A stretch of 64,000 nucleotides of DNA from Luteibacter yeojuensis (GTDB lineage: Bacteria; Pseudomonadota; Gammaproteobacteria; Xanthomonadales; Rhodanobacteraceae): NCBI RefSeq assembly GCF_011742875.1, contig NZ_JAAQTL010000001.1, positions 992,001 to 1,056,000 on the forward strand, given 5' to 3'. Positions 1-64,000 of this stretch are shown here, one piece after another. The notes beneath the pieces are model-generated. The model was not told the DNA's origin, made no database searches, and saw only the letters and a list, made by a program, of their open reading frames with translations. A program made the position numbers and the translations under genes. Positions within the stretch are counted from its first letter, which is position 1, and the number at the start of each line of letters is the position of its first letter.

Positions 1-864
1 CTGCTGCGTGGCCTTGGCCCAGTCGGTGAGCCCGGCCAATGGTTGCGCCGCGCTGGTCTGGAGCACGTACTTGGCCGGACTGGCGACTTCCGCGAGGGTG
101 GACCCGGTCAGGTTGCCTTGCGGATTGAGGCTCGCCGGGGAGGCCGGGTTTCCCTCCACGATCGCCTGCTGCTTGGGATCCCATGACACGGCCTGCACGG
201 CCGTATACTGGGTGCGCGCATCCATGTCCGCTTCGAACGCGATGAGTTCGGTGCCCCACCCGACCGAGAGTACCGCGGCCCCGGACGTCGTCGGCGGCTT
301 CACGTTCACGCTGCCGGCGTCCACGTTCACGAGCAGGCCGTTCGCATCCGCGCGTGCCAGCATGAAGTCCCAGTCGCTGCAGTAGAACTGCACCAGCTCG
401 TCGTAGGTCGTCGAGGTGGCGGTCACGGATGCCGTCAGGCCATGGGCAGCGACCAGGCCGCTGATGATGTCGCTGTCCTTCTGCGCCAGGTAGTTCGCGT
501 TGTTGCGCCCGATGGTCATGCGGGTCGCCGCATCGCGGCATTCCAGCACCAGGCGCGAGCTGGCCTTGCCGTCGATCCTCAGGCCATGGCGCACGACGAT
601 GCCGCTGAAGATCGTGCCTTCGTCGTTTCCATACCCGGCACTGATCGTCAGCGCCACGCCCGGCACGAGGGTCGCGGCGTCGCTCAGCGCGAAGCTTCCG
701 GTCGGCATGTCGCCGTCACTGATGACGATCTCCGCCCAGGGGATGCGGTTGATCGCCCGGCGGACGGTCACCGCGACCACCGGCAGGCTCGCCAGCTTCT
801 GGCCGCCGGTCTCGATGGTCAGGCGCACCGGCCCGGCGGCGTGTGTATTGGGGGAATCGGCCAT
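1..864 (-). CDS. eCIS spike protein, VgrG/gpD-like (Pvc8/Afp8 type), C-terminus cut by window edge
   Basis: The frame runs open from the ATG at 864 to the window edge, giving the first 288 residues of a longer protein. The start (MADSPNTHAAGPVRLTIETG) is followed by beta-rich sequence typical of phage late-control D/VgrG-like hubs, including a segment like the family's 'QFYCSDWDFMLARADANG' near residues 160-180. In PVC/Afp particles the equivalent protein trimerises as the central spike that carries the PAAR tip. The start lies 3 bases after the stop of the LysM baseplate gene, so the two are co-transcribed. Family assignment is by recognition of the pattern and by position in the eCIS gene order; the missing C-terminus prevents a check for extensions or toxins. 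Confidence 0.8.
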   Translation of the reverse strand, partial: MADSPNTHAAGPVRLTIETGGQKLASLPVVAVTVRRAINRIPWAEIVISDGDMPTGSFALSDAATLVPGVALTISAGYGNDEGTIFSGIVVRHGLRIDGKASSRLVLECRDAATRMTIGRNNANYLAQKDSDIISGLVAAHGLTASVTATSTTYDELVQFYCSDWDFMLARADANGLLVNVDAGSVNVKPPTTSGAAVLSVGWGTELIAFEADMDARTQYTAVQAVSWDPKQQAIVEGNPASPASLNPQGNLTGSTLAEVASPAKYVLQTSAAQPLAGLTDWAKATQQ

Positions 865-867
865 GGG

Positions 868-1560
868 TCAGTCCAGCGGCGGAAAATGCAGGGTCAGGCC
901 CGGCGCGAGGGCACGGAACGTCTGCAATCCGTTGAACCGGGCCACCTCCACGTAGTAGCGGCTGTCGCCATAGATGCGATGGCACAGCAGCGGCAGGGTG
1001 TCGCCATCCCTCACGACCACCGCGTGACTGAGGTCGGGCGATTGCATGTCGGCTTCGAGGGCCGCTTCGAGCGGCTTCTTGAAGCCCTGGAACGACATCG
1101 TCACCTTGGCGCGCAACGGGGCGCCGCTAGGACGGAAGAGCGTGTAATCGGTGGAGATGCTCGTTGCACGGCCGTAGAAGACGAGCGTTCCCCACAGCAC
1201 CTGCACCACGTTGGGTTCGTGCTGGGGACCGTTGTACTTGTGGATGATCGTGTCCAGCTTCGCGAGCTGGTCTTCGACCTCGGCGGGCAACTGGATGTTC
1301 GAGGGAATCGGAACGGCGCCGGTGCCGTCGAACACCGTGACGAAATCCAGCGTGTCGGGCTGCATCTTCGCGAAATTGCGCCCGCTGCCGGTATCCCCCA
1401 TGGGCACGCAGCCGCCAAACTCGGTCTGGCGCACCCAGGTCATTTCCGACGGATTGATCAGCAGCGAGATCGAATCGCCGGTCGCCTTGGGCGCATCGCC
1501 GCTGATGTCGCAGACCGTGATCTTCAGTTGCGATTTCCCCGAGGAGAGATTCGCCGCCAT
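868..1560 (-). CDS. eCIS baseplate/tube-initiator protein with C-terminal LysM (Pvc7/Afp7-like)
   Basis: A 230-residue protein starting MAANLSSGKSQLKI. The N-terminal part has the 'LLINPSEMTWVRQTEFGG' pattern seen in CIS tube-initiator proteins. The last 50 residues (VVVRDGDTLPLLCHRIYGDS, ending in LTLHFPPLD) form a LysM-like module, as in gp53/Pvc7 proteins that join spike to tube. It lies between DUF5908 and the VgrG-like spike, the canonical Pvc6-Pvc7-Pvc8 order. Its stop at 868 is 3 bases before the next ATG. Confidence 0.85.
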   Translation of the reverse strand: MAANLSSGKSQLKITVCDISGDAPKATGDSISLLINPSEMTWVRQTEFGGCVPMGDTGSGRNFAKMQPDTLDFVTVFDGTGAVPIPSNIQLPAEVEDQLAKLDTIIHKYNGPQHEPNVVQVLWGTLVFYGRATSISTDYTLFRPSGAPLRAKVTMSFQGFKKPLEAALEADMQSPDLSHAVVVRDGDTLPLLCHRIYGDSRYYVEVARFNGLQTFRALAPGLTLHFPPLD

Positions 1561-1767
1561 TCATCGCTCCCGCATCCGTTCCCACTCCAACGCGATGGCG
1601 GAGCGCATCTTCTGGCGCTCCTGCATGCCACCGCCACCTTCGCAGTCCACGTCGCACTCGCAGTCGTCGCTGGCCGCGCCGGCTTTTTCCGCGCTTTTCG
1701 CCGGCGCCTTGGCCTCGCCGGAACCGACGCTGGACTTGATCACCATCTGTCGAATCTCGATCGTCAC
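1561..1767 (-). CDS. Small eCIS protein, DUF5908 family (Pvc6/Afp6-like)
   Basis: A 68-residue protein using a GTG start at 1767, preceded by a TTGAGG ribosome-binding-like stretch. The N-terminus reads MTIEIRQMVIKSSV, the hallmark of DUF5908 proteins (IEI-LVIKA pattern). It then has a Cys-rich CECDVDCEGGGG segment (residues about 41-52) and a basic C-terminus. It sits between tube and LysM genes exactly where Pvc6/Afp6 sits in other eCIS loci. A longer reading with an upstream start at 1995 overlaps the tube gene and is unlikely. Confidence 0.8.
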   Translation of the reverse strand: MTIEIRQMVIKSSVGSGEAKAPAKSAEKAGAASDDCECDVDCEGGGGMQERQKMRSAIALEWERMRER

Positions 1768-1775
1768 GATCGGCC

Positions 1776-2273
1776 TCAATCGCTTCGTTGTACGTACTGG
1801 TAGGCCAGCTCGATGGTCTCGAGCGCCACCTCGTTGCGGGTGGAATTGAAACTGTCGATCTCCCAGCGAACCGGATAGGCATTGGCGAACGACCACGTCC
1901 GCAGGGGTGTGGCCGTCGCGTCGAGCAGCTTCACCGTGACCGGCGCGAGCTTGATCGCCACCGACAGGCCGCCTTCGAGCGTGCTCTTGCACCACCCCAC
2001 CAGCGGCGAATCGGTAGACGCGATGCCGCGCTTGAGCGTCAACCGCGTCTGTTTCACCCCCGTGGGCAACTGATGCATGAAGCGGTTCTCGCCCCCCTCA
2101 CGCAACTCGTCCACCTCCATGGTCAGTTCGAGGCCGGATACCTCCTGGAACGATGTGTCGACGCTGGCCGGACCGCTGCCGATGCTGACGCTGAACTGGA
2201 ACGCCGCCGGCAGCAGCGCCCCGAGCTTGTCTTCCTTGACGACATCGGCCGGCCATGCCGCGGGATCACCCAT
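1776..2273 (-). CDS. eCIS inner tube protein (gp19 family, Pvc5/Afp5-like)
   Basis: A 165-residue T4 gp19-type tube protein. Family signatures are 'FQEVSGLELTMEVDELREGG', 'LTLKRGIAS' and 'WSFANAYPVRWEIDSFN' followed by 'ETIELAYQYVQ'. This second tube paralogue probably forms the first tube ring on the baseplate, as Pvc5 does. Its ATG lies inside the 3' end of the preceding tube gene (8-base overlap), a strong sign of translational coupling. Confidence 0.88.
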   Translation of the reverse strand: MGDPAAWPADVVKEDKLGALLPAAFQFSVSIGSGPASVDTSFQEVSGLELTMEVDELREGGENRFMHQLPTGVKQTRLTLKRGIASTDSPLVGWCKSTLEGGLSVAIKLAPVTVKLLDATATPLRTWSFANAYPVRWEIDSFNSTRNEVALETIELAYQYVQRSD

Positions 2274-2724
2274 TGGCGATCGTCAGGCCCTCGTGTGCGA
2301 TCTCGATGGTCTCGATCGCCACTTCGTTGCCTTGCGCCTTCAGGTCGGTGCCGGTGATCTTGGTCGGCCACGCGTTGGCGAGGGTCCAGACCATCGTGGG
2401 CTTCCCGGACTCGTCCAGCAGGCTGATCGTCACCGGAACACGCTGGATCGTGTTCATCTTGATCTTGTTGAACCAGTCCCAGAACTTGTTATCGCCCTTG
2501 AACACACCCTTTTTCATGGTGACGTTGCTGTATTTCTTCAGCCCCGGCATCTTGATCGTGGTGTATGCCGGACTGTCGCCGTGCCGGTACTCGATGGGCT
2601 GGGCTTCGACATCGAGGCCGGACACTTCTTCGAAGGACATCACGGCCGAATCCCATTTCACCTGGAAGGAGAACTTGGGCAAGGGCCATATGCTGGTGGA
2701 CTGCTGCGAACCGTCATCTGCCAT
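2266..2724 (-). CDS. eCIS major inner tube protein (Pvc1/Afp1-like, Hcp/gp19 fold)
   Basis: A 152-residue protein with the tube signatures 'VKWDSAVMSFEEVSGLDVEA', 'LKKYSNVTMKKGVFKG' and 'LANAWPTKITGTDLK' then 'VAIETIEIAHEGL'. Hexamers of such proteins stack into the rigid tube that the sheath drives outward and that can hold cargo. Lying immediately after the sheath gene (20-base gap) and longer in its conserved core than the next tube paralogue, it is the likely main tube subunit. Confidence 0.9.
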   Translation of the reverse strand: MADDGSQQSTSIWPLPKFSFQVKWDSAVMSFEEVSGLDVEAQPIEYRHGDSPAYTTIKMPGLKKYSNVTMKKGVFKGDNKFWDWFNKIKMNTIQRVPVTISLLDESGKPTMVWTLANAWPTKITGTDLKAQGNEVAIETIEIAHEGLTIANG

Positions 2725-2744
2725 GGGAATACTCCATCAATGCA

Positions 2745-4316
2745 TCAGGATTTCTGCATCTGCTGCTGGAAGGTGATCTCGATGAATTCCGCCGGGCGCA
2801 CCATGGCGACCAGGACGGTGACGCGCAGGATGCCCTCGAGGATGTCGTCCGGCGTCATCGTCTCGCCAAGGCCGCAATACACGCCGAATGCATCGTCCGG
2901 CACCGCGCCGGCGAGACCACCGCGTTTCCAGATACTGGTAAGGAAGTTCTGGATCATGCTCTTGATGGTGACCCAGGTGTTCGCCACGTTGGGCTCGAAC
3001 ACGAGGGCCTTGGCCGCCAGCCGGCACGACTCTTCCAGCATGATCATGGTCCGGCGCACGTTGACGTACCGCCAGTCGAGGCTGTTGCCGTCGAGCGTGC
3101 GCGCACCCCAGACCAGCACGCCTTCGCCGATGAACGAGCGTATCGCGTTGATCGACTTGCCTTGCGTCGTGACGTTCAGGTCCTCCTGGTCGACCGCGGA
3201 GATCGCCACCGAGGGCGACACGACGCCGGCGAGGCTGACGTTGGCGGGCGCCTTCCACACGCCGCGACTGTTGTCCACCATCGTGTAGATACCGGCCATG
3301 GCCGGGCTGGGAGGCATCAGGTTGAGCTTGCCCTTGACCAGCTCCATGACCGTGCCGAACAACGGACTGATCGTGCTCAGGGTCTTGTTGAGCAGGGCCT
3401 TGTTCGCGAGGATCGCGTCGGGCGCCGGGGCGGGATCGACCTTGCTCCAGTCCTTGGTGATGTCCGCGATCGCCTGGATCTGCTCCTTCTCCCTCATCGG
3501 CGCGCCGTCGGGAGCGGCCTCGGGCAGGCCGAGCTCGTTACGCAGGAGCATCTGCAGCACGTCGGCGCTGGCGATGTTCTCGTAACTCAACTCCTTGTCG
3601 CCGACCACCGTCGTGTTGAGCCACGGATAGTATGCGGACGAATAGGCCAGGAAATTGATCCCGAGACTGTTGCGGAAGAGGTCGACCGGATCGCCGCCGG
3701 GGTCGTTGCGCGGCTTGTCGCCTCCCCACACGTCGAGGATGGCGACGCGGTTCTTCATCTTCTCGCCGCAGTGCTGCAGCATGGCCTGCTGGAGGCCGAT
3801 GCACTCGGGCTGCTTGAGCAGCACGGCTTCGGGAACGAGGAGCATGGTCGGCTCCTGCTCCTTGAGCAGCTCGTCGATGCCGCGGGCGAACTTGTCCGGG
3901 TCGAGGTCCGAGGCGTAATCGCCTACCGAGACGATGTAGCAGGGGCCGCCGCCGTTCTGGAAGAAATGCCGCATGGCGTTGTACAGCGTGTACTTTCCGC
4001 CATCCTTGCCCTCGGGCTGCTCGAGCAGGTACTCGACGGGCTTGTTGTCCTTGCCGATGGCCTTGAAGTCGGCCAGCAGCGAGGGGTCGGTCTTTTCCAC
4101 GATATTGAAGCGTGGGCTCGGGCCGAAGCCGAAGTACTGGTGGTACTCCGCCATCGAGCTGATACGCCAGGGCTTGAATGCGAGCGGTTTGCTGCGGTTA
4201 TCGGCTATCTCGGTATGGCCGATGAATGCGGGCACGGCGGTGGCGACCTCCACCACCGAGTTGGGAAACGCATTCTTTTCGACGATGTAGACACCCGGTG
4301 TCTTCATTGCACCCAT
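2745..4316 (-). CDS. eCIS contractile sheath protein (Pvc2/Afp2-like)
   Basis: A 523-residue tail-sheath protein. The N-terminal 'KTPGVYIVEKNAFPNSVVEVATAVPAF' pattern (about residues 5-31) and the C-terminal region with 'VVWGARTLDGNS', 'WRYVNVRRTMIMLEES' and 'LRVTVLVAMVRPAEFIEITF' are standard for sheaths that contract to push the tube. An AGGAG motif 7 bases upstream supports the ATG at 4316; a second ATG three codons in is possible. Only one sheath gene is visible here, whereas PVC and Afp carry three. Confidence 0.95.
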   Translation of the reverse strand: MGAMKTPGVYIVEKNAFPNSVVEVATAVPAFIGHTEIADNRSKPLAFKPWRISSMAEYHQYFGFGPSPRFNIVEKTDPSLLADFKAIGKDNKPVEYLLEQPEGKDGGKYTLYNAMRHFFQNGGGPCYIVSVGDYASDLDPDKFARGIDELLKEQEPTMLLVPEAVLLKQPECIGLQQAMLQHCGEKMKNRVAILDVWGGDKPRNDPGGDPVDLFRNSLGINFLAYSSAYYPWLNTTVVGDKELSYENIASADVLQMLLRNELGLPEAAPDGAPMREKEQIQAIADITKDWSKVDPAPAPDAILANKALLNKTLSTISPLFGTVMELVKGKLNLMPPSPAMAGIYTMVDNSRGVWKAPANVSLAGVVSPSVAISAVDQEDLNVTTQGKSINAIRSFIGEGVLVWGARTLDGNSLDWRYVNVRRTMIMLEESCRLAAKALVFEPNVANTWVTIKSMIQNFLTSIWKRGGLAGAVPDDAFGVYCGLGETMTPDDILEGILRVTVLVAMVRPAEFIEITFQQQMQKS

Positions 4317-4336
4317 CGCGGGCTCCTGTCAGTGAA

Positions 4337-5134
4337 CTAGCTATGGACAAAGATTTCCGACACGACGGTCGGTTCGCCTTCCACCGTTTCGCGCCACAGA
4401 CGCTGGGGCGCGGCGCCGGGCAAACGGGAAATCAGGGTTCGTTCGGGGATCGCGGTGACGTCGCGCAACTGGAAGCGTTGCGGAGGGCGCTCATGGAGAT
4501 CGATCGGCGCGACGGAACGCGCGACCATGACCGCCTGCCCGTCAGGCAGGACCTCCCGTTTCATGTCGGTGAATCCGATCTCCCCACGCGCATCCACGAT
4601 CGACAGCTCGCGCCCCTGCCAGTCCCCCGCGAGCACGTACTTCCAGACGGTACGGGGGCTGCGCAAGCGCAGCCGGTAACGCGTATCGAGGGCGGACGAC
4701 CAGGTTTCGAGACTGTTCGCGCCTTCCGGGACCAGAGGCAGCGCGAGCGTGGCGAGCGGCGGGTTGAGGCGGCCGGGGGTGGCGGCATCGAGGTCCAGCG
4801 GCGCCACGAGCACACCATCGTCTTCCCCTTCGCCGGACGTCGTCACCGGCTCGGTGTAGTAGCCGTGCGCCGGATCGCCGCAATACAGGTCGAAGCGCAA
4901 CAGGCGCGGTCCATCGCCGTCCATGCGTTCGCTCCACAATCCCGGCAGCCGGGCATCGTCGACGCCGATGGCCAGTGCGTAGTCGTCGCGACGGACGATC
5001 GCGCCGAACCGTTGCAGGAAGGTCGTCGTCCCGGCATGCGCCCTGAAGACGAGGCGACGTGCATAACCGTCGGCAAAGAATGCATGCCGCACTTCCACGC
5101 GCATGAGCATGCGAAAGCGTGCCGCCGGGCTCAT
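4337..5134 (-). CDS. Unassigned eCIS-locus protein
   Basis: A 265-residue protein beginning MSPAARFRMLMRVEV. The ATG at 5134 overlaps the stop of the Pvc16-like gene (ATGA), and the sheath gene follows 20 bases downstream, so it belongs to the structural operon. I do not recognise the family. The N-terminal half has 'LVFRAHAGTTTFLQRFG' and 'RLLRFDLYCGDPAHGYYTEP'; the second half is beta-rich with 'WQGRELSIVDARGEIGFTDM'. No membrane segment or signal peptide is visible. It may be a sheath-associated or cap component, but this rests on position only. Confidence 0.6.
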   Translation of the reverse strand: MSPAARFRMLMRVEVRHAFFADGYARRLVFRAHAGTTTFLQRFGAIVRRDDYALAIGVDDARLPGLWSERMDGDGPRLLRFDLYCGDPAHGYYTEPVTTSGEGEDDGVLVAPLDLDAATPGRLNPPLATLALPLVPEGANSLETWSSALDTRYRLRLRSPRTVWKYVLAGDWQGRELSIVDARGEIGFTDMKREVLPDGQAVMVARSVAPIDLHERPPQRFQLRDVTAIPERTLISRLPGAAPQRLWRETVEGEPTVVSEIFVHS

Positions 5135-5706
5135 GGCCGCGCCTGGGCGTCGACCTGGGAGATCGAAGCGTCGCGGCCGCGAACGACGCCGGACTGCAGC
5201 GTGATCATGCGCACGCGGAACAGGACGGACGGAACGTAGCGTCCACCGTGGATACTCCACAGGCTGTGCATGTCATGACTGCTGAGGTTCTCCATGTTCA
5301 GGGCCAATCCCTCCAACCGTGCATCCATGTCCGGCGTATTCTGGTGATCGAACGAGGGATTTCCCTGGAAGTAGGCAATCGCGGCGGAAAGGAATTTCAA
5401 CGCTTCGGGGTAGTGGTTGCCGCTGAAGTTGGCGGCACACATCACCAGGAGGTTCAGGTAGACGGGTGCCGCGCGCTGCACGATGCCGTCGGCACCGCCC
5501 CAGGATGCCTCCCGGCTCCGGTGCGCCAGCGTGTCGCGTTCGATGCCGCTGAGGAACAGGACGAGCTTGTTCGTCGAGGACGTGACCGGCGTACCGCCGA
5601 TTTCCTGAAGGTTGGAGACGACGGCCACGTCCTCGGTCACGTGCAGCATCCGCCGGAAGTGCCCGTTGAGATGCCTGGCCAACAGCTCCAGAACCTGGTC
5701 GATCAC
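5131..5706 (-). CDS. eCIS tube/sheath terminator, DUF4255 (Pvc16/Afp16-like)
   Basis: A 191-residue DUF4255 protein using GTG at 5706. The conserved pattern includes 'SSTNKLVLFLSGIERDTL', 'APVYLNLLVMCAANF' and 'EALKFLSAAIAYFQGN', and the C-terminal 'DMHSLWSIHGGRYVPSVLFRVRM' matches the WxxLGGxYxPSVxYxxR-like end of Pvc16 N-terminal domains. Pvc16/Afp16 caps the particle and sets its length. It is the first gene of the visible structural operon; an AGGGG lies just upstream of the GTG. Confidence 0.88.
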   Translation of the reverse strand: MIDQVLELLARHLNGHFRRMLHVTEDVAVVSNLQEIGGTPVTSSTNKLVLFLSGIERDTLAHRSREASWGGADGIVQRAAPVYLNLLVMCAANFSGNHYPEALKFLSAAIAYFQGNPSFDHQNTPDMDARLEGLALNMENLSSHDMHSLWSIHGGRYVPSVLFRVRMITLQSGVVRGRDASISQVDAQARP

Positions 5707-5773
5707 GCGCCGCCCCTTTGAACGCCCCCTTGAGAAACGTTGAAGCTAGGCTACCCCTTCGACCGGAGGGTCC

Positions 5774-5792
5774 CTATCGGCAGAATGCTGAT
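5774..5792 (-). promoter_or_regulatory. Palindromic element upstream of eCIS structural operon (copy 1)
   Basis: On the minus strand the site reads ATCAGCATTCTGCCGATAG. It is an imperfect palindrome of two ATCRGCA half-sites separated by 3 bases, and it ends 68 bases upstream of the GTG of the Pvc16-like gene. An 18/19 identical copy lies upstream of the DUF4157 cargo gene at 7818-7836. This looks like the binding site of a dimeric regulator. No obvious -10/-35 pair was identified. Confidence 0.55.
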
Positions 5793-5809
5793 ATTGACGT
5801 TTCGTTTTC

Positions 5810-6457
5810 CTAGCCCAGCGACGTCATGCCTTCCTTGACCGCATAGCGGGTCAGATCGGCCACGCTGTGGATGTTGAGCTTGCGGAATACGTGCGAGCGG
5901 TGCGTCGCCACGGTCTTGGCGCTGATATGCAACCGGCTGGCGACTTCCCGTGTCGAGCAGCCCTCGGCGAACAGCCGCGTAACCTCCCGCTCCCGCCAGG
6001 TCAAGGGTTGGCCGGCCGTGTCCGAGCCGGACGACTGCCCTGCGCGGCAGGCATTCATCACCGGGGCCACCAGTTCGCTGCTGAGGAAAACCTGATGCCG
6101 GTAGGCATGGCGAATGGCACGGGTCAGTTCGCCGTAGCCATTGTTCTTGAGGACATAACCGAGCGCGCCGGCTTCCAGTGCTTCCAGGACCTGGCCATGC
6201 AACGCCGTGGCGGACAGGCACAGGACACGGCTCGACAGCAACTCGATGCGTACCCTCCGGGCCACCTCGATGCCACCCATCATGGGCATGGCGACGTCGG
6301 CAATCACGACGTCCGGAAGCAGGCTTCGAGCCATCCGCATCAGTTCCAATCCGTGGCTCGCCTGCCCTACGACCTCGATGTCCGGCTCCTGCTGCAACAG
6401 GGCGACGAGGCCCTCGCGCATCATGGCATGGTCGTCTCCAAGTACCACACGCATCTT
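5810..6457 (-). CDS. Orphan NarL/FixJ-type response regulator
   Basis: A response regulator of about 215 residues: receiver domain (MKMRVVLGDDHAMMREGLV, phosphoacceptor Asp in 'PDVVIADVAMPMMGG') and a C-terminal LuxR helix-turn-helix ('LTWREREVTRLFAEGCSTRE' then 'LHISAKTVATHRSHVFRKL'). The ATG at 6457 is spaced well from a GGGGAG motif; an in-frame ATG at 6469 lies too close to it. No histidine kinase is adjacent. It lies between the cargo gene and the structural operon, all on the same strand, so it is the best local candidate to control both. Confidence 0.9.
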   Translation of the reverse strand, partial: KMRVVLGDDHAMMREGLVALLQQEPDIEVVGQASHGLELMRMARSLLPDVVIADVAMPMMGGIEVARRVRIELLSSRVLCLSATALHGQVLEALEAGALGYVLKNNGYGELTRAIRHAYRHQVFLSSELVAPVMNACRAGQSSGSDTAGQPLTWREREVTRLFAEGCSTREVASRLHISAKTVATHRSHVFRKLNIHSVADLTRYAVKEGMTSLG

Positions 6458-6524
6458 CATCGACCGCATATCTCCCCTGTCAGTAGGTCATCGTGCGTTT
6501 CTGACAAGGAATACGGCATGCGTG

Positions 6525-6544
6525 CCCGGCCCGATCGGGCCGGG
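6525..6544. terminator. Perfect 20-bp GC-rich palindrome in the regulator/cargo gap
   Basis: A perfect palindrome (CCCGGCCCGA and its complement) lies between the cargo gene's stop (6699) and the regulator's start (6457). It could form a strong hairpin and end cargo transcription, but no T-run follows on either strand, so the terminator role is uncertain. The rest of 6470-6698 shows no convincing gene; in particular no immunity-type ORF. Confidence 0.35.
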
Positions 6545-6698
6545 ACATGGTTCAAGTGACGTGCTGCTAGGCCGTTCCCCCGCCCTTCACCCGAGTATTA
6601 GGCAATCGTGAAGGCACGTATGGGCAAAATCGGAAAGAATGGAGAAGAGAGATGCCGACTGCTCATGATCGTCGCCATCGGCAGCGCGGCATACCCTT

Positions 6699-7763
6699 CT
6701 AATCGGAGTCGCTGGAATCGCTGGACGACTCGTCCGACGAGATTTCGCTGGCGCTGCTGAGTCCGCTGTCCGCGATGACGCCCTCCTTCATGTTCGTGCC
6801 GACCAGGTAGGCCTTGAAGGTGACCGTATCGTCGTCGTCGTACTTGTCCAGGTCGGCACGCATGCCGTTCTCGAACGTCTTGTACAGGCTGTTGTTCGTG
6901 CCTCCGCATTGGGCAAATACGTTTTCCGGGTCTCCGCCGTTACCGCCGTTCTGTTTGGCGAGCACGTGTCCCGCCTCGGGGTTGGTAAACGCATTCTGGA
7001 GGGGGCCGACGGAGCCCGTGTTTTCATGGTCGTCGTCGTCCTCGATGCTGTACCAGGCGCGGTATTTCCTCACGTTGATCCAGCCCCTGGTGCCCGCCGT
7101 CGTCCCGCCCTTGAATTTTTTCACCTTGCCGGTGGCGACGATGGATTTCTTCTTGGTCGTGTTGGTTCCCATCGTCACGTTGATGAAGCGCTGCACGGGG
7201 TTCGTGCCAAGGCTGGGTGCGCCGGCGGACAAGGACTGGACCGGCATGGCACGGAGTTGCATCGCCTTCGCGCCCATGATGTCGGCCTCGCGCTCCAGCG
7301 ACGTGTCGTCGTTGACCGCGACCTTTTCCTTCATCTGCCTGGTCGGCTTCACCCGTCCCTGCGCCTGCTGCACGACGTGCCACGCCTCATGCGGCAAGTG
7401 CTTTTCCTGCCCCGCGCCGAGATAGATGTCGCGCCCCTGCGCATACGCGTGCGCCTGCATCTGGGCAGGCTTGCCGGAGTTGCGATGCACGCGCACGTCG
7501 TCCAATGCGACACCGGACATGGCCTCCATGTTCGTTCGCAACGGGTCGGGCAAACCGTCGGCCCGCGCCGTCTTCCGGCGCTGGGCGACCTGCATCGGGC
7601 TGTCCTGGACACGCTGGACGGCCTGTCCCTGGGCCAGCTGTCGGGGACTGTCCCCGAAGGCATGTTCCGAACGTCGCTGGGCCGGTCTGTCGCCGGCGAG
7701 CGAGGACGCCGCGCTGCGCGGGCGGCTCTGCTCGTCTGCCTTTACCGGCGGGATGCGTGCCAT
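6699..7763 (-). CDS. DUF4157 (eCIS core domain) protein with C-terminal His-Me-finger nuclease-like domain; probable eCIS cargo toxin
   Basis: A 354-residue protein. Residues 1-65 are basic, Gln/Arg-rich and probably disordered. Residues 71-142 match DUF4157, with LPDPLRTNMEAMSG, 'DDVRVHRNSGKPAQMQAHAY' and the metal-binding-like motif LPHEAWHVVQQ (HEAWH 125-129). This domain marks many eCIS-associated effectors. Residues about 200-325 contain GHVLAKQNGGNGGDPENVF (265-283) and 'GGTNNSLYKTFENGM', a pattern like Endonuclease_NS_2 nucleases (GH-x-A...GG...N-L-x-x-Q...N...E). The last 20 residues are Ser/Asp-rich. An AGGAG precedes the ATG. The nuclease reading is inference from motif spacing. Confidence 0.8.
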   Translation of the reverse strand: MARIPPVKADEQSRPRSAASSLAGDRPAQRRSEHAFGDSPRQLAQGQAVQRVQDSPMQVAQRRKTARADGLPDPLRTNMEAMSGVALDDVRVHRNSGKPAQMQAHAYAQGRDIYLGAGQEKHLPHEAWHVVQQAQGRVKPTRQMKEKVAVNDDTSLEREADIMGAKAMQLRAMPVQSLSAGAPSLGTNPVQRFINVTMGTNTTKKKSIVATGKVKKFKGGTTAGTRGWINVRKYRAWYSIEDDDDHENTGSVGPLQNAFTNPEAGHVLAKQNGGNGGDPENVFAQCGGTNNSLYKTFENGMRADLDKYDDDDTVTFKAYLVGTNMKEGVIADSGLSSASEISSDESSSDSSDSD

Positions 7764-7817
7764 GGGAACTCCTGGGCTGGTTCCGCAGGTACTGTAGGAA
7801 ATGCAGCCCAGGCTTTG

Positions 7818-7836
7818 CTATCGGCAAAATGCTGAT
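7818..7836 (-). promoter_or_regulatory. Palindromic element upstream of cargo gene (copy 2)
   Basis: On the minus strand it reads ATCAGCATTTTGCCGATAG, differing at one base from the copy upstream of the eCIS operon (5774-5792). It ends 55 bases before the ATG of the DUF4157 gene, so distance and orientation to the start are similar in both places. Probable shared operator or activator site. Confidence 0.55.
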
Positions 7837-7865
7837 CTATCTTGCCGGAATCGCACGAACGGGAT

Positions 7866-8840
7866 TCACTCGCGCACCACGAGCACGGTCTTTCCGCGCC
7901 GCGGCCTGTCGTTCGCCTCCATGAAGGCCCTCGGAGCTTCGGACAGGGGATATTCGCGATCGATCTGCACGACGATCCTGCCGTCCGCCACCATGGCGAC
8001 GATCTGGCCCAGCTGCCCGGGGTCGGGCTTGACGATGAACCAGTACGCTTCGATGCCGAGGGCGGCCGCACGCTCGGGCGATGGCGCGTCTTCCGCCTCG
8101 CCGGAAATCGTCACGAGCCGGCCACCGCGCGGCAGGAATGCCCAGCTGCGTTCGAGGAGGTCGTGGCCCACGGTGTCGAACACGACGTCCACCGCCCCCG
8201 CGACATCCTCGAATCGTTCGACGTCCGTGTCGATCGCGTGTTCGGCACCGAGCGCGAGACACAAGGACACCGCGTCCTTTCCCTTCACCGTCGCGACCAC
8301 CCGGGCGCCGGCATCCCTCGCGATCTGGATGGCGAAGGCGCCGACCGCTCCGGCGCCGCCGTGAATCAGCACGGTCTCGCCTTTCGCCAGCCTCGCATGA
8401 TCGAACAAGGCCTGCCACGCCGTGAGCGCGCCGATGGGAAGGGTACAGGCATCGACGCTGGTCACGCCGTCGGGCATGCGGGCGATCTCGCCCGGCAAGA
8501 CACTCGCCAGCTCGGCCGCCGCACCGTTCCGCCAGAAATCGATCAGGCCGAACACCGGGTCGCCGACGGCGAAGCCGGACGTATTCGCGCCGGCAAAAGC
8601 CACGCGGCCGGCGAATTCGTGCCCGATGATCACCGGCAGCGGTCTCTTCGATCCGTCCGGCAACGGTAGCGTGCCGTTCGTGGCCCAGGTCGGCTCGGCA
8701 AAGGTGAGGCCCACGGCCTCGACAGCGACCAGAAAGCCGTCGTCGCGGGGCGCCGGCGCCTTCGTATCGCCAACGCGGATCGAAAAGTCGCCGCCGATGG
8801 GATCGGCGATCCATGCGGCTTGCATAGATTGCTCTGGCAT
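7866..8840 (-). CDS. Zinc-independent medium-chain dehydrogenase/quinone oxidoreductase family protein
   Basis: A 324-residue MDR-family oxidoreductase (start MPEQSMQAAWIADPIGGDFS). It has the GroES-like N-terminus with 'LPVIIGHEFAGRVAFAG' and the nucleotide-binding fingerprint 'VLIHGGAGAVGAFAIQIARD' (about residues 155-174), expected to bind NADPH. The zinc-ligand pattern of alcohol dehydrogenases is absent, pointing to a quinone/enone reductase. A longer frame to 9032 has no support. Single gene; the substrate cannot be told. Confidence 0.85.
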   Translation of the reverse strand: MPEQSMQAAWIADPIGGDFSIRVGDTKAPAPRDDGFLVAVEAVGLTFAEPTWATNGTLPLPDGSKRPLPVIIGHEFAGRVAFAGANTSGFAVGDPVFGLIDFWRNGAAAELASVLPGEIARMPDGVTSVDACTLPIGALTAWQALFDHARLAKGETVLIHGGAGAVGAFAIQIARDAGARVVATVKGKDAVSLCLALGAEHAIDTDVERFEDVAGAVDVVFDTVGHDLLERSWAFLPRGGRLVTISGEAEDAPSPERAAALGIEAYWFIVKPDPGQLGQIVAMVADGRIVVQIDREYPLSEAPRAFMEANDRPRRGKTVLVVRE

Positions 8841-8949
8841 GACGCTAACCTCGGGATGGGGTATATCCATGCTGTCACGGGCCGCCACAGCTGGCTTGTA
8901 CGGACCCGACCCCTCCCTCCTCGGCCGACATGCATCGCGACCGGTGTAC

Positions 8950-9492
8950 TCAGCCCTGCGGCGCCGGGCTCGTTCGCCTGAAGGCCAGCCGCAGTGCCGC
9001 CAGCAGGAAGTAGAGGCCGCCAAAGGCCGCATAAGGTGCGAGCTGCGCGATCGTCGGCGCCTTGCCGAAGGCCTGGATGGTCATCACCACGCCCGCAAGG
9101 GCCGATTGGCCGCCGCTGATCATCATGAATGCCTGTCCGCCCAGAGCGCGGCGCCGGATCCCGACGAATAGCTGGAGCAGGCCCGACAACAAGGCCCAGA
9201 TGCCGAAGATCAATACGCCACCGGCGTTTCCTCCCACGACGAGGGCAACGGCCAGAGCAAGCGCGGTGGCCAGACTGACCGCGGCGTTCAGTCGTTGGCC
9301 CGGATTGGCACGCAGGCCACCCGAACAGCGCGCATCGAGCATGTTCGCCGCGGCATCCCAGGACGGATAAAGCACGAGCAGCGCGCCGGTGACCGCAGCG
9401 GGTGCCTGGAGCCGGGAGAGAACGATCACCAGTGCGACCCAGACGAAGGCCACTGCGGCGCGCAGGAAATAAAAACGTTGAAGGAAGTTCAT
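8950..9492 (-). CDS. Multi-pass membrane protein, HdeD/DUF308-like
   Basis: A 180-residue protein with about six hydrophobic segments, starting MNFLQRFYFLRAAVAFVW. The pattern of paired helices with a 'ALLVLYPSWDAAANMLDA' turn resembles DUF308/HdeD membrane proteins; that match is moderate. It is transcribed away from a TetR gene, and a palindrome overlaps its probable -10 region (TTGACG at 9544-9549, TAGGCT at 9520-9525 on the minus strand), so it is the probable target of that repressor. Confidence 0.7.
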   Translation of the reverse strand: MNFLQRFYFLRAAVAFVWVALVIVLSRLQAPAAVTGALLVLYPSWDAAANMLDARCSGGLRANPGQRLNAAVSLATALALAVALVVGGNAGGVLIFGIWALLSGLLQLFVGIRRRALGGQAFMMISGGQSALAGVVMTIQAFGKAPTIAQLAPYAAFGGLYFLLAALRLAFRRTSPAPQG

Positions 9493-9521
9493 GCCATTGC
9501 CTCGCTTGAAGGAGGAAACAG

Positions 9522-9537
9522 CCTACTAGTTGGTAGG
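9522..9537. promoter_or_regulatory. TetR-type operator O1
   Basis: CCTAC-N6-GTAGG palindrome. It overlaps the putative -10 and spacer of the leftward membrane-protein promoter. The same 16-bp arrangement recurs at 9576-9591. Confidence 0.6.
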
Positions 9538-9575
9538 TTTGAGCGTCAATGAAGAATTCATAACTTGCAAGTCTA

Positions 9576-9591
9576 CCTATCTAATGGTAGG
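9576..9591. promoter_or_regulatory. TetR-type operator O2
   Basis: CCTAT-N6-GTAGG, one base different in the conserved half-sites from O1 and 54 bp from it. It ends 10 bp before the ATG of the TetR gene, consistent with autorepression. Confidence 0.6.
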
Positions 9592-9601
9592 TTTCTCTAG
9601 C

Positions 9602-10171
9602 ATGAATACCCGCGACCGACTCGTCGACTCGGCCCGCTACCTGATCCAGACCCGCGGCTATAACGGCTTCAGCTACGCGGACGTCGCGGAGCAGGTCCAG
9701 GTCCGCAAGGCGAGCATCCATCACCACTTCCCGGCCAAGGCCGATCTAGCGCGAGCGGCCGTCGAGCAGTCGCGTGCCGGCATCGTCGAACAGATCCGGC
9801 TGCTCGAAGAGGCGGCTTTCGATCCGCTCAGGCAGTTGCAGTTCTATACGGGCTACTGGGAGAAGTGCATCGCCGACGCATCCGCGCCCTTCTGCGTGGC
9901 GGGCATGCTCGCCTGCGAACTGCCATCGCTGCCCGAGGATCTTGCCGACGGTGTTCGTGCCCATTTCCGCGACCTGTCGCATTGGCTCGAGACCGTGCTC
10001 ACGGCAGGCGCACAGGCCGGCGTCTTCCATTTGAAGGGAGCGGCCAGCGCCGAAGCCGAATCATTCATGTCGACGGTGTACGGCGCGATGCTGACCGCCC
10101 GTGCCTATGGCGAACCGGCCAAGTTCTCGGGCATCGTGCAGGCGGCCTTGCGGCGACTGCTTCAGGCTTGA
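9602..10171 (+). CDS. TetR/AcrR family repressor
   Basis: A 189-residue TetR regulator: N-terminal HTH 'NTRDRLVDSARYLIQTRGYN' and 'GFSYADVAEQVQVRKASIHH' followed by HFPAKADLA, then an all-helical ligand domain with 'YTGYWEKCIADASAPFCVAG'. An in-frame upstream start at 9530 would include the operators and is rejected. It is divergent from the HdeD-like membrane protein; two matching palindromes in the shared 109-bp region imply control of both genes. Confidence 0.9.
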   Translation: MNTRDRLVDSARYLIQTRGYNGFSYADVAEQVQVRKASIHHHFPAKADLARAAVEQSRAGIVEQIRLLEEAAFDPLRQLQFYTGYWEKCIADASAPFCVAGMLACELPSLPEDLADGVRAHFRDLSHWLETVLTAGAQAGVFHLKGAASAEAESFMSTVYGAMLTARAYGEPAKFSGIVQAALRRLLQA

Positions 10172-12753
10172 CGGTCCGTCAAGCCGAGCCGGCTCGCCGC
10201 AGCGACGGCCTCGCCCCTGGAGCACACATCCAGCTTGCGCAGGATGTTCGAAATATGGTGCTCGACGGTTTTCTCCGAACGGACGATGCGCTGTGCGATC
10301 TCGGCGTTCGACAGTCCGCTGGCAAGCAGGCTCATCACATGGCATTCGCGCGTGGTGAGACCGGCGGGATTCGCGGCGGTCGTGGCTCTCGGACCCCGCA
10401 TCACGCCACGCACGCCGGCCTGTCGCAACCGAGCCCGACAAAGCCTCGCCGTGGCGCAGGCCCCCAGGCCCTCGAAGATCGCCAGGGCTTCGAGCTTGCT
10501 GTCCTCGTCGCCGTCCCATAAGGCCATCGCTCGCATGAAAGGGCAGCCAAGACGGGTCCAGGCCGCGGCGGCGGCCCTCCAGTCGCCGTCGCATTGCATG
10601 CCGTAGGGATCGTCGACCTCCCTGTAAGTCCCCTTGCCTTCTCCGAGCTTCCAGCACCAGAAGCCCAGCTCACCCAGCTCGCGGCGGTCGCCAAGGTGCT
10701 CCGCCATCTCATACGTGCGCCGTACCCAGTCGTCGCCGAGACCTGCGTCGCCGCGCAACCATGCCGCTTCGGCGCGCGCCGCCGCGATGGGCGCCAGGCG
10801 CTGCAGTTCGCCCGTCGTGCTGGCGAGTGCGCTGGCTTCGTCGATGAGTTCGGCGGCGCCGGGATCGCCACGGCGCAAGCGGATGCGCGCCAGGACGGCC
10901 ATCGCGGGAATGCGCGTCACCGGCGCCACCGCATCGCGGACGATGAGCTGGCCGGCGAGCCGGGCTGCATCGTTCCAGCGGCCCTGCTCGAAATCCAGCC
11001 GCGCTTTCCAGGCCAGCACGTAGTTCGCCCAGGAATCGAGTTCGCGCTCGGCGAAGTACGTGGTGGCCTCCTGGATGGTGCGTGCCGCTACCTCATAGTC
11101 GCGCCGTGTGACCTCGGTGCTCGCCAGATTGACGTATGCCCGTGCCACATGTTCGCTGTAGCCATGCGCCAGCGCCATGGAAAGGCTTTCCTCGAGCAGT
11201 GCCCTGCCATTCGTCTCGCCATGGGCGAGCATGGCCGTCCCCACGTTGTTCGTGGCATGGCACAAGGCTTCCGTGTCGCCGATGCGCTTCGCGAGCCCGA
11301 TGGCGCGGGTTCCCCATGCCACCGCGTCGCCGGTGCGCCCGGCCAGCATGTACAGCTGCGCGCGATTGCTGAGTGCCCAGGCAAACTCGCTGCCCTCCTC
11401 CAGTTGCTCGAGCAGAGCCACCGCCTGGTCCGCATAGGCTTCGGCCTCGCGGTTGCGTCCGGCGAACCATTGCAGGCGCGACAACCAGCGCAAGGTGCGC
11501 CCTTCCTGCGTACGCTCGCCGAGGTCGCGCCAGATGGCCAGCGCACGCAAGCTTGCGCACATGGCTTCTTCCGCCTGGTCCGTGAGGTAACACTGGTAGG
11601 AGCGGCGTCCCAGCAGTTCCGCCTGTTCGCGCGGCGGCAGTGCCGAGGCGTGGGTCAACGCCACGCCATAGAGTTTCGCCGCCTCGCAGTGGGAATGATG
11701 CGAGATCGCTTCCTCCGCGGCGGCGGAAGCATATCTCAGTACTGCGGCGGCATCGCCCGCGCCGGCCGCATGATGCACGAGCCGCGCCATGGGAACCTCG
11801 CCGTCGCTCGCTTCGAGGAACGACAGCATGTGCGCGTGCAGCGCCGCGGCAACATGCGGAGCCAGAGCCTCTTCCATCGCCATTCGCGCCAGCTCGTGCC
11901 GGTACGCGTACCAGCCGTCGGCGGCCGTGACCAGCCCCGATGCGAGGGTGGTGGAGATGTCCTCGGCCAGAGGGGCGAGAACGGCGTCGACGGTGGCGAC
12001 TTCCACGCGTGCGGGCACGATCGCGATCAGGTCCAGGAGCGCTCGCACCGAGGGCGGCTGCCGCGCGGCGCGCGCGAGCACGGCGTCGCGCACGCTGGCC
12101 GGAACGCCTTCCGACCTCAATACCTCGGTGACGAAGAACGGATTTCCTCCGGTCGTCGCGAAGATGCCTTCGTCGGCGCATCCCGATGCCTGGGCCATGC
12201 GTGCCACGCCTGCCTCCGTCAGCGGCAACAGTGGGACGCGCATCGCCACGTCCGCCGGCAGGTCGCCGAACACGGTACGCAACGGATGCCTGTCGCCTAT
12301 CTCATCGTCGCGGTAGGTAAGCACCAGCACCGCATGCACCGGCTGGATGCGCCGGGCCAGGAATTTCACGAGATCCAGCGTGGCCGTATCGGCCCAGTGC
12401 AGGTCTTCGAGTATCAGGAGCGTGGTACGCGGCGACTTCTGCAGGTTTGCGAGGATCGCGCTGAACAGCCTCGCGCGTTGCCCATCGGTGCCGAGCATGG
12501 CCTGTACGTCCGCGTCGAGCGCTTCCGCCATGTCGTAGACAGGACCCAAGGGGCGAGGCGAGAACAGCGCCTCGCAGCTTCCCCACAGCACGCGATGGAC
12601 ATCACCGGCGTCGCGCATGAGATGCCGGACGAGCGCGGTCTTGCCGATGCCCGCCTCGCCGCTGATCAAGACGACGTGCCCCGAGCCCCGCCCTGCCTGC
12701 TCGACCGCGTCGTGCAGGCGCTGCAGGGCGTAATCGCGTTCGATGAGTTCCAC
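10162..12753 (-). CDS. Large ATP-binding LuxR-family regulator (LAL/MalT-like)
   Basis: An 863-residue regulator with a GTG start. Walker A GEAGIGKT is at residues 32-39 and a Walker-B-like 'TLLILEDLHWAD' near 115; the middle has TPR-like helical repeats with alternating Ala/Leu/Arg; the C-terminus has a LuxR HTH ('GLTTRECHVMSLLASGLSNA', 'IVRSEKTVEHHISNILRKL'). Such proteins usually bind an inducer through the repeat region. The 3' end overlaps the tail-to-tail TetR gene by 10 bases. A perfect inverted repeat lies 10-54 bases upstream of its start. Confidence 0.92.
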   Translation of the reverse strand: MELIERDYALQRLHDAVEQAGRGSGHVVLISGEAGIGKTALVRHLMRDAGDVHRVLWGSCEALFSPRPLGPVYDMAEALDADVQAMLGTDGQRARLFSAILANLQKSPRTTLLILEDLHWADTATLDLVKFLARRIQPVHAVLVLTYRDDEIGDRHPLRTVFGDLPADVAMRVPLLPLTEAGVARMAQASGCADEGIFATTGGNPFFVTEVLRSEGVPASVRDAVLARAARQPPSVRALLDLIAIVPARVEVATVDAVLAPLAEDISTTLASGLVTAADGWYAYRHELARMAMEEALAPHVAAALHAHMLSFLEASDGEVPMARLVHHAAGAGDAAAVLRYASAAAEEAISHHSHCEAAKLYGVALTHASALPPREQAELLGRRSYQCYLTDQAEEAMCASLRALAIWRDLGERTQEGRTLRWLSRLQWFAGRNREAEAYADQAVALLEQLEEGSEFAWALSNRAQLYMLAGRTGDAVAWGTRAIGLAKRIGDTEALCHATNNVGTAMLAHGETNGRALLEESLSMALAHGYSEHVARAYVNLASTEVTRRDYEVAARTIQEATTYFAERELDSWANYVLAWKARLDFEQGRWNDAARLAGQLIVRDAVAPVTRIPAMAVLARIRLRRGDPGAAELIDEASALASTTGELQRLAPIAAARAEAAWLRGDAGLGDDWVRRTYEMAEHLGDRRELGELGFWCWKLGEGKGTYREVDDPYGMQCDGDWRAAAAAWTRLGCPFMRAMALWDGDEDSKLEALAIFEGLGACATARLCRARLRQAGVRGVMRGPRATTAANPAGLTTRECHVMSLLASGLSNAEIAQRIVRSEKTVEHHISNILRKLDVCSRGEAVAAASRLGLTDRQA

Positions 12754-12762
12754 CGTCCAGAC

Positions 12763-12807
12763 CCCTCGGAACCTGCACCGATTCTTGCACCAGGCAGGTT
12801 CCGAGGG
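12763..12807. promoter_or_regulatory. Perfect 14-bp inverted repeat upstream of the LAL regulator
   Basis: CCCTCGGAACCTGC at 12763-12776 and its exact complement at 12794-12807, with a 17-base spacer. It lies between the DUF4242 stop and the regulator's GTG. Either a terminator hairpin for DUF4242 (no T-run) or a regulator-binding site. Confidence 0.45.
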
Positions 12808-12845
12808 AGTGAAGCGATGTGCCGCCGTCGTTGCAGCTTCACACC

Positions 12846-13199
12846 TCAGGCGGCCAGGTAGCTGAAGGGAAGCCAGGGCGCACGGGTGCGGGACTTGGCC
12901 ACCGACGGCGTCCCGGCCTGTCCGATACCGAGGTAGAAGTACGGGTCGAGGACGGACACCTCGGTAATGCCGCCGACGGGAAGATCGTTGCGACGCGCCA
13001 CCTCGCGGATGGCTTCGGGATTCGGAGCGTCGTAGACGCAGAAGGTGTGCGTGCGATCCAGGCTCACGTACGAGTGGACCCAGGTAACACCCTCTTCCGC
13101 GTTGGTCTCCACGATCTTGCGGCAGAGGCGGTCGCCGGTCTCATTGGTGGGGAGATCGAGACCGCCGGGAAAAGCACGTTCGACGATATAGCGAGGCAT
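12846..13199 (-). CDS. DUF4242 protein
   Basis: A 117-residue protein (start MPRYIVERAFPGGLDLP) with the DUF4242 pattern 'VTWVHSYVSLDRTHTFCVYD' followed by APNPEAIREVARRNDLPV. AGGAG precedes the ATG. Members have a ferredoxin-like fold and at least one Streptomyces relative binds nickel; no enzymatic role can be read from the sequence. It lies upstream of the LAL regulator on the same strand and could be co-regulated. Confidence 0.85.
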   Translation of the reverse strand: MPRYIVERAFPGGLDLPTNETGDRLCRKIVETNAEEGVTWVHSYVSLDRTHTFCVYDAPNPEAIREVARRNDLPVGGITEVSVLDPYFYLGIGQAGTPSVAKSRTRAPWLPFSYLAA

Positions 13200-13490
13200 G
13201 GAAGTTCTCCTGGTGGGGATACAACTCAAGATCGAGCTGCGATGCCAGACTACGAAGACACCCGATCCCGGACATCGGGGGTTTCCCCCAGATTGCGGGA
13301 CGCGGACCCCGGTTTTGCTGCCACGGGCACGCAAAGTCCACATGCGGGTTTCGAAGGTCTGCGCCCCCTCGACGGAACCCGCCCATGACGCTCAAGGCAC
13401 TACGCCTCATCGGTGTCGCGACCGGACCTTGACGCTCGCGCTGCGATTGCGCCACTTTTCACGGGACTCACCAGAGACGTGGCGGCCACC

Positions 13491-14426
13491 ATGCGACGCG
13501 ACATAGCGATCGTCGTCTTTCCGGGTTTCCAGCTGTTGGATGCCGCCGGCCCCATCGCCGTGTTCGAGATGGCCGAGCGGTTCCGGCCGGACAGCTACAC
13601 GATCGCGGTGGTGGCGCCGGGCGGAGGCGTGGTGCGCAGTTCGTCCGGCGTGTGTCTCACGGCGGAACCTGTCGGACGGGCGCGTTTCGACACGGTGATC
13701 GTGGCCGGAGGCACACTGGCAAAGGTCGAGGAAGGAGAGCCCGAGATCGCCGCCCTGCTCGGCGGCGAAACGTGGCGCCGCGCGGCGGGCGTCTGCTCCG
13801 GCGCCTTTTTCCTCGCGGAAGCGGGGCTGCTCGACGACCGGCTCGCCACGACGCACTGGGCTGCGGCCGGGCGTTTCCGGGAGCTTTATCCGAAAGTGCG
13901 CCTGGACGCCGACCGGATGTTCATCCGGGACGGCAAGCTCTGGACGTCGGCGGGCATTTCCGCCGGCATCGACCTCGCCCTGGCACTCGTCGAGGACGAC
14001 CTCGGTCCCGGCATCGCCCGGCGCGCGGCGCAGCAGCTCGTCGTGTACCAGCGGAGGCATGGCGGGCAGTCGCAGTATTCCGTGCTGGTGGAGCAAGGCG
14101 GCAAGACGGGACGCTTCGGCGAACTGATCGGCTGGATGCGTGCGCGCATCGCCGAGCCGATGACGGTGGAGCGGCTGGCCGAGCGCGCCGCCATGAGTCC
14201 GCGGAATTTCTCCCGCGCCTTCGTGGCCGAAATCGGTGCCACGCCGGCCAAGGTCGTCGAAGGTCTGCGTCTGGAAGCCGCCCGCATCGCGGTCGAAACC
14301 AGCCACCTCCACCTGGACCACATCGCCGCCTCGACCGGTTTCGGCGATTCGAACCGCATGCGCCGTGCTTTCGTCCGCTCTTTCGGCATGTCGCCGCAGT
14401 CCCTGCGTCGAAGCACGAACGACTGA
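13491..14426 (+). CDS. GlxA-type AraC-family regulator with DJ-1/PfpI domain
   Basis: About 311 residues. The N-terminal amidotransferase-like domain (MRRDIAIVVFPGFQLLDAAG, with Cys in the nucleophile-elbow-like AAGVCSGAFFLAEAG) is followed by an AraC double HTH ('AERAAMSPRNFSRAFVAEIG' and 'HIAASTGFGDSNRMRRAFVR'). A GTG at 13413 would add 26 residues without homologous character, so the ATG is preferred. The target is unknown; the exported VOC protein follows 102 bases downstream. Confidence 0.88.
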   Translation: MRRDIAIVVFPGFQLLDAAGPIAVFEMAERFRPDSYTIAVVAPGGGVVRSSSGVCLTAEPVGRARFDTVIVAGGTLAKVEEGEPEIAALLGGETWRRAAGVCSGAFFLAEAGLLDDRLATTHWAAAGRFRELYPKVRLDADRMFIRDGKLWTSAGISAGIDLALALVEDDLGPGIARRAAQQLVVYQRRHGGQSQYSVLVEQGGKTGRFGELIGWMRARIAEPMTVERLAERAAMSPRNFSRAFVAEIGATPAKVVEGLRLEAARIAVETSHLHLDHIAASTGFGDSNRMRRAFVRSFGMSPQSLRRSTND

Positions 14427-14528
14427 CGTCCCGTGGCCGTTTTCGTCGGGAATTTGTCCTTGCCGGTGCGCGCCGCGCGACCCTAAAACTACGGCCGGCT
14501 TCCCGTTCCGGACATCAAGAGGATTCGT

Positions 14529-15512
14529 ATGCGTCTGCTTCCGTTCGTTTCGGCGTGTCTCGCGTGCTTCGGCGTCGCACAGATGTCCGTTGCCGCCACG
14601 GCCCCGCCGGCCACCCGGCTCGACCACGTACTGCTCTGGGGTCGCGGGATCGACGAGGTCACATCGGTCATGTCGGTCAAGCTGGGTTTCCAGGTCCGGC
14701 CCGGCCGGAACCCCGGAGGCGTGGCCAACCGCTACATCCGTTTCGCGGACTCCAGCTTCATCGAACTGCTGGGCGTCACCCGGCCCGACCCGCGCTTCGA
14801 TCCGGGGATGAAGGAGGACCGCGAGGCACTGAAGGAGGGTCCGGGAGCGCGCACATTCGGCTTCCGCTCCGCCTCGCTGGACACGCTGCGCGATTCGCTG
14901 GCTGCGCTGCACTACGCCGTCACACCGTTCTTCACCGGTCCCGACAGCAAGAAGCCGGGGTGGCGCCTGTTCGCCTTCGACTTCGACCGCCCGCCGCTGT
15001 CGAGCAATACCTTCTTCATCGACTATTCGCCCGATTACGCGCCCGACCAGTTCGATCCCACCAACAAGGACGATTACCGCGTGACGCGCGAGCATCCGAA
15101 CGGTGCGCGCAAACTCTCCTCGATCTGGCTCGTCTCCGGCGATGCCGAGGCCGATCGCAGACAACTCGAGAAGATGGGTTTCGGCCACGCCGTCCCGGTG
15201 AAACTGCCGGAGGCCGGCGCGAAAGGATTCTGCGTGCCGGTCGGACCCACGGCGCTGCTGGCACTCCAGCCCGACGGCGAGGGCCTCGCCGCGCAGGCCA
15301 TGGCAAGGGGCGGCCCGCGCATCCTCGGCCTCAGCTACGGCGTCGCCGACCTCGGACGCGCGCAGCGCTGGGTCGAGCGCGGCTACGAGCGCACGCTCGC
15401 GACCTATCGCGGCGTCTCCGGCGAATCCGTGCTGGCACCCACGCAAGACGATCTCGGCCTGTCGATCGAGTTCCATGCGATGCAGCGGCGCGGATCGTCG
15501 TGCCCTCAGTGA
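14529..15512 (+). CDS. Exported VOC (glyoxalase-like) family protein
   Basis: A 327-residue protein with a clear signal peptide (MRLLPFVSACLACFGVAQMS, cleavage near AATA) and GAGGA upstream. After it comes 'TRLDHVLLWGRGIDEVTSVM' and a second beta-alpha-beta unit, matching glyoxalase-like domains that usually act in the cytoplasm. The substrate is unknown. The signal peptide puts it in the periplasm. Confidence 0.8.
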   Translation: MRLLPFVSACLACFGVAQMSVAATAPPATRLDHVLLWGRGIDEVTSVMSVKLGFQVRPGRNPGGVANRYIRFADSSFIELLGVTRPDPRFDPGMKEDREALKEGPGARTFGFRSASLDTLRDSLAALHYAVTPFFTGPDSKKPGWRLFAFDFDRPPLSSNTFFIDYSPDYAPDQFDPTNKDDYRVTREHPNGARKLSSIWLVSGDAEADRRQLEKMGFGHAVPVKLPEAGAKGFCVPVGPTALLALQPDGEGLAAQAMARGGPRILGLSYGVADLGRAQRWVERGYERTLATYRGVSGESVLAPTQDDLGLSIEFHAMQRRGSSCPQ

Positions 15513-15669
15513 GGCGCCGAAAGCGACCCTGAGCCTCCGCCCATGCGCCCACCATTGATGCGCGCAAGGCAATACGGTGCTTCCGTACTCGCGGCTTCTC
15601 ATGATCCGGACTGCAAAATACAACGGTATGCCGTGCCGGAATGGACCGGCATGGTCGACAGGGGGAAGC

Positions 15670-16029
15670 ATGAAAGTGATGGGTTACAGCAAGACGTTCC
15701 GCCACGTGGCGGCGCTGGCGGCGATCGGCATCGGCGCGATCGCATTCGCACCGGCACAAGGCCAGGGCACGACCGGCAGCATTTTCGGCCACGGTCCGGC
15801 GGGCGGCACGGTGACGGCACGTAGCGAGACGGGTGCCTCGCGCCACGGCACGATCAACGATAGTGGCCGGTATCGTCTTTCCAATGTCCCGATGGGCACG
15901 TACACGGTGACGCTCGAGAAGGACGAGAAGACGCTCGACACCCGCAAGAACATCGGCATCACGGTGGGCCGTGGCGCCCAGGTGGATTTCGCTTGCGAGA
16001 ACGACGAGTGCGAGGCGAAGGGAGGCTGA
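15670..16029 (+). CDS. Small exported protein with carboxypeptidase-regulatory-like fold
   Basis: A 119-residue protein with a signal peptide (MKVMGYSKTFRHVAALAAIG, cleavage near AQG-QG). The rest, with 'GGTVTARSETGASRHGTIND' and 'YRLSNVPMGTYTVTLEKDEK', resembles a carboxypeptidase-regulatory-like beta-sandwich as found at the N-terminus of TonB receptors. It ends in an acidic stretch with two Cys (CENDEC). No receptor is attached. An AGGGGG lies upstream of the ATG. Confidence 0.7.
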   Translation: MKVMGYSKTFRHVAALAAIGIGAIAFAPAQGQGTTGSIFGHGPAGGTVTARSETGASRHGTINDSGRYRLSNVPMGTYTVTLEKDEKTLDTRKNIGITVGRGAQVDFACENDECEAKGG

Positions 16030-16050
16030 CGCCTCGCGCATTGCTCTCTA

Positions 16051-16130
16051 CAGGAGCCGCCATAGCGGCGAGAAGCCCCCGTAGCGATGAAGCGGCGAGG
16101 TGGTACCCCTCGCCGCTATGGCGGCTCCTG
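16051..16130. terminator. Perfect 22-bp inverted repeat; probable bidirectional terminator
   Basis: The arms 16051-16072 (CAGGAGCCGCC...) and 16109-16130 are exact complements with a 36-base loop. It lies between the convergent small exported gene and the autotransporter. A related GCCGC/GCGGC hairpin is found at 44594-44647, so this may be a genome-repeated extragenic element serving as terminator. Confidence 0.65.
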
Positions 16131-16158
16131 CAAAAACCGTTGTTCCCACACCGTTGCG

Positions 16159-19100
16159 TCACCAGCGCATGCGGAAGCCGACGGTGCCATTCAACGCGTG
16201 GCTGTCGCCGAAGTGGTCGAGCCCCGTGCTCGCCTGCACCTCGCCGTACACCGAGTAACGTCCACCCGCCCAGTCCAGCGTGCCACCCAGGCCGAAGCCT
16301 CCCCATGTGCCTTCGTTGCGCGTGCTGAAGTCGGTTCCGGCGACAGCCACGCGTGCCGCGTCCCTGGTGGTCCGGTACACGTTGGCGATCGCATAGACAT
16401 GCGATGCCATCGGGCCCGACGCGCCCTGCCACGTGCGGTTGTAGTCGATCGCCAGGCCGCCGCGCGCCGTCAACGCCTTGCCCTCCTGCTGCGACACGCG
16501 TGCACCGAAGGCGTCGTTGAAACTGTCGAACTGCGCGCTGCCGTAGCTCAACTGGGCCTGCGGAATCGCCCACAGGTGGTCGCCCAGGCCGACGCGCTGG
16601 CCTACTTCGATGCCCGCGGTATAGCCGTAACCCTTGTTGCCGTCCTTGAGCGACTGGCCCAGCGTGTTCGAACGCAGGTCGGTATCGAAGCGCATCCCAT
16701 GCACCTGGCCGTCCACGTAGAAGCCGTGGTCGCCGTACCAGGTCAGCGAGGCCCCGATGCCGTAGTCGTCGGTGCTGATGCGCCCCGTGCCATAAACCGA
16801 ACGCACGTCGGCATGGTTGCGCCCGACCTCGAGGGTCGCGCCGGCGACGAGCTTGCCCGCTTCGCTCTCGCTCAGCGTGGTGTCGATGCCGGCTTCGGCC
16901 TTCCAGGTGGAGACATCGTAGTTCGTGCCGCTGGTGGAGGTTTCCGGCTTCAGCGTGCGGTCGCCGCCCTGCACACGCATCCAAAGGCCTTCGCCGGGTT
17001 TCATGTCGCCGAGGTCCTGGCCGCCGGACCACTGCCGGTGACCGGTGCGCTCGGCCAGCGTGTCCACCTTGTTGAGCTGCTGCAGCACGCCGGCATAGGC
17101 CTCGTACAGCGGCACGCCCGGCTGGTACAGCGGCTGCGCCGGACCGCCCGGATCGCCGGCGGCCGTGGTAAGCGCCGAGCGCAGGTACCAGTCGCCGTCG
17201 GGGTTGGCATCGGTGCCCTTGTACAGGCGGTATGCATACGCACCGGCCACCACGGCCTGCTCGCCCTGGAACACGTAATCGCCCTTCAGCGCGAACGTAC
17301 CGTTGGACTGCCCCTGCACATCGATCAGCTTGATGCCGTTCGCGGTCTGCGCGCCCAGGCCGCCTTCGTTGGTGACTTGCACCGTGGTGTTGCCCGACGT
17401 GTTACCGGCGACCACCAGTGTGTCGGTGGCCGAGTCGTCGCCACCGAGGGCCGCGTCGAAATTCAGCGTACCGCCCTGGCCGACGTAATCGCCTGCGACG
17501 GCCAGCGTCGTACCCGGTGCGTTGCCGAGGTTCACGGTGCCCGCGTTGGTCATCGCGCCCACGTGCTGCGAGAAACCGTTCAGCTCCAGCGTGCCGCCGC
17601 CCTGCACCGTCAGCGCGGAAGCCGCATTGACGGCATCGGTCGCGGCAGTGATCAGCGTACCTGCCGCCACCGTGGTGCCGCCGGCATAGGTCGACGTACC
17701 GTCCAGGACCAGCGCGCCGGCGCCGGCCTTGGTGAGGCTGCCACTACCTTCGATACCCTTGGCGATCGTGAACGTGGTGCCGTCGTCGGTGTCGATGGTG
17801 GCATCGCCGCCCAGACCCACCGTGCGGTTGGTGAGGAAACTGCCCGTGGTATGCAGCGTACCGTCGTCGATCAGGAGACTGCCGACGGACAGGCCGAGGT
17901 TCGCATCGTTCGCCACCTGCAGCGTACCTGCATGCACGGTGGTACCGCCGCCGTACGTGTTGGATCCGCCGAGCACCAGCGTGCCGAGATCGTCCTTCAC
18001 CAGCATGCCGCCGCTGAGGGGGGCATCGATGGTAGCCGTCATGGCCGCGCCTGCCGCCGTACCGTCGCCCACGCGGATCGTGGAGGCGCCACCCGCCAGG
18101 GCGATGGTGTCGCCCGTCACGTGGTAGCCATCGGCGAGGAACTGGATGCCGGATGCGGTGACCTGTCCGTTCGCGTCATCCACCGTCACGGTGCCGGCCG
18201 TTCCGCCGAACACGGCGAACGTACCGTTGGAGTACGGCGCGTTCAGCGAACCGGTGGCATCGGTCCAATAGTCATTGTCGGCAAGCCGCCAGTCGCCGGT
18301 GCCACCCGCGATCGCGCCATCGTTGGCGTGGCCCGGGCCATCCCAGAAGCTGAGCGTCAGGCCGTCCGTGTTCACAAGGTTCACCTGGTTGGCGAGCGAG
18401 GTCTGCACGTAGAGGTTCGTGGTCGGCGACGTGCCGACGTCGAGTCCGTTGTCGGTCAACGCACCGTCGTAGCTGAAGAGCCGGTACACGCCCGCACCGA
18501 ACGCGCCGCCCGGCGCGCTCGTGACGTCGAGCGTGCCGTCCAGTGTCAGGTTGCCATGCACCACGGTGAGATCGTTGAGGGGGCCGCCCACCGTGCCGGC
18601 CTGACCCAGTTCGTAGTCGACCATCGCGTTCGGGGCGAGGGTGAGGTTGCCATTGATCGTCAGCGTGCCCACCGATGCGCCTGGGCTCAGCGTGCCGCCG
18701 TCGGCCACTGTCACATCGCCACCGACGATGCCCGTGCCGCCCAGCGTGCCGCCATTCATGACGCTGGTGGCGCCCGTGGCAGCCGACTGGTCGCCGCCGA
18801 TCAGTAGCGTACCGCCCTGCACCGTCGTCGTACCGCTATAGCTGTTGCTCCCAGTGAGCACGGTGCTGCCACTGCCCGACTGCGTGACGCCGCCGGTACC
18901 GGATATCGCGCCGCCGAAGGTATAGGCGTCCGAACGGTCGAAAGCCAGCGTGCCGTTGTCGACGACGTTGCCGGCGATCGATCCGGTTGCGCCGCCCTCG
19001 CCGAGTTGCAACGTGCCACCCGAGATAGTGGTACCGCCCGTATAGGTATTGTCGCCGGCGAGCACCAGCGTGCCGAGGTCCGACTTGGTCAGGCCATTGA

Positions 19101-22100
19101 TGCCGGTGAGCGTGGAGGCGATGGTCGCCGTCATGTCCGCGCCCGCGGTAGTGCCATCGCCGACACGGATGATCGGCGAGCCGGCGAGGTTGATGTCGTC
19201 GCCTTCCACGCGATAGCCGTCGGTGGCGAACTGCATGCCGGACGCATTGATGGCGCCCTGGCTGTCGTCGACAGTGACCGTGCCGGCGTTCGCGGCGAAG
19301 ATGGCGAAGTTGTTGTCCGTGAAGGGGGCATTGACGCTGCCGTCCGCCAGGGTCCAGTTGTCGTTCCCGCTGTTGGCCTGCCACACACCGTCGCCACCCA
19401 GGATCTGACCGTCGCCGCGACCGCCATTGCCGTCCCAGAAGTTCACCGGCAAACCAGCAGTGTTCACCAGGTTCACCTGTTGCGCGATGGAGGTTTGCAG
19501 GAAGTAATCCGGCGAGGGCACCGAACCGACGTCGAGTCCATTGTTCGTCAGCGCGCCGGCGTAACCGACGATACGGTAGATGCCCGGGTCGAACGTGCCG
19601 CCCGAGGACACGTCGACATTGAGCGTGCCGTCGAGCGTGAGATCGCCATCGACCTGGACGAGATCGTTCAACGGACCACCGACGACGTTGGCCTGGCCGA
19701 GGTTGACGTTGAGGTTGGAGGTGTCGCTCATCGCCAGGCTGCCCTTGATCGTCAGCGTGCCGGGCGCACTGCCCACGTCGCCGGGGGCCAGCGTCGCGCC
19801 GTCCGCAAGCGACACGTCACCGCCGATCGTGCCCTTACCGCCCAACGTGCCACCGTTGTCCACGGAGGTGATACCCGTGGCTGAGCTCTGGTCGCCATTG
19901 ACGATCAGGCTGCCCGCACGCACTGCGGTGGTTCCCGAATAGGTGTTGTCGGCGCTCAGCACCGTGGTGCCCGTGCCCTGCTGCTCCAGTACGCCGGTAC
20001 CAAGAATGAAGCCGCTCATGGCCAGCGTGTTCGAGCGATCGAAGACCAACGTGCCGTCGTTTTCCACTTCGCCCTGGATGGAACCGGTGGTGCCGCCGTT
20101 GCCGAGCTGCAAGACGCCGGCACCGATAGTGGTACCGCCGGTGTACGCATTGTCCGCGGCGAGCACCAGCGCGCCACCGTCGATCTTGGTCAATGAACCC
20201 GCGCCGCCGATGCCACTGGTCAACGTGAGATCGTTCACCGTATCGAACGTGCCGCCGCCACCGCCCAGCGTCACACCGCGGGCCGACGTGATCGTGCCGC
20301 TATTGCGCAACGTACCGCCATTCAACACCACCGCGCCGGCCGCATTGCCGAGGTTGGCATCGCTGGTGATGTTGATGCCGCCGTCATTGATGATGGTGCC
20401 ACCGGCATAGGTGTTGGTACCCGACAGGTACAGCAGGCCCGCGCCGGTCTTGGTGAGCGAACCGGCGCCGCCGATGGCGCCGCTGGCGATCATGGGACGG
20501 GTCGCTTCGATCGTGGCGCCACCCTGGTTGATGGTGATGGCGCGTCCCGTGACGAAATTGTTGACGGTCCTCAGCGTACCGCCGTCGAAGCTGAGCCCCG
20601 CAGCGAGATTGCCGAGGGCGTTGTTGTTCAAGGCCTGGAGCACACCGCCGTTGATCGCGGTGCCGCCGGTATAGGTGTTGTTGCCCGTGAGCACCAGCGT
20701 GCCGCGATCCTCCTTGACCAGGCTGCCGCCGCCGGCCAGCTCCGAGCCGATGGTCGCCGACATGGCCGCGCCCGCGGCCGTGCCGTCGCCCACACGGATC
20801 ACGTCCTGTCCGGCGGCGAGGGTGAGCGCATCGCCCGTGACGGTATAGCCATTCACGGCGAACTGCATGCCGGAACTGTCGACCGCACCCAGCGTGTCGT
20901 CCACCGTCACCGTGCCCGGCGTGCCCATGAAGATGGCGAACTGGCCGTCGGCGTACGGCGCGTTGTACTGGCCGGTCTGGTCGGTCCAGTTGTCGTTGCC
21001 GCTGTTGTTCTGCCAGACGCCGGTGCCGCCGTCGACGGTGCTGTTGCCGTGGCCGCTCGGCCCATCCCAGAAATTCAGCGCGAGGCCGTCGCTGTTGAGC
21101 AGGTTCACCTGGTGCGCCACGGAGGTCTGCACCTGGTAGGTGCCCGACGGTGTGCTGCCGAGAGTGAGACCCTGGTCGTCGAGCGCACCGTCGTAGCTGA
21201 CGATGCGATACAGACCGGGCCCAAAGCTGCCGCCCGGCGTGGCGGACACGTTGAGCGTGCCGTCCAGCAAAAGATCGCCGTGCACGACGGTGAGGTCGTT
21301 GAGGGGGCCGCCCACCACGTCGGGCTGGCCGAACTGGTAATTCATCGTCGCGCCGGCATCCAGCGCGAGACTGCCGTTGACGGTGAGCGTGCCCGCTGCG
21401 CCGGCGTCGCCAGGGTTGAACGTGCCACCGTTCGCCAAGGTCACGTCGCCGCCGAGGGTGCCCGCGCCGCCGAGGGTGCCGCCATTCTGCACCGTCGTCG
21501 CGCCGGTCGCGGCGGACTGGTCGCCGTCGATCAGCAAGGTGCCAGCCTGCACCGCCGTCGCGCCCTTGTAGCTGTTGGCGCCCGTGAGCACCGTCGTGCC
21601 GGTGCCGGACTGCGTGACGCCGCCCGTGCCGGAGACCAGACCGCCGAATGTGTAGACATCCGAACGGTCGAACGCCAGCGTGCCATTGTCCGCCACGTCG
21701 CCCACGATGGAACCGTTGGCGCCACCATTACCCAGCTGCAGCGTACCCGCGTCGATCCTGGTACCGCCGGTATACGTATTGGTGGCGGTCAGCACCGTCG
21801 TGCCGGTGCCGGATTGCGCCACATCGCCCGCGCCGGAAATACTGCCGTCCAGCGTCATCGTGTCGGAGCGGTTGAAGCCGAGCGTACCGGCGGTATCGAC
21901 GATGATGATCGGGCTCGCGATGGAACCCGTCGTCCCGCCGTCGCCCAACTGCAGCAGGCCCTCGTTCACCACCGTGTTGCCGGTATACGTGTTGGTGCCG
22001 GTGAGCAGCCAGGTACCCGTGCCGTTCTTGCCCAGCGTGGTGATACCCCCCGAGTCGATGATGGTGCCGCCCATCGTGTTGTTGCCGGTGTTCGTGCCGC

Positions 22101-25100
22101 CCAGGCCCAGCGTACGATTGCCGTTCCCGGCATAGGCCGCCGAACCGGTATTGCTGAAGTCGATCGCTCCCGTGCCGGAGGATTCGATCACGCTGCTTCC
22201 AAGCGACAGCGTGAACAGGCGGTCGGTGGTATCGCCGGCGCCGGTGTAGCGCAGCGTGGCGCCGTTGCCGATCACGAGGTTGCTGGCGGCACCGGACGAA
22301 GCACCGAGACTGCTCGCCTGGCCACCGTTATTGAGGTGATCCACGCCGAGCACGCCGCCCGAGATCGTCGTGACGCCGGTGTAAGTGCTGCCGGCATTGC
22401 GCAGGATCCACGTTCCGGTGCCGGTCTTGCTGACGGCGGTCTTGCCGGTGCCGTTGTCGTCGATCCGCAGCGCGAGGCTGTTGTCGTCGGTGCTGGTGCC
22501 GGTGAGCGTGACGGTCTGCGCCGAGTTGGTCCCACCGCCGAGCGCGATCGCCCCGGTATTGGTGAACTGCACCGCTCCCGTACCGGAGGCATCCAGTGCG
22601 CTGGCACCCGCGCCCAGCGTGAACAGGCGATCGGTGCTGCTGCCGGCACCGACGTATTGCAGCGTGCCGCCGGCGAGCACCAGGTTGTCGGCGGCATTGC
22701 CCGAGGAACCGATGGAGCTGGCCGTGCCGCCATCGGCGAGGACATCCACCTGGAGCGTTCCGCCATTGACGGTCGTGGTGCCGGTATACGTGCTTGCGGC
22801 ATTCGACAGGTGCTCGATGGCGGCGCCGTTCTTGACGAGGTTGCCGGCACCGACGATCGTGCCGGCGTACGTGCCGCTGGCCGCGTTGCTGCCCGTGGTG
22901 ACCGTGAGCGTGGTCGTGTCGAGGGCGCCCAGATCCACGATGCCGCCGCTCGCACCGCCGGACAGATAGCTGACCGTGGTGTCGAAATCGTCGAGATTCA
23001 GCCGCAGTCCCGCGGTATTGTTGTCCAGCAGCATGTAGCCGGAACCGAAAGCATTGGTCGTTCCCGCGACCAGGGTGCCCCCGCGGACGTAGGTGCCGTT
23101 CGTATTGGCGTTGCCGCCGCTCAGGACCAGCGTGCCCGCGCCGGACTTCTGCAACTGCTGCGAACCCACGATCGGCCCGCCGATACCCAGCGTGGTGGCG
23201 GCATTGCTGACATTGATGCCGGCGATGCCGGTGAGCTGGATGCCGCGGTCGATATCGACGCTCGTGCCCGTATACGTCAACGTGCCGGCGATCGAGAGAT
23301 TGGACGGCAGGTTGCTGGAGGCGCCGACACCGCTGGCCTGGCCGCCATTCGCGAGGCAGTCCGTGATGAGGTTGCCGCCCGAGATCGTGGTCGGACCCGT
23401 ATAGCTGTTGCCACAGCCGTTCATAGCCTGCGTGCGGCCGCTGCCGATCACCAGGCCACCCGCGCCGCTGATGCTACCCGTGAACGTTCCGTTGCCGTTG
23501 ATCGTCAGCTGGCTACCGGAGCCCAGCGTCACGTTGCCCGCGCCGTTCAACCCTCCGATGCCAAGCTGGAAGGTCGCGGCGTCCAGCGTGCCGCCGGCAT
23601 TGACGGTCATCGGGCCGGTGCCGAAGGCCTGGTTGGAACCCGCCCGCAGGATGCCGGCCGTGACGGTGCTGCCACCGGTGTAATTGTTCGCGCCGCTGAG
23701 CACCAGCGTGCCTGCGCCATCCTTGTACAGATTGCCCACGCCGGTCACCGTACCGCTGTCGGTCAGCGTGGTACCCGCATTGTCGACGTCGACATGACCG
23801 ATACCGCCCGCAAGCGTGAAGCCGCGATCGGTCGTCGTATCGGCGCCGGTGTACTCCAGGCCGCCACCGGTTTGCAGGATCAGGCTGGAAGGCGCGCTGC
23901 TGCCTGCGCCGATACCGCTGGGCTGGCCCCCATTGGACAGCGCGCCGGTGGATAGCAGGCCATTGATGACCGTGACCGGTCCAACGAAATCGTTGCCGGC
24001 ATTGGATAACGTCAGCGTGCCGGTGCCGGTCTTGGTGAAGCCGGCATCGTCGGGGCTGGTGACCACGCCGCCGAAGGTCAGGTTGGTGGTGCCATCCACC
24101 TGGATCGTCCGCGACGGGCCGCCGTTCACCAGGGTGAAGCCACGGTCCGTGCTGGCCGTGGCGCCGGTATAGCGCAGTGTGCCGTTCTCGAGCACCAGGT
24201 TGGACGACGCGTTGCTCGATGCACCGATTGCGCTGGCCGCGCCGCCATTGGCGACGGAATTGAACGTCAGCGTGCTGCCGCTCACCGTGGTCGCACCGGT
24301 ATAGGTATTGGCGCCGTTGAGCGCCACGGCACCCGTCCCCTGCCCGCCTACGGCGAAGCTGGTGGCACCGCCGTTGTCCACCACGGTCGAGTTGACGACG
24401 AGGGTGCCGGTACTGTTCTGCAGCACGCCGAGCGGGCTGCCGCCTGCACCGCCGGTCAAGGAGCCCCCGGTGATCGTACGCGTGCCGCCGGCGGCGGAAG
24501 GCGCCACGATGATGCTGCCGTCGACGCTCAACGTGTTGCCCGCGCCCACGGCCACGGTCGAGTTGGAGGACGTGGTGTATTTCAGGCCGCCCAGCGCGAC
24601 ACTGCCGTTCACCGTGCCGAAGTATGGTGTGTTGGCATTGCCGCCCTCGTCGCTGACGATATCGCCGTCCAGCCACTGGCCGGCATCGTCCTTGTTCTGG
24701 TAGGCGGTGAAGGCGGTCACGACACCGCCGGTCACCTGGGCATAGTCCGTGCCGTTTACCGTGGCCCAGCCGCCGAGCGCGCCGTCGGCATGCGTCGTGG
24801 TGATGGTGGTGCCGGCGTTGAAGCCGAAATCGAGGAGGCCGCCGCTGCGATTGATCGCGCCCAGCGAAATTCCCAGGCCGCCCGCGCCCGCGGTGGCACT
24901 GATGCGATTGTTGCCCGCCGTGACGTTGAGGCCATTGAATGCCTGCGTGTTGGCGCCCGTGGCACCCTTGATGGAAAGCGTGCCACCGTTCAGGTTGAGC
25001 GCGGAACTGCTGCTGACGATATTGCTCGCAGGCGCACCCGTGGCGGAGAAATCGAGTGCCAGCGTACCGCCGCCGATGGTGGTGGCGCCGGTGTAGGTAT

Positions 25101-27021
25101 TGGCACCCGAGAGCGTCTGCGTGCTTGCACCGAGCTTGGTGAGGCTGCCGGCGCCGCCGATGCTGCCGGCGTACGATGTGCTGCCCGTGGTGGCGCTGAG
25201 GGTGAGCGAGCCGGCCCCCAGGTCCACGTTGCCGCCGGTACCGGCCAGCGAAGGCACGAGGATGGACTGGTCGTTGATGTCGAGCGTGCCGCCGTTGACG
25301 ACGAGGCCCTTCGATGCACCAAACGCATTGGCACTGCCTGCCGTCAACGTACCGCCCTGCACGGTGGTGAGGCCGGCGTAGGTATTGTTGCCACCCAGCA
25401 CCCAGTTCCCGGAGCCCTTCGCCACCAGGTTGCCGGTACCGCTGATGGCGCCCGCATAGTTATTGGTGCCGGCATACGTGCCGTCCAGCGTGAGCGTGGC
25501 GCCTGGGTTCATGACGGCCTCGCCGGTGAACGACAGACCGCCCGAGCCGTCGTTGGCGAGGGTACTGGCACCGGTAATGCTGTAGATGCGGTTGGTGGAC
25601 GTCGTGCCGCCCGTGTAGCGCAGCGTGCCGTTCTGCAGGACGATGTTGCCGCCCGTGCCGACACCGAGGGAGCTGGCCGTGCCGCCATCGGCGAGCACGG
25701 GTGCGTACACGGTGATATTGGTGATGTAGTTCGGACCGCTGTACGTGTTGGCGCCGCCGAGCGTGATGGCATGTCCGGCCGTGCCGGTATAGGTGACCGG
25801 GCGAGCCGAGGTGGGGGCGCTGATGACACCCGTCACTTCCATGTCGGCCGCGGCGGCAGAGAAGCTATGCCCGGATGCACTGCTGCCGCTCAGCAGGATG
25901 TCGCCACTCAGCCTCAGTGTGCCGCTGCCGTTGTTGACGAGGGCCGTGCCGCCGCTGGAGGTATTGCCGAAGGTGAATCCGCGATCGGAGGTGTCGCCGG
26001 TACCGCCATAGTTCAAGGTGCCGCCGAGCCCGCCGCCGGCATTCACCACCACGGTACCGTTGCTCACCGTGGTCGGCGCACCCAGCGAGCTGGTCTCGCC
26101 CAGGTTGCCGATGGACGTGAAGCCGTAGTTGCCGCCGCTGTAGAACAAGGTCTGGCCGGTGTAGTCGCTGGCTGCGTTACGCAGCGTGACGCCGCTGCTG
26201 GCTTCCAGGTTGCCGGTGCCCGTGAACCGTGCGTAGCCGACACCGGTGCCCGCGATGAAGCCGGCGGCCCCGCCGAGCGTGACGACGCGGCTGGTGGCCA
26301 GGGGCGCGGTAGCGGTGAGGCTCGTCTTGTTGGTGGTCGCGTCGCCGGTCAGGGTGACGCCGTTGGACGCATTGCCGAGGGCCGCGTCGCTGCCGACGTT
26401 CAAACCGCCGCCATTGACAACGATGCCGCCGCTGAAGGTGTTCGTTCCGCCCAGCGTCAGGATGCCGGGCGCCGCTTTCACGAGCCCGGCGTTACCGGCG
26501 ATGTTCGAGTTGATCGTGGCGGAACCGGAAATCGTGGGCGTGGTGCCGGCCAGGGTGAGCGTACCGCCGGTCAGCGTGTAATTGAGCGCGCTGAAGGTCA
26601 GGTTGTTGGCCGTGATGCCCCCCGACAGCGTGACCACGCCTCCGGTGCCGGCGAAGACGGCGTTGTCGAGGGCGGCATTGTTCCATGCCGTGAAGGGGCC
26701 GGCGACACCGTCGTTCGCGGCGTTCCAGAACGGCGACGAAGTGTCCCACGTGCCCGTCCCGCCGCTGCCGTTCGTGCCGCCATTGACGTCCCAGTAACGA
26801 TCGGCGGAAAGCGCCGGCGCGGCGTACAGCGCCGCCAGGCCCATGACTACGCCGAGACGGAGCGTCCATGCGCCTCGCGGCGTATCCGCAAGCGACGACC
26901 GCTCGTCCAGCATCGTGGCGGCGGCACGCCCACGCCCTTTGCCATGCTTACCGGTGAGTTCGGAAGCCACAACCCACGCGCCCAATGCCTTGGACCACAC
27001 GATGCGGAATACGCGGTTCAT
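16159..27021 (-). CDS. Giant type Va autotransporter with ESPR signal peptide and PATR repeats
   Basis: A 3620-residue protein. The start MNRVFRIVWSKALGAWVVAS is an extended signal peptide region; the hydrophobic core and cleavage site lie near residue 65-75 (APALSA-DR). GGGGAAA precedes the ATG. The passenger consists of dozens of autotransporter-associated strand repeats (variants of GTLVLSGANTYTGGT...GGTL) folding as a beta-helix. Three larger modules recur near residues 1990, 2530 and 2895 (each with FWDG, ...W..., VTVDD). Residues about 3340-3620 form the outer-membrane beta-barrel (GLWMRVQGGDR start, terminal FRMRW). Only two Cys are visible in the passenger, near residue 1200. Likely adhesin or aggregation factor. 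Confidence 0.95.
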   Translation of the reverse strand: MNRVFRIVWSKALGAWVVASELTGKHGKGRGRAAATMLDERSSLADTPRGAWTLRLGVVMGLAALYAAPALSADRYWDVNGGTNGSGGTGTWDTSSPFWNAANDGVAGPFTAWNNAALDNAVFAGTGGVVTLSGGITANNLTFSALNYTLTGGTLTLAGTTPTISGSATINSNIAGNAGLVKAAPGILTLGGTNTFSGGIVVNGGGLNVGSDAALGNASNGVTLTGDATTNKTSLTATAPLATSRVVTLGGAAGFIAGTGVGYARFTGTGNLEASSGVTLRNAASDYTGQTLFYSGGNYGFTSIGNLGETSSLGAPTTVSNGTVVVNAGGGLGGTLNYGGTGDTSDRGFTFGNTSSGGTALVNNGSGTLRLSGDILLSGSSASGHSFSAAAADMEVTGVISAPTSARPVTYTGTAGHAITLGGANTYSGPNYITNITVYAPVLADGGTASSLGVGTGGNIVLQNGTLRYTGGTTSTNRIYSITGASTLANDGSGGLSFTGEAVMNPGATLTLDGTYAGTNNYAGAISGTGNLVAKGSGNWVLGGNNTYAGLTTVQGGTLTAGSANAFGASKGLVVNGGTLDINDQSILVPSLAGTGGNVDLGAGSLTLSATTGSTSYAGSIGGAGSLTKLGASTQTLSGANTYTGATTIGGGTLALDFSATGAPASNIVSSSSALNLNGGTLSIKGATGANTQAFNGLNVTAGNNRISATAGAGGLGISLGAINRSGGLLDFGFNAGTTITTTHADGALGGWATVNGTDYAQVTGGVVTAFTAYQNKDDAGQWLDGDIVSDEGGNANTPYFGTVNGSVALGGLKYTTSSNSTVAVGAGNTLSVDGSIIVAPSAAGGTRTITGGSLTGGAGGSPLGVLQNSTGTLVVNSTVVDNGGATSFAVGGQGTGAVALNGANTYTGATTVSGSTLTFNSVANGGAASAIGASSNASSNLVLENGTLRYTGATASTDRGFTLVNGGPSRTIQVDGTTNLTFGGVVTSPDDAGFTKTGTGTLTLSNAGNDFVGPVTVINGLLSTGALSNGGQPSGIGAGSSAPSSLILQTGGGLEYTGADTTTDRGFTLAGGIGHVDVDNAGTTLTDSGTVTGVGNLYKDGAGTLVLSGANNYTGGSTVTAGILRAGSNQAFGTGPMTVNAGGTLDAATFQLGIGGLNGAGNVTLGSGSQLTINGNGTFTGSISGAGGLVIGSGRTQAMNGCGNSYTGPTTISGGNLITDCLANGGQASGVGASSNLPSNLSIAGTLTYTGTSVDIDRGIQLTGIAGINVSNAATTLGIGGPIVGSQQLQKSGAGTLVLSGGNANTNGTYVRGGTLVAGTTNAFGSGYMLLDNNTAGLRLNLDDFDTTVSYLSGGASGGIVDLGALDTTTLTVTTGSNAASGTYAGTIVGAGNLVKNGAAIEHLSNAASTYTGTTTVNGGTLQVDVLADGGTASSIGSSGNAADNLVLAGGTLQYVGAGSSTDRLFTLGAGASALDASGTGAVQFTNTGAIALGGGTNSAQTVTLTGTSTDDNSLALRIDDNGTGKTAVSKTGTGTWILRNAGSTYTGVTTISGGVLGVDHLNNGGQASSLGASSGAASNLVIGNGATLRYTGAGDTTDRLFTLSLGSSVIESSGTGAIDFSNTGSAAYAGNGNRTLGLGGTNTGNNTMGGTIIDSGGITTLGKNGTGTWLLTGTNTYTGNTVVNEGLLQLGDGGTTGSIASPIIIVDTAGTLGFNRSDTMTLDGSISGAGDVAQSGTGTTVLTATNTYTGGTRIDAGTLQLGNGGANGSIVGDVADNGTLAFDRSDVYTFGGLVSGTGGVTQSGTGTTVLTGANSYKGATAVQAGTLLIDGDQSAATGATTVQNGGTLGGAGTLGGDVTLANGGTFNPGDAGAAGTLTVNGSLALDAGATMNYQFGQPDVVGGPLNDLTVVHGDLLLDGTLNVSATPGGSFGPGLYRIVSYDGALDDQGLTLGSTPSGTYQVQTSVAHQVNLLNSDGLALNFWDGPSGHGNSTVDGGTGVWQNNSGNDNWTDQTGQYNAPYADGQFAIFMGTPGTVTVDDTLGAVDSSGMQFAVNGYTVTGDALTLAAGQDVIRVGDGTAAGAAMSATIGSELAGGGSLVKEDRGTLVLTGNNTYTGGTAINGGVLQALNNNALGNLAAGLSFDGGTLRTVNNFVTGRAITINQGGATIEATRPMIASGAIGGAGSLTKTGAGLLYLSGTNTYAGGTIINDGGINITSDANLGNAAGAVVLNGGTLRNSGTITSARGVTLGGGGGTFDTVNDLTLTSGIGGAGSLTKIDGGALVLAADNAYTGGTTIGAGVLQLGNGGTTGSIQGEVENDGTLVFDRSNTLAMSGFILGTGVLEQQGTGTTVLSADNTYSGTTAVRAGSLIVNGDQSSATGITSVDNGGTLGGKGTIGGDVSLADGATLAPGDVGSAPGTLTIKGSLAMSDTSNLNVNLGQANVVGGPLNDLVQVDGDLTLDGTLNVDVSSGGTFDPGIYRIVGYAGALTNNGLDVGSVPSPDYFLQTSIAQQVNLVNTAGLPVNFWDGNGGRGDGQILGGDGVWQANSGNDNWTLADGSVNAPFTDNNFAIFAANAGTVTVDDSQGAINASGMQFATDGYRVEGDDINLAGSPIIRVGDGTTAGADMTATIASTLTGINGLTKSDLGTLVLAGDNTYTGGTTISGGTLQLGEGGATGSIAGNVVDNGTLAFDRSDAYTFGGAISGTGGVTQSGSGSTVLTGSNSYSGTTTVQGGTLLIGGDQSAATGATSVMNGGTLGGTGIVGGDVTVADGGTLSPGASVGTLTINGNLTLAPNAMVDYELGQAGTVGGPLNDLTVVHGNLTLDGTLDVTSAPGGAFGAGVYRLFSYDGALTDNGLDVGTSPTTNLYVQTSLANQVNLVNTDGLTLSFWDGPGHANDGAIAGGTGDWRLADNDYWTDATGSLNAPYSNGTFAVFGGTAGTVTVDDANGQVTASGIQFLADGYHVTGDTIALAGGASTIRVGDGTAAGAAMTATIDAPLSGGMLVKDDLGTLVLGGSNTYGGGTTVHAGTLQVANDANLGLSVGSLLIDDGTLHTTGSFLTNRTVGLGGDATIDTDDGTTFTIAKGIEGSGSLTKAGAGALVLDGTSTYAGGTTVAAGTLITAATDAVNAASALTVQGGGTLELNGFSQHVGAMTNAGTVNLGNAPGTTLAVAGDYVGQGGTLNFDAALGGDDSATDTLVVAGNTSGNTTVQVTNEGGLGAQTANGIKLIDVQGQSNGTFALKGDYVFQGEQAVVAGAYAYRLYKGTDANPDGDWYLRSALTTAAGDPGGPAQPLYQPGVPLYEAYAGVLQQLNKVDTLAERTGHRQWSGGQDLGDMKPGEGLWMRVQGGDRTLKPETSTSGTNYDVSTWKAEAGIDTTLSESEAGKLVAGATLEVGRNHADVRSVYGTGRISTDDYGIGASLTWYGDHGFYVDGQVHGMRFDTDLRSNTLGQSLKDGNKGYGYTAGIEVGQRVGLGDHLWAIPQAQLSYGSAQFDSFNDAFGARVSQQEGKALTARGGLAIDYNRTWQGASGPMASHVYAIANVYRTTRDAARVAVAGTDFSTRNEGTWGGFGLGGTLDWAGGRYSVYGEVQASTGLDHFGDSHALNGTVGFRMRW

Positions 27022-27128
27022 CACTTTCCCCTGTCGGACACACGCGGATCCCGCGCACGACACCTGCGCGCGGGAGGAATGGATGGCAATGGGGGGAGCC
27101 GGCTAATGCCAGCGTGCGGGTACCGATG

Positions 27129-27224
27129 GATGCACTGCGACGACTTTGCATCTGACCCTTACGGCTCCCTGGTCGGGGCTTGCACGTTTTCGGCAAGCGC
27201 CCGGTAACGCGGCCCGCCGTAAGG
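27129..27224 (-). promoter_or_regulatory. Structured leader region of the autotransporter mRNA (putative)
   Basis: Three nested or adjacent stems can be drawn: P1 CCTTACGGC (27157-27165) with its complement at 27216-27224; inside it P2 GGGGCTTGC (27175-27183) with GCAAGCGCCC (27193-27202); and beside it P3 GATGCA/TGCATC (27129-27134 with 27147-27152). A further perfect stem GGACGT/ACGTCC lies at 27242-27257. A TATGAT hexamer on the minus strand (27272-27277) could start a leader of about 240 bases. Confidence 0.4.
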
Positions 27225-27257
27225 CAGGTCGAGCGTCATTTGGACGTGGAGACGTCC

Positions 27258-27445
27258 CCCTGTAGGCAATCATCATACAAATAAGCGATCGCTCAGGATG
27301 GCTTGGTGAACGAAACAGTGTCGTCCGTCACAGAACGGAAACAACCCGCAGCATATGTATCGACCAGCACTTGCGCGCCTCCTTTTTTTTCCAGCAACCG
27401 CGCGCCTCCTGCCGGAGCCGTCGTGTCGCGAGACCGATGACTGAC
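27258..27445. other. Non-coding remainder between autotransporter and peptidase
   Basis: No gene is visible. It holds the putative -10 at 27272-27277, an 11-bp direct repeat GCGCGCCTCCT at 27373-27383 and 27400-27410, and an 8-9 T run after the first copy. Confidence 0.5.
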
Positions 27446-29653
27446 TCAACGATGGGTGGGTGCCGGTAGTTCCGCATCCAGGAAGGCGAAAATATCGGCC
27501 CACTGGGCGGCTTCCGCGCCGAGCGAGGATTGGATCCCGTGACCACCGTTGGCGTCGGTGCGAATCCATGCGGGTCTGCCGCTCGTGTCCGCCGCACGCA
27601 GCTTCGCCACGAACTTGCCGGTCTGCCACGGCACCACGCGACCGTCGTTGAGGCCGACGAGGAACAGCATCGCGGGATAGGCGGTGTGCGGCTTGATCTG
27701 CTGGTAGGGATCCATGGCAAGGATCGCGGGGAAATCGGCAGCCTTGCGCGGATCGCCCATCTCGCCGATCTGGTTGGCGCCATTGGGCGCGTGCATCAGG
27801 CGAACGGGATTGAGCACCGGCACGAGGATGATCGCCGCCCCGAACTTCTGCGGATAAGCGGTGACCGCACCGCCGACGAGGAGGCCGCCGGCGCTGCCCG
27901 ACACGAGCGCGGTGCGCTCGGGACGGCTGTAGCCGAGTTCGCTCAGGCGATCCACGGAGGCGACGAAATCCTCGACGCCCTTGTGCTTGTTGGCGCCCTT
28001 GCCCGCCAGGTGCCATGCCTCGCCTTTTTCGCCGCCACCACGCACGTGGGCATAGGCGAAGATATTTCCCTTCTTCACCCACTCCATCCGTACCGGCTTG
28101 AACGAAGGCTGTATCGTCAGGCCGTAGCTGCCATAGCCGAACACGATCGCGCGGTGGCTGCCATCGAGCTTCGCATCCCTGCGGTGGAGGATCGTGAGCG
28201 GGACCTTCGTGCCGTCCTTGCTGACCATCTCCGTTTCGGTCACCTCCACCATGCTGTAGTCGGCCGGGCTGGCCTCGTCCTGGCCGAGGCTCTTCATCCC
28301 GTGCGTCGCCGGATCGTAGCGCCAGGACTTGGGCGGCGCCGTCCAGCCGCGCAGTTCCAGCAGGAAGCCTTCTTCCCTGTCGTTCGCGCGAAGGAGTGAC
28401 GCGGTACCGGCCACCGGCATGGCTACGGTCTCGGACTTGCCGGTGCGGTAGTCGATGCGACGCACGCCATCGATGCCGTTGACGGACACCTTCAGGTAGA
28501 GCGCGTCGCGAGCCGGTGCCAGGGTCTGCGCGTCGTTGAGGGTCAGGCCGACGATGATCTCGTCGTCCTTCAGCGCGAGGACCGGCTTCGCATCGCGCAG
28601 CGACACGTCCGACCTCGAAAGGTCGAGCGAAAGCAACTGGCCGTTCGAGTGTCCCCGGCTGGAAATGAGGTAGAGCGTGTCGCCATGGATGGCGGCATCG
28701 GTGATCTTGTCGTCCGGCCTCGCGATGCAGTTCCACTTCGCGGACGGCTCGATGGCCTTCGCGGCCGGAGCCACGCAGAACGTGCTTTCAAGCTGCGCGC
28801 CGTTGGCGATGCCGAGGGCCCAGCGCGACCCCGCGGGGAAATCGATCACCGGAAAGCGGTTGCTTGGGATCGGGAACGACGCGTTCGCGCCGGCACCCGA
28901 GCCGGCGCGAAGCAGCATCGGGTCATGCGACGACGGCGTACCGAGTTTGTGCAGGCGCAGGCGCATGTCCTGCAACGGATCGCCACCCGTGCGCTCGCCC
29001 GGCGGAGCCATCTGCGTATAGGTGAATCCCGAACCGTCCGGCAGCCAGTGCGCCTCGAACTCGCCCCACACCGTCTCGACGCTGTCGCCCGAGGGCTTGC
29101 CGGTCGCGACGTCGAGCACGTCCACGCGGGTCAGTTCGTTACCGCCGTGGTCGATGTTGACCGCCACCTTGCTCCCATCGGGCGACAAGGCGTAATTGGT
29201 CACGGAGGGTGTACCGCCGCCGCCCTTCCATGTCGACGGGTCGAGCAGCACGCGCTCCTTGCCATCCGCTTCCCGCAGCATCAGGGTGCCGGTGCCCTTC
29301 GCCGCCTGGCGAATGAAGAGCATGCGGCCGCCGGCCACCCGCTGCATGCGATGAATGACCGCCGTGAGACTGCTGGCCTTCAGCGTCTTCTGCCAGTCGT
29401 CGAGCGTCGGCAAGGCATCGAGCTTCGCGCGTGTGTATTCGCCTTCGGCACCGAGCCAGCGCTCGAACTCCGCGTTCTTTTCGCCTTCCATCCACCGGTA
29501 AGGATCGTGGACCGTCACGCCGAACAATTGTTCGGTGACGTCGGCGCTACGCGGAGGGGGTGGTGCCGTCTGCGGGGCCGCGGCGGCGATCGACGCTCCG
29601 GCCGCGCTGGCGATAAGGACGAAACCGGCGAATCTCCAGGGCAACAGGCGCAT
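27446..29653 (-). CDS. Exported prolyl oligopeptidase (S9A)
   Basis: A 735-residue serine peptidase with a signal peptide (MRLLPWRFAGFVLIASAAGA, cleavage near AAA-AP). The beta-propeller starts with 'DPYRWMEGEKNAEFERWL' and the C-terminal alpha/beta-hydrolase has 'GSAGGLLVGGAV' (Ser587), 'LVGLNDGRVVPWQ' (Asp670) and 'NGGHGIQ' (His705), so the triad is intact. It would cleave short proline-containing peptides in the periplasm. Monocistronic by appearance. Confidence 0.92.
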   Translation of the reverse strand: MRLLPWRFAGFVLIASAAGASIAAAAPQTAPPPPRSADVTEQLFGVTVHDPYRWMEGEKNAEFERWLGAEGEYTRAKLDALPTLDDWQKTLKASSLTAVIHRMQRVAGGRMLFIRQAAKGTGTLMLREADGKERVLLDPSTWKGGGGTPSVTNYALSPDGSKVAVNIDHGGNELTRVDVLDVATGKPSGDSVETVWGEFEAHWLPDGSGFTYTQMAPPGERTGGDPLQDMRLRLHKLGTPSSHDPMLLRAGSGAGANASFPIPSNRFPVIDFPAGSRWALGIANGAQLESTFCVAPAAKAIEPSAKWNCIARPDDKITDAAIHGDTLYLISSRGHSNGQLLSLDLSRSDVSLRDAKPVLALKDDEIIVGLTLNDAQTLAPARDALYLKVSVNGIDGVRRIDYRTGKSETVAMPVAGTASLLRANDREEGFLLELRGWTAPPKSWRYDPATHGMKSLGQDEASPADYSMVEVTETEMVSKDGTKVPLTILHRRDAKLDGSHRAIVFGYGSYGLTIQPSFKPVRMEWVKKGNIFAYAHVRGGGEKGEAWHLAGKGANKHKGVEDFVASVDRLSELGYSRPERTALVSGSAGGLLVGGAVTAYPQKFGAAIILVPVLNPVRLMHAPNGANQIGEMGDPRKAADFPAILAMDPYQQIKPHTAYPAMLFLVGLNDGRVVPWQTGKFVAKLRAADTSGRPAWIRTDANGGHGIQSSLGAEAAQWADIFAFLDAELPAPTHR

Positions 29654-29859
29654 GACTGAATCCTTCTGGTCGCGTTGTGCGGGGCCTGCAATCGTCGCGC
29701 CCCTGGCCAGTCAACGACGCTACCACCATCCATCGCCTCATGTGAGTGCCTTCTTTCACGTCGAATGTGGATATGTCATCGCATGGACCGCAGCGGGGTA
29801 CGTCGGACTTCGCGAGCGCTGTATGATGACGCATCCTGTCGACCGTACTGGATGCCGAG

Positions 29860-30420
29860 ATGCCGCCATCGCCTCTCCCCCTGCCCGAAACACCGGAGCG
29901 CGTACTTCGATTCTGGCGAGATGCCGGCTACGACCGTTGGTTTTCGAGCGATCCGGCCTTCGACAACGTGTTCCGCGACCACTTCATGGGCGCACACATG
30001 GCGGCCGCGCGCGGTGAGCTCGATGCGTGGCTCGAGACGGCCGACGGATGCCTCGCGTTGCTGATCCTGCTCGACCAGTTCCCACGCAACGCCTTTCGCG
30101 GCACCGCACACATGTATGCCACGGATCCCCTGGCGCGCTCCGTGGCCCGGTTGATGCGCGATCGCGGTTTCGACCAGGCCTTCGACCAGGAGATGCGGGC
30201 TTTCTGTTACCTGCCGTTCGAGCATTCCGAAAACATGGCCGACCAGGATCTTTCGGTAACGCTGTTCGATGCCTTGGGCGGACCCTTCGCGCCTTACGCC
30301 CGGAAGCACTGGGAGATCGTCCAGCGTTTCGGGCGCTTCCCGCATCGCAATCGCGAGCTGGGACGTGCCATGACGCCGGAGGAACAGCGCTTCCTCGATG
30401 AAGGCGGATTCGCCGGCTAG
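29860..30420 (+). CDS. DUF924 family protein
   Basis: A 186-residue helical protein with the DUF924 hallmarks 'PERVLRFWRDAGYDRWFSSD', 'LALLILLDQFPRNAFRGTAH' and 'FCYLPFEHSENMADQDLSV'. The fold is TPR-like and cytoplasmic; the function is unknown. It ends just before a conserved GC-rich hairpin. Confidence 0.9.
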   Translation: MPPSPLPLPETPERVLRFWRDAGYDRWFSSDPAFDNVFRDHFMGAHMAAARGELDAWLETADGCLALLILLDQFPRNAFRGTAHMYATDPLARSVARLMRDRGFDQAFDQEMRAFCYLPFEHSENMADQDLSVTLFDALGGPFAPYARKHWEIVQRFGRFPHRNRELGRAMTPEEQRFLDEGGFAG

Positions 30421-30433
30421 CTTCCGGCCCGTC

Positions 30434-30453
30434 GTTCCCGCGAAGGCGGGAAC
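30434..30453. terminator. REP-like hairpin between convergent genes
   Basis: GTTCCCGC-GAAG-GCGGGAAC, a perfect 8-bp stem with a 4-base loop, of a form common as an extragenic repeat in Xanthomonadales. It lies between DUF924 and cytochrome b stops and could terminate both. Confidence 0.6.
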
Positions 30454-30506
30454 CCGGCGACTCGCTCGTGCGCAGGACTAGGTCCCTGCCTCCCCAGTAA
30501 CCACGG

Positions 30507-31814
30507 TTATTGCGGGGGTACTCGTTCGGGGACCGGGCGCGTCTTCTCGATGCCGAAGCGTGTGTACACCCAGAGAAACGCGAAGAAGCCGAAGTAGCCC
30601 AGGACCATCAGACGACCGAACGTGTTGTCCAGGACGGTGACGTCGGCATGCGGGAACCACGTTCCGAAGAGCTCCGCCGTCCCCCCCGCGCCGACGAGGC
30701 CCAGTCCGAGGAACGAGACCGCGAAGATCGCGAGCGCGACGCGGAAACCGCGGCCGCGATGGCGCACGGAGCGTACCGTGCCCCTGTCGATCCACGGAAG
30801 CGCGGGCAACAGAAGGATCGCGCCGAACATGGCCAGCATGCCCCACAGCGCCGTGCCGCCGAACGAGGGGATCATCCGAAGGATCGCGTAGAACGGGGTG
30901 AAGTACCAGCTGGGCCGGATGTGCGTCGGCGTGGCCAGGTTGTTCGCCGGAATGAAGTTGTCGTGCTCCAGGAACCATCCCCCGAACATCGGCGCGAAGA
31001 ACACGATGAACGCGGCTGCCGTGAGGAAAGCCCCCACGACGAAAAAATCCTTCACCGTGTCGTAAGGATGGAAGGGCATGGCATCGGCCGGACCGTCCGC
31101 CGACCAACGGTTTCCTTTCGGGCCGTGCTTGATGTCGATACCTTCCGGGTTGTTCGAACCCACCTCGTGCAGCGCGAAGATGTGCAGGGTCACGAGGAGG
31201 ATCAGCGCGAGCGGTATGGCGATGACGTGCAGCGCGAAGAACCGGTTGAGCGTGGCGTCGGCGGGAAGGTAGTCGCCCATCAGCCACTGCACCAGCGAGT
31301 CGCCGACATAGGGAATCGTGCCGAACAGCGAAATGATCACCTTGGCCGCCCAGAACGACATGTTGCCCCAGGGCAGCACGTAACCGAGGAAGGCCTCGGT
31401 CATCAGGCTCAGGAAGATCAGCGTTCCCAGGATCCAGACGATTTCGCGCGGCTTCTTGAAGGAGCCGTACATGATGCCGCGGAACATGTGCAGGTAGACC
31501 GATACGAAGAACAGCGAAGCGCCCGTGGAATGCATGTAGCGGATGAGCCAACCCCACGGCACGTCGCGCATGATGTACTCGACCGAATCGAAGGCGTCCT
31601 TCGCGCTGGTCTTGTAGTTCATGGCGAGGAAGATCCCGGTGAACAGCTGGTTGCCCAGCAGCACGAGGTTAAGGACGCCGAGGTAGTACCAGAGGTTGAG
31701 GTTCGTCGGCACCCAGTACTCGCTCATGTGCTTGCGATACAGGCGCTTCAGGCCCGGAGCCCGTTCGTCGAACCAGGCGGCGAGGCCCGCGGAAGGCTTT
31801 TCGGCGGTGGTCAT
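30507..31814 (-). CDS. Cytochrome b (bc1-type), orphan copy
   Basis: A 435-residue cytochrome b starting MTTAEKPSAGLAAWF with a perfect AAGGAGGG upstream. Haem-ligand His are at 95, 109, 196 and 211 in the usual transmembrane helices, followed by the C-terminal domain helices. The Qo motif is PSWY (301-304) instead of PEWY. The normal neighbours, Rieske protein and cytochrome c1, are absent: the downstream gene is DUF924 on the other strand and the upstream one is a TonB receptor. This could be a paralogue beside a complete operon elsewhere. Confidence 0.9.
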   Translation of the reverse strand: MTTAEKPSAGLAAWFDERAPGLKRLYRKHMSEYWVPTNLNLWYYLGVLNLVLLGNQLFTGIFLAMNYKTSAKDAFDSVEYIMRDVPWGWLIRYMHSTGASLFFVSVYLHMFRGIMYGSFKKPREIVWILGTLIFLSLMTEAFLGYVLPWGNMSFWAAKVIISLFGTIPYVGDSLVQWLMGDYLPADATLNRFFALHVIAIPLALILLVTLHIFALHEVGSNNPEGIDIKHGPKGNRWSADGPADAMPFHPYDTVKDFFVVGAFLTAAAFIVFFAPMFGGWFLEHDNFIPANNLATPTHIRPSWYFTPFYAILRMIPSFGGTALWGMLAMFGAILLLPALPWIDRGTVRSVRHRGRGFRVALAIFAVSFLGLGLVGAGGTAELFGTWFPHADVTVLDNTFGRLMVLGYFGFFAFLWVYTRFGIEKTRPVPERVPPQ

Positions 31815-31995
31815 GCTTGCGACCCTCCTTCTCATCGGCGTACGCAGCAGGATCGTAGGGAGCCCCGGGTGCCGCCGGAAGATTCGCGGCGGGATGCCCC
31901 GTGTTGCCCTTCCAACAACAATCCCGTCGGAAGTTCACGCCGGCGCGCTCCCCGGCCCGGCATCGCCGCTATGCAGCAGGCCCGGGACAGGTCAT

Positions 31996-32014
31996 AATGC
32001 GAGCAATTCTCATT
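31996..32014 (+). promoter_or_regulatory. Fur-box-like site upstream of the TonB receptor
   Basis: AATGCGAGCAATTCTCATT matches the 19-bp Xanthomonas-type Fur box AATGAGAATCATTCTCATT at 15 of 19 positions. It ends 37 bases before the ATG of the siderophore receptor, the expected place for iron repression. Confidence 0.65.
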
Positions 32015-32051
32015 TCCATTCGCGTCCGGGCCCCGTCCCACTGGAAGATCG

Positions 32052-34277
32052 ATGTCTGCCGCCCCGTCCCGCCGCCGTACCTTGTCCTTGTCCATCCGTA
32101 CCGCCCTTGCCGCCACGATCGCCCTTGCCGCGGCGGCTCACGCCACGGCCGGAGGCACCACCGGCGGCGATCCGCAGCAGAATGCGCGGGACAACAGCAC
32201 GACGTTGTCCGGCGTCCAGGTCGAGGCCAATGTGGCTGCGCCCACGGCGGCGTACGCCGGTGGACAGGTGGCCCGCGGCGGGCGTTTCGGCGTGCTGGGA
32301 AACCAGGACGCGATGAACGTGCCGTTCGCCATCGCCAGCTATACCGATACCCTGATCCGCAACCAGCAGGCACGCAGCCTGGGCGACGTCGTTTCCAACG
32401 ACCCCGCCGTACGCACCGGTTTCGGTTTCGGCAATTTCTCGCAGACCTTCACCATCCGCGGCTTCCAGGTCTACAGCGACGACATCGCCTTCGACGGCCT
32501 GTATGGCCTGCTGCCACGCCAGCTGCTCGCTCCCGAGCTGATCAGCCGCGTCGAGGTCTTCAAGGGGGCAAGCGCCTTCCTCAACGGTATCAGCCCCGGC
32601 GGTTCCGGCGTCGGAGGGAGCATCAACATCGCGCCGAAGCGGGCGGAGGCCGCGCCCCTCACCCGTGTCGGACTCGACTGGGGAAGCGACGGCCAGGCCG
32701 GCGGCAGCGTCGATATCGGGCGGCGTTTCGGCGCCGGCGATGCCTTCGGCGTACGGGTGAATGCCGTGCACCGGGATGGCCATACCGCGATCGACGGCGA
32801 AAAGCGCCGCGTGACCGCCGCTTCCGTCGCGTTCGATTACCGTGGCGAGAAGCTGCGCGTCACCACCGACATCGGCTACCAGAAGCAGGTGATCACCGGT
32901 GGCCGCTCCGTCGTCTACGCCACCGGCATCGCGTCGGTGCCGCGCGCGCCGTCCGCGCGGACGAACTACGCCCAGCCATGGTCCGATTCGTCGCTGGAGG
33001 ACACGTTCGGCGTGATCCGCGCGGAGTACGACATCGCACCCTGGCTCACGGCATACGTGGCGGCCGGTGTCCACCATGGCAACGAATTCGGCGACTACGT
33101 GAGTCCTTCCCTGCTCGACCGCGAAGGCAACGCGACGGAATCGCGGTTCACCGTGCCGTACATCGCCGATACCGCCACGGGCGAGGCGGGCTTCAACGCT
33201 TTCTTCGAGACCGGCGCGGTCACCCATCGCATCAACCTCGGCTTCTCCGCGCTCGCCTTCCGCAAGAAAGCGGCATATGCGGGTTCGCTGGATCCGATCC
33301 TCACCAACATCTATTCGCCAACCCACGTGCCGGTTCCCGCGTTCGCCTACAACGTGGGCCCCATCAGCGACCCCGGCATCACCGGACGCACGCAGCTGCG
33401 CAGCGTGGCGGTGTCCGACACGCTGGGCTTCCTGGACGGCAGTCTGGAAGTGACGCTGGGCGCGCGCCGCCAGAAACTGCATGCGCTCGGCTACGCCTAT
33501 GCCGTGGACGGTGTGGACGGAGCGAAGAATGCCGATTACAAGCGCTATGCGACGAGCCCCGTGCTGGGCGTGAACTACCGTTTCACCGAGCGGTGGTCCG
33601 TCTATGCCAACCACATCGAAGCGTTGACACAAGGCGACCAGGCGCCGGCCAGTTTCGACAATCTTCCGGTCACCAATGCCGGCCAGGTCTTTGCGCCGTA
33701 CAAATCGAAGCAGAACGAAGTCGGCGTGAAGTGGGACGCCGGGACCATCGGCAGCAGCCTCGCGCTCTACCAGATCAAGCAGCCCAGCGCGTATGTGGAT
33801 GCTTCGAACACCTACGTGGTCGACGGCGAGCAGCGCAACCGCGGTGTCGAGTGGAATGTCTTCGGTCAGCCGGTGCGGGGCCTGCGCGTGCTCGGCGGCG
33901 TGAACTACATCCGTCCCGAACTGGTGAAGACGCAGGGCGGCGCCAACGACGGCAACGACGCCATCGGCGTGCCGCGCTTCCAGGCGAACGCAGGCGTGGA
34001 ATGGGACATCCCGGACACGCCGGACATCACGCTCAGCGCGCGCGCGGTCCGCACCGGTCGCCAGTACCTCGATACCGCGAACGACCTGAAAGTGCCGGCC
34101 TGGACCACCTACGATGTGGGCGCACGCACCACGGCCCACCTTGAGGGCGTGCCTGTCACGCTTCGCCTCACCGTGCAGAACGTGACGAACAAGGGCTATT
34201 GGGCATCGGCCAATGGTGGCTACCTGACCCAGGGCACACCACGCACGTTCTACGTCTCGGCGTCGTTCGATCTCTAG
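32052..34277 (+). CDS. TonB-dependent siderophore receptor
   Basis: A 741-residue outer-membrane receptor. A long signal peptide (core TALAATIALAAAAHATA) is followed by a TonB-box-like TTLSGVQVEA near residues 54-63, then the plug domain ('IRGFQVYSDDIAFDGLYGLL', 'RVEVFKGASAFLNGISPGGS') and a 22-strand-type barrel ending FYVSASFDL. The plug pattern is that of ferric-siderophore receptors; the substrate cannot be told. A Fur-like box precedes it, and no siderophore synthesis genes are nearby. Confidence 0.92.
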   Translation: MSAAPSRRRTLSLSIRTALAATIALAAAAHATAGGTTGGDPQQNARDNSTTLSGVQVEANVAAPTAAYAGGQVARGGRFGVLGNQDAMNVPFAIASYTDTLIRNQQARSLGDVVSNDPAVRTGFGFGNFSQTFTIRGFQVYSDDIAFDGLYGLLPRQLLAPELISRVEVFKGASAFLNGISPGGSGVGGSINIAPKRAEAAPLTRVGLDWGSDGQAGGSVDIGRRFGAGDAFGVRVNAVHRDGHTAIDGEKRRVTAASVAFDYRGEKLRVTTDIGYQKQVITGGRSVVYATGIASVPRAPSARTNYAQPWSDSSLEDTFGVIRAEYDIAPWLTAYVAAGVHHGNEFGDYVSPSLLDREGNATESRFTVPYIADTATGEAGFNAFFETGAVTHRINLGFSALAFRKKAAYAGSLDPILTNIYSPTHVPVPAFAYNVGPISDPGITGRTQLRSVAVSDTLGFLDGSLEVTLGARRQKLHALGYAYAVDGVDGAKNADYKRYATSPVLGVNYRFTERWSVYANHIEALTQGDQAPASFDNLPVTNAGQVFAPYKSKQNEVGVKWDAGTIGSSLALYQIKQPSAYVDASNTYVVDGEQRNRGVEWNVFGQPVRGLRVLGGVNYIRPELVKTQGGANDGNDAIGVPRFQANAGVEWDIPDTPDITLSARAVRTGRQYLDTANDLKVPAWTTYDVGARTTAHLEGVPVTLRLTVQNVTNKGYWASANGGYLTQGTPRTFYVSASFDL

Positions 34278-36028
34278 GCGATGTCGGCCATCACCCGGTT
34301 CCTGCCGGCCCGCTTCGCCCGGTAAAGCGCAAGGTCGGCTTCGCGGCACAGGCGCAACAACGCATGTCCGGTACCGTCGGTGGAGGCGACACCCACGCTC
34401 GCGGAAATGGACAGGACGCGACCGTCCTCTTCCACCGGCGCACTTTCGATGGCCATGCGGATACGATCGGCGACGACGATGGCGCGCTCCCTCCGGCAAT
34501 CCTGGAGGAGGATGCCGAACTCCTCGCCGCCGAGCCGCCCGAACAGCGTGCCCGATCCCAGCTGACGCTGGCAGATGGCGACGGTGTGGCGCAGCACGAG
34601 GTCGCCCATGGCATGACCGTAGGTGTCGTTCACCTGCTTGAAGTGGTCGAGGTCGATGAACACGAGGCAGGCGTCGACGCGGCGCTTTTCCAGTGTCTTC
34701 AGCACGCGGTCGGCCTCGCTCATGAAATGCTGGCGGTTGAAGATGCCGGTCAGGCCGTCGTGCCACGACAGCCGCATGAAGCGGACCTGCGATCGCTTGA
34801 GCCGGAACAGCCAGAACACGACCGAGAGAAGGAACATCGAGAGTAGCGAGATGTAGAGACGACTGGTTTCCACGGCCTTGGTTTCCAGCGCCTTCTGCAG
34901 GCGCAGGATACTGTTCTGCCTGCTCAGGCGTTCCGTCTCGAGTTTCTGTACCACGACATGCTGCCGGCTCAGCTCGAAGGCCAGTGTCCGCGCGGTGACG
35001 TCGTTGAGGTTGCCCCTGTCCTGGACGCTGTAACGCTCGTAGTACTCGAGCGCCTTGGCGGCGTTTCCCAGGGCCTTCTCCGTGCGGTACAGCACGCCGT
35101 AGGCATCGCGCGTGTACTCGCTCGTTTCGGACGGAGCGGCCATGGCGATCGCCGCCCTCGCGGCCTTCAACGCCTGGTCGTTCCTGCCAAGCATTTCGTA
35201 TGCCTTCGCCTGCTGCACCTGCGACGAAAGCATGTGCGGGTAATACTTGTTGGCCTGAATGCTCGGCCAGACCCGTTCCAGCGCTTCCAGTGCCTCGTGC
35301 GGCTGCCGCTCGTCCAGGAACCGGTCGATCTGGACGAGCCGCATGGTATTGGCGAGCACGGGCTGCCGTGCCTGGACGCAGGTGCTCACGGCCTGCGCCA
35401 CGTCGTTGCCGTCGGGGCGCAGGCGGTGCCCTTCGTAGAGCGCGGCGACACGCAGGGAGAGCGGGTAGCAGGTCTCGCCTGATGGCGTGCCGCCTTCCAT
35501 CATCATGTCCGCGTACTTCACGGCGAGGTCGGTCTGCCCCGCGAGGTTGAACATCTGCGACAGGTTGCCGAGGAGCATCGAACGGGCCAGGGGATCGTTC
35601 ACCGAAGGGAGGAGCGAGGTCAGGCGGTTGGCGAGCGCATAGGCCTCCTGGTAGCGCTGGGACAGGCCCAGGTTGCTCAGCAGCAACGCCGAGGCCTTCG
35701 CCGCGAGCGTCGCGTCCCCGGAACGGTCGATCACTTCGCGGAGCAGCTTCTCCGAGGCCGGGTAATCCCCCTGGAACATCGTCTCCCACGCGTCGAGGTA
35801 GCGCAGGTGCCATCGCTCGGCGGGCGTCAGGCTCGATGCCTGTCCGTGCATTTCCGCCATCATCCGCACGAAGCGCGGATGGTCCTTCGTGCGCACGCTT
35901 TCAGCCTGCACGAGGAAGCTCGCCGGGTCCTCGACCGAAGAGGCGGCCCGGGCGCCTGGCACGAGCACGCAAAGGCCCACCGTCGTCCGGAAAAGCCAGG
36001 ACCGGACAAGGGTGGGCCAACGATGCAT
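34274..36028 (-). CDS. Diguanylate cyclase with periplasmic TPR sensor region
   Basis: A 584-residue protein: signal/membrane segment (LFRTTVGLCVLVPGARA), a helical region of TPR-like repeats (about 60-370), a coiled-coil and one transmembrane helix ('LYISLLSMFLLSVVFWLF', about 395-415), then a GGDEF domain with an intact GGEEF motif at 500-504 and the conserved 'LSWHDGLTGIFNRQHFMSEA' and 'FIDLDHFKQVNDTYGH'. It should make c-di-GMP in response to an unknown periplasmic cue. The start is 11 bases after the stop of the small peptide gene, so it may be the third gene of the methyltransferase operon. It overlaps the TonB receptor tail-to-tail by 4 bases. Confidence 0.9.
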   Translation of the reverse strand: MHRWPTLVRSWLFRTTVGLCVLVPGARAASSVEDPASFLVQAESVRTKDHPRFVRMMAEMHGQASSLTPAERWHLRYLDAWETMFQGDYPASEKLLREVIDRSGDATLAAKASALLLSNLGLSQRYQEAYALANRLTSLLPSVNDPLARSMLLGNLSQMFNLAGQTDLAVKYADMMMEGGTPSGETCYPLSLRVAALYEGHRLRPDGNDVAQAVSTCVQARQPVLANTMRLVQIDRFLDERQPHEALEALERVWPSIQANKYYPHMLSSQVQQAKAYEMLGRNDQALKAARAAIAMAAPSETSEYTRDAYGVLYRTEKALGNAAKALEYYERYSVQDRGNLNDVTARTLAFELSRQHVVVQKLETERLSRQNSILRLQKALETKAVETSRLYISLLSMFLLSVVFWLFRLKRSQVRFMRLSWHDGLTGIFNRQHFMSEADRVLKTLEKRRVDACLVFIDLDHFKQVNDTYGHAMGDLVLRHTVAICQRQLGSGTLFGRLGGEEFGILLQDCRRERAIVVADRIRMAIESAPVEEDGRVLSISASVGVASTDGTGHALLRLCREADLALYRAKRAGRNRVMADIA

Positions 36029-36039
36029 GCAAAGTCCTG

Positions 36040-36321
36040 CTAGTACGGGAGCGACTTATCGTCGTCCTTGCGTTCGGGTTCGTCCATATCCTCGTCGTCT
36101 CCTTCTTCCTCCCAGCCCGGAACCTGCGATACCTGCGTGGGCGGATTGGGCCGGTCGCCGAATTCGTCGGCCAGGACGTCGCCGTCTCCCGTGGCGGCGG
36201 CCTTCGTCAGGCAGGGCGTCGCTTCGGACATGGCCAGGATGTCCGCAAGGTCTTGCGCGGGCGCATGGCGTAGCGACGCATCGCTGCCAATGGCTTCCAG
36301 TAGATCGATCGTGTCCCGCAT
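36040..36321 (-). CDS. Candidate split-borosin precursor peptide (93 residues)
   Basis: A 93-residue peptide starting MRDTIDLLEAIGSDASLRHA with GGTAGGA 4 bases before the ATG. Residues 5-55 look like the helical binding domain of split-borosin precursors such as SonA: an 'IGSDASL' (11-17) followed by two helices and 'AAATGDGDVLADEFGD' (41-56). I recall SonA carrying 'LGQDAQL' and 'MTGDMEKLKTLSGD' at the matching places. The tail PNPPTQVSQVPGW (58-70) would be the modified core, followed by an acidic segment 71-89 ending SLPY. The methyltransferase gene lies 85 bases upstream. A longer frame (to 36441) overlaps that gene and lacks homology. Product identity is inference. Confidence 0.65.
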   Translation of the reverse strand: MRDTIDLLEAIGSDASLRHAPAQDLADILAMSEATPCLTKAAATGDGDVLADEFGDRPNPPTQVSQVPGWEEEGDDEDMDEPERKDDDKSLPY

Positions 36322-36406
36322 GTTCCTACCTTTCTGTCTGGTTACGGCATGCGAGCCGCGGTCGCGTGGGCTCGCCTCGCCGTTGACGGCAGGTGGCGGA
36401 ATTTCT

Positions 36407-37216
36407 TTATTCGAGAGCGGCCAGCCGTTCCTGGACGGCAAGGTTCGGCTTCAGCGCTTGCGCGGGAGGAAGGACCACCGTTTCCTCGGCGGTCAGCGGC
36501 GTGTGTGGCAGGTCGCGCAAGGCCACGCGGCGGATGCGCGGCCGTTCGATCGGCAGGGTGGCTGCGCGGTAGATGATCACTTCATGGTCGAGGGGGTAAT
36601 CGGCGGCGAGTACGTCGACCAGTACCTGCCGGTGCGCCGCGCCGGTGGCGAAGCGTTTCAGCGAACGATCGCCGACCACGCCCACCTGCCACAGCACGAG
36701 GTAGCCGGTGACGTCGATCCGCCTTTCGTAGAACAACAGCTGGCTGGCCTCGAAATGCTGGCAGCCGACGCGGCCCGGATCGAAGCCGAGATCGGCGTAG
36801 AGACAATCCTCGGCCGAGATGCCAGGCTCCATATGGGCTTCGAACCCTTCGGCGCGCGCCACCTCGATCGCCTTGTGCGGCGACCACGCGAAGATGCCGG
36901 GGTGCCCGTAGAACACGCCGCAGACGCGCTTGCCCGCGCGCACCTCCGTCATCAGTACGTCGACCCACTCCCGGTAGGTCTTCATCCGCGACTTGCCCTC
37001 GCGATAATGCGACTGGAGGCTCCGCACGTCCGGATGCATGCGTTGCAGCCAGGTTTCGACGATGCCGTCGGAGAGCGCGGCGAAGACCACGTCGGCCTGC
37101 TCGATATGGCTGCGCGCGAGCGGCGTCAGGTGGGAGCCGAGGGTCATGCCCAGGCCGACGCAGGCAAGGCTGCCGCGGGCCGGGTTTCGGGGCGGATGAG
37201 GGAGCGGCGTGTTCAT
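36407..37216 (-). CDS. Borosin-type peptide backbone N-methyltransferase (tetrapyrrole-methylase fold)
   Basis: A 269-residue SAM-dependent methylase. It shares with the fungal OphMA methyltransferase domain a continuous series of motifs: 'GSLACVGLGMTLG' (15-27), 'HYREGKSRMKTYREW' (70-84), 'VFYGHPGIFA' (101-110), 'PGISAEDCLYADL' (131-143), 'GCQHFEAS' and 'YLVLWQVGVVGD'. The three residues implicated in OphMA catalysis (Tyr66, Arg72, Tyr76) match Tyr71, Arg77, Tyr81. Unlike OphMA the precursor is not fused; instead a precursor-like peptide gene follows. Corrin or porphyrin methylation is the alternative, but no cobalamin genes are near and the length is standard for split borosin enzymes. Confidence 0.8.
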   Translation of the reverse strand: MNTPLPHPPRNPARGSLACVGLGMTLGSHLTPLARSHIEQADVVFAALSDGIVETWLQRMHPDVRSLQSHYREGKSRMKTYREWVDVLMTEVRAGKRVCGVFYGHPGIFAWSPHKAIEVARAEGFEAHMEPGISAEDCLYADLGFDPGRVGCQHFEASQLLFYERRIDVTGYLVLWQVGVVGDRSLKRFATGAAHRQVLVDVLAADYPLDHEVIIYRAATLPIERPRIRRVALRDLPHTPLTAEETVVLPPAQALKPNLAVQERLAALE

Positions 37217-37263
37217 CGCGCGAATAGTAGGTCATCGCGATGACAGCGGCACGCGCCGGAAGC

Positions 37264-38754
37264 TCAGTGCGGATCGCCGCCCCCGATGGCCTTGCAGATC
37301 GCCACGTAGCGGACAGCGAGCTGTGCGTCGCTCTCCGCCCTGTCGCGTTGCGCCGCAAGCAGGCTGCGCCGGGCGTCCAGGGCGTCGATGTAGCTGGTCT
37401 CGCCGTGCCCGTAGCGCGCATCGGCCAGCCGGTCGGCGTCCCGCGACAGACGCTCGCGCTCGGCCAGCCGCTCGTTCCGCTCACGCTCGGCCGCGTAACC
37501 GTTCAGCGCCGTGTCGATATCGGTCCACGCCCGCAGCACGGTGCCCTGGTAGGCGACCGCGGCTTCCTGCTGCTCCAGCTTGCGCAGGGTCACGACGCTC
37601 TTCCGGCGGCCCATGTCGAACACCGGGAGATCGAGGCGGGGGCCGACGGACCATCGCCGGCTGCCCCAATCGGCGAAATCGCCCGAGTGCAGCGACTCGA
37701 AAGCGAATCCGGCACCGAGCGTGATGCGTGGGTAGAGGTCCGCCACCGCCACGCCGATGTTCGCCGTGGCCGCGTGCAGGCGAGCCTCGGCCTGGCGGAT
37801 ATCCGGTCGGCGGCGCGCCACGTCGGACGGAATGCCCAGGGCCAGATCGGGCAGGATGCGCGGCGGCCCTTCCCCCTCGACCGCGGCCAGCGTCGCTCCC
37901 AGGCTTCCCGGCGACTGCCCCAGCAGCAGCGACAGCTGGTCGAGTGTGCCTGCCTCGCGTTCGAGCAACGCGGGCAGACGCGAGCGGAGCTCGGCCAGCA
38001 GCGCTTGCTGCCGGGTGGCATCGAGATCGCTTGCCATGCCTCCGTTCGCGCGGGCCTTCGTCAGGTCGAAACGCTCCGTGGCCGCATCGATGTCGCCGCG
38101 GGTCAGCGCCAGCTGGCGCTGCAGGCCGCGGAGTTCGAAGTAATGCCGCGCCACCTCCGCCGCCACGTCGAGGCGTGCGCCATCGAAGAGTGCCGCGGCT
38201 TCGTCGACCCGCGCATCGGCGGCTTCGACGGAACGGCGTACGCGGCCCCAGAAATCCGGCTCCCAGGAGGCGTCGAAACCTGCCTGGTAGTCGTTGAAGG
38301 GTTGGCTGAGGAGCCGCACCAGTTCGTCCCGCCGCTCGGCCGGCGCGAGCACGTCGATGGTGCGGCTGGTGGTGCCGTTCTCGCTGGGCCGTTGCCGTTG
38401 GGCGGTGGCATCGACGTCGACCCGCGGTCCCCGCTGGGCCGCTGTCGCGCGCCTCTGTTCGCGGCTCTGGGCGAAACGCAGCGCCGCCGTCCCGAGATCC
38501 GGATTCGCGGCGGCGGCCTGGGCCTCGAGCTGGTCGAGCACGGGATCGCCGAACGCCTTCCACCATGCGTCCGAGGATCGGGCGTCGCTCGCGACGAGGG
38601 CGGGATCGTGCAGCGATGCATCGCCGCCCCGGGCCGAAGACCAGTCTGTCGGGGCACTCGCCCGCGGCCTCTCGAAGTCGGGACCGACCGCGCACCCGGC
38701 CAGTGCGCAACCGGCGGCGAAGATCAGGACGGGAAGGAAAAAAGACGTTCGCAT
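37264..38754 (-). CDS. Outer-membrane efflux lipoprotein (TolC/NodT family)
   Basis: A 496-residue protein with a lipobox (ALAGC, Cys about residue 21) in MRTSFFLPVLIFAAGCALAG, then 'PDFERPRASAPTDW' and two long coiled-coil repeats ('LFDGARLDVAAEVARHYFEL', 'PDIRQAEARLHAATANIGVA') typical of OMFs. It starts 13 bases after the second ABC permease, so it supplies the outer-membrane channel of the export operon. The longer frame to 38907 reads out of frame with the permease gene. Confidence 0.92.
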   Translation of the reverse strand: MRTSFFLPVLIFAAGCALAGCAVGPDFERPRASAPTDWSSARGGDASLHDPALVASDARSSDAWWKAFGDPVLDQLEAQAAAANPDLGTAALRFAQSREQRRATAAQRGPRVDVDATAQRQRPSENGTTSRTIDVLAPAERRDELVRLLSQPFNDYQAGFDASWEPDFWGRVRRSVEAADARVDEAAALFDGARLDVAAEVARHYFELRGLQRQLALTRGDIDAATERFDLTKARANGGMASDLDATRQQALLAELRSRLPALLEREAGTLDQLSLLLGQSPGSLGATLAAVEGEGPPRILPDLALGIPSDVARRRPDIRQAEARLHAATANIGVAVADLYPRITLGAGFAFESLHSGDFADWGSRRWSVGPRLDLPVFDMGRRKSVVTLRKLEQQEAAVAYQGTVLRAWTDIDTALNGYAAERERNERLAERERLSRDADRLADARYGHGETSYIDALDARRSLLAAQRDRAESDAQLAVRYVAICKAIGGGDPH

Positions 38755-38767
38755 GAGACGCACCGGG

Positions 38768-39895
38768 TCAGACGAGTCGGTTTCGGAAGAGCCATGCCGC
38801 GAGCGGAAGCGTGACGCTGGCGATGCCGAGCAGCGGAAGGATGTCGCCGAGGACGGTGCCGAGGCCGACACCCTCCAGGTACACGCGCTGGACCATATGG
38901 ATGGCATAGCGCGCGGGATCGATGGCGGTCAGCCACTGCATCGCGACGGGCATGTTCGCGATGGGGGTGGTCATGCCCGACAGGAGCACCAGCGGCATCA
39001 TCAGCACGAAGGTGTAGAGCATGGCCTGCTGCATGCTGGCCGCCATGGCGGAGATCGCCAGACCGATACCCACGCATGCCACCATGAAGACGAGCAGCGC
39101 CACGTACAGCGTGCCCAGGGAACCGGCCATGGGAATGCGGAACCATAGCGTGGCGATCAGGAGCACCAGGCTGGCCTGCACCAGCCCCACGACGATGGAC
39201 GGCACGGACTTGCCGATCATGATCTCGGCCGGCGTGCAGGGCGTCACCAGCAACTGGTCGAAGGTACCCTGCTCGCGCTCGCGGGCGACCGACAGCGCCG
39301 TCAGCATGAGCGTCTGCAGCATGCTGAGGATGGCGATCATCGCCGTCATCATGAACCAGCGGGTCTCGAGGTTCGGGTTGTACCAGCTGCGCACGTCCAG
39401 GGTGAGCGGAACGCTGCCGCCGCCGTGCTCCCTCCGCCAGTCCGCATTGAACCGCGACACGATCGTGCCCAGGTACCCCGCCGCGGTGCCTGCCGTGCTC
39501 GAATTTCGCGCATCGAGAATCAGCTGCACCGGCGCGCTTTCGCCCCCTTCCAGCCGCTGCTCGAAGCGCGGCGGGATGTTGACCACGAAGAGGACCTTGC
39601 CGGCGTTCACGATCGGGGCGATGTCGCTCTCGTTGCGCAGCGTGGCCACGCGCCGGAATACGCCCGACCCCTCGATCCGGGCCACGAGGCGCGTGGCTGC
39701 CTGTCCGTGGTCCTGGTCGAGCAGCGCATAAGGCGCCTGGCGAAGGTCGAGCGTGGCCGCGTAGCCGAACATGAGCGATTGCACGAGCACGGGTGCGAAG
39801 AGAACCACGCGGCTGGCGGGATCCTTGAGGATCACCTTGAGCTCCTTGAGGCACAGGTTCGCCACGCGGCGCAGGAAAGCAGGCAGGCCGCTCAT
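38768..39895 (-). CDS. ABC-2 type permease, second subunit (YbhR-like)
   Basis: A 375-residue membrane protein: N-terminal helix after 'NLCLKELKVILKDPASRVVL', a large periplasmic domain, then about five helices containing 'SVAREREQGTFDQLLVTPCT', the cytoplasmic coupling motif of the family. ATGA overlap with the preceding permease gene. Together they form the membrane channel for the double ATPase. Confidence 0.9.
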   Translation of the reverse strand: MSGLPAFLRRVANLCLKELKVILKDPASRVVLFAPVLVQSLMFGYAATLDLRQAPYALLDQDHGQAATRLVARIEGSGVFRRVATLRNESDIAPIVNAGKVLFVVNIPPRFEQRLEGGESAPVQLILDARNSSTAGTAAGYLGTIVSRFNADWRREHGGGSVPLTLDVRSWYNPNLETRWFMMTAMIAILSMLQTLMLTALSVAREREQGTFDQLLVTPCTPAEIMIGKSVPSIVVGLVQASLVLLIATLWFRIPMAGSLGTLYVALLVFMVACVGIGLAISAMAASMQQAMLYTFVLMMPLVLLSGMTTPIANMPVAMQWLTAIDPARYAIHMVQRVYLEGVGLGTVLGDILPLLGIASVTLPLAAWLFRNRLV

Positions 39896-41016
39896 CCGAT
39901 CAGCTTCCGTGTCTTCGCGCGCGCCGCGGCGAGCAGCACCACCGCGTAGCCGATCAGCACCGCGCAGTTCTTCAGGATCATCGGCCAGAGGTTGCCGGCG
40001 AGGAACAGGCTCTTGAGCGTCTCCAGGTAATAGGTGGCGGGGAGCACCCGTCCCACGCCCTGCACCAGGAGCGGCATGTTGCGCAGGTCGTAGATGAAGC
40101 CTGAAAGCATCAGCGCCGGCATGAAGCTGGCGACCAGCGCGACCTGGCTGGCGGTGAACTGGTTTTTGGTGACGGCGGAAATGAGCAGGCCGATGCCCAG
40201 CGCGACGAACAGGTAGAACACCGACACGACGAGGATCAGGAGGAGCGAGCCCTCGATCGGCACGCCGAAGAGGAAACGCGCCGCCACCAGACACATGGCG
40301 ATCCCGATCAGGCCCACGCCGAAGTACGGAATGATCTTCGCCAGCAGGATCTCGATCGGCCGCACCGGCGTCACGAACAGGGCTTCCAGCGTGCCCCGCT
40401 CCCATTCGCGCGCCATCACCAGCGCGGTGAGGAAGGCGCCCACGAGCGTGGTGATGAGCACGATCAGGCCAGGCACGAGGAACCATGTGCTGGTGTTGGC
40501 CTCGTTGAACCACATCCGCGATTCGAGCCGCACCGCTCCCCCGGCATCCGCGGGCGAGGCCCATGACTGCAGCGCGGACTGCACGTAGCCCTGCACGATG
40601 CGCGCGGTGTTGGCGTCGGCACCATGCAGGATCAGCTGCAGGTGGGCGTCGCCGAGCGCGAGGCGGCGCGTGAAGTCGGAAGGGATGCGCAGGATCCCGT
40701 TGACCTTCCGCTCCAGCATCAGGGCCTCGGCCCGGTGCATGTCGTGGACGAGCGTCGGGTCGAGGTACGGCGACAGCCGCATGCTCGCCACCATCCCGTG
40801 GGCGGTGGGCGAGGTGTCTTCCATCACGACGGCCAGCGGCGCGTTCTTCACGTCGAACGACAGGCCGTATCCGAAGATCAGGATCAGCACCAGGGGCAAG
40901 GCGATGCCCATCATCAGGTTGCTGCGGTCGCGCAGGAGCTGCTTCACCTCCTTGCGCACGAGCGCCGTCAGGCGGCGCAGGAAGGCACCGCGGGTTTGCG
41001 GCTTCTGCGCGGTCAT
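39892..41016 (-). CDS. ABC-2 type permease, first subunit (YbhS-like)
   Basis: A 374-residue paralogue of the next gene, starting MTAQKPQTRGAFLRR, with 'ALVRKEVKQLLRDRSNLMMG', a periplasmic domain and C-terminal helices with 'VMAREWERGTLEALFVTPVR'. ATGA overlaps on both sides show strict co-translation. Confidence 0.9.
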   Translation of the reverse strand: MTAQKPQTRGAFLRRLTALVRKEVKQLLRDRSNLMMGIALPLVLILIFGYGLSFDVKNAPLAVVMEDTSPTAHGMVASMRLSPYLDPTLVHDMHRAEALMLERKVNGILRIPSDFTRRLALGDAHLQLILHGADANTARIVQGYVQSALQSWASPADAGGAVRLESRMWFNEANTSTWFLVPGLIVLITTLVGAFLTALVMAREWERGTLEALFVTPVRPIEILLAKIIPYFGVGLIGIAMCLVAARFLFGVPIEGSLLLILVVSVFYLFVALGIGLLISAVTKNQFTASQVALVASFMPALMLSGFIYDLRNMPLLVQGVGRVLPATYYLETLKSLFLAGNLWPMILKNCAVLIGYAVVLLAAARAKTRKLIG

Positions 41017-42797
41017 GCGGCCTCCCTGTCGCCGCCGCGCGTGTCCTTGCGGTGCCGCTGCACGATGCCGATGAACGCCTGTTCCATGTCGAGCGGCGTC
41101 TCGCCGGTTTCGCCCGCCTGCGAGCGGATGTCCCCGGGGGTGCCCAGCGCCAGGACCTTGCCGGCGTCCTGGATGACCACACGGTCGCAGTACTCGGCTT
41201 CTTCCATGAAGTGCGTGGTGACCACGATCGTCGTGCCGCCCTCGGCCAGCGCCGTGATACGCCGCCAGAACTCGCGCCGCGCGAGCGGATCCGCGCCGCT
41301 GGTCGGTTCGTCGAGGAAAAGGATGTCGGGCTCGTGGAGGAGTCCCGTCGCCATCGCGAGGCGCTGCCTGAAGCCGCCGGGCAGGAGGCCCGCCTGCGAA
41401 TCGCCCACGCCGTCCAGCTCGAACTGCGATTTGACGGTACGGATCCGGTCGCGCAGGCGCGCGCCGTACAGGCCGTACGCGCCGCCGAAGAACGTCAGGT
41501 TCTCGTCGACCGAAAGGTTTCCGTACAAGGCGAACTTCTGCGACACGTAACCGATCTCCTGCCGCGCCGGCGCCCGCGCCTTGCGCAGGTCGTAGCCGGC
41601 GACACGCAGCATGCCGGAGCTGGCGGGAAGGAGTCCGCAGAGCATGCGGAAGGTGGTGGTCTTCCCCGCCCCGTTGGGACCGAGCAGGCCGAAGATCTCG
41701 CCACGCTCCACACTGAAGCTGGTGCGGTCCACCGCGGTGAAATCGCCGAAGGTGCGGACGAGATCCTTCACCTGGATGACCGTGCCGTCTTCGTGCTTCG
41801 CCGGCGATGCCGACGAGGCGACCGATGCCGCGGCGCCGAAATCGCGACGGACTTTCGAGCGCAGGGCCAGCATCACGCCGTCCTCGAGCGTGGGCGGGAC
41901 GCCGTTGCAGGCCGCCTCGCCAAGCAGGGCAGCCAAGGGCGGATCGCCCTTCTCCACCGTCTCCTTCGCGCGTACGAAATGCACCTTGCCGCCCCGCGGC
42001 ACCGCATCCACCGTGTCGCCGTCGTCGAGCAGGCGGGCCTGGAGGTGGCGCGGGGTCTCGCCGCACGGGGGCACGGCGGCGAAGCAGAGACCGTCCGCGG
42101 TGTCGCGGATGGAATCCGGCGTTCCCTGCGCGAGCACGCGTCCCTCGTGCAGGATGACGACATGCGCGCAGCGTGCCGCTTCGTCCATGTAGGAGGTGCT
42201 CACCAGCACGCTGAGTTTTTCGTCGCCCACCAGCTGTTCGACGATCTCCCAGAGTTCCCTGCGGGAAAGCGGATCCACGCCCACGGTCGGTTCATCGAGC
42301 AGGAGCAGTTCCGGCGAACGCACCAGCGTGCAGGCGAGGCCAAGTTTCTGCTTCATGCCCCCGGACAACTTCCCCGCGGGCCGTGCCGTGAAACGGCCCA
42401 GGTCGGTCATTTCCATGAGGCGGGCATACCGCTCGCGGCGCCTGTCGCGGTCCACTCCGTGCAGGTCGGCATACAGGTCGAGGTTCTCCTGCACGCTCAG
42501 GTCGTCGTACAGGCCGAAGCGCTGCGGCATGTAGCTGATCCGGTCCTGCACCGCCTGCGGATCGCGTGCGGCGTCGATGCCCAGCACGGTCACGCTCCCG
42601 GCATCGGCGACCATGAGTCCCGCGGCAAGCCGCAGCAGCGTCGTCTTGCCTGCCCCGTCGGGGCCGACGAGGGCGCTGATCGCGCCGGCGCGCACCTCGA
42701 GCGAGACTTCCTCCAGCGCCTGCACCGCACGGCCGCCGCGCTTCGGGGCGAAGCGCTTTGCCACACCCTGCGCGACGAGGGCGGCCGAATCGCTCAT
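41013..42797 (-). CDS. Double ABC-transporter ATPase (YbhF-like)
   Basis: A 594-residue protein with two complete nucleotide-binding domains in tandem. Walker A motifs are GPDGAGKTT (about residue 42) and GPNGAGKTT (second half), with signature motifs LSGGMKQKLGLA and LPGGFRQRLAMA and Walker B 'LLLLDEPTVGVDP' and 'ILFLDEPTSGADP'. The tandem design matches YbhF. Overlaps hlyD (ATGA) and the permease. Confidence 0.93.
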   Translation of the reverse strand: MSDSAALVAQGVAKRFAPKRGGRAVQALEEVSLEVRAGAISALVGPDGAGKTTLLRLAAGLMVADAGSVTVLGIDAARDPQAVQDRISYMPQRFGLYDDLSVQENLDLYADLHGVDRDRRRERYARLMEMTDLGRFTARPAGKLSGGMKQKLGLACTLVRSPELLLLDEPTVGVDPLSRRELWEIVEQLVGDEKLSVLVSTSYMDEAARCAHVVILHEGRVLAQGTPDSIRDTADGLCFAAVPPCGETPRHLQARLLDDGDTVDAVPRGGKVHFVRAKETVEKGDPPLAALLGEAACNGVPPTLEDGVMLALRSKVRRDFGAAASVASSASPAKHEDGTVIQVKDLVRTFGDFTAVDRTSFSVERGEIFGLLGPNGAGKTTTFRMLCGLLPASSGMLRVAGYDLRKARAPARQEIGYVSQKFALYGNLSVDENLTFFGGAYGLYGARLRDRIRTVKSQFELDGVGDSQAGLLPGGFRQRLAMATGLLHEPDILFLDEPTSGADPLARREFWRRITALAEGGTTIVVTTHFMEEAEYCDRVVIQDAGKVLALGTPGDIRSQAGETGETPLDMEQAFIGIVQRHRKDTRGGDREAA

Positions 42798-43807
42798 GGC
42801 TTCGCGGCCACCGTGCCCGGCAGCCGCACCGTTGCCGGCATGCCGAGACGCAGGCGATCCTCGGGATCGTCCACGTTCACGCGCACCTCGTAGACGAGGC
42901 TCGTGCGCAGGTCTTCGGTCTCGACGTTCTTCGGCGTGAACTCGGACACCGAGGCGATGTAGCCGATGCGGCCCGCGATCGGACGATCGGGCGCGCTGTC
43001 GGTCGTGACACGCGCGGCCTGGCCGGGTTTGATCCGGCTGAGGTTGGCTTCCGACACATAGGCCCGTACCCACTTGGGATGCAGCACCGCCAACGCGTAC
43101 ACCGGACGTTGCGGCGAGGCCATGTCGCCCGGTTCGAGCAGGCGGCTGCGCACGACGGCGTCGATGGGAGCCTTCAGCTCGGCGTCCGCGAGTTCCTGCC
43201 TGGCGACCGCGGCTTCGGCCAGCGCGGCTTCGCGTTGCGCGCGGGCTTCGTCGACGTCCTCCTTGCGCGGACCCGCGACGGACAATTCGTGCGCCTTGCG
43301 CAGGGAGTCCACCTTCGCATCCGCGGCGGTGGCAGCGGCGAGCGCCTGGTCGAGATCCTCGCGGCTCACCGCGCGGCCGCCGGTGTCCCGGCTGATCGAA
43401 CGGAGCCTTTCGAGTGTCTGGTGGGCCATGCGCGCATCGGCCTGCGCGGCACGCATGTTGGCGTCGGTCTGGGCGATTTCCTGCGGCCGGTTGCCTGCCT
43501 CGAGGCGGCGCAGCACTTCGTCCTGCACGCCGACCTGGGCCTCTGCCTTGGCGAGCCGCAGCTTGAGCGTCCTCGTGTCCAGCGTCGCCAGGACCTGCCC
43601 GCGCGTGACCCGGTCACCCTCCTCCACGCGCATCCCCGCGATCCGCTCGTTCACCTTGAAGGCGAGCGACACCTGACGGATGTCGATGTTGCCGTGAAGC
43701 ACGATCGGCTGGTCCGGGCTGGGCCGCAGCAGCCACCAGAGCGCCAGGCCCAGCAGCAGGACGAGGACGATCAGGCCTAGGAAGAGGGGGCGCTTCGGCT
43801 TAACCAT
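42794..43807 (-). CDS. HlyD-family membrane fusion protein (YbhG-like)
   Basis: A 337-residue periplasmic adaptor with an N-terminal anchor (KRPLFLGLIVLVLLLGLALW), a lipoyl domain split around a long coiled coil ('LRLAKAEAQVGVQDEVLRRL', 'DEARAQREAALAEAAVARQE') and the beta-barrel domain. First gene of a five-gene export operon equivalent to ybhG-ybhF-ybhS-ybhR with an added outer-membrane factor. A TTGATT/TAGACT promoter-like pair on the minus strand upstream (about 43841-43870) overlaps the repressor palindrome. Confidence 0.93.
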   Translation of the reverse strand: MVKPKRPLFLGLIVLVLLLGLALWWLLRPSPDQPIVLHGNIDIRQVSLAFKVNERIAGMRVEEGDRVTRGQVLATLDTRTLKLRLAKAEAQVGVQDEVLRRLEAGNRPQEIAQTDANMRAAQADARMAHQTLERLRSISRDTGGRAVSREDLDQALAAATAADAKVDSLRKAHELSVAGPRKEDVDEARAQREAALAEAAVARQELADAELKAPIDAVVRSRLLEPGDMASPQRPVYALAVLHPKWVRAYVSEANLSRIKPGQAARVTTDSAPDRPIAGRIGYIASVSEFTPKNVETEDLRTSLVYEVRVNVDDPEDRLRLGMPATVRLPGTVAAKP

Positions 43808-43862
43808 GGACCGGGCTCGGTGCGGTAATGCCCCGCAGTCTAGGCCCGCACACGGCCAAAAA

Positions 43863-43878
43863 TCAAATGCAAATTTGA
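43863..43878. promoter_or_regulatory. Probable operator between the export operon and its TetR regulator
   Basis: TCAAAT-GCAA-ATTTGA, a perfect 6-bp inverted repeat. It lies between the divergent starts (43807 and 43894), overlapping the putative -35 of the leftward operon. TATAGT at 43881-43886 is followed by the ATG only 7 bases later, so the regulator may have a leaderless transcript. Confidence 0.6.
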
Positions 43879-43893
43879 GTTATAGTTTCGCGC

Positions 43894-44592
43894 ATGAGCG
43901 ATCGTCCCCATCCCCCTTCCGTCCGTCGCGGATCGCGCCAGGACGGCGAAAGCACCCGGGCCCAGCTGCTCGATGTGGCCGGCCGGCTGTTCGCCGAACA
44001 TGGCTACCTGGGTACGTCCAGCAAGGAGATCTGCCTCCGCGCCGGCATGAACATGGCGGCGGTGAACTACCACTTCGGCAGTCGCGACGGGCTCTACGAA
44101 GCGGTGCTCGTCGAAGCGCACCGCCAGTTGGTGAGCGTGGAGGATCTCGCGGCGTTCGCGCGCTCCGATCGTCCCCCGGGCGAGAAGCTGCGTGCCCTCG
44201 TGGCCCACTTCGTGAAGCAGGCCGGGCTTGGCGAGAAGTCCTGGGGGTTCAAGGTGGTGCTGAGGGAAGTGATGGCGCCCTCCCCGCTCGTGAACACGCT
44301 CGTCGAGCAGGCCGTCGCGCCCAAGGCCGGCATCGTGTCCCGCCTGATGGCGGCTTATCTCGGACTGCCTTCGTCGCACCCCGCGGTGCAGCGGGGCATG
44401 ATGTTGACGATCTTTCCGTGCATTGCCCTGCTCATCGCGCCGGAAGGTCTGCGGAAAAAGGTGTTGCCCGCCCTGTCGCCGACGTCCGAAGGACTCCTCG
44501 AAGACATGACCACCTACATCCTGGCGGGACTGGATGCGCTGTCCATAGCGCACGCCGGTTCCCGCACGAGCGCCCGCAAAGCGCGACCGTAA
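43894..44592 (+). CDS. TetR-family repressor (CecR/YbiH-like, DUF1956)
   Basis: A 232-residue regulator: HTH 'ARAQLLDVAGRLFAEHGYLG' (with T for A at the start) and 'ICLRAGMNMAAVNYHFGSRD', and a C-terminal domain with 'GFKVVLREVMAPSPLVNTLV', as in CecR. In E. coli CecR controls ybhG-ybhFSR; here the same gene set is divergent from it. The ligand is unknown; CecR relatives affect sensitivity to antibiotics. Confidence 0.9.
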   Translation: MSDRPHPPSVRRGSRQDGESTRAQLLDVAGRLFAEHGYLGTSSKEICLRAGMNMAAVNYHFGSRDGLYEAVLVEAHRQLVSVEDLAAFARSDRPPGEKLRALVAHFVKQAGLGEKSWGFKVVLREVMAPSPLVNTLVEQAVAPKAGIVSRLMAAYLGLPSSHPAVQRGMMLTIFPCIALLIAPEGLRKKVLPALSPTSEGLLEDMTTYILAGLDALSIAHAGSRTSARKARP

Positions 44593-44593
44593 G

Positions 44594-44647
44594 GGCCGCT
44601 TCGGCGGCCAGGACAAACCGTGGAAGCCGCCAAAGCGGCTCCCACGG
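44594..44647. terminator. Two adjacent hairpins, bidirectional terminator
   Basis: GGCCGC-TTCG-GCGGCC (44594-44609), a stable UUCG-type hairpin immediately after the TetR stop, and a second hairpin with AGCCGC/GCGGCT (44625-44640 region) flanked by CCGTGG/CCACGG. They separate convergent genes and resemble the repeat at 16051-16130. Confidence 0.6.
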
Positions 44648-44658
44648 CAGAGTGCCGG

Positions 44659-45840
44659 CTATTGCACGGCAAGGCCCTGCATGCCCGAGAAGGCCGCGAA
44701 GACCGGCGTCTCTCCCAGCGGCACGAGTTCGCCGTTCTCGCGCACGGCAAAGGCGCTGACCCCACCGGTGCCCGGCGTGTTGACGTACAGCGAGCGACCG
44801 TCGCTGGAGAACTTGATGTCGGTCGGCGCATGGCCGGCGCCGAGGTTGGCGGCGAGGCCATCGGGCGAGGTGAGCGTGAGGTGCCCCTGCGCATCGACGC
44901 GGAAGGCGGTCAGCGTATTCGAGCCCGCGTTCGCCGTGACCGCGTAGCGATGGTTGGCGGCGAGCCAGCAGGTCGCTCCCTGTCCGGTGGGTACCGACTG
45001 CGAGACGACGCGCAGCTCGCCGTTGCGCTCGATCGAATACGACGACACGGCATTCCCCCCGGCTTCGCTGATGAGGAGATGGTCGTGATCGTCGAAGGTA
45101 AAGCCGAACGCGGCCGGGTCCATGGACGGCGTGATGGCCGGATCGCGCGAAAGCTCGCCGGAGCGATCCACGCCGAAGACCTCGATGAAGCCTTTCGCGC
45201 GGGAGTCCTTGACCGAGATGGCGAGCCAGCGGCCCGTGCGATCGAACTGGAGCTGCGTCGCGGTGTTGCCCACGTTGGGTTGGTTGCCCACCAGCGGCTC
45301 GTCGGTGCCGATGAGACGCGTGGAACCGCGCACCTTCGAAAGGAAACCGAACGGACCGATCCTGAAGGCGGTGACGTTCGCCTCGCCTGCGCTGTTCAAC
45401 ACGTAAAGTTCCGAGCCGTGCTGTGCAAGGCTGACGGGATAGCTGCCGCCCGAGTCGGTGACGTCGATGAGGACGAGCCGGTCGCCCAGGACCAGGAAGG
45501 TGGATATCTCATTGCTGCCGGCGTCCACCGCAAAGAGCAGGTGTCCGTCGTCGCTCAACAGCAGCGCGTTCTGCGAACCCAGCGGATCCGGCGGCGGCGC
45601 GGTGGTGCCGACGCCAACGCCCTTGCCGCCCGTGCGGTAGACGCCCACCTTGTCGAGATGGCCGATACGGTCGCGTTTCAGGACCGCCACGCTGTTCTGA
45701 TCCTTGTCGTTGGACATGACATAGACGTGCGAGCCGTCGTGCGGGCCGAAGCCGAAAAGGTCGGCCTGCTGGGCCGATGCGGCCGAAGCGCCCGCCGCCG
45801 TTGCGACGAGCGCCATCGCGAGTACGTGCTGTTTGTGCAT
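44659..45840 (-). CDS. Exported lactonase-like seven-bladed propeller (6-phosphogluconolactonase YbhE-type fold)
   Basis: A 393-residue protein with a signal peptide (MHKQHVLAMALVATAAGASA, cleavage ASA-QQ) and GGAGAAA before the ATG at 45840. Repeated blades carry 'LLSDDGHLLFAVDAGSNEIS', 'DRTGRWLAISVKDSRAKGFI' and 'VTANAGSNTLTAFRVD'. The family contains cytosolic 6-phosphogluconolactonase, but export suggests another sugar-lactone or a binding role. Confidence 0.85.
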   Translation of the reverse strand: MHKQHVLAMALVATAAGASAASAQQADLFGFGPHDGSHVYVMSNDKDQNSVAVLKRDRIGHLDKVGVYRTGGKGVGVGTTAPPPDPLGSQNALLLSDDGHLLFAVDAGSNEISTFLVLGDRLVLIDVTDSGGSYPVSLAQHGSELYVLNSAGEANVTAFRIGPFGFLSKVRGSTRLIGTDEPLVGNQPNVGNTATQLQFDRTGRWLAISVKDSRAKGFIEVFGVDRSGELSRDPAITPSMDPAAFGFTFDDHDHLLISEAGGNAVSSYSIERNGELRVVSQSVPTGQGATCWLAANHRYAVTANAGSNTLTAFRVDAQGHLTLTSPDGLAANLGAGHAPTDIKFSSDGRSLYVNTPGTGGVSAFAVRENGELVPLGETPVFAAFSGMQGLAVQ

Positions 45841-45982
45841 GGCTTTCTCCAATGATCCCCGCGTATGCGGGGGATATAGAGAGTTCGTGCTCGGAGCACT
45901 GTCCGGTTACGGGGCGTGCGGCGGAATGGGACCGGGTTCGCAAAAAGAGCACATGCATACAAAAGCGAAATATCTTGCGTCA

Positions 45983-46021
45983 CCGATCCAATATCCGGAC
46001 TTATGTGCAATTCCGGATCGG
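45983..46021. promoter_or_regulatory. Imperfect dyad upstream of the Tat-exported hydrolase
   Basis: CCGATCC (45983-45989) and GGATCGG (46015-46021) with an inner TCCGGA-like symmetry. It lies 49 bases before the hydrolase ATG in the divergent gap and may be an operator. Low confidence. Confidence 0.3.
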
Positions 46022-46069
46022 GCAGGCCCGCTAGAGTGAACGCTGCTCACTCGGTCCGGGGACACATCG

Positions 46070-47104
46070 ATGATCGACACATTCGATCGGGAACGACGCC
46101 GTTTCGTCGGCGCCACCGCGCTGGGACTCGCCGCGGCCGGACTGGGCGCGACCGCGACAGCCGCGCGGACGGTGGCCGAAGCGAAGCCCCCGCGGCATGG
46201 CGCGACGTCCTTCGCGGCGATGAAATCGGTCAAGGCCGGCGTGCTCCAGGTCGGGTATGCCGAGGACGGTCCCGCCACCGGGCCGGTCGTGGTCCTCCTG
46301 CATGGCTGGCCCTATGACATCTACAGTTACGTCGACGTCGCGCCGATCCTCGCGGCGAAGGGTTACCGGGTGATCGTTCCCTATCTTCGCGGGTACGGCA
46401 GCACGGCCTTCCTGTCTCCGGACACGCCAAGGAACGGGCAGCAGTCCGCCCTCGCCGCCGACATCGTCGCCCTGATGGACGCCTTGAAGATCGACAAGGC
46501 GATCGTGGCCGGGTACGACTGGGGCGCCCGCACCGCCAACATCGTGGCAGCGCTATGGCCGGAACGCTGCAAGGCCATGGTGTCGGTCAGCGGCTACCTC
46601 ATCGGCAGCCAGGCGGCGAACAAGAATCCCCTGCCGCCCAAGGCCGAGCTGCTCTGGTGGTACCAGTTCTACTTCACCACCGAGCGCGGCCAGGCGGGCT
46701 ACGCGAAATACACGCACGATTTCGCACGGCTCATCTGGGAACAGGCGTCGCCGAAGTGGCACTTCGACGACGCCACGTTCCAGCGCTCGGCCACCGCGTT
46801 CGACAATCCGGACCATGTCGCCATCGCCATAGACAACTATCGCTGGCGCCTGGGCCTCGCGCCCGGGGAAAGGAAGTTCGACGAACTGGAGGCGAAGCTC
46901 GCCCGATTCCCCGACATCGCCGTGCCGACCATCACGATGGAAGGCGACGCGAACGGCGCGCCGCATCCCGATCCCGCCGTCTACGCGAAGAAGTTCACCG
47001 GCAAATACGAACACCGTCTCGTCTCCGGCGGTGTCGGCCACAACCTTCCGCAGGAAGCACCCGAAGCCTTCGCCAAGGCCGTCATGGACGTGGACAGGTT
47101 CTGA
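46070..47104 (+). CDS. Tat-exported alpha/beta hydrolase, epoxide-hydrolase-like
   Basis: A 344-residue protein with a twin-arginine signal (RERRRFVGATALGLAAAGLG). The hydrolase fold has HGWP (79-82) and the nucleophile elbow AGYDWGAR with Asp150, as in epoxide hydrolases and haloalkane dehalogenases, and a C-terminal His in 'GGVGHNLPQEAPEAF'. Asp rather than Ser as nucleophile favours epoxide or C-halogen substrates. A related methyltransferase follows 44 bases downstream but is probably unrelated in function. Confidence 0.85.
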   Translation: MIDTFDRERRRFVGATALGLAAAGLGATATAARTVAEAKPPRHGATSFAAMKSVKAGVLQVGYAEDGPATGPVVVLLHGWPYDIYSYVDVAPILAAKGYRVIVPYLRGYGSTAFLSPDTPRNGQQSALAADIVALMDALKIDKAIVAGYDWGARTANIVAALWPERCKAMVSVSGYLIGSQAANKNPLPPKAELLWWYQFYFTTERGQAGYAKYTHDFARLIWEQASPKWHFDDATFQRSATAFDNPDHVAIAIDNYRWRLGLAPGERKFDELEAKLARFPDIAVPTITMEGDANGAPHPDPAVYAKKFTGKYEHRLVSGGVGHNLPQEAPEAFAKAVMDVDRF

Positions 47105-47147
47105 GCCGGGGCGTCCTTGCTACCATGCGTTCCTTTGGGAACGAATC

Positions 47148-47990
47148 GTGGCCCATTATTCAGGCCCTCTGCTCACGCGCGAACTCGCGGATGCTCTGTC
47201 GGCGGGTCGGGACGCCGGTGCCCCGGAATGGACGGGCTCGCTCGATCTCGGCCGCACGACGGGTGTCGCCGCGCTGGAATCCGAGCGCTGGCGGTGGAAG
47301 GACCGCGAGTATCCCTATCCGGCACGGCTGAAGGACCGGACCATCTACTACTGGGACGGCGAGGACTTCGCGGCGGTCTCGCGTTTCTCGGGTTCGCTCA
47401 TCAAGCTGGTGCCGACGCCATGGGGCGCTCCCACCTTCGAGATCGACGGCATCAAGATGCTGCCCACGGCGAAGGACTCCCCGGTCGACGACGCCCGGCG
47501 CAAGGTCGCGCTCGTCGAGCCCCGGGGCAAATCCGTCCTCGACACGTGTGGCGGCCTCGGCTACTTCGCGGCCTGCTGCCTCGAGGCCGGCGTCGGTCGT
47601 ATCCGGTCGTTCGAGAAGAACGCGGACGTGCTCTGGCTGCGCACGCTCAATCCCTGGTCGCCCGACCCGGAATCTCCCGCATCCGGCGGCCGCCTGGACC
47701 TCTCCCATGGCGATGTATCCGAAGCGATCGCCACGATTCCCGATGCCTCCGTGGATGCCCTGCTCCACGATCCGCCGCGTTTCGGCATCGCGGGCGAACT
47801 TTATTCGCAGGCGTTCTACGAGCAGCTCGCACGCGTGCTTCGCCGTGGCGGCCGCCTCTTCCATTACACCGGCAGCCCTAACAAGCTCACCAGCGGCCGC
47901 GACGTGCCGCGCGAAGTGGCTCGTCGTCTCGAAAGGTCGGGCTTCAAGGCGGAACTGGCCCTGGATGGCGTCCTCGCGAGCCGGCGTTAG
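47148..47990 (+). CDS. Class I SAM-dependent methyltransferase
   Basis: A 280-residue protein using a GTG start (MAHYSGPLLTRELADALSAG). The Rossmann-type SAM site 'KSVLDTCGGLGYFAACCLEA' is at about residues 130-150 and an acceptor-like motif HDPPRFG follows. The substrate is unknown. The end overlaps the convergent LytTR regulator by 4 bases. A longer frame starting at 47031 overlaps the hydrolase and is rejected. Confidence 0.85.
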   Translation: MAHYSGPLLTRELADALSAGRDAGAPEWTGSLDLGRTTGVAALESERWRWKDREYPYPARLKDRTIYYWDGEDFAAVSRFSGSLIKLVPTPWGAPTFEIDGIKMLPTAKDSPVDDARRKVALVEPRGKSVLDTCGGLGYFAACCLEAGVGRIRSFEKNADVLWLRTLNPWSPDPESPASGGRLDLSHGDVSEAIATIPDASVDALLHDPPRFGIAGELYSQAFYEQLARVLRRGGRLFHYTGSPNKLTSGRDVPREVARRLERSGFKAELALDGVLASRR

Positions 47991-48757
47991 CCTTTGGCGG
48001 ATACCAGCCGCATGAAGGCTTCCTGCTGGTAACGGCTCATGCGCAGCTTCTGGCCCGTATCCATCGTCACCACATGGTGCCCGTTGAACCAGGGATGGAT
48101 GGACTGCACGCGGCGGACATTGATGATGGCCGAGCGATGCACGCGCGCGAAATGGCGCGGGTCGAGACGCCCGGCCAGCGACGTCATCGTCTCGCGCACT
48201 TCGTGCACGCGATCGGCCAGATGGATCTCCACGACGTTCCGGTTGGCCTTGATCCAGACGATGTCGTCCACGTCCACGAAGGTCACGCGCTCGTCCACGC
48301 GCACAGGCACGCGGTCGAGGTAACCCTCGCGCCGACGCAAGGCATCCAGCACCTGCTGGATGGCTTCGCCGCCTTCGGCCGACACGCGAGCGGCCCCCAG
48401 TCGCGTCTTCGCCCGGCGCAACGTCTCCAGGAAGCGGCCCCTGCCGAAGGGCTTCACGAGGTAATCCACCGCGTTGGCCTCGAACGCGCGCACGGCGTAT
48501 TGCTCGTATGCCGTGACGAACACCGTGGCGGGCATGCGCGACACACCGATCGTCTCCACCACGTCCAGGCCGGTCATCGCGGGCATCTGGATGTCGAGGA
48601 AGACGAGATCCGGCGATTGCTCGCGGATAGCCCGCGCCGCCGAAGCGCCGTCGCCGCATTCGCCGAGCAGCGCGATATCCGGGTCTTCGCGCAGCAGGCG
48701 AAGCACGGCGTGCCTCGCGATGGGTTCATCGTCGACGACCAGGGTGGCGATCTTCAT
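47987..48757 (-). CDS. LytTR-family response regulator
   Basis: A 256-residue regulator: receiver (MKIATLVVDDEPIARHAVLR, Asp in 'LVFLDIQMPAMTG') and a LytTR DNA-binding domain ('DDIVWIKANRNVVEIHLADR', 'HFARVHRSAIINVRRVQSIH'). ATGA overlap with the sensor kinase. Its targets are probably not adjacent. Confidence 0.93.
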   Translation of the reverse strand: MKIATLVVDDEPIARHAVLRLLREDPDIALLGECGDGASAARAIREQSPDLVFLDIQMPAMTGLDVVETIGVSRMPATVFVTAYEQYAVRAFEANAVDYLVKPFGRGRFLETLRRAKTRLGAARVSAEGGEAIQQVLDALRRREGYLDRVPVRVDERVTFVDVDDIVWIKANRNVVEIHLADRVHEVRETMTSLAGRLDPRHFARVHRSAIINVRRVQSIHPWFNGHHVVTMDTGQKLRMSRYQQEAFMRLVSAKG

Positions 48758-49869
48758 GCGCTGGCGATCTCCGGGCCGTCGTCGATGTCCTCGGTTTCGC
48801 GGAACGGCAGGTGGATGCGGCAAGCCACGCCTTGCGGCCAGAGCATGTCGAGCCGCACCTGCCCGGCATCGCCATAGAGTTCGTGCAGGCGAAGGGCCGT
48901 GTTCGACAGGCCGATACCGTGTCCCTGGGCCGTGCCGTTCGAGGTCTTCTCGAGCGTGCTGTTGCGGTTCCTCACCTCGATGCACAGGCTGTCGCCCTCG
49001 CGGCGACTTTCGATCTCGATCTGGTCCGCGCCGACGCGCTCGCCGATGCCGTGACGGATGGCGTTCTCGACGATGGGCTGGAGGATCAGGCTGGGCACGG
49101 CGCAGTCGAGCGTGGCCGGGTCCACGTAGATGCGCGTGGTGAGGCGATCCTTGAAGCGCACGCCCTGGATGCCGAGGTAGAGGTCCAGGAGCACGAGTTC
49201 GCGGCGCAAGGAGATTTCCTGTCCCTCGTAATCCTCGAGGAAGGCACGCAACAACTCACTCAGGCGCAGCAACATGTCTTCGGCCGTGAGCGCATCTTCC
49301 TTGAGCAGCGTGGCGATCGCATGCAGCGTGTTGAACAGGAAATGCGGCTGCAGCTGGGATTTGAGCGCCTGCAGGCGCGACTGCGCCAGTGCCGTGGCCA
49401 ACCGGCTCGCTTCCCTTTCGCGAAGGGCCTTTTCCTCGCGGAAAGCCATGGCCTGCTGGATCGCGAACAGCGCCCAGTAGGTGAGGAAGCCGGTGGCGAA
49501 ATGCTGGCCGAGGAACTGCCTGAACTGCTCCAGGAACGAACTGGGTTCGAACGGCGTGGACACCGCCGCGCCGACCATGAGCGACAGCATCGTCACCGCC
49601 ACGCTCGCCGGCAGCTGCAGGCCGAGGCCGCGCACGCGCAGCGGCCCCTTGATCGGATACATCTCCGCCAGCCGGAATACCAGCGGCGCCAGGGCCGCCC
49701 AGGTGTACCACTGGATCAGCGACCAGCGCAGGTAGACGATGACGCCCCATTGCGGGCCGACGAGTTGTGCGTTGAGGTAACGCTGGAAGGCGAAAACGAC
49801 GACGACCGCCGTCCACAGCGCGAGATAGCGGCCGAGACCGATTTCCGTCGTACCGAGGCGAACCTTCAT
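48754..49869 (-). CDS. LytS-type membrane sensor histidine kinase
   Basis: A 371-residue kinase with about five membrane helices and the His_kinase H-box 'QALKSQLQPHFLFNTLHAIA'. The ATP-binding part has 'LQPIVENAIRHGIGERVGAD'. Partner of the overlapping LytTR regulator. The signal is unknown. Confidence 0.93.
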   Translation of the reverse strand: MKVRLGTTEIGLGRYLALWTAVVVVFAFQRYLNAQLVGPQWGVIVYLRWSLIQWYTWAALAPLVFRLAEMYPIKGPLRVRGLGLQLPASVAVTMLSLMVGAAVSTPFEPSSFLEQFRQFLGQHFATGFLTYWALFAIQQAMAFREEKALREREASRLATALAQSRLQALKSQLQPHFLFNTLHAIATLLKEDALTAEDMLLRLSELLRAFLEDYEGQEISLRRELVLLDLYLGIQGVRFKDRLTTRIYVDPATLDCAVPSLILQPIVENAIRHGIGERVGADQIEIESRREGDSLCIEVRNRNSTLEKTSNGTAQGHGIGLSNTALRLHELYGDAGQVRLDMLWPQGVACRIHLPFRETEDIDDGPEIASA

Positions 49870-50041
49870 GGCGTGTATCCCGCGGACCCTGGAGGCATGG
49901 TAGGCGTCCCCGGGGCAAGGTCAAAGCGATATGTCGCCGGGCTACGAATCGTCCCGCGCGATCGACGATTCGTCCCGCGACGCTTTCCCGGCGAGCCCCG
50001 CTCCGCTTCCATGGCGCCGCCATCGTCATGGAGCGCCCCTC

Positions 50042-50386
50042 ATGCCTGCCGTACGTATCGCCTTCCTCGTCCTGTCCGCCGTCGCCTCCCTGTCGCTCGC
50101 CCGCGCCGCGGAGGGCAACCGCGAACCGGCGAGGATGTTCACCCTGGTCAACGCATCCGACGAGAGCGTGACCGCCCTCGCCGTGGGCGGAACGGAGATA
50201 CCCCTCGGCGAACCGCTCCAGGGCGGCACCACGGCCGCCACCGTCCGCCTTCCGGAGGGCGGTTGCCTGCGCGATTTCCAGGTGACCTTCCGCGACGGGC
50301 AGACCCGCGTTTACGACGGCATCGATGTCTGCCGCTTCCACCGCCTGCGCCTCGGATCCTGGCCCCGTCCCGCGACGTCCCTGTAG
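50042..50386 (+). CDS. Small exported protein of unknown function
   Basis: A 114-residue protein with a signal peptide (MPAVRIAFLVLSAVASLSLA, cleavage near RAA-EG). The mature part has 'MFTLVNASDESVTALAVGGT' and two Cys (GGCLRDF and DVCRFH) that could pair. No family recognised. A longer frame starts at 49931 without signal. Confidence 0.6.
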   Translation: MPAVRIAFLVLSAVASLSLARAAEGNREPARMFTLVNASDESVTALAVGGTEIPLGEPLQGGTTAATVRLPEGGCLRDFQVTFRDGQTRVYDGIDVCRFHRLRLGSWPRPATSL

Positions 50387-50452
50387 AGGGCAAGGCTGCG
50401 CCAGTCCACGGCGATACGCAGGAACAGCCTCCCGCACCCGTGCCGGAAACGC

Positions 50453-52042
50453 CTACTGCCTCCGGTCGGGCGTGGTGCGCAGCGGTATGTCTTCCAAGCG
50501 CAACGCCATGAGGAATGCGACAGCCACCAGCGCCGCCGCCACGAAGTAGACGGTATGCATGGATGCCCCGAAAGCGTGGACATACTTCTCGTGAATGCCC
50601 GGCGGCAATGCTTTCACGGACTCCGGGCCGAAGGACTTCGACGCGTGCACGGCTTCCGGCAGCACGGCCCGCAACCGCGATTGCAAGCCGATGGTGAAGA
50701 TCGCGCCGAACAGCGAGACACCGATCGAACCGCCGATCGAACGGAACAGCATGACGCCGGAGGTCGCCACGCCGAGGTGCTGCATCTCCACGCTGTTCTG
50801 CGTGGCGAGGATCAGCACCTGCATCACCATGCCGAGCCCGGCGCCGAGCAGGCCGGTATAGACGTAGATGAAGAACGCCGGATCGCCCTCGCGGACCGTG
50901 CCGAGGAGAGCGAGCGCGAGTGCCGCCAAGACCGTGCCTGCTATCGGGAAGACGCGATAGCGTCCTATCCGGCTGATGAGCCGCCCGGCCACGATGGAAC
51001 TGAGGATGACGCCGCCCATCAAGGGCAGGAGCTGCATGCCCGCGGCCGTGGGCGTCGCGCCCTTCACCACCTGCATGTACAGCGGGATGAAGGTCGTCGA
51101 GCCGAACAGCGCCGCGCCCACGAAGAAGCCGATGAGGCTGCAGAGCACGAAGATGCGGTGACTGAACAAATGCAGCGGCATGATCGGCTCACCGGCGCCG
51201 CGCTCGACGAGGATGAAGCCGGCGATGGCCGCCAGCGCCAGCGCGAGGATGAACCACAGTTCGATCGAATCCCAGGGCAGCACGGTGCCGCCTTCGGTAG
51301 TGAACAGGATGAGGCCGCTGAGTGCCACCGTGAGCAAAGCGGCGCCCCAGTAATCGATGGCATGACGCACGTGGCGCACGTGCGGACGGAATACGGCCGC
51401 GATGATGACGACGCAGAGCAGGCCGAGCGGCACGTTGACGTAGAAGATCCAGCGCCATGACAGGTGGTCGACCATGAACCCGCCGACCAGTGGGCCGATC
51501 ACCGTGGCAAGACCGTACACGCCACCGAACAGGCCCTGGTAGCGGCCGCGCTCCGCTGGCGGGATGATGTCGCCGACGGACGCGACCGTGACCACCACGA
51601 GACCCCCGCCACCCAGGCCCTGCACGGCGCGCATGAGGATCAGCTCGACCATGTTCTGCGCGAGCCCGCAGAGCACCGAACCGACCAGGAAGACGGCGAT
51701 GGCGATCTGCATCATCAGTTTGCGGCCGTAGAGGTCGCCGAACTTGCCGTACAGCGGCACCACCACGGTCGAACTGAGCATGTACGCGGTGACCACCCAG
51801 GACAGCTGGTCCAGCCCCCCCAGTTCGCCGACGATGGTCGGCAGGGCCGTGGAGACGATGGTGCCGTCAAGGGCGGCAAGGAGCATCACCAGCATCAGGG
51901 CCGTGAGCAGGAGGCGTCGCGATTGCGTCGGCGCGGCCGCGACCGCAGTTTCTTGCGTCGTTTCGGTCGTCAAGATCGGGCTCGGGTCAGCGGGAGAGCG
52001 CGGGACTATACCCGCGCGAACGGCCGATGCCTGCCCTGCCAT
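50453..52042 (-). CDS. MFS multidrug transporter, DHA2 (EmrB/QacA) family
   Basis: A 529-residue, about 14-helix transporter with the family motifs 'LDGTIVSTALPTIVGELGGL', 'GDLYGRKLMMQIAIAVFLVG' and 'IGPLVGGFMVDHLSWRWIFY'. The start is uncertain: the ATG at 52042 has no ribosome-binding motif, and a TTG at 51973 would give a more typical N-terminus. Presumably an inner-membrane proton-coupled drug or metabolite exporter; no EmrA partner is adjacent. Confidence 0.9.
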   Translation of the reverse strand: MAGQASAVRAGIVPRSPADPSPILTTETTQETAVAAAPTQSRRLLLTALMLVMLLAALDGTIVSTALPTIVGELGGLDQLSWVVTAYMLSSTVVVPLYGKFGDLYGRKLMMQIAIAVFLVGSVLCGLAQNMVELILMRAVQGLGGGGLVVVTVASVGDIIPPAERGRYQGLFGGVYGLATVIGPLVGGFMVDHLSWRWIFYVNVPLGLLCVVIIAAVFRPHVRHVRHAIDYWGAALLTVALSGLILFTTEGGTVLPWDSIELWFILALALAAIAGFILVERGAGEPIMPLHLFSHRIFVLCSLIGFFVGAALFGSTTFIPLYMQVVKGATPTAAGMQLLPLMGGVILSSIVAGRLISRIGRYRVFPIAGTVLAALALALLGTVREGDPAFFIYVYTGLLGAGLGMVMQVLILATQNSVEMQHLGVATSGVMLFRSIGGSIGVSLFGAIFTIGLQSRLRAVLPEAVHASKSFGPESVKALPPGIHEKYVHAFGASMHTVYFVAAALVAVAFLMALRLEDIPLRTTPDRRQ

Positions 52043-52143
52043 TTGCCATTGGAGGACCGGCCTGACCCTGCGGTATAGTATCTCCGGCGGAGCGGCTGGT
52101 CCGCGGAAGCGTAGAATGCCCTCTTTCCGTCCGGAACGACGCT

Positions 52144-52830
52144 TTGGCCTTCCCCTATTCCCTCGTCATCTTCGATCTCGACGGCACCCTCGTCGACAGC
52201 GCGGCGGATATCGCCGAGTCGGTAAACCGTACGCTGCGCGACTGGAATCTTCCGACCTACGACACGCCGCGGATCACCGGCTGGATCGGCGAAGGTTCGC
52301 GCAAGCTCATCACCTCGGCGTTCCGCCACGCCGGCAGCGATGCCGACATCGACGAGGTCATGCCGGGATTCCTCGAGCATTATGCCGAGACGGCACTCGA
52401 CGGCATCGCTTACGAAGGGGTGGTCGACACGCTGGCGGCGCTCCACGCGGAAGGCGTGAAGCTCGCGGTATGCACGAACAAGAACGAGGAGTTCGTGCGG
52501 CCGCTGCTCGAGGCGCGCGGCATGCTGCACTACTTCGACGGCATCGTGGGCGCCAACACGTTGCCGGAGCGCAAGCCCAGCGGCGTGCCGCTCCGCTATC
52601 TCGCGACGCAGGCCCGCGTGGACATCGACCGGACGCTGGTCGTGGGCGATTCCGAGAGCGATGTGCTGGCCGCGCGCGACGCGGGCATGGATTTCGTCCT
52701 GGTGAGTTACGGCTACCGCAAGTCGCTCGACCTCCATGCCGCCGGCGCCGTCGCCGTGATCGACCGCATGCCCGACCTGCTCGGTATCACCCCTCCGGAC
52801 ATGCCGCGCCGCTATCGATCCATGCCGTAA
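52144..52830 (+). CDS. HAD phosphatase, phosphoglycolate-phosphatase-like
   Basis: A 228-residue HAD hydrolase with a TTG start (MAFPYSLVIFDLDGTLVDSA). DxDxT is intact (10-14), then 'LAVCTNKNEEFVRPLLEARG', Lys in 'LPERKPSGVPLRYLA' and 'VVGDSESDVLAARDAG'. The family removes 2-phosphoglycolate and related esters. The 3' end overlaps the convergent cytochrome gene by 44 bases, which is unusually long. Confidence 0.85.
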   Translation: MAFPYSLVIFDLDGTLVDSAADIAESVNRTLRDWNLPTYDTPRITGWIGEGSRKLITSAFRHAGSDADIDEVMPGFLEHYAETALDGIAYEGVVDTLAALHAEGVKLAVCTNKNEEFVRPLLEARGMLHYFDGIVGANTLPERKPSGVPLRYLATQARVDIDRTLVVGDSESDVLAARDAGMDFVLVSYGYRKSLDLHAAGAVAVIDRMPDLLGITPPDMPRRYRSMP

Positions 52831-53425
52831 GCAGGGCGCCCAATGCCGCCTGCGTACCTGGCGCCGGCTTCCTGCCGGGCCCGGGATGCCAGGCCCAGCC
52901 GACGAGCTTGTCTTCGGCCATGTGATGCTGGATCTGCGCCAGCGTATGCCCGCCATTGCGCGTCGGATCCTTGATCTGGCGGCAGATTTGCCCGCGCGTC
53001 TTGCCCTGCCACGCCATCGATGCCGGCGCGAGCGCCCAGCGCGGATTTCCCGGAATGGAGGCCGGCTCGGCGAAGGTGGCGACATTCGCCGCCTGGTGGC
53101 AGGTGGCGCAGGTCATCCCGTCCACGCCGTGCCCTTCGATGCCGGCCTGGATGTACGGCACGTGCGCGTGCAGGTCGTCGCCCTGCGTGGGGCGGCGGGT
53201 GTCGGGATGGCAATTGAGGCAGCGCGGGCTTTCGATGACGCGCGATACCTCGCCATACAGCGCGACGGAGCGTGCATGCGGGTCCGCGATGGAGGCGAAG
53301 TCGGCGGGCGTGCGCAACGGATCGGTCACCCTCGCCTGGTCGGCGGGCTTGTCGGGCCGCTGTGTGCAGCCCGATAACAGGATGATCGTGGCGAGCATCG
53401 AGGTGACGGCGCGCATGCGTTTCAT
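52787..53425 (-). CDS. Di-haem cytochrome c lipoprotein of the molybdenum hydroxylase operon
   Basis: A 212-residue protein with a lipobox (LLSGC, Cys20) and two CxxCH motifs (69-73 and 106-110). Its ATG overlaps the stop of the MoCo subunit gene (ATGA), so it is the electron acceptor that passes electrons from that enzyme to the respiratory chain on the periplasmic side. Confidence 0.85.
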
Positions 53426-55584
53426 GCCTCCCTCAGGTCGTCGGGCGATATGGGAAGCGTGCGGAAGCGCTTGCCCGTCGCGGCGAAGATCGCGTTGGCC
53501 ACGGCGGCGATCGCCACCGAGGTGCCCGGCTCGCCGACGCCACCGGGATCCGCCTTGCTGGGCACGATGTGCACTTCCACTTCCGGTGCCTCGACCATCC
53601 GCAGCACGGGATAGGTATCGAAATTGCCCTGCTCCACCCGCCCGTTCGCAACGGTGATGCGGCCATAGCCAACGGCGGTGATGCCGAACATGGCGCCGCC
53701 TTCGATCTGCGCCCTGACCACGTCGGGATTGACCACGATGCCGGTGTCGACCGCGCAGACGATGCGCTCCACGCGATACATGCCGGACGGCTCGACACTC
53801 ACCTCGGCCACCATGGCCACATGACTGCCGAACGCCGGGCACAGCGCGACGCCGCGGCCCCGCCCCTTCGGCAACGGGTCCTTCCACCCGGACTTCTCCG
53901 CCACCAGCTCCAGCACGGCGCGATCCCGCGGCGCGCCTTTCATCATCGCCCTGCGATAGTCCACAGGATCGGCGCCCGCGCGATGCGCCAGCTCGTCGAT
54001 CACCGACTCCGTGATGACCACGTTGCGCGTGGGTCCGACACCGCGCCAGTTGCCCGTGTTGAGTCCACGCGGCGCCTCGTGACGGATGAAATCGACGCGC
54101 ACGTTCGGAATGTCATATGGACCGCCGGCCACGTCGACCGCGTCGAGGTCCACGCCGTCCTTCTGGTAGATGGGCAGGAAGCGCGCCATGATGTTCGGCG
54201 CCGCCAACCGGTGGCGCCAGCTGGTCGGCCGGCCCTTCCCGTCGACGGCCACCGTGACCCGGCTATGGTTGTGGAAGCGGTAGTAGTCCTGCCGCATGTC
54301 TTCCTCGCGGCTCCACGTGATCTTGACCGGCCCGTCGATCTGCTTCGCGAGGCGCACCGCCTGGCCGACGTAGTCGGCTTCCAGCCGGCGGCCGAAGCCG
54401 CCGCCGAGGAAGAGGTTGTGCACCGTCACGCTTTCCAGCGGCAGCCCGGCCGCCGCGGCGGCCGCTTTCTGGGCACGCGCCACCACCTGGCTGCCTACCC
54501 AGACTTCGCAGCGATCCGCCTGGCAATGCACCGTGCAGCTCAGCGGCTCCATCGCGGCGTGCGCGAGCATCGGCAGCCGGAACACCTCGTCGTACATGCC
54601 CGCGGCCTGCCGCTCCGCCGCCTCGACATCCCCTTTGCGCAGCGCGGGCAGGCCTTCCTCTGCGAGCGCGCGATCGGCGGCGGCGACCATGTCGGCCGTG
54701 GACAGGTGGGCGTTGGCGCCTTCGTCCCATTCGATGCGTACCGCGGCCAGTCCCTTCCTCGCCGCCCATGTGTTGTCGCCGACGACGGCCACGGCGTCGT
54801 CGCTGTGCACGACCTTCCACACGCCGCGGATCGTCATCGCTTCCGCGGGGTCGACCGAGACGACCCGGCCGCCCAGCACGGGAGACGCCATCACCATCGC
54901 GTAGCGCACGCCCTCCGGGCGCGCGTCGATGCCGAAAATGGCGCTGCCGTCGATCTTCGCGGGCGTGTCCACCCGCTTCTGCGGCTGGCCGATCAGCCGA
55001 TAGTCGGAAAGCTTCTTCGGGCGCGGCGACTTCGGCAGGGGCATCCCGGCCGCTTCGGTCGCCAGCTCGCCATACCCGAGTCTGCGCTTCGTTCCCGCAT
55101 GGATCACGCGTCCGTCGCGCGTTTGGCATGCCGACGGACGCACCTGCCAGCGTTCGGCCGCGGCGGCGATCAACATCGTGCGCGCCGCGGCGCCGACCGC
55201 GCGCAAGGTGATCCAGGAACCCCGCAGCGACGCCGAGCCTCCGGTGATCTGTTCCATGAAGATGGGGCTGCCGTAGCGGGCATCGCTGGGCGGTGCCTGT
55301 TCGACCGTGACGTCGTCCATGGAGACGTCCAGTTCGTCGGCGAGGATCTGCGCCTGCGAGGTGAGCGCGCCCTGTCCCATCTCGACATACGGAACGATGA
55401 AGGTCACCCGGCCATCGGTGCCGATGCGAATGAAGGCGTCCGGCGGGGGCACGGGCGCATCGGCCGCCAGGGAGGTCTCGACCAGGGGAAAACCGATGAG
55501 CAAGCCGCCGCCGATGGCCACCGACGCGCAAAGGAAGCGCCGGCGCGACGGGTTGCCGGGAGGATCGCGAAGGGCGGCGCTCAC
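53422..55584 (-). CDS. Molybdopterin-binding subunit of an isoquinoline-1-oxidoreductase-like aldehyde/xanthine-family enzyme
   Basis: A 720-residue protein with a GTG start that overlaps the previous stop (GTGA). A Tat-like signal ([17 protein letters not shown]) precedes the mature enzyme. Motifs include '[20 protein letters not shown]', '[20 protein letters not shown]' and the C-terminal '[19 protein letters not shown]', whose Glu matches the catalytic one. Members oxidise N-heterocycles or aldehydes. The longer frame to 55989 is the out-of-frame reading of the iron-sulphur gene. Confidence 0.88.
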
Positions 55585-56057
55585 GACGCGCCGCCTTCGG
55601 CCAGGAAGCCCGCCGCCATGACGATGCCGGCACGAATGCGCTTGTACGTGCCGCAGCGACAGATGTTCCCGGACATGCCGGCATCGATATCGGCCCGCGT
55701 GGGATGGGGGTTGGCCGCGAGCAGCGCGGCGGCCGACATGAGCTGGCCCGACTGGCAGTAACCGCACTGCACCACGTCCAGTTCGCGCCACGCCCGTTGC
55801 AATGCCCGCCCGACCGGCCCTTCGTGCAGGGCTTCGATCGTGGTGACCGCGGCGCTGCCGACGCTGGCGACAGGCATGACGCAGGATCGCCTCGCATGGC
55901 CGTCGACATGGACGGTGCACGCGCCGCACAGGGCGACGCCGCATCCGAACTTCGTTCCCGTCAGTCCGCAGACATCGCGGAGGACCCATAGCAGCGGCGT
56001 GTCGCTCTCGACGTCGACCTCCCGCACCTCGCCATTGACCTGGATCGCGTAAGCCAC
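55581..56057 (-). CDS. [2Fe-2S] subunit of the molybdenum hydroxylase (IorA-like)
   Basis: A 158-residue protein using GTG with GAGGA upstream. Plant-ferredoxin-type Cys39, 44, 47 and 59 ('[20 protein letters not shown]'), then a second cluster with '[20 protein letters not shown]' and '[15 protein letters not shown]'. It carries electrons from the MoCo subunit to the cytochrome. First gene of the operon; without a signal peptide it would be exported piggy-back with the Tat-signal subunit. Confidence 0.93.
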
Positions 56058-56086
56058 GTTACCGTCCTCGCCGTCGCCCGCCCGGG

Positions 56087-57517
56087 TCACGACGCTCGCA
56101 TAATATTGCGAACCGGACTTGGCGAAACCTGCGATGGCTTGACCGTCCTTGTGGCGGCTATGGTCGCCTTGATGAGCGCGAGATCGTCCTCGATACCGTA
56201 GTCCGGCGGCGCCGAGTAGCCGAAGCGCACGATCACCAGTTTTTCGGATGGAACGACGTAGATGCGCTGGCCCATGGTGCCGCTCGCATAGAAGCCGTCC
56301 TTGGGGAAACCGGCCTCGACGCGCCATCTTGCCGGCTTGCTGGGGCCGTCGTTGGTCCAGAAGCCCGCGCCGTAAGGACTACCGCCCACGGTCGAGCGGC
56401 GCGACCAGTCCACCCAGCCCTCGGGAAGCAGGCGCTGCCCGTCGGGAGCGATGCCGTCGCGCAGATAGAGCATGCCGAAGCGGGCGTAGTCGCGCGCGGT
56501 GGTGTAGACGTACGTGGAACCGACGAACGTGCCCTGCCCGTCGAATTCCATGGTGACGTCGCCCATGCCGAGGCGGTCGAACACCTCGCGGCGGGCGAAG
56601 GCACGCAGGCCGGCCGGGCCGCCGCCGACCTTCTCGCCGACAAGCCGCGACAACAGCACGGTGTCCGCCGAGGTGTATTCGAAGGTCCGACCCGGCGCTT
56701 CCTTCGCGGGCTGCCGTGCGGCGAACCCGGCCATGTCGGCGTGGAAGAACTCCATCCGCGCGACGGGGCTGAACGCCGACTCCGCCTCCTCGGCATCGAG
56801 GCCGCTGCTCATGCGCATCAGGTTTTCCACGGTGATGGCGCGCCGGGGGTCGTCCGCCGCCTGCCATTCGGGAGCGCCCAGCGGCTGGTCGACGCGAATC
56901 CTGCCCTCGCGCGACAGGACGCCCAGGAACGCGTTGGTGAACGACTTGGCGACGGAGAAGCTGAGCAGCGGCGTGTGCAGGTCGAAGCCAGGGGCGTAAC
57001 GTTCGGCGATGACGTGGCCGTCCTTCACGATCACCACGGCCTTCACGTGCTTGACGGGCTGGTCCGGCGACTCGGTGAACACGCGATCGATCGCGGCCGC
57101 GATGGCCGGCTGCGCGGCGGTCACGGCGCCCGCCGGGGCGAACCCGTCGTTCGCCTGCGGATGCGTCGCGGTATCCGCCACCAGTGGCCGCGTGCCCGGC
57201 AACGACAATCGGCATCCGTATCCGGGTGTGAAGTCCGCATGGGCAAGCGCGGTGAACGGCCCCGACGACACGTCGACGCTGTGCGTCGCCCGATCCACGT
57301 GTACCTCGAACAGGCGGCTGAAGCCGCCAAGCACCGGCGCGACAAGTTGGTCGTAGGTCTGCTTCGGATCCTGGCCGCTGATGAAGGTCATGGAACAGAC
57401 GTGGTGGGCCGCGACGCCGGCGGCGATGCGCATCACCTGGCCGGGGCGCACGATATGCCAGGCGGTCGCACTCAGTGCGAGGGCGACGCCGGCGGCGATA
57501 TAGATCTTCTTTGCCAT
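56087..57517 (-). CDS. Exported serine hydrolase, class C beta-lactamase-like
   Basis: A 476-residue protein with an N-terminal hydrophobic segment ([20 protein letters not shown]). The beta-lactamase/esterase fold has SVAK (Ser188-Lys191) and YTS (Tyr281). The final conserved triad is not clearly KTG; an ASGTMGQ takes its place. It could be an esterase or D-amino-peptidase. It lies downstream of the second LytS/LytTR pair, with a 73-base gap. Confidence 0.85.
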
Positions 57518-57590
57518 GGGATCCTCCTGTAGGTGGGAGGAGTCTGGCGAGCCGACCCGCCTCGCGGGGCGCGGCCAGGGACGAAGGCCC

Positions 57591-58352
57591 CTATCGCGGG
57601 GACGAAAGACCCGGCGGCATGTTGTCCAGGTAGCGGCGGGTCCAGGTCACGCGGCCGCCGTCGACCAGGAGCAGGCGCTGCTCGCCGTCTGGCCACGGCT
57701 GTACCTGACGGATGGCGTCCAGGCGCACGATCGTGGAGCGGTTGACGCGCACGAAAGCGGAGGGATTGAGCCGTCCCTGCATGCTGTCCAGTGTGCCGCG
57801 CAACCGATGCGCCTCGCCATCGACGAACACCTCAAGGTAGTTGCGGCTCGCGGCGATGCGGTCGATGCGCTCCACGCGCACCAGCTCCGCGGCGTCGCCG
57901 CTGGGAAGGAGGATGCGGTCCAGGTAGCGCACGGGAACCGGCGCACCGTCCAGCAATCCGTCGACCCGGCCGGCGATGTCCAGCGCCGGTTTCACCTTGC
58001 CGAGCAGACGCTCCACCGCCCGGGCGAAACGCTCCGGGCCCACGGGCTTGAGCAGGTAGTCGAAGGCATGCACCTCGAAGGCACGCACCGCGTGCTCGTC
58101 GTGCGCGGTGACGAAGACGATCTCCGCCGGCAACGGGTCGCCCAGCGCCTGCAGCACGGCGAACCCGTCCATCCCGGGCATGGTGATGTCGAGGAAGACC
58201 ACGTCGGGACGCTCGCACCGGATGAGCCTTACCGCCGAGGGACCGTCCGATGCCTCGCCCACCCAGAGCATGCCGTCATGGGACGCCAGATACCGGCGCA
58301 GCTTGGCTCGCGCGGGCGCCTCGTCGTCGATCACGACGGCGCGCAGGGTCAT
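57591..58352 (-). CDS. LytTR-family response regulator (second pair)
   Basis: A 253-residue regulator (start MTLRAVVIDDEAPARAKLRR; Asp in 'VVFLDITMPGMDG') with the LytTR domain 'DRIAASRNYLEVFVDGEAHR' and 'SAFVRVNRSTIVRLDAIRQV'. ATGA overlap with the kinase. The serine hydrolase gene follows in the same direction and might be a target. Confidence 0.92.
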   Translation of the reverse strand: MTLRAVVIDDEAPARAKLRRYLASHDGMLWVGEASDGPSAVRLIRCERPDVVFLDITMPGMDGFAVLQALGDPLPAEIVFVTAHDEHAVRAFEVHAFDYLLKPVGPERFARAVERLLGKVKPALDIAGRVDGLLDGAPVPVRYLDRILLPSGDAAELVRVERIDRIAASRNYLEVFVDGEAHRLRGTLDSMQGRLNPSAFVRVNRSTIVRLDAIRQVQPWPDGEQRLLLVDGGRVTWTRRYLDNMPPGLSSPR

Positions 58353-59425
58353 GCGGCCCACCGCCGGGCGGGAAGCCACACGGTGACGACGCTGCCGCCT
58401 TCCTCGACCGGGTCCAGCCGGACACCGGCATCGTCGCCATAGAGATGCCGCAGGCGCGCGCCCACGTTGCCGAGGCCGATGCCATGGCCGCCGTGCGTGC
58501 CGCGGCCGCCGCCATAATCGCGGACCCTCACGGTGAGCTGCCCTGCCTGGCGCGACGCCTCGATGCGAACGCGCCGCTCGGTGCCCGTGCCGCCGTGTTC
58601 GATGGCGTTTTCCACCAGAGGCTGGAGCAGCAGGAACGGAATGCGCAGTTCGTCCAGCGAAGAATCGTTATCCACCTGCGCATCCAGGCCTTCGCCGAAG
58701 CGCACGCGCTGGATGTCCATGTACAACGCGACGAGCCGCCACTCCTCCGCCAGCCGGTGCTCCTGCGCGGTGGCCGAAAGCGTGGCCCGCAGCAGTTCGC
58801 CGATGCGCGAGAGCATCTCGTCCGCCACCCGCGGCTTCTCGTACATGAGTTCGGACACCGCATTGAGGGTGTTGAAGAGGAAGTGGGGATTGAGCTGCAG
58901 GCGCAGCGCCTCGAGCCGCGCTTCCGAGAGCGCCGATTCCAGCTGGGCCGCCTGCAGTTCGCGCGCCTGTCCTTCGCGATAGCGGTCGAACAGCCACAGG
59001 CCACTGACGATGACGGCGTAGAAGAACAGTTGCGTCGGCACCTCCATGAGGTAGCGCCACACCATGAGGCCATACGCGAAGCCGGGCATGCCCATGGCGC
59101 CGAACACGATCTGGCGCAACAGGATCATGAAGGTGGTCTGGACAAGGGACAGGGCCACGAAGAGCGCGGCGTGGTTGTACCAGGTCCAGCGCACGCGGCG
59201 GAGTACGAGGAAGAGCACCGGCAGCAAGGCGCCGAAACTCAACGAGCCCGTCAGCTCTTCGACCAGTTTCGGCAGGAACGGCGAAGGCAGCCGGTTGGCG
59301 ACGTCGACGAGGTAGCGGTTGGTCGCCCGCAGGAAACCCAGCGCGACGACCAGCAACAAGCCGAGCCCGATGGCGCGACGGCGCCATCGGGCTCGCTTCG
59401 AGACGTTCGAGTTGGCGCAGTCCAT
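58349..59425 (-). CDS. LytS-type sensor histidine kinase (second pair)
   Basis: A 358-residue kinase with about four to five membrane helices, the H-box 'EALRLQLNPHFLFNTLNAVS' and the ATP lid 'LQPLVENAIEHGGTGTERRV'. Related to the pair at 48754 but distinct in its membrane part, so a different stimulus is likely. Confidence 0.92.
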   Translation of the reverse strand: MDCANSNVSKRARWRRRAIGLGLLLVVALGFLRATNRYLVDVANRLPSPFLPKLVEELTGSLSFGALLPVLFLVLRRVRWTWYNHAALFVALSLVQTTFMILLRQIVFGAMGMPGFAYGLMVWRYLMEVPTQLFFYAVIVSGLWLFDRYREGQARELQAAQLESALSEARLEALRLQLNPHFLFNTLNAVSELMYEKPRVADEMLSRIGELLRATLSATAQEHRLAEEWRLVALYMDIQRVRFGEGLDAQVDNDSSLDELRIPFLLLQPLVENAIEHGGTGTERRVRIEASRQAGQLTVRVRDYGGGRGTHGGHGIGLGNVGARLRHLYGDDAGVRLDPVEEGGSVVTVWLPARRWAA

Positions 59426-59490
59426 GTCGTCCCCCCGGACGATACATTCCCCCGCCGGCTCTTATACCAGAGCCGGCGGGGTGGCATGGA

Positions 59491-59994
59491 TCAGGCGGCC
59501 CTGCGCGGCAACACCCAGTCGGGGCGGATGAAGTGGCAGGTGTAACCGTTGGGGTACTTTTCCAGGTAATCCTGGTGCTCCGGCTCCGCCTCCCAGAACG
59601 GGCCCGCAGGGGAGATCTCGGTCACCGCCTTGCCCGGCCAGAGGCCCGACGCGTTCACGTCGGCCAACGTGTCCTCGGCCACGGCCTTCTGCTCGGCGTC
59701 GAGGTAGAAGATGGCCGAACGGTAACTGGTACCCACGTCGTTGCCCTGCCGGTTCAGCGTGGTCGGATCGTGGATCTGGAAGAAGAACTCGAGCACCTTT
59801 CGGTAGCTGAGCTTCGCCGGATCGAACTCGATCTCGATGGCCTCGGCATGGGTGCCGTGATTGCGGTAGGTCGCGTTCGGGACGTCGCCGCCCGTATAAC
59901 CCACGCGGGTGGTTATCACGCCCGGCTGCTTGCGGATCAGGTCCTGCATGCCCCAGAAACAACCGCCGGCGAGGATGGCGCGGGACGTGCTCAT
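59491..59994 (-). CDS. msrA: Peptide methionine-(S)-sulfoxide reductase
   Basis: A 167-residue MsrA with the catalytic GGCFWG (Cys12) and '[20 protein letters not shown]' and '[20 protein letters not shown]'. The start [15 protein letters not shown] overlaps the msrB stop (ATGA). Repairs oxidised methionine; cytoplasmic since no signal peptide is present. Only one Cys besides the catalytic one lies near the C-terminus (YTCHF), so recycling may follow a non-classical route. Confidence 0.95.
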
Positions 59995-60452
59995 GCCGCA
60001 CCTCCCTTCGCGTCGGCGAACAGGCTCGCATACTGGCCGTAGCCTTCCTTTTCCAGGTCGGCGACGGGAATGAAGCGCAGGGATGCCGAGTTGATGCAAT
60101 AGCGCAGGCCGCCGCGATCGCGCGGTCCGTCCGGGAAGACATGCCCGAGGTGGCTGTCGCCATGGGTCGAGCGGACCTCGGTGCGGATCATCCCGTGGCT
60201 ACCGTCGTGCTTTTCCTGCACGTGCGAGGTTTCCAGCGGCGTCGTGAAGCTCGGCCAGCCGCAGCCGCTGTCGAACTTGTCCAGCGAGGAGAACAGCGGT
60301 TCGCCGGACACGATGTCGACGTAGATGCCGGGTTCGTGGCTGTTGTGGAACGCGTTGTGGAACGGTCGCTCGGTCCCGCTCTCCTGGGTCACCCGGAACT
60401 GCTCCGGGGTGAGCTTGGCGAGGGCTTCGGGTGTCTTGCGGTAGTCGGACAT
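59991..60452 (-). CDS. msrB: Peptide methionine-(R)-sulfoxide reductase
   Basis: A 153-residue MsrB with '[20 protein letters not shown]' (Cys64), '[20 protein letters not shown]' and the catalytic '[13 protein letters not shown]' (Cys119). The two CxxC zinc motifs of E. coli MsrB are absent, so this is the zinc-free form, probably with Cys64 as resolving residue. AGGAGG lies just upstream. Co-translated with msrA. Confidence 0.95.
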
Positions 60453-60538
60453 GGGGGAGCCTCCTGATGGAACTCCCTCTATAATGCGGTCTTCGCGCGG
60501 CGATACAACGCCCCCAAGGACACCCGAAAGAGGGTATT

Positions 60539-62044
60539 TCAGGCCCAGGCCGCGACGTCCTCCACCCAGCGATGCCCGGAACGGCGCAGCAGCTCGCGCG
60601 CGGATTCGGGGCCCCAGGTGCCGGCTTCGTACGCGTCGGGGCCGTCCGCGGCGTTCCGCCAGCCCTCGAGGATCGGCGTCACCCATTCCCATGCCGCTTC
60701 GGTTTCGTCCTTGCGGACGAAGAGCGCAGGGCTGCCCTTCACGGCATCCAGCATCAGGCCTTCGTACGAGTCCCGGTAGCGGATCCGCTCCGGCTGTCCC
60801 AACGGCGACAGCGCATCCACCTCGTCCAGGCCGAACCCGTTGCCCGGATGCTTCACGAACAGCGGCAAGGTCACGCTCTCGTTCGGCTGCACGCGAATCA
60901 CCAGCCGGCTACCCGGCCGGGCCTCCCCGAACAGGCCCGGCTCGCCCGCGCGGAACTGCACGACGACCTCGGTGAGCTTCTCCGGCATCCGCTTGCCGGA
61001 GCGGAGGTAGAACGGCACGCCCCGCCAGCGGGCATTGTCGATCTCGGCCTTCAGCGCGACGAAGGTCTCCGTGTTGCTGGGCGCCTCGCCCGGCAGTTCC
61101 TCGCGATAGGCCGGGACCGGCTTGCCGCCCGTGTTGCCCTGGACATACTGCCCGCGGGCGACGTTCTCGCCCAGGTTGCGCGGGTCGAGCGGCTTGAGCG
61201 ACTTCAGCACGCGCACCTTTTCGTCGCGCAGGGCGTCGGCATCGAGCGACGACGGACGTTCCATCGCGACTACCGTCAGCACCTGCAACAGGTGGTTCTG
61301 GATCATGTCGCGCAACGCGCCGGACCCGTCGTAGTAACCGCCGCGGCCCTCGAGACCGACCGTCTCGGCAGCGGTGATCTGCACGTACTCGATCGACTCG
61401 CGGTCCCACATCCGCTCGAGCATGGGGTTGGCGAAGCGCAGCGCGATGATGTTCTGCACGGCCTCTTTGCCCAGGTAATGGTCGATACGGTAGATGCTGT
61501 TTTCCGGGAAGTGCTTCCCTACCCCGTCATTGACCTTGCGCGCCGTCTCCAGGTCGGTCCCGATCGGCTTTTCCAGGACGATGCGCGAACGGTCGGAGCG
61601 CAATCCCTTCTCCGCCACGTTGCGGGCGATGTCCCCGTAGAGGTCGGGCGACGTCGCCAGGTAGAAGACCCGGATCCGTTCGTCGCTCGCGTTGGATGCC
61701 AGCAGCGCCTTCAGGCCATCCCAGTTCCCCGCCGAATCGGCACCGTTGAGGCTCACATAGTGAACGAGGCGCAGGAAGCGGTTCAGCGTGGCATCGATGA
61801 TCTCGTCGGGGCGGAGATGCTGGCGCAAGGCCACCCGTGCGCGCTCGCGGTACGCCTCGTCGTCCAGCGGCGAGCGCGCCGTGCCGACGATTCGCGCGTC
61901 GGCGGGCACCTGCCCTTCCGCGAAGCGGCGGTACAGTGCCGGGAGGAGCTTGCGCATGGTGAGGTCGCCGGTGGCGCCGAAGATGACGTAGTCGAAAGAA
62001 TCGACGGGTTCGAGGGGAATGGCGGAAGCGTTCATGGTGTGCAT
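60539..62044 (-). CDS. zwf: Glucose-6-phosphate 1-dehydrogenase
   Basis: A 501-residue enzyme with the NADP fingerprint '[19 protein letters not shown]', the substrate/catalytic motif RIDHYLGKE and '[20 protein letters not shown]'. It oxidises glucose 6-phosphate in the pentose-phosphate or Entner-Doudoroff route. Two ATGs (62044, 62035) fit equally. No pgl or edd is adjacent, unlike many pseudomonad operons. Confidence 0.97.
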
Positions 62045-62207
62045 GGATGAGGCGCGACGCCGGGCTTTCAAGGGGGCGGCCTGACGAAGGTCGTTGCCTG
62101 CCAGGCATAAGTGTTATGACCGGCGAGGTATGACGCCCGCCATTCCTCCGTCCCCATGGAGACGGACGACGGCCCCATGCCGGGGCCCAACGAAGGAACA
62201 GCGAATC

Positions 62208-62954
62208 ATGAGCAAGCTCAAGAACAAGGTCGCCATCGTCACGGGCGCTTCCAAGGGCATCGGCGCGGGCGTGGCGAAGTCGCTCGCCGCCGAGGGCGCC
62301 GCGGTCGTGGTCAATTACGCGTCGAGCAAGGCCGGTGCCGATAAGGTGGTGGCCGAGATCCAGGCCGCGGGCGGCAAGGCCGTGGCCGTCGGCGGCGACG
62401 TCACGAAGCAGGCCGACGCGGAGAACCTCGTGGCCAGGGCCATCGAGCAGTTCGGCCGCCTCGACATCCTGGTGAACAACTCGGGCGTCTACGAGTTCGC
62501 CTCCATCGAGACCACCACCGAGGCCCAATACCGCCGCATGTTCGACGTCAACGTGCTCGGGACCATCCTGATGAGCCAGGCCGCGTCGAAGCACCTCGGC
62601 CAGGGCGGCAGCATCGTCAACATCGGCTCCGCGGTCACCCGCATCACGCCAGCGGAGAGCGCGGTGTATACCGGCACGAAGGGAGCGGTGGACGCGATCA
62701 CCGGCGTCCTTGCGCGCGAACTCGGGCCACGCGGCATCCGCGTCAACGCCGTGAACCCCGGCATGGTGATCACCGAAGGCGTGCAGGCGGCGGGTTTCGC
62801 GGGTTCCGATTTCGAGACCTGGGCGGCAAGCCAGACGCCGCTCGGCCGCGTGGGACAGGTCGACGACATCGCGCCGATCGTCACCTTCCTTGCGACCGAC
62901 GACGCGCGATGGGTCACGGGCGAACTGATGCTCGCCTCCGGCGGGATGCGCTGA
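62208..62954 (+). CDS. Short-chain dehydrogenase/reductase (FabG-like)
   Basis: A 248-residue classical SDR: TGASKGIG (12-19), NNSG (about 89-92), Ser of 'NIGSAVTRITPAESAVY' and YTGTKGAVD with the catalytic Tyr and Lys, and a C-terminal 'ARWVTGELMLASGGMR'. AAGGAA precedes the ATG. Divergent from zwf. The substrate is unknown; NADPH preference probable. Confidence 0.92.
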   Translation: MSKLKNKVAIVTGASKGIGAGVAKSLAAEGAAVVVNYASSKAGADKVVAEIQAAGGKAVAVGGDVTKQADAENLVARAIEQFGRLDILVNNSGVYEFASIETTTEAQYRRMFDVNVLGTILMSQAASKHLGQGGSIVNIGSAVTRITPAESAVYTGTKGAVDAITGVLARELGPRGIRVNAVNPGMVITEGVQAAGFAGSDFETWAASQTPLGRVGQVDDIAPIVTFLATDDARWVTGELMLASGGMR

Positions 62955-62967
62955 GCGAACCCGCTCC

Positions 62968-63537
62968 TCAGGCTTCGTTCCGGAGGCCGTACAGCTCCGG
63001 ATGAAGGAACGGCGCCATCGCCAGCACCATCGCCTGCGTATACGCGCTTTCGCGCGTGGCGTGGCCGTTGGTGACGAGGCCGATGGCGCCGCCCTGCTGC
63101 TTGATGTTCACGGTGCCGAACAGGCGGTCCATGACGTGACCGAGTTCCTCGCCGTCGAGGAGCGATTCGTAGACCGCCGGTGGCAGCGGCAGCCACGCGC
63201 TGCAACCGATGGACACATCGTCGCCGTTCGCGATGGCGACGTAACCGAAGGTGCCCGGGCCGTCCTCGGTCACGTCGACGCCGCCTTCCAGCGCCACGTA
63301 GAAATCGGCGTCGCCGTTCTGGCGGCAGAAATTCATGCGGTTGACGGCGCCCTCGCGCGTTTCGGCCGCCGTCATGGGCTGGTCAGGCACGCCCGAGGGT
63401 GCGTGCATGCCCTCGCATTCCACCAGGCGGCCGGGAAAGAGCGGTGCCAACGCGTTGCGCACCGCGCCGATCTTGACCGGGTTGCGGGAACCGACGAGGA
63501 CCCGGATGGGCGACGTATCGTTGGGCACCGGCGTCAC
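62968..63537 (-). CDS. yjjX: Non-canonical purine NTP phosphatase (YjjX/PRRC1-like, inosine/xanthosine triphosphatase)
   Basis: A 189-residue protein with the family's 'VLVGSRNPVKIGAVRNALAP', 'CEGMHAPSGVPDQPMTAAET' and 'FYVALEGGVDVTEDGPGTFG'. GTG start overlapping the pgm stop (GTGA). It cleanses the nucleotide pool of ITP and XTP. Confidence 0.9.
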   Translation of the reverse strand: MTPVPNDTSPIRVLVGSRNPVKIGAVRNALAPLFPGRLVECEGMHAPSGVPDQPMTAAETREGAVNRMNFCRQNGDADFYVALEGGVDVTEDGPGTFGYVAIANGDDVSIGCSAWLPLPPAVYESLLDGEELGHVMDRLFGTVNIKQQGGAIGLVTNGHATRESAYTQAMVLAMAPFLHPELYGLRNEA

Positions 63538-64000
63538 CCGGCGAGCGCCCGATCGACCATCGCCTGCGCCTCTTCGAGGATCGTCCGCAGGTGCGCCTCG
63601 CCGCGGAAGCTTTCCCCATACACCTTGTAGATATCCTCCGTGCCGGAAGGCCGTGCGGCGAACCAGCCGTTGGCCGAAATCACCTTGATGCCGCCGATCG
63701 GCTGCCCGCCCGCCTTGTTCGTGACGTCGACGATGGCGTCGCCTGCCAGCGTGGACGAAGTGACCTGATCGGGCGCCAACTTCGAGAGCTTCGCCTTCTG
63801 GGCCTGGTTCGCCGGCGCGTCGATACGCGCGTTGGCGGGATTGCCGAGGCGTTCCGTGATGCCCGCGTAGACCTCGCCCGGATCCTTGCCGAGGCGCGCG
63901 GTGATCTCGCCGGCAAGCAGCGCGGCGACGATGCCGTCCTTGTCGGTGGACCAGGCCGAGGCGTCCTTCGCCAGGAACGAGGCGCCCGCGCTCTCCTCGC
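63534..64000 (-). CDS. pgm: Phosphoglucomutase, C-terminal part (gene continues past the window)
   Basis: The frame stays open to the window edge and gives the last 155 residues. 'EESAGASFLAKDASAWSTDK' and 'GWFAARPSGTEDIYKVYGES' match bacterial Pgm (alpha-phosphoglucomutase), the second being the phosphate-binding loop of domain 4. It interconverts glucose 1- and 6-phosphate. Overlaps yjjX. Confidence 0.93.
   Translation of the reverse strand, partial: EESAGASFLAKDASAWSTDKDGIVAALLAGEITARLGKDPGEVYAGITERLGNPANARIDAPANQAQKAKLSKLAPDQVTSSTLAGDAIVDVTNKAGGQPIGGIKVISANGWFAARPSGTEDIYKVYGESFRGEAHLRTILEEAQAMVDRALAG

Follow-up and report, generated by a model that had tools for sequence, protein, structure and literature searches.

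In a stretch of 64,000 nucleotides from Luteibacter yeojuensis (hereafter the window), a gene for a methylase is followed on the same strand by a small open reading frame (ORF) and by the gene of a membrane-bound sensor protein, an arrangement raising the question of which product is made at this locus and to what end. The first-pass annotation of the window had assigned the first two genes to a split borosin locus, namely a backbone N-methyltransferase and a separate precursor peptide, and both genes were found where it had placed them (Table 1). The methylase matched the Pfam family TP_methylase at 2e-20. A phmmer search of the PDB gave E 9e-76 for SonM and 2.6e-48 to 2.4e-45 for the fungal fused borosins, the sole corrin enzyme listed at E<=0.01 being a precorrin-2 C20-methyltransferase (0.0082), and alignment with SonM residues 2–255 gave 123 identical residues out of 251 (49%). 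In this alignment Y71, R77, Y81 and Y103 of the window enzyme correspond to SonM Y58, R67, Y71 and Y93, the residues mutated according to the main text of PMC8429565, so that the catalytic Tyr/Arg/Tyr proposed earlier at 71/77/81 is correct; the motifs GKSR..TY, VFYGHPG, EPGISAEDCL and WQVGVVG, previously noted as shared with OphMA, are likewise present.

None of the NCBIfam corrin/siroheme models came near its curated cut-off (best 37 bits against 525 for YabN, and 22 against 260 for cobM). By similarity search, the enzyme thus does not side with the cobalamin-type methylases, the grouping against which the first-pass annotation had set its proposal. That it is an ordinary corrin/siroheme-type tetrapyrrole methylase with the small ORF as a bystander, as the name of its Pfam domain might imply, has hardly any chance of being true given the distance between the SonM and precorrin matches, the NCBIfam scores, the conserved catalytic tyrosines and the match of the precursor family to SonA, and a corrin methylase identity was dropped on the NCBIfam scores and the PDB ranking.

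The precursor is encoded by its own ORF, 85 nt from that of the methylase, with the ATG at 36321 and AGGTAGGAAC just before it; an alternative longer ORF starting at a TTG spans 36040–36441, and most homologues begin at or near ATG 36321. In a large protein collection, 33 of 34 candidates were homologous at E<=1e-3, i.e., 32 proteins besides the query itself, and those named by organism come from Dyella and Luteibacter. As a single query the 93-aa peptide had no PDB match at E<=1. A profile of 56 precursors, which takes in SonA-like members such as those of loci L256–L258, matched SonA (best E 9.3e-14) over positions 1–65 with no gaps, and SonA-type chains (7 distinct sequences) were its only PDB matches at E<=1, in agreement with the split-borosin precursor suggested earlier. 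Residues L8, G12, A15, L17, D46 and L50 are conserved in at least 90% of these 56 sequences. On this sequence evidence the locus is almost certainly a split borosin, of a kind already known as type IV borosin.

Table 1. Features of the split borosin locus and of its downstream gene (positions in the window).
Feature	Position	Strand	Basis
Borosin-type alpha-N-methyltransferase, 269 aa	36407..37216	-	PDB phmmer match to SonM; catalytic residues; Pfam TP_methylase
Split-borosin precursor peptide, 93 aa	36040..36321	-	Homologues; family profile matches SonA
Leader / borosin binding domain, residues 1-55	36157..36321	-	Gap-free profile alignment to SonA leader
Linker and presumed core, residues 56-70 (DRPNPPTQVSQVPGW)	36112..36156	-	Register from SonA profile alignment
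Acidic tail, residues 71-93	36043..36111	-	Typical of precursors directly before the cyclase
Membrane TPR-sensor diguanylate cyclase, 584 aa	34274..36028	-	Pfam GGDEF 1.7e-39; TPR_14 above cut-off
Predicted periplasmic TPR sensor, about residues 31-390	34859..35938	-	Alignment of 76 proteins; hydropathy, charge
GGDEF domain, residues 422-578, GGEEF at 500-504	34295..34765	-	Pfam; alignment

As in the SonM/SonA system of Shewanella oneidensis (PMC8429565), the methylase is separate from a precursor with a borosin-binding-domain (BBD)-type leader and bears the same catalytic residues; the fungal OphMA, dbOphMA and MroMA belong to the same methylase family, but there enzyme and core are fused, whereas in the window they are separate proteins. 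The window precursor differs from SonA by the 23-residue acidic tail past the core and by the core itself, polar (TQVSQVPGW) instead of YLVI. In SonA the core covers residues 62–71 and, according to the main text of PMC8429565, methyl groups are placed on L63 and I65, which align with Q63 and S65 of the window precursor, V64 and Q66 being one step away; Q63 and S65, possibly with these neighbours, are thus the candidate methylation sites. Glutamine occupies column 63 in 64 and column 66 also in 64 of the 146 precursor rows (out of 174) that passed a filter on length and position 46.

The gene of a diguanylate cyclase starts 11 bp past the precursor stop, and its product shows a signal segment, a TPR sensor, a membrane helix and a GGDEF-type cyclase domain with an intact GGEEF motif. 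The two genes of the first-pass annotation hold, but the locus described there was incomplete, this TPR-diguanylate cyclase and three further precursor-cyclase pairs in the genome having been missed. Among the 118 homologous cyclase ORFs longer than 540 aa (out of 154 found), GGEEF is intact in all 118, and the membrane helix ahead of the GGDEF domain and an N-terminal hydrophobic segment are each present in 117. Since lysine and arginine together average 2.4 in the 15 residues before the membrane helix and 5.5 in the 15 after it, hydropathy and charge place the TPR part, by prediction, in the periplasm, where the invariance of C187 and C217 in 76 aligned proteins would be as expected for a disulfide. 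The intact GG(D/E)EF motif predicts an enzyme active in c-di-GMP synthesis. A simple RxxD inhibitory-site pattern occurs in 97 of the 118 cyclases and is absent from that of the window, which counts against a receptor role.

To what extent the three genes belong together was judged on the best 80 of 199 confirmed loci, which stem from close relatives and are interdependent; the probe for the TPR gene was seeded from the N-terminal 400 residues of the cyclase only, and the HMMs for precursor and TPR protein had been iterated on the very loci then counted. In a larger set the TPR gene was present in 132 of 144 loci, but this set holds repeats of the same genomic place, and the counts quoted here therefore refer to the 80 named loci. 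A precursor was found in 78 of them, and in 75 it is followed directly (<=400 nt) by the TPR gene, the exceptions being L119, L123, L124, L132 and L144. The TPR gene shares the methylase strand in 76 of 80 (it was missed in L123 and L132, where the sequence available downstream was 148 and 342 bp long, and in L124 and L144), and in all 77 methylase entries with both genes downstream the precursor lies ahead of the cyclase. Against a receptor role speak L119 and L017, in which the cyclase comes directly after the methylase and no precursor was found between them, and L018/L236, in which the methylase has neither precursor nor cyclase. In genome G016 a methylase-precursor pair (C12:207326) lies about 40 kb from a cyclase (C12:247392), before which no precursor was found. 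We regard it as very probable that methylase, precursor and TPR protein form one functional module.

Precursor and cyclase also go together apart from the methylase. The window's genome, in which the cyclase matches 19 GGDEF places, only 4 of them across the TPR part, holds 4 precursor places at E<=0.01 with the precursor profile, and precursors and TPR-cyclases are paired in 4 out of 4 cases (window, C1:277 kb, C3:124 kb and C1:1264 kb). The C1:1264 kb pair lies apart from all three borosin-type methylases of the genome, a fourth Pfam TP_methylase match being the rRNA methylase RsmI (NCBIfam TIGR00096, 230 bits, cut-off 168). The genome thus differs from the SonM/SonA system in having three methylase loci plus one pair with no methylase; the latter (L149, G000:C1:1263009-1265064) has a different core (YCCSQMPDD), and several genomes of the window's genus contain similar pairs apart from a methylase. 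Each of the 23 genomes of that genus carries precursors, 1 to 18 in number. Across 37 genomes 71 TPR-cyclases were counted, and 52 of the 68 inspected have a precursor within 700 nt upstream. Of the remaining 16, four are second cyclases in tandem and the others include apparent orphans, which may have diverged, overlooked precursors. The three cyclases outside this inspection are G013:C1 and G007:C1:1625799, each with a precursor just upstream by coordinates, and G002:C1:704875, which comes after another cyclase.

The position next to the cyclase is reflected in the precursor itself. In L208 (G009), the interval from methylase to cyclase holds 12 precursors, and only the last, cyclase-adjacent one bears an acidic tail, most of the others stopping shortly past the core (example PQATQSFCSSELS); L209 (G019) has the same pattern, with six short precursors and a long one. 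For precursors directly before a cyclase (128 distinct) the median length is 97.5 aa, with 11 acidic residues past position 55, against 77 aa and 4 acidic residues for those not directly before it (42 distinct), both tallies leaving out L033 and L009 (repeats), L016 (very probably a repeat of L110, with the same precursor) and L006, the last with no demonstrated redundancy. In loci with both kinds, the cyclase-adjacent precursor is the more acidic one in 13 of 15, L139 and L145 being the exceptions; acidic tails are thus found on most cyclase-adjacent precursors and are absent from most tandem extras. Some of the copies in L208 are near-identical, suggesting recent duplication. Other tails deviate in composition: those of L023, L026, L027 and L042 hold five or six histidines in runs among aspartates and could bind metal, and those of L022 and L138 have proline runs in place of mainly acidic residues. 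In the precursors of L039 and L041, core-like units are repeated (FQASQILTDFQATQM; VALMPPFSAALMPAFSVALM), which looks as though one peptide carried several cores.

In wider samples, the methylase was detected at E<=1e-30 in 9 of 369 class-level genomes and at E<=1e-25 in 15 of 398 phylum-level ones, both counts taking in the genome of the window itself and one or two others from its family. Out of 33 methylase loci fetched outside the family, 13 of them from the same order as the window, 26 have the TPR sensor in their flanks, L225, L231, L255 and L260 being counted as sensor-linked with precursor scores under the threshold (in L225, L255 and L260 a small ORF sits in the precursor's place), and seven have none (L224, L226, L227, L228, L229, L233 and L262). 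The output of the TPR protein varies: L223, L225, L260 and L261 encode one with a hybrid histidine kinase (HisKA, HATPase, receiver), which in L223 stands alongside a TPR-GGDEF protein and in the other three replaces it, and the TPR protein of L259 has no recognisable GG(D/E)EF. A peptide gene is therefore conserved beside a sensor gene with differing outputs, and a conserved sensor with a variable output suggests a receptor. In L262 (G444) the methylase domain is part of an open frame of 1177 aa, which may be a fused borosin. A search of viral contigs with the methylase patterns, whose reach is limited to close relatives, gave no match.

Three of the distant loci bring the sensor close to the characterised system. 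L256–L258 have SonA-like precursors, that of L256 being 93% identical to its closest relative, which is named Shewanella cyperi, and methylases 67–77% identical to SonM, and in all three a TPR-cyclase adjoins the precursor; the best-studied split borosin type therefore probably has the same neighbour.

Distances between the parts were compared over 101 methylase-precursor-cyclase triplets, with the same four loci omitted as in the precursor tallies and with permutations that ignore phylogeny. Core and TPR distances gave a partial rank correlation of 0.28 with GGDEF and methylase allowed for (0 of 300 permutations as high), falling to 0.22 once the leader was also allowed for; core distances correlated at 0.12 with the GGDEF domain and at -0.09 with the methylase. 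The leader, however, which is expected to lie outside the ligand, tracks the TPR part more strongly (0.52, against 0.21 with the methylase), and the core correlation may therefore largely reflect joint inheritance and similar rates. These values fit a precursor and a cyclase that travel as a pair with some match between core and sensor, to which shared history and unequal rates may contribute.

The genes around the module do not appear to belong to it. Directly upstream of the methylase, at 37264–44592, are genes for an outer-membrane factor, two ABC permeases, a double ABC ATPase, an HlyD protein and a divergent TetR regulator, a cluster that we take to be ybhGFSR-like. Its candidacy as peptide exporter was dropped, as the cluster does not accompany the module from locus to locus: only in L014 is the outer-membrane gene again found next to the methylase, and the other recurrences outside the window's own genome are weak matches in L071, to HlyD (26% identity) and TetR (39%), and in L055, to an ABC gene, with flanks of 1.5 kb in L006–L034, beyond which further efflux genes would be out of view. 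On the other side, a TonB-receptor gene recurs in L018, L085 and L119 (81–88% identity) and weakly in L118, which we attribute to gene order shared within the genus. Two neighbour clusters larger than all others, present in 58 and 19 loci, were rejected as further members, since most of their ORFs (60 of 72 in the first, 19 of 21 in the second) are frames overlapping module genes; the next cluster in size is present in 9 loci. No protease or exporter is conserved in the module and the precursor has no evident signal peptide, both of which count against a peptide-receptor relation. No Rfam family reached its gathering score within 33500–38500; the promoter scan found 0, and that for terminators found 1, against 1.9 in shuffled sequences.

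Taken together, the sequences give good support to the biosynthesis and to the linkage, and we consider it fairly probable that the module feeds a signal-transduction receptor, with the core (around residues 62–70), once methylated, as the signal read by the TPR sensor; for the peptide as the ligand of this sensor we lean, a little less firmly, to the same side. The methylase would bind the precursor via its N-terminal helical leader and, by homology, place methyl groups on backbone amides of the core, at residues ~62–70. Leader and acidic tail would then be cleaved off and the core would reach the periplasm, backbone methylation possibly helping it in protease resistance and membrane crossing. 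There it would bind the TPR sensor with its two invariant cysteines and change the activity of the cytoplasmic diguanylate cyclase and hence c-di-GMP, and in other genomes the same type of sensor would drive a histidine kinase phosphorelay. Extra precursors and methylase-less pairs might provide more signals or receptor specificities served by one shared methylase.

The same gene order could be read in the opposite direction, with the cyclase as upstream regulator: the TPR part would sense another cue, c-di-GMP would govern borosin production or release, and the borosin would act elsewhere, as an antibiotic, in metal handling or at the surface. The conserved operon-like order would be expected to look alike in that case, hybrid histidine kinases at the same spot are typical regulators of neighbouring clusters, and TPR-cyclases with no precursor do exist. 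This arrangement nevertheless seems unlikely to us, given precursor-cyclase pairs apart from any methylase (such as C1:1263009 in the window's genome), a core whose distances follow those of the sensor domain but not those of the methylase, and a surrounding of about 5 kb with no conserved biosynthetic or transport genes for an elaborate product. Still less probable is that the TPR protein is a handling partner, involved in maturation, delivery or self-protection of a secreted bioactive peptide. Peptide binding is common among TPR domains, and tandem arrays whose cores vary (L208 has 11 short precursors, L209 has 6) resemble compound libraries, but a GGEEF intact in 118 of 118 cyclases and a full kinase-receiver output in 4 loci would be superfluous for mere handling.

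A sensor read by a peptide encoded next to it has a counterpart in RRNPPA quorum sensing of Firmicutes, in which the peptide gene directly adjoins the gene of a TPR receptor, as in the window. RRNPPA receptors are cytoplasmic and mostly DNA-binding, whereas here the TPR part is predicted to be periplasmic, with GGDEF or histidine-kinase output, and the peptide would be backbone-methylated. For borosins, a GGDEF domain is named in a legend on borosin architectures (PMC11395268), in common with the window; since the legend lists it, some borosin-GGDEF association is in print, although the legend only expands the abbreviation and leaves type, fusion and neighbour arrangement unspecified. The main text of PMC8429565 makes no mention of GGDEF, diguanylate, cyclase, tetratricopeptide, TPR, signaling or operon. 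Neither a receptor claim nor a pairing of precursor and cyclase was seen in the literature examined, outside of which are the main genome-mining papers and their supplements, nor does that literature state a biological role for bacterial split borosins; the cyclase link may possibly have been described elsewhere. The borosin family itself is known; what sets this locus apart from a further member is the signalling arm of the module, the precursor-cyclase pairing rule and the methylase-less pairs.

More broadly, and tentatively, as the chances appear to us somewhat short of even, gammaproteobacterial split borosins may be mainly pheromone-like, an N-methylated peptide acting through a TPR receptor on c-di-GMP or a phosphorelay, with arrays and methylase-less pairs as a multi-channel peptide code; N-methylation would let the peptide survive proteases and reach the periplasm or neighbouring cells. 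The linkage in 26 of 33 distant loci, together with the Shewanella-type loci, makes the role of borosins a matter of simple tests. If true, Gram-negative bacteria would have a quorum system that leads from a peptide to c-di-GMP, bacterial borosins would gain a biological role, peptide signals a new class and backbone N-methylation a natural use.
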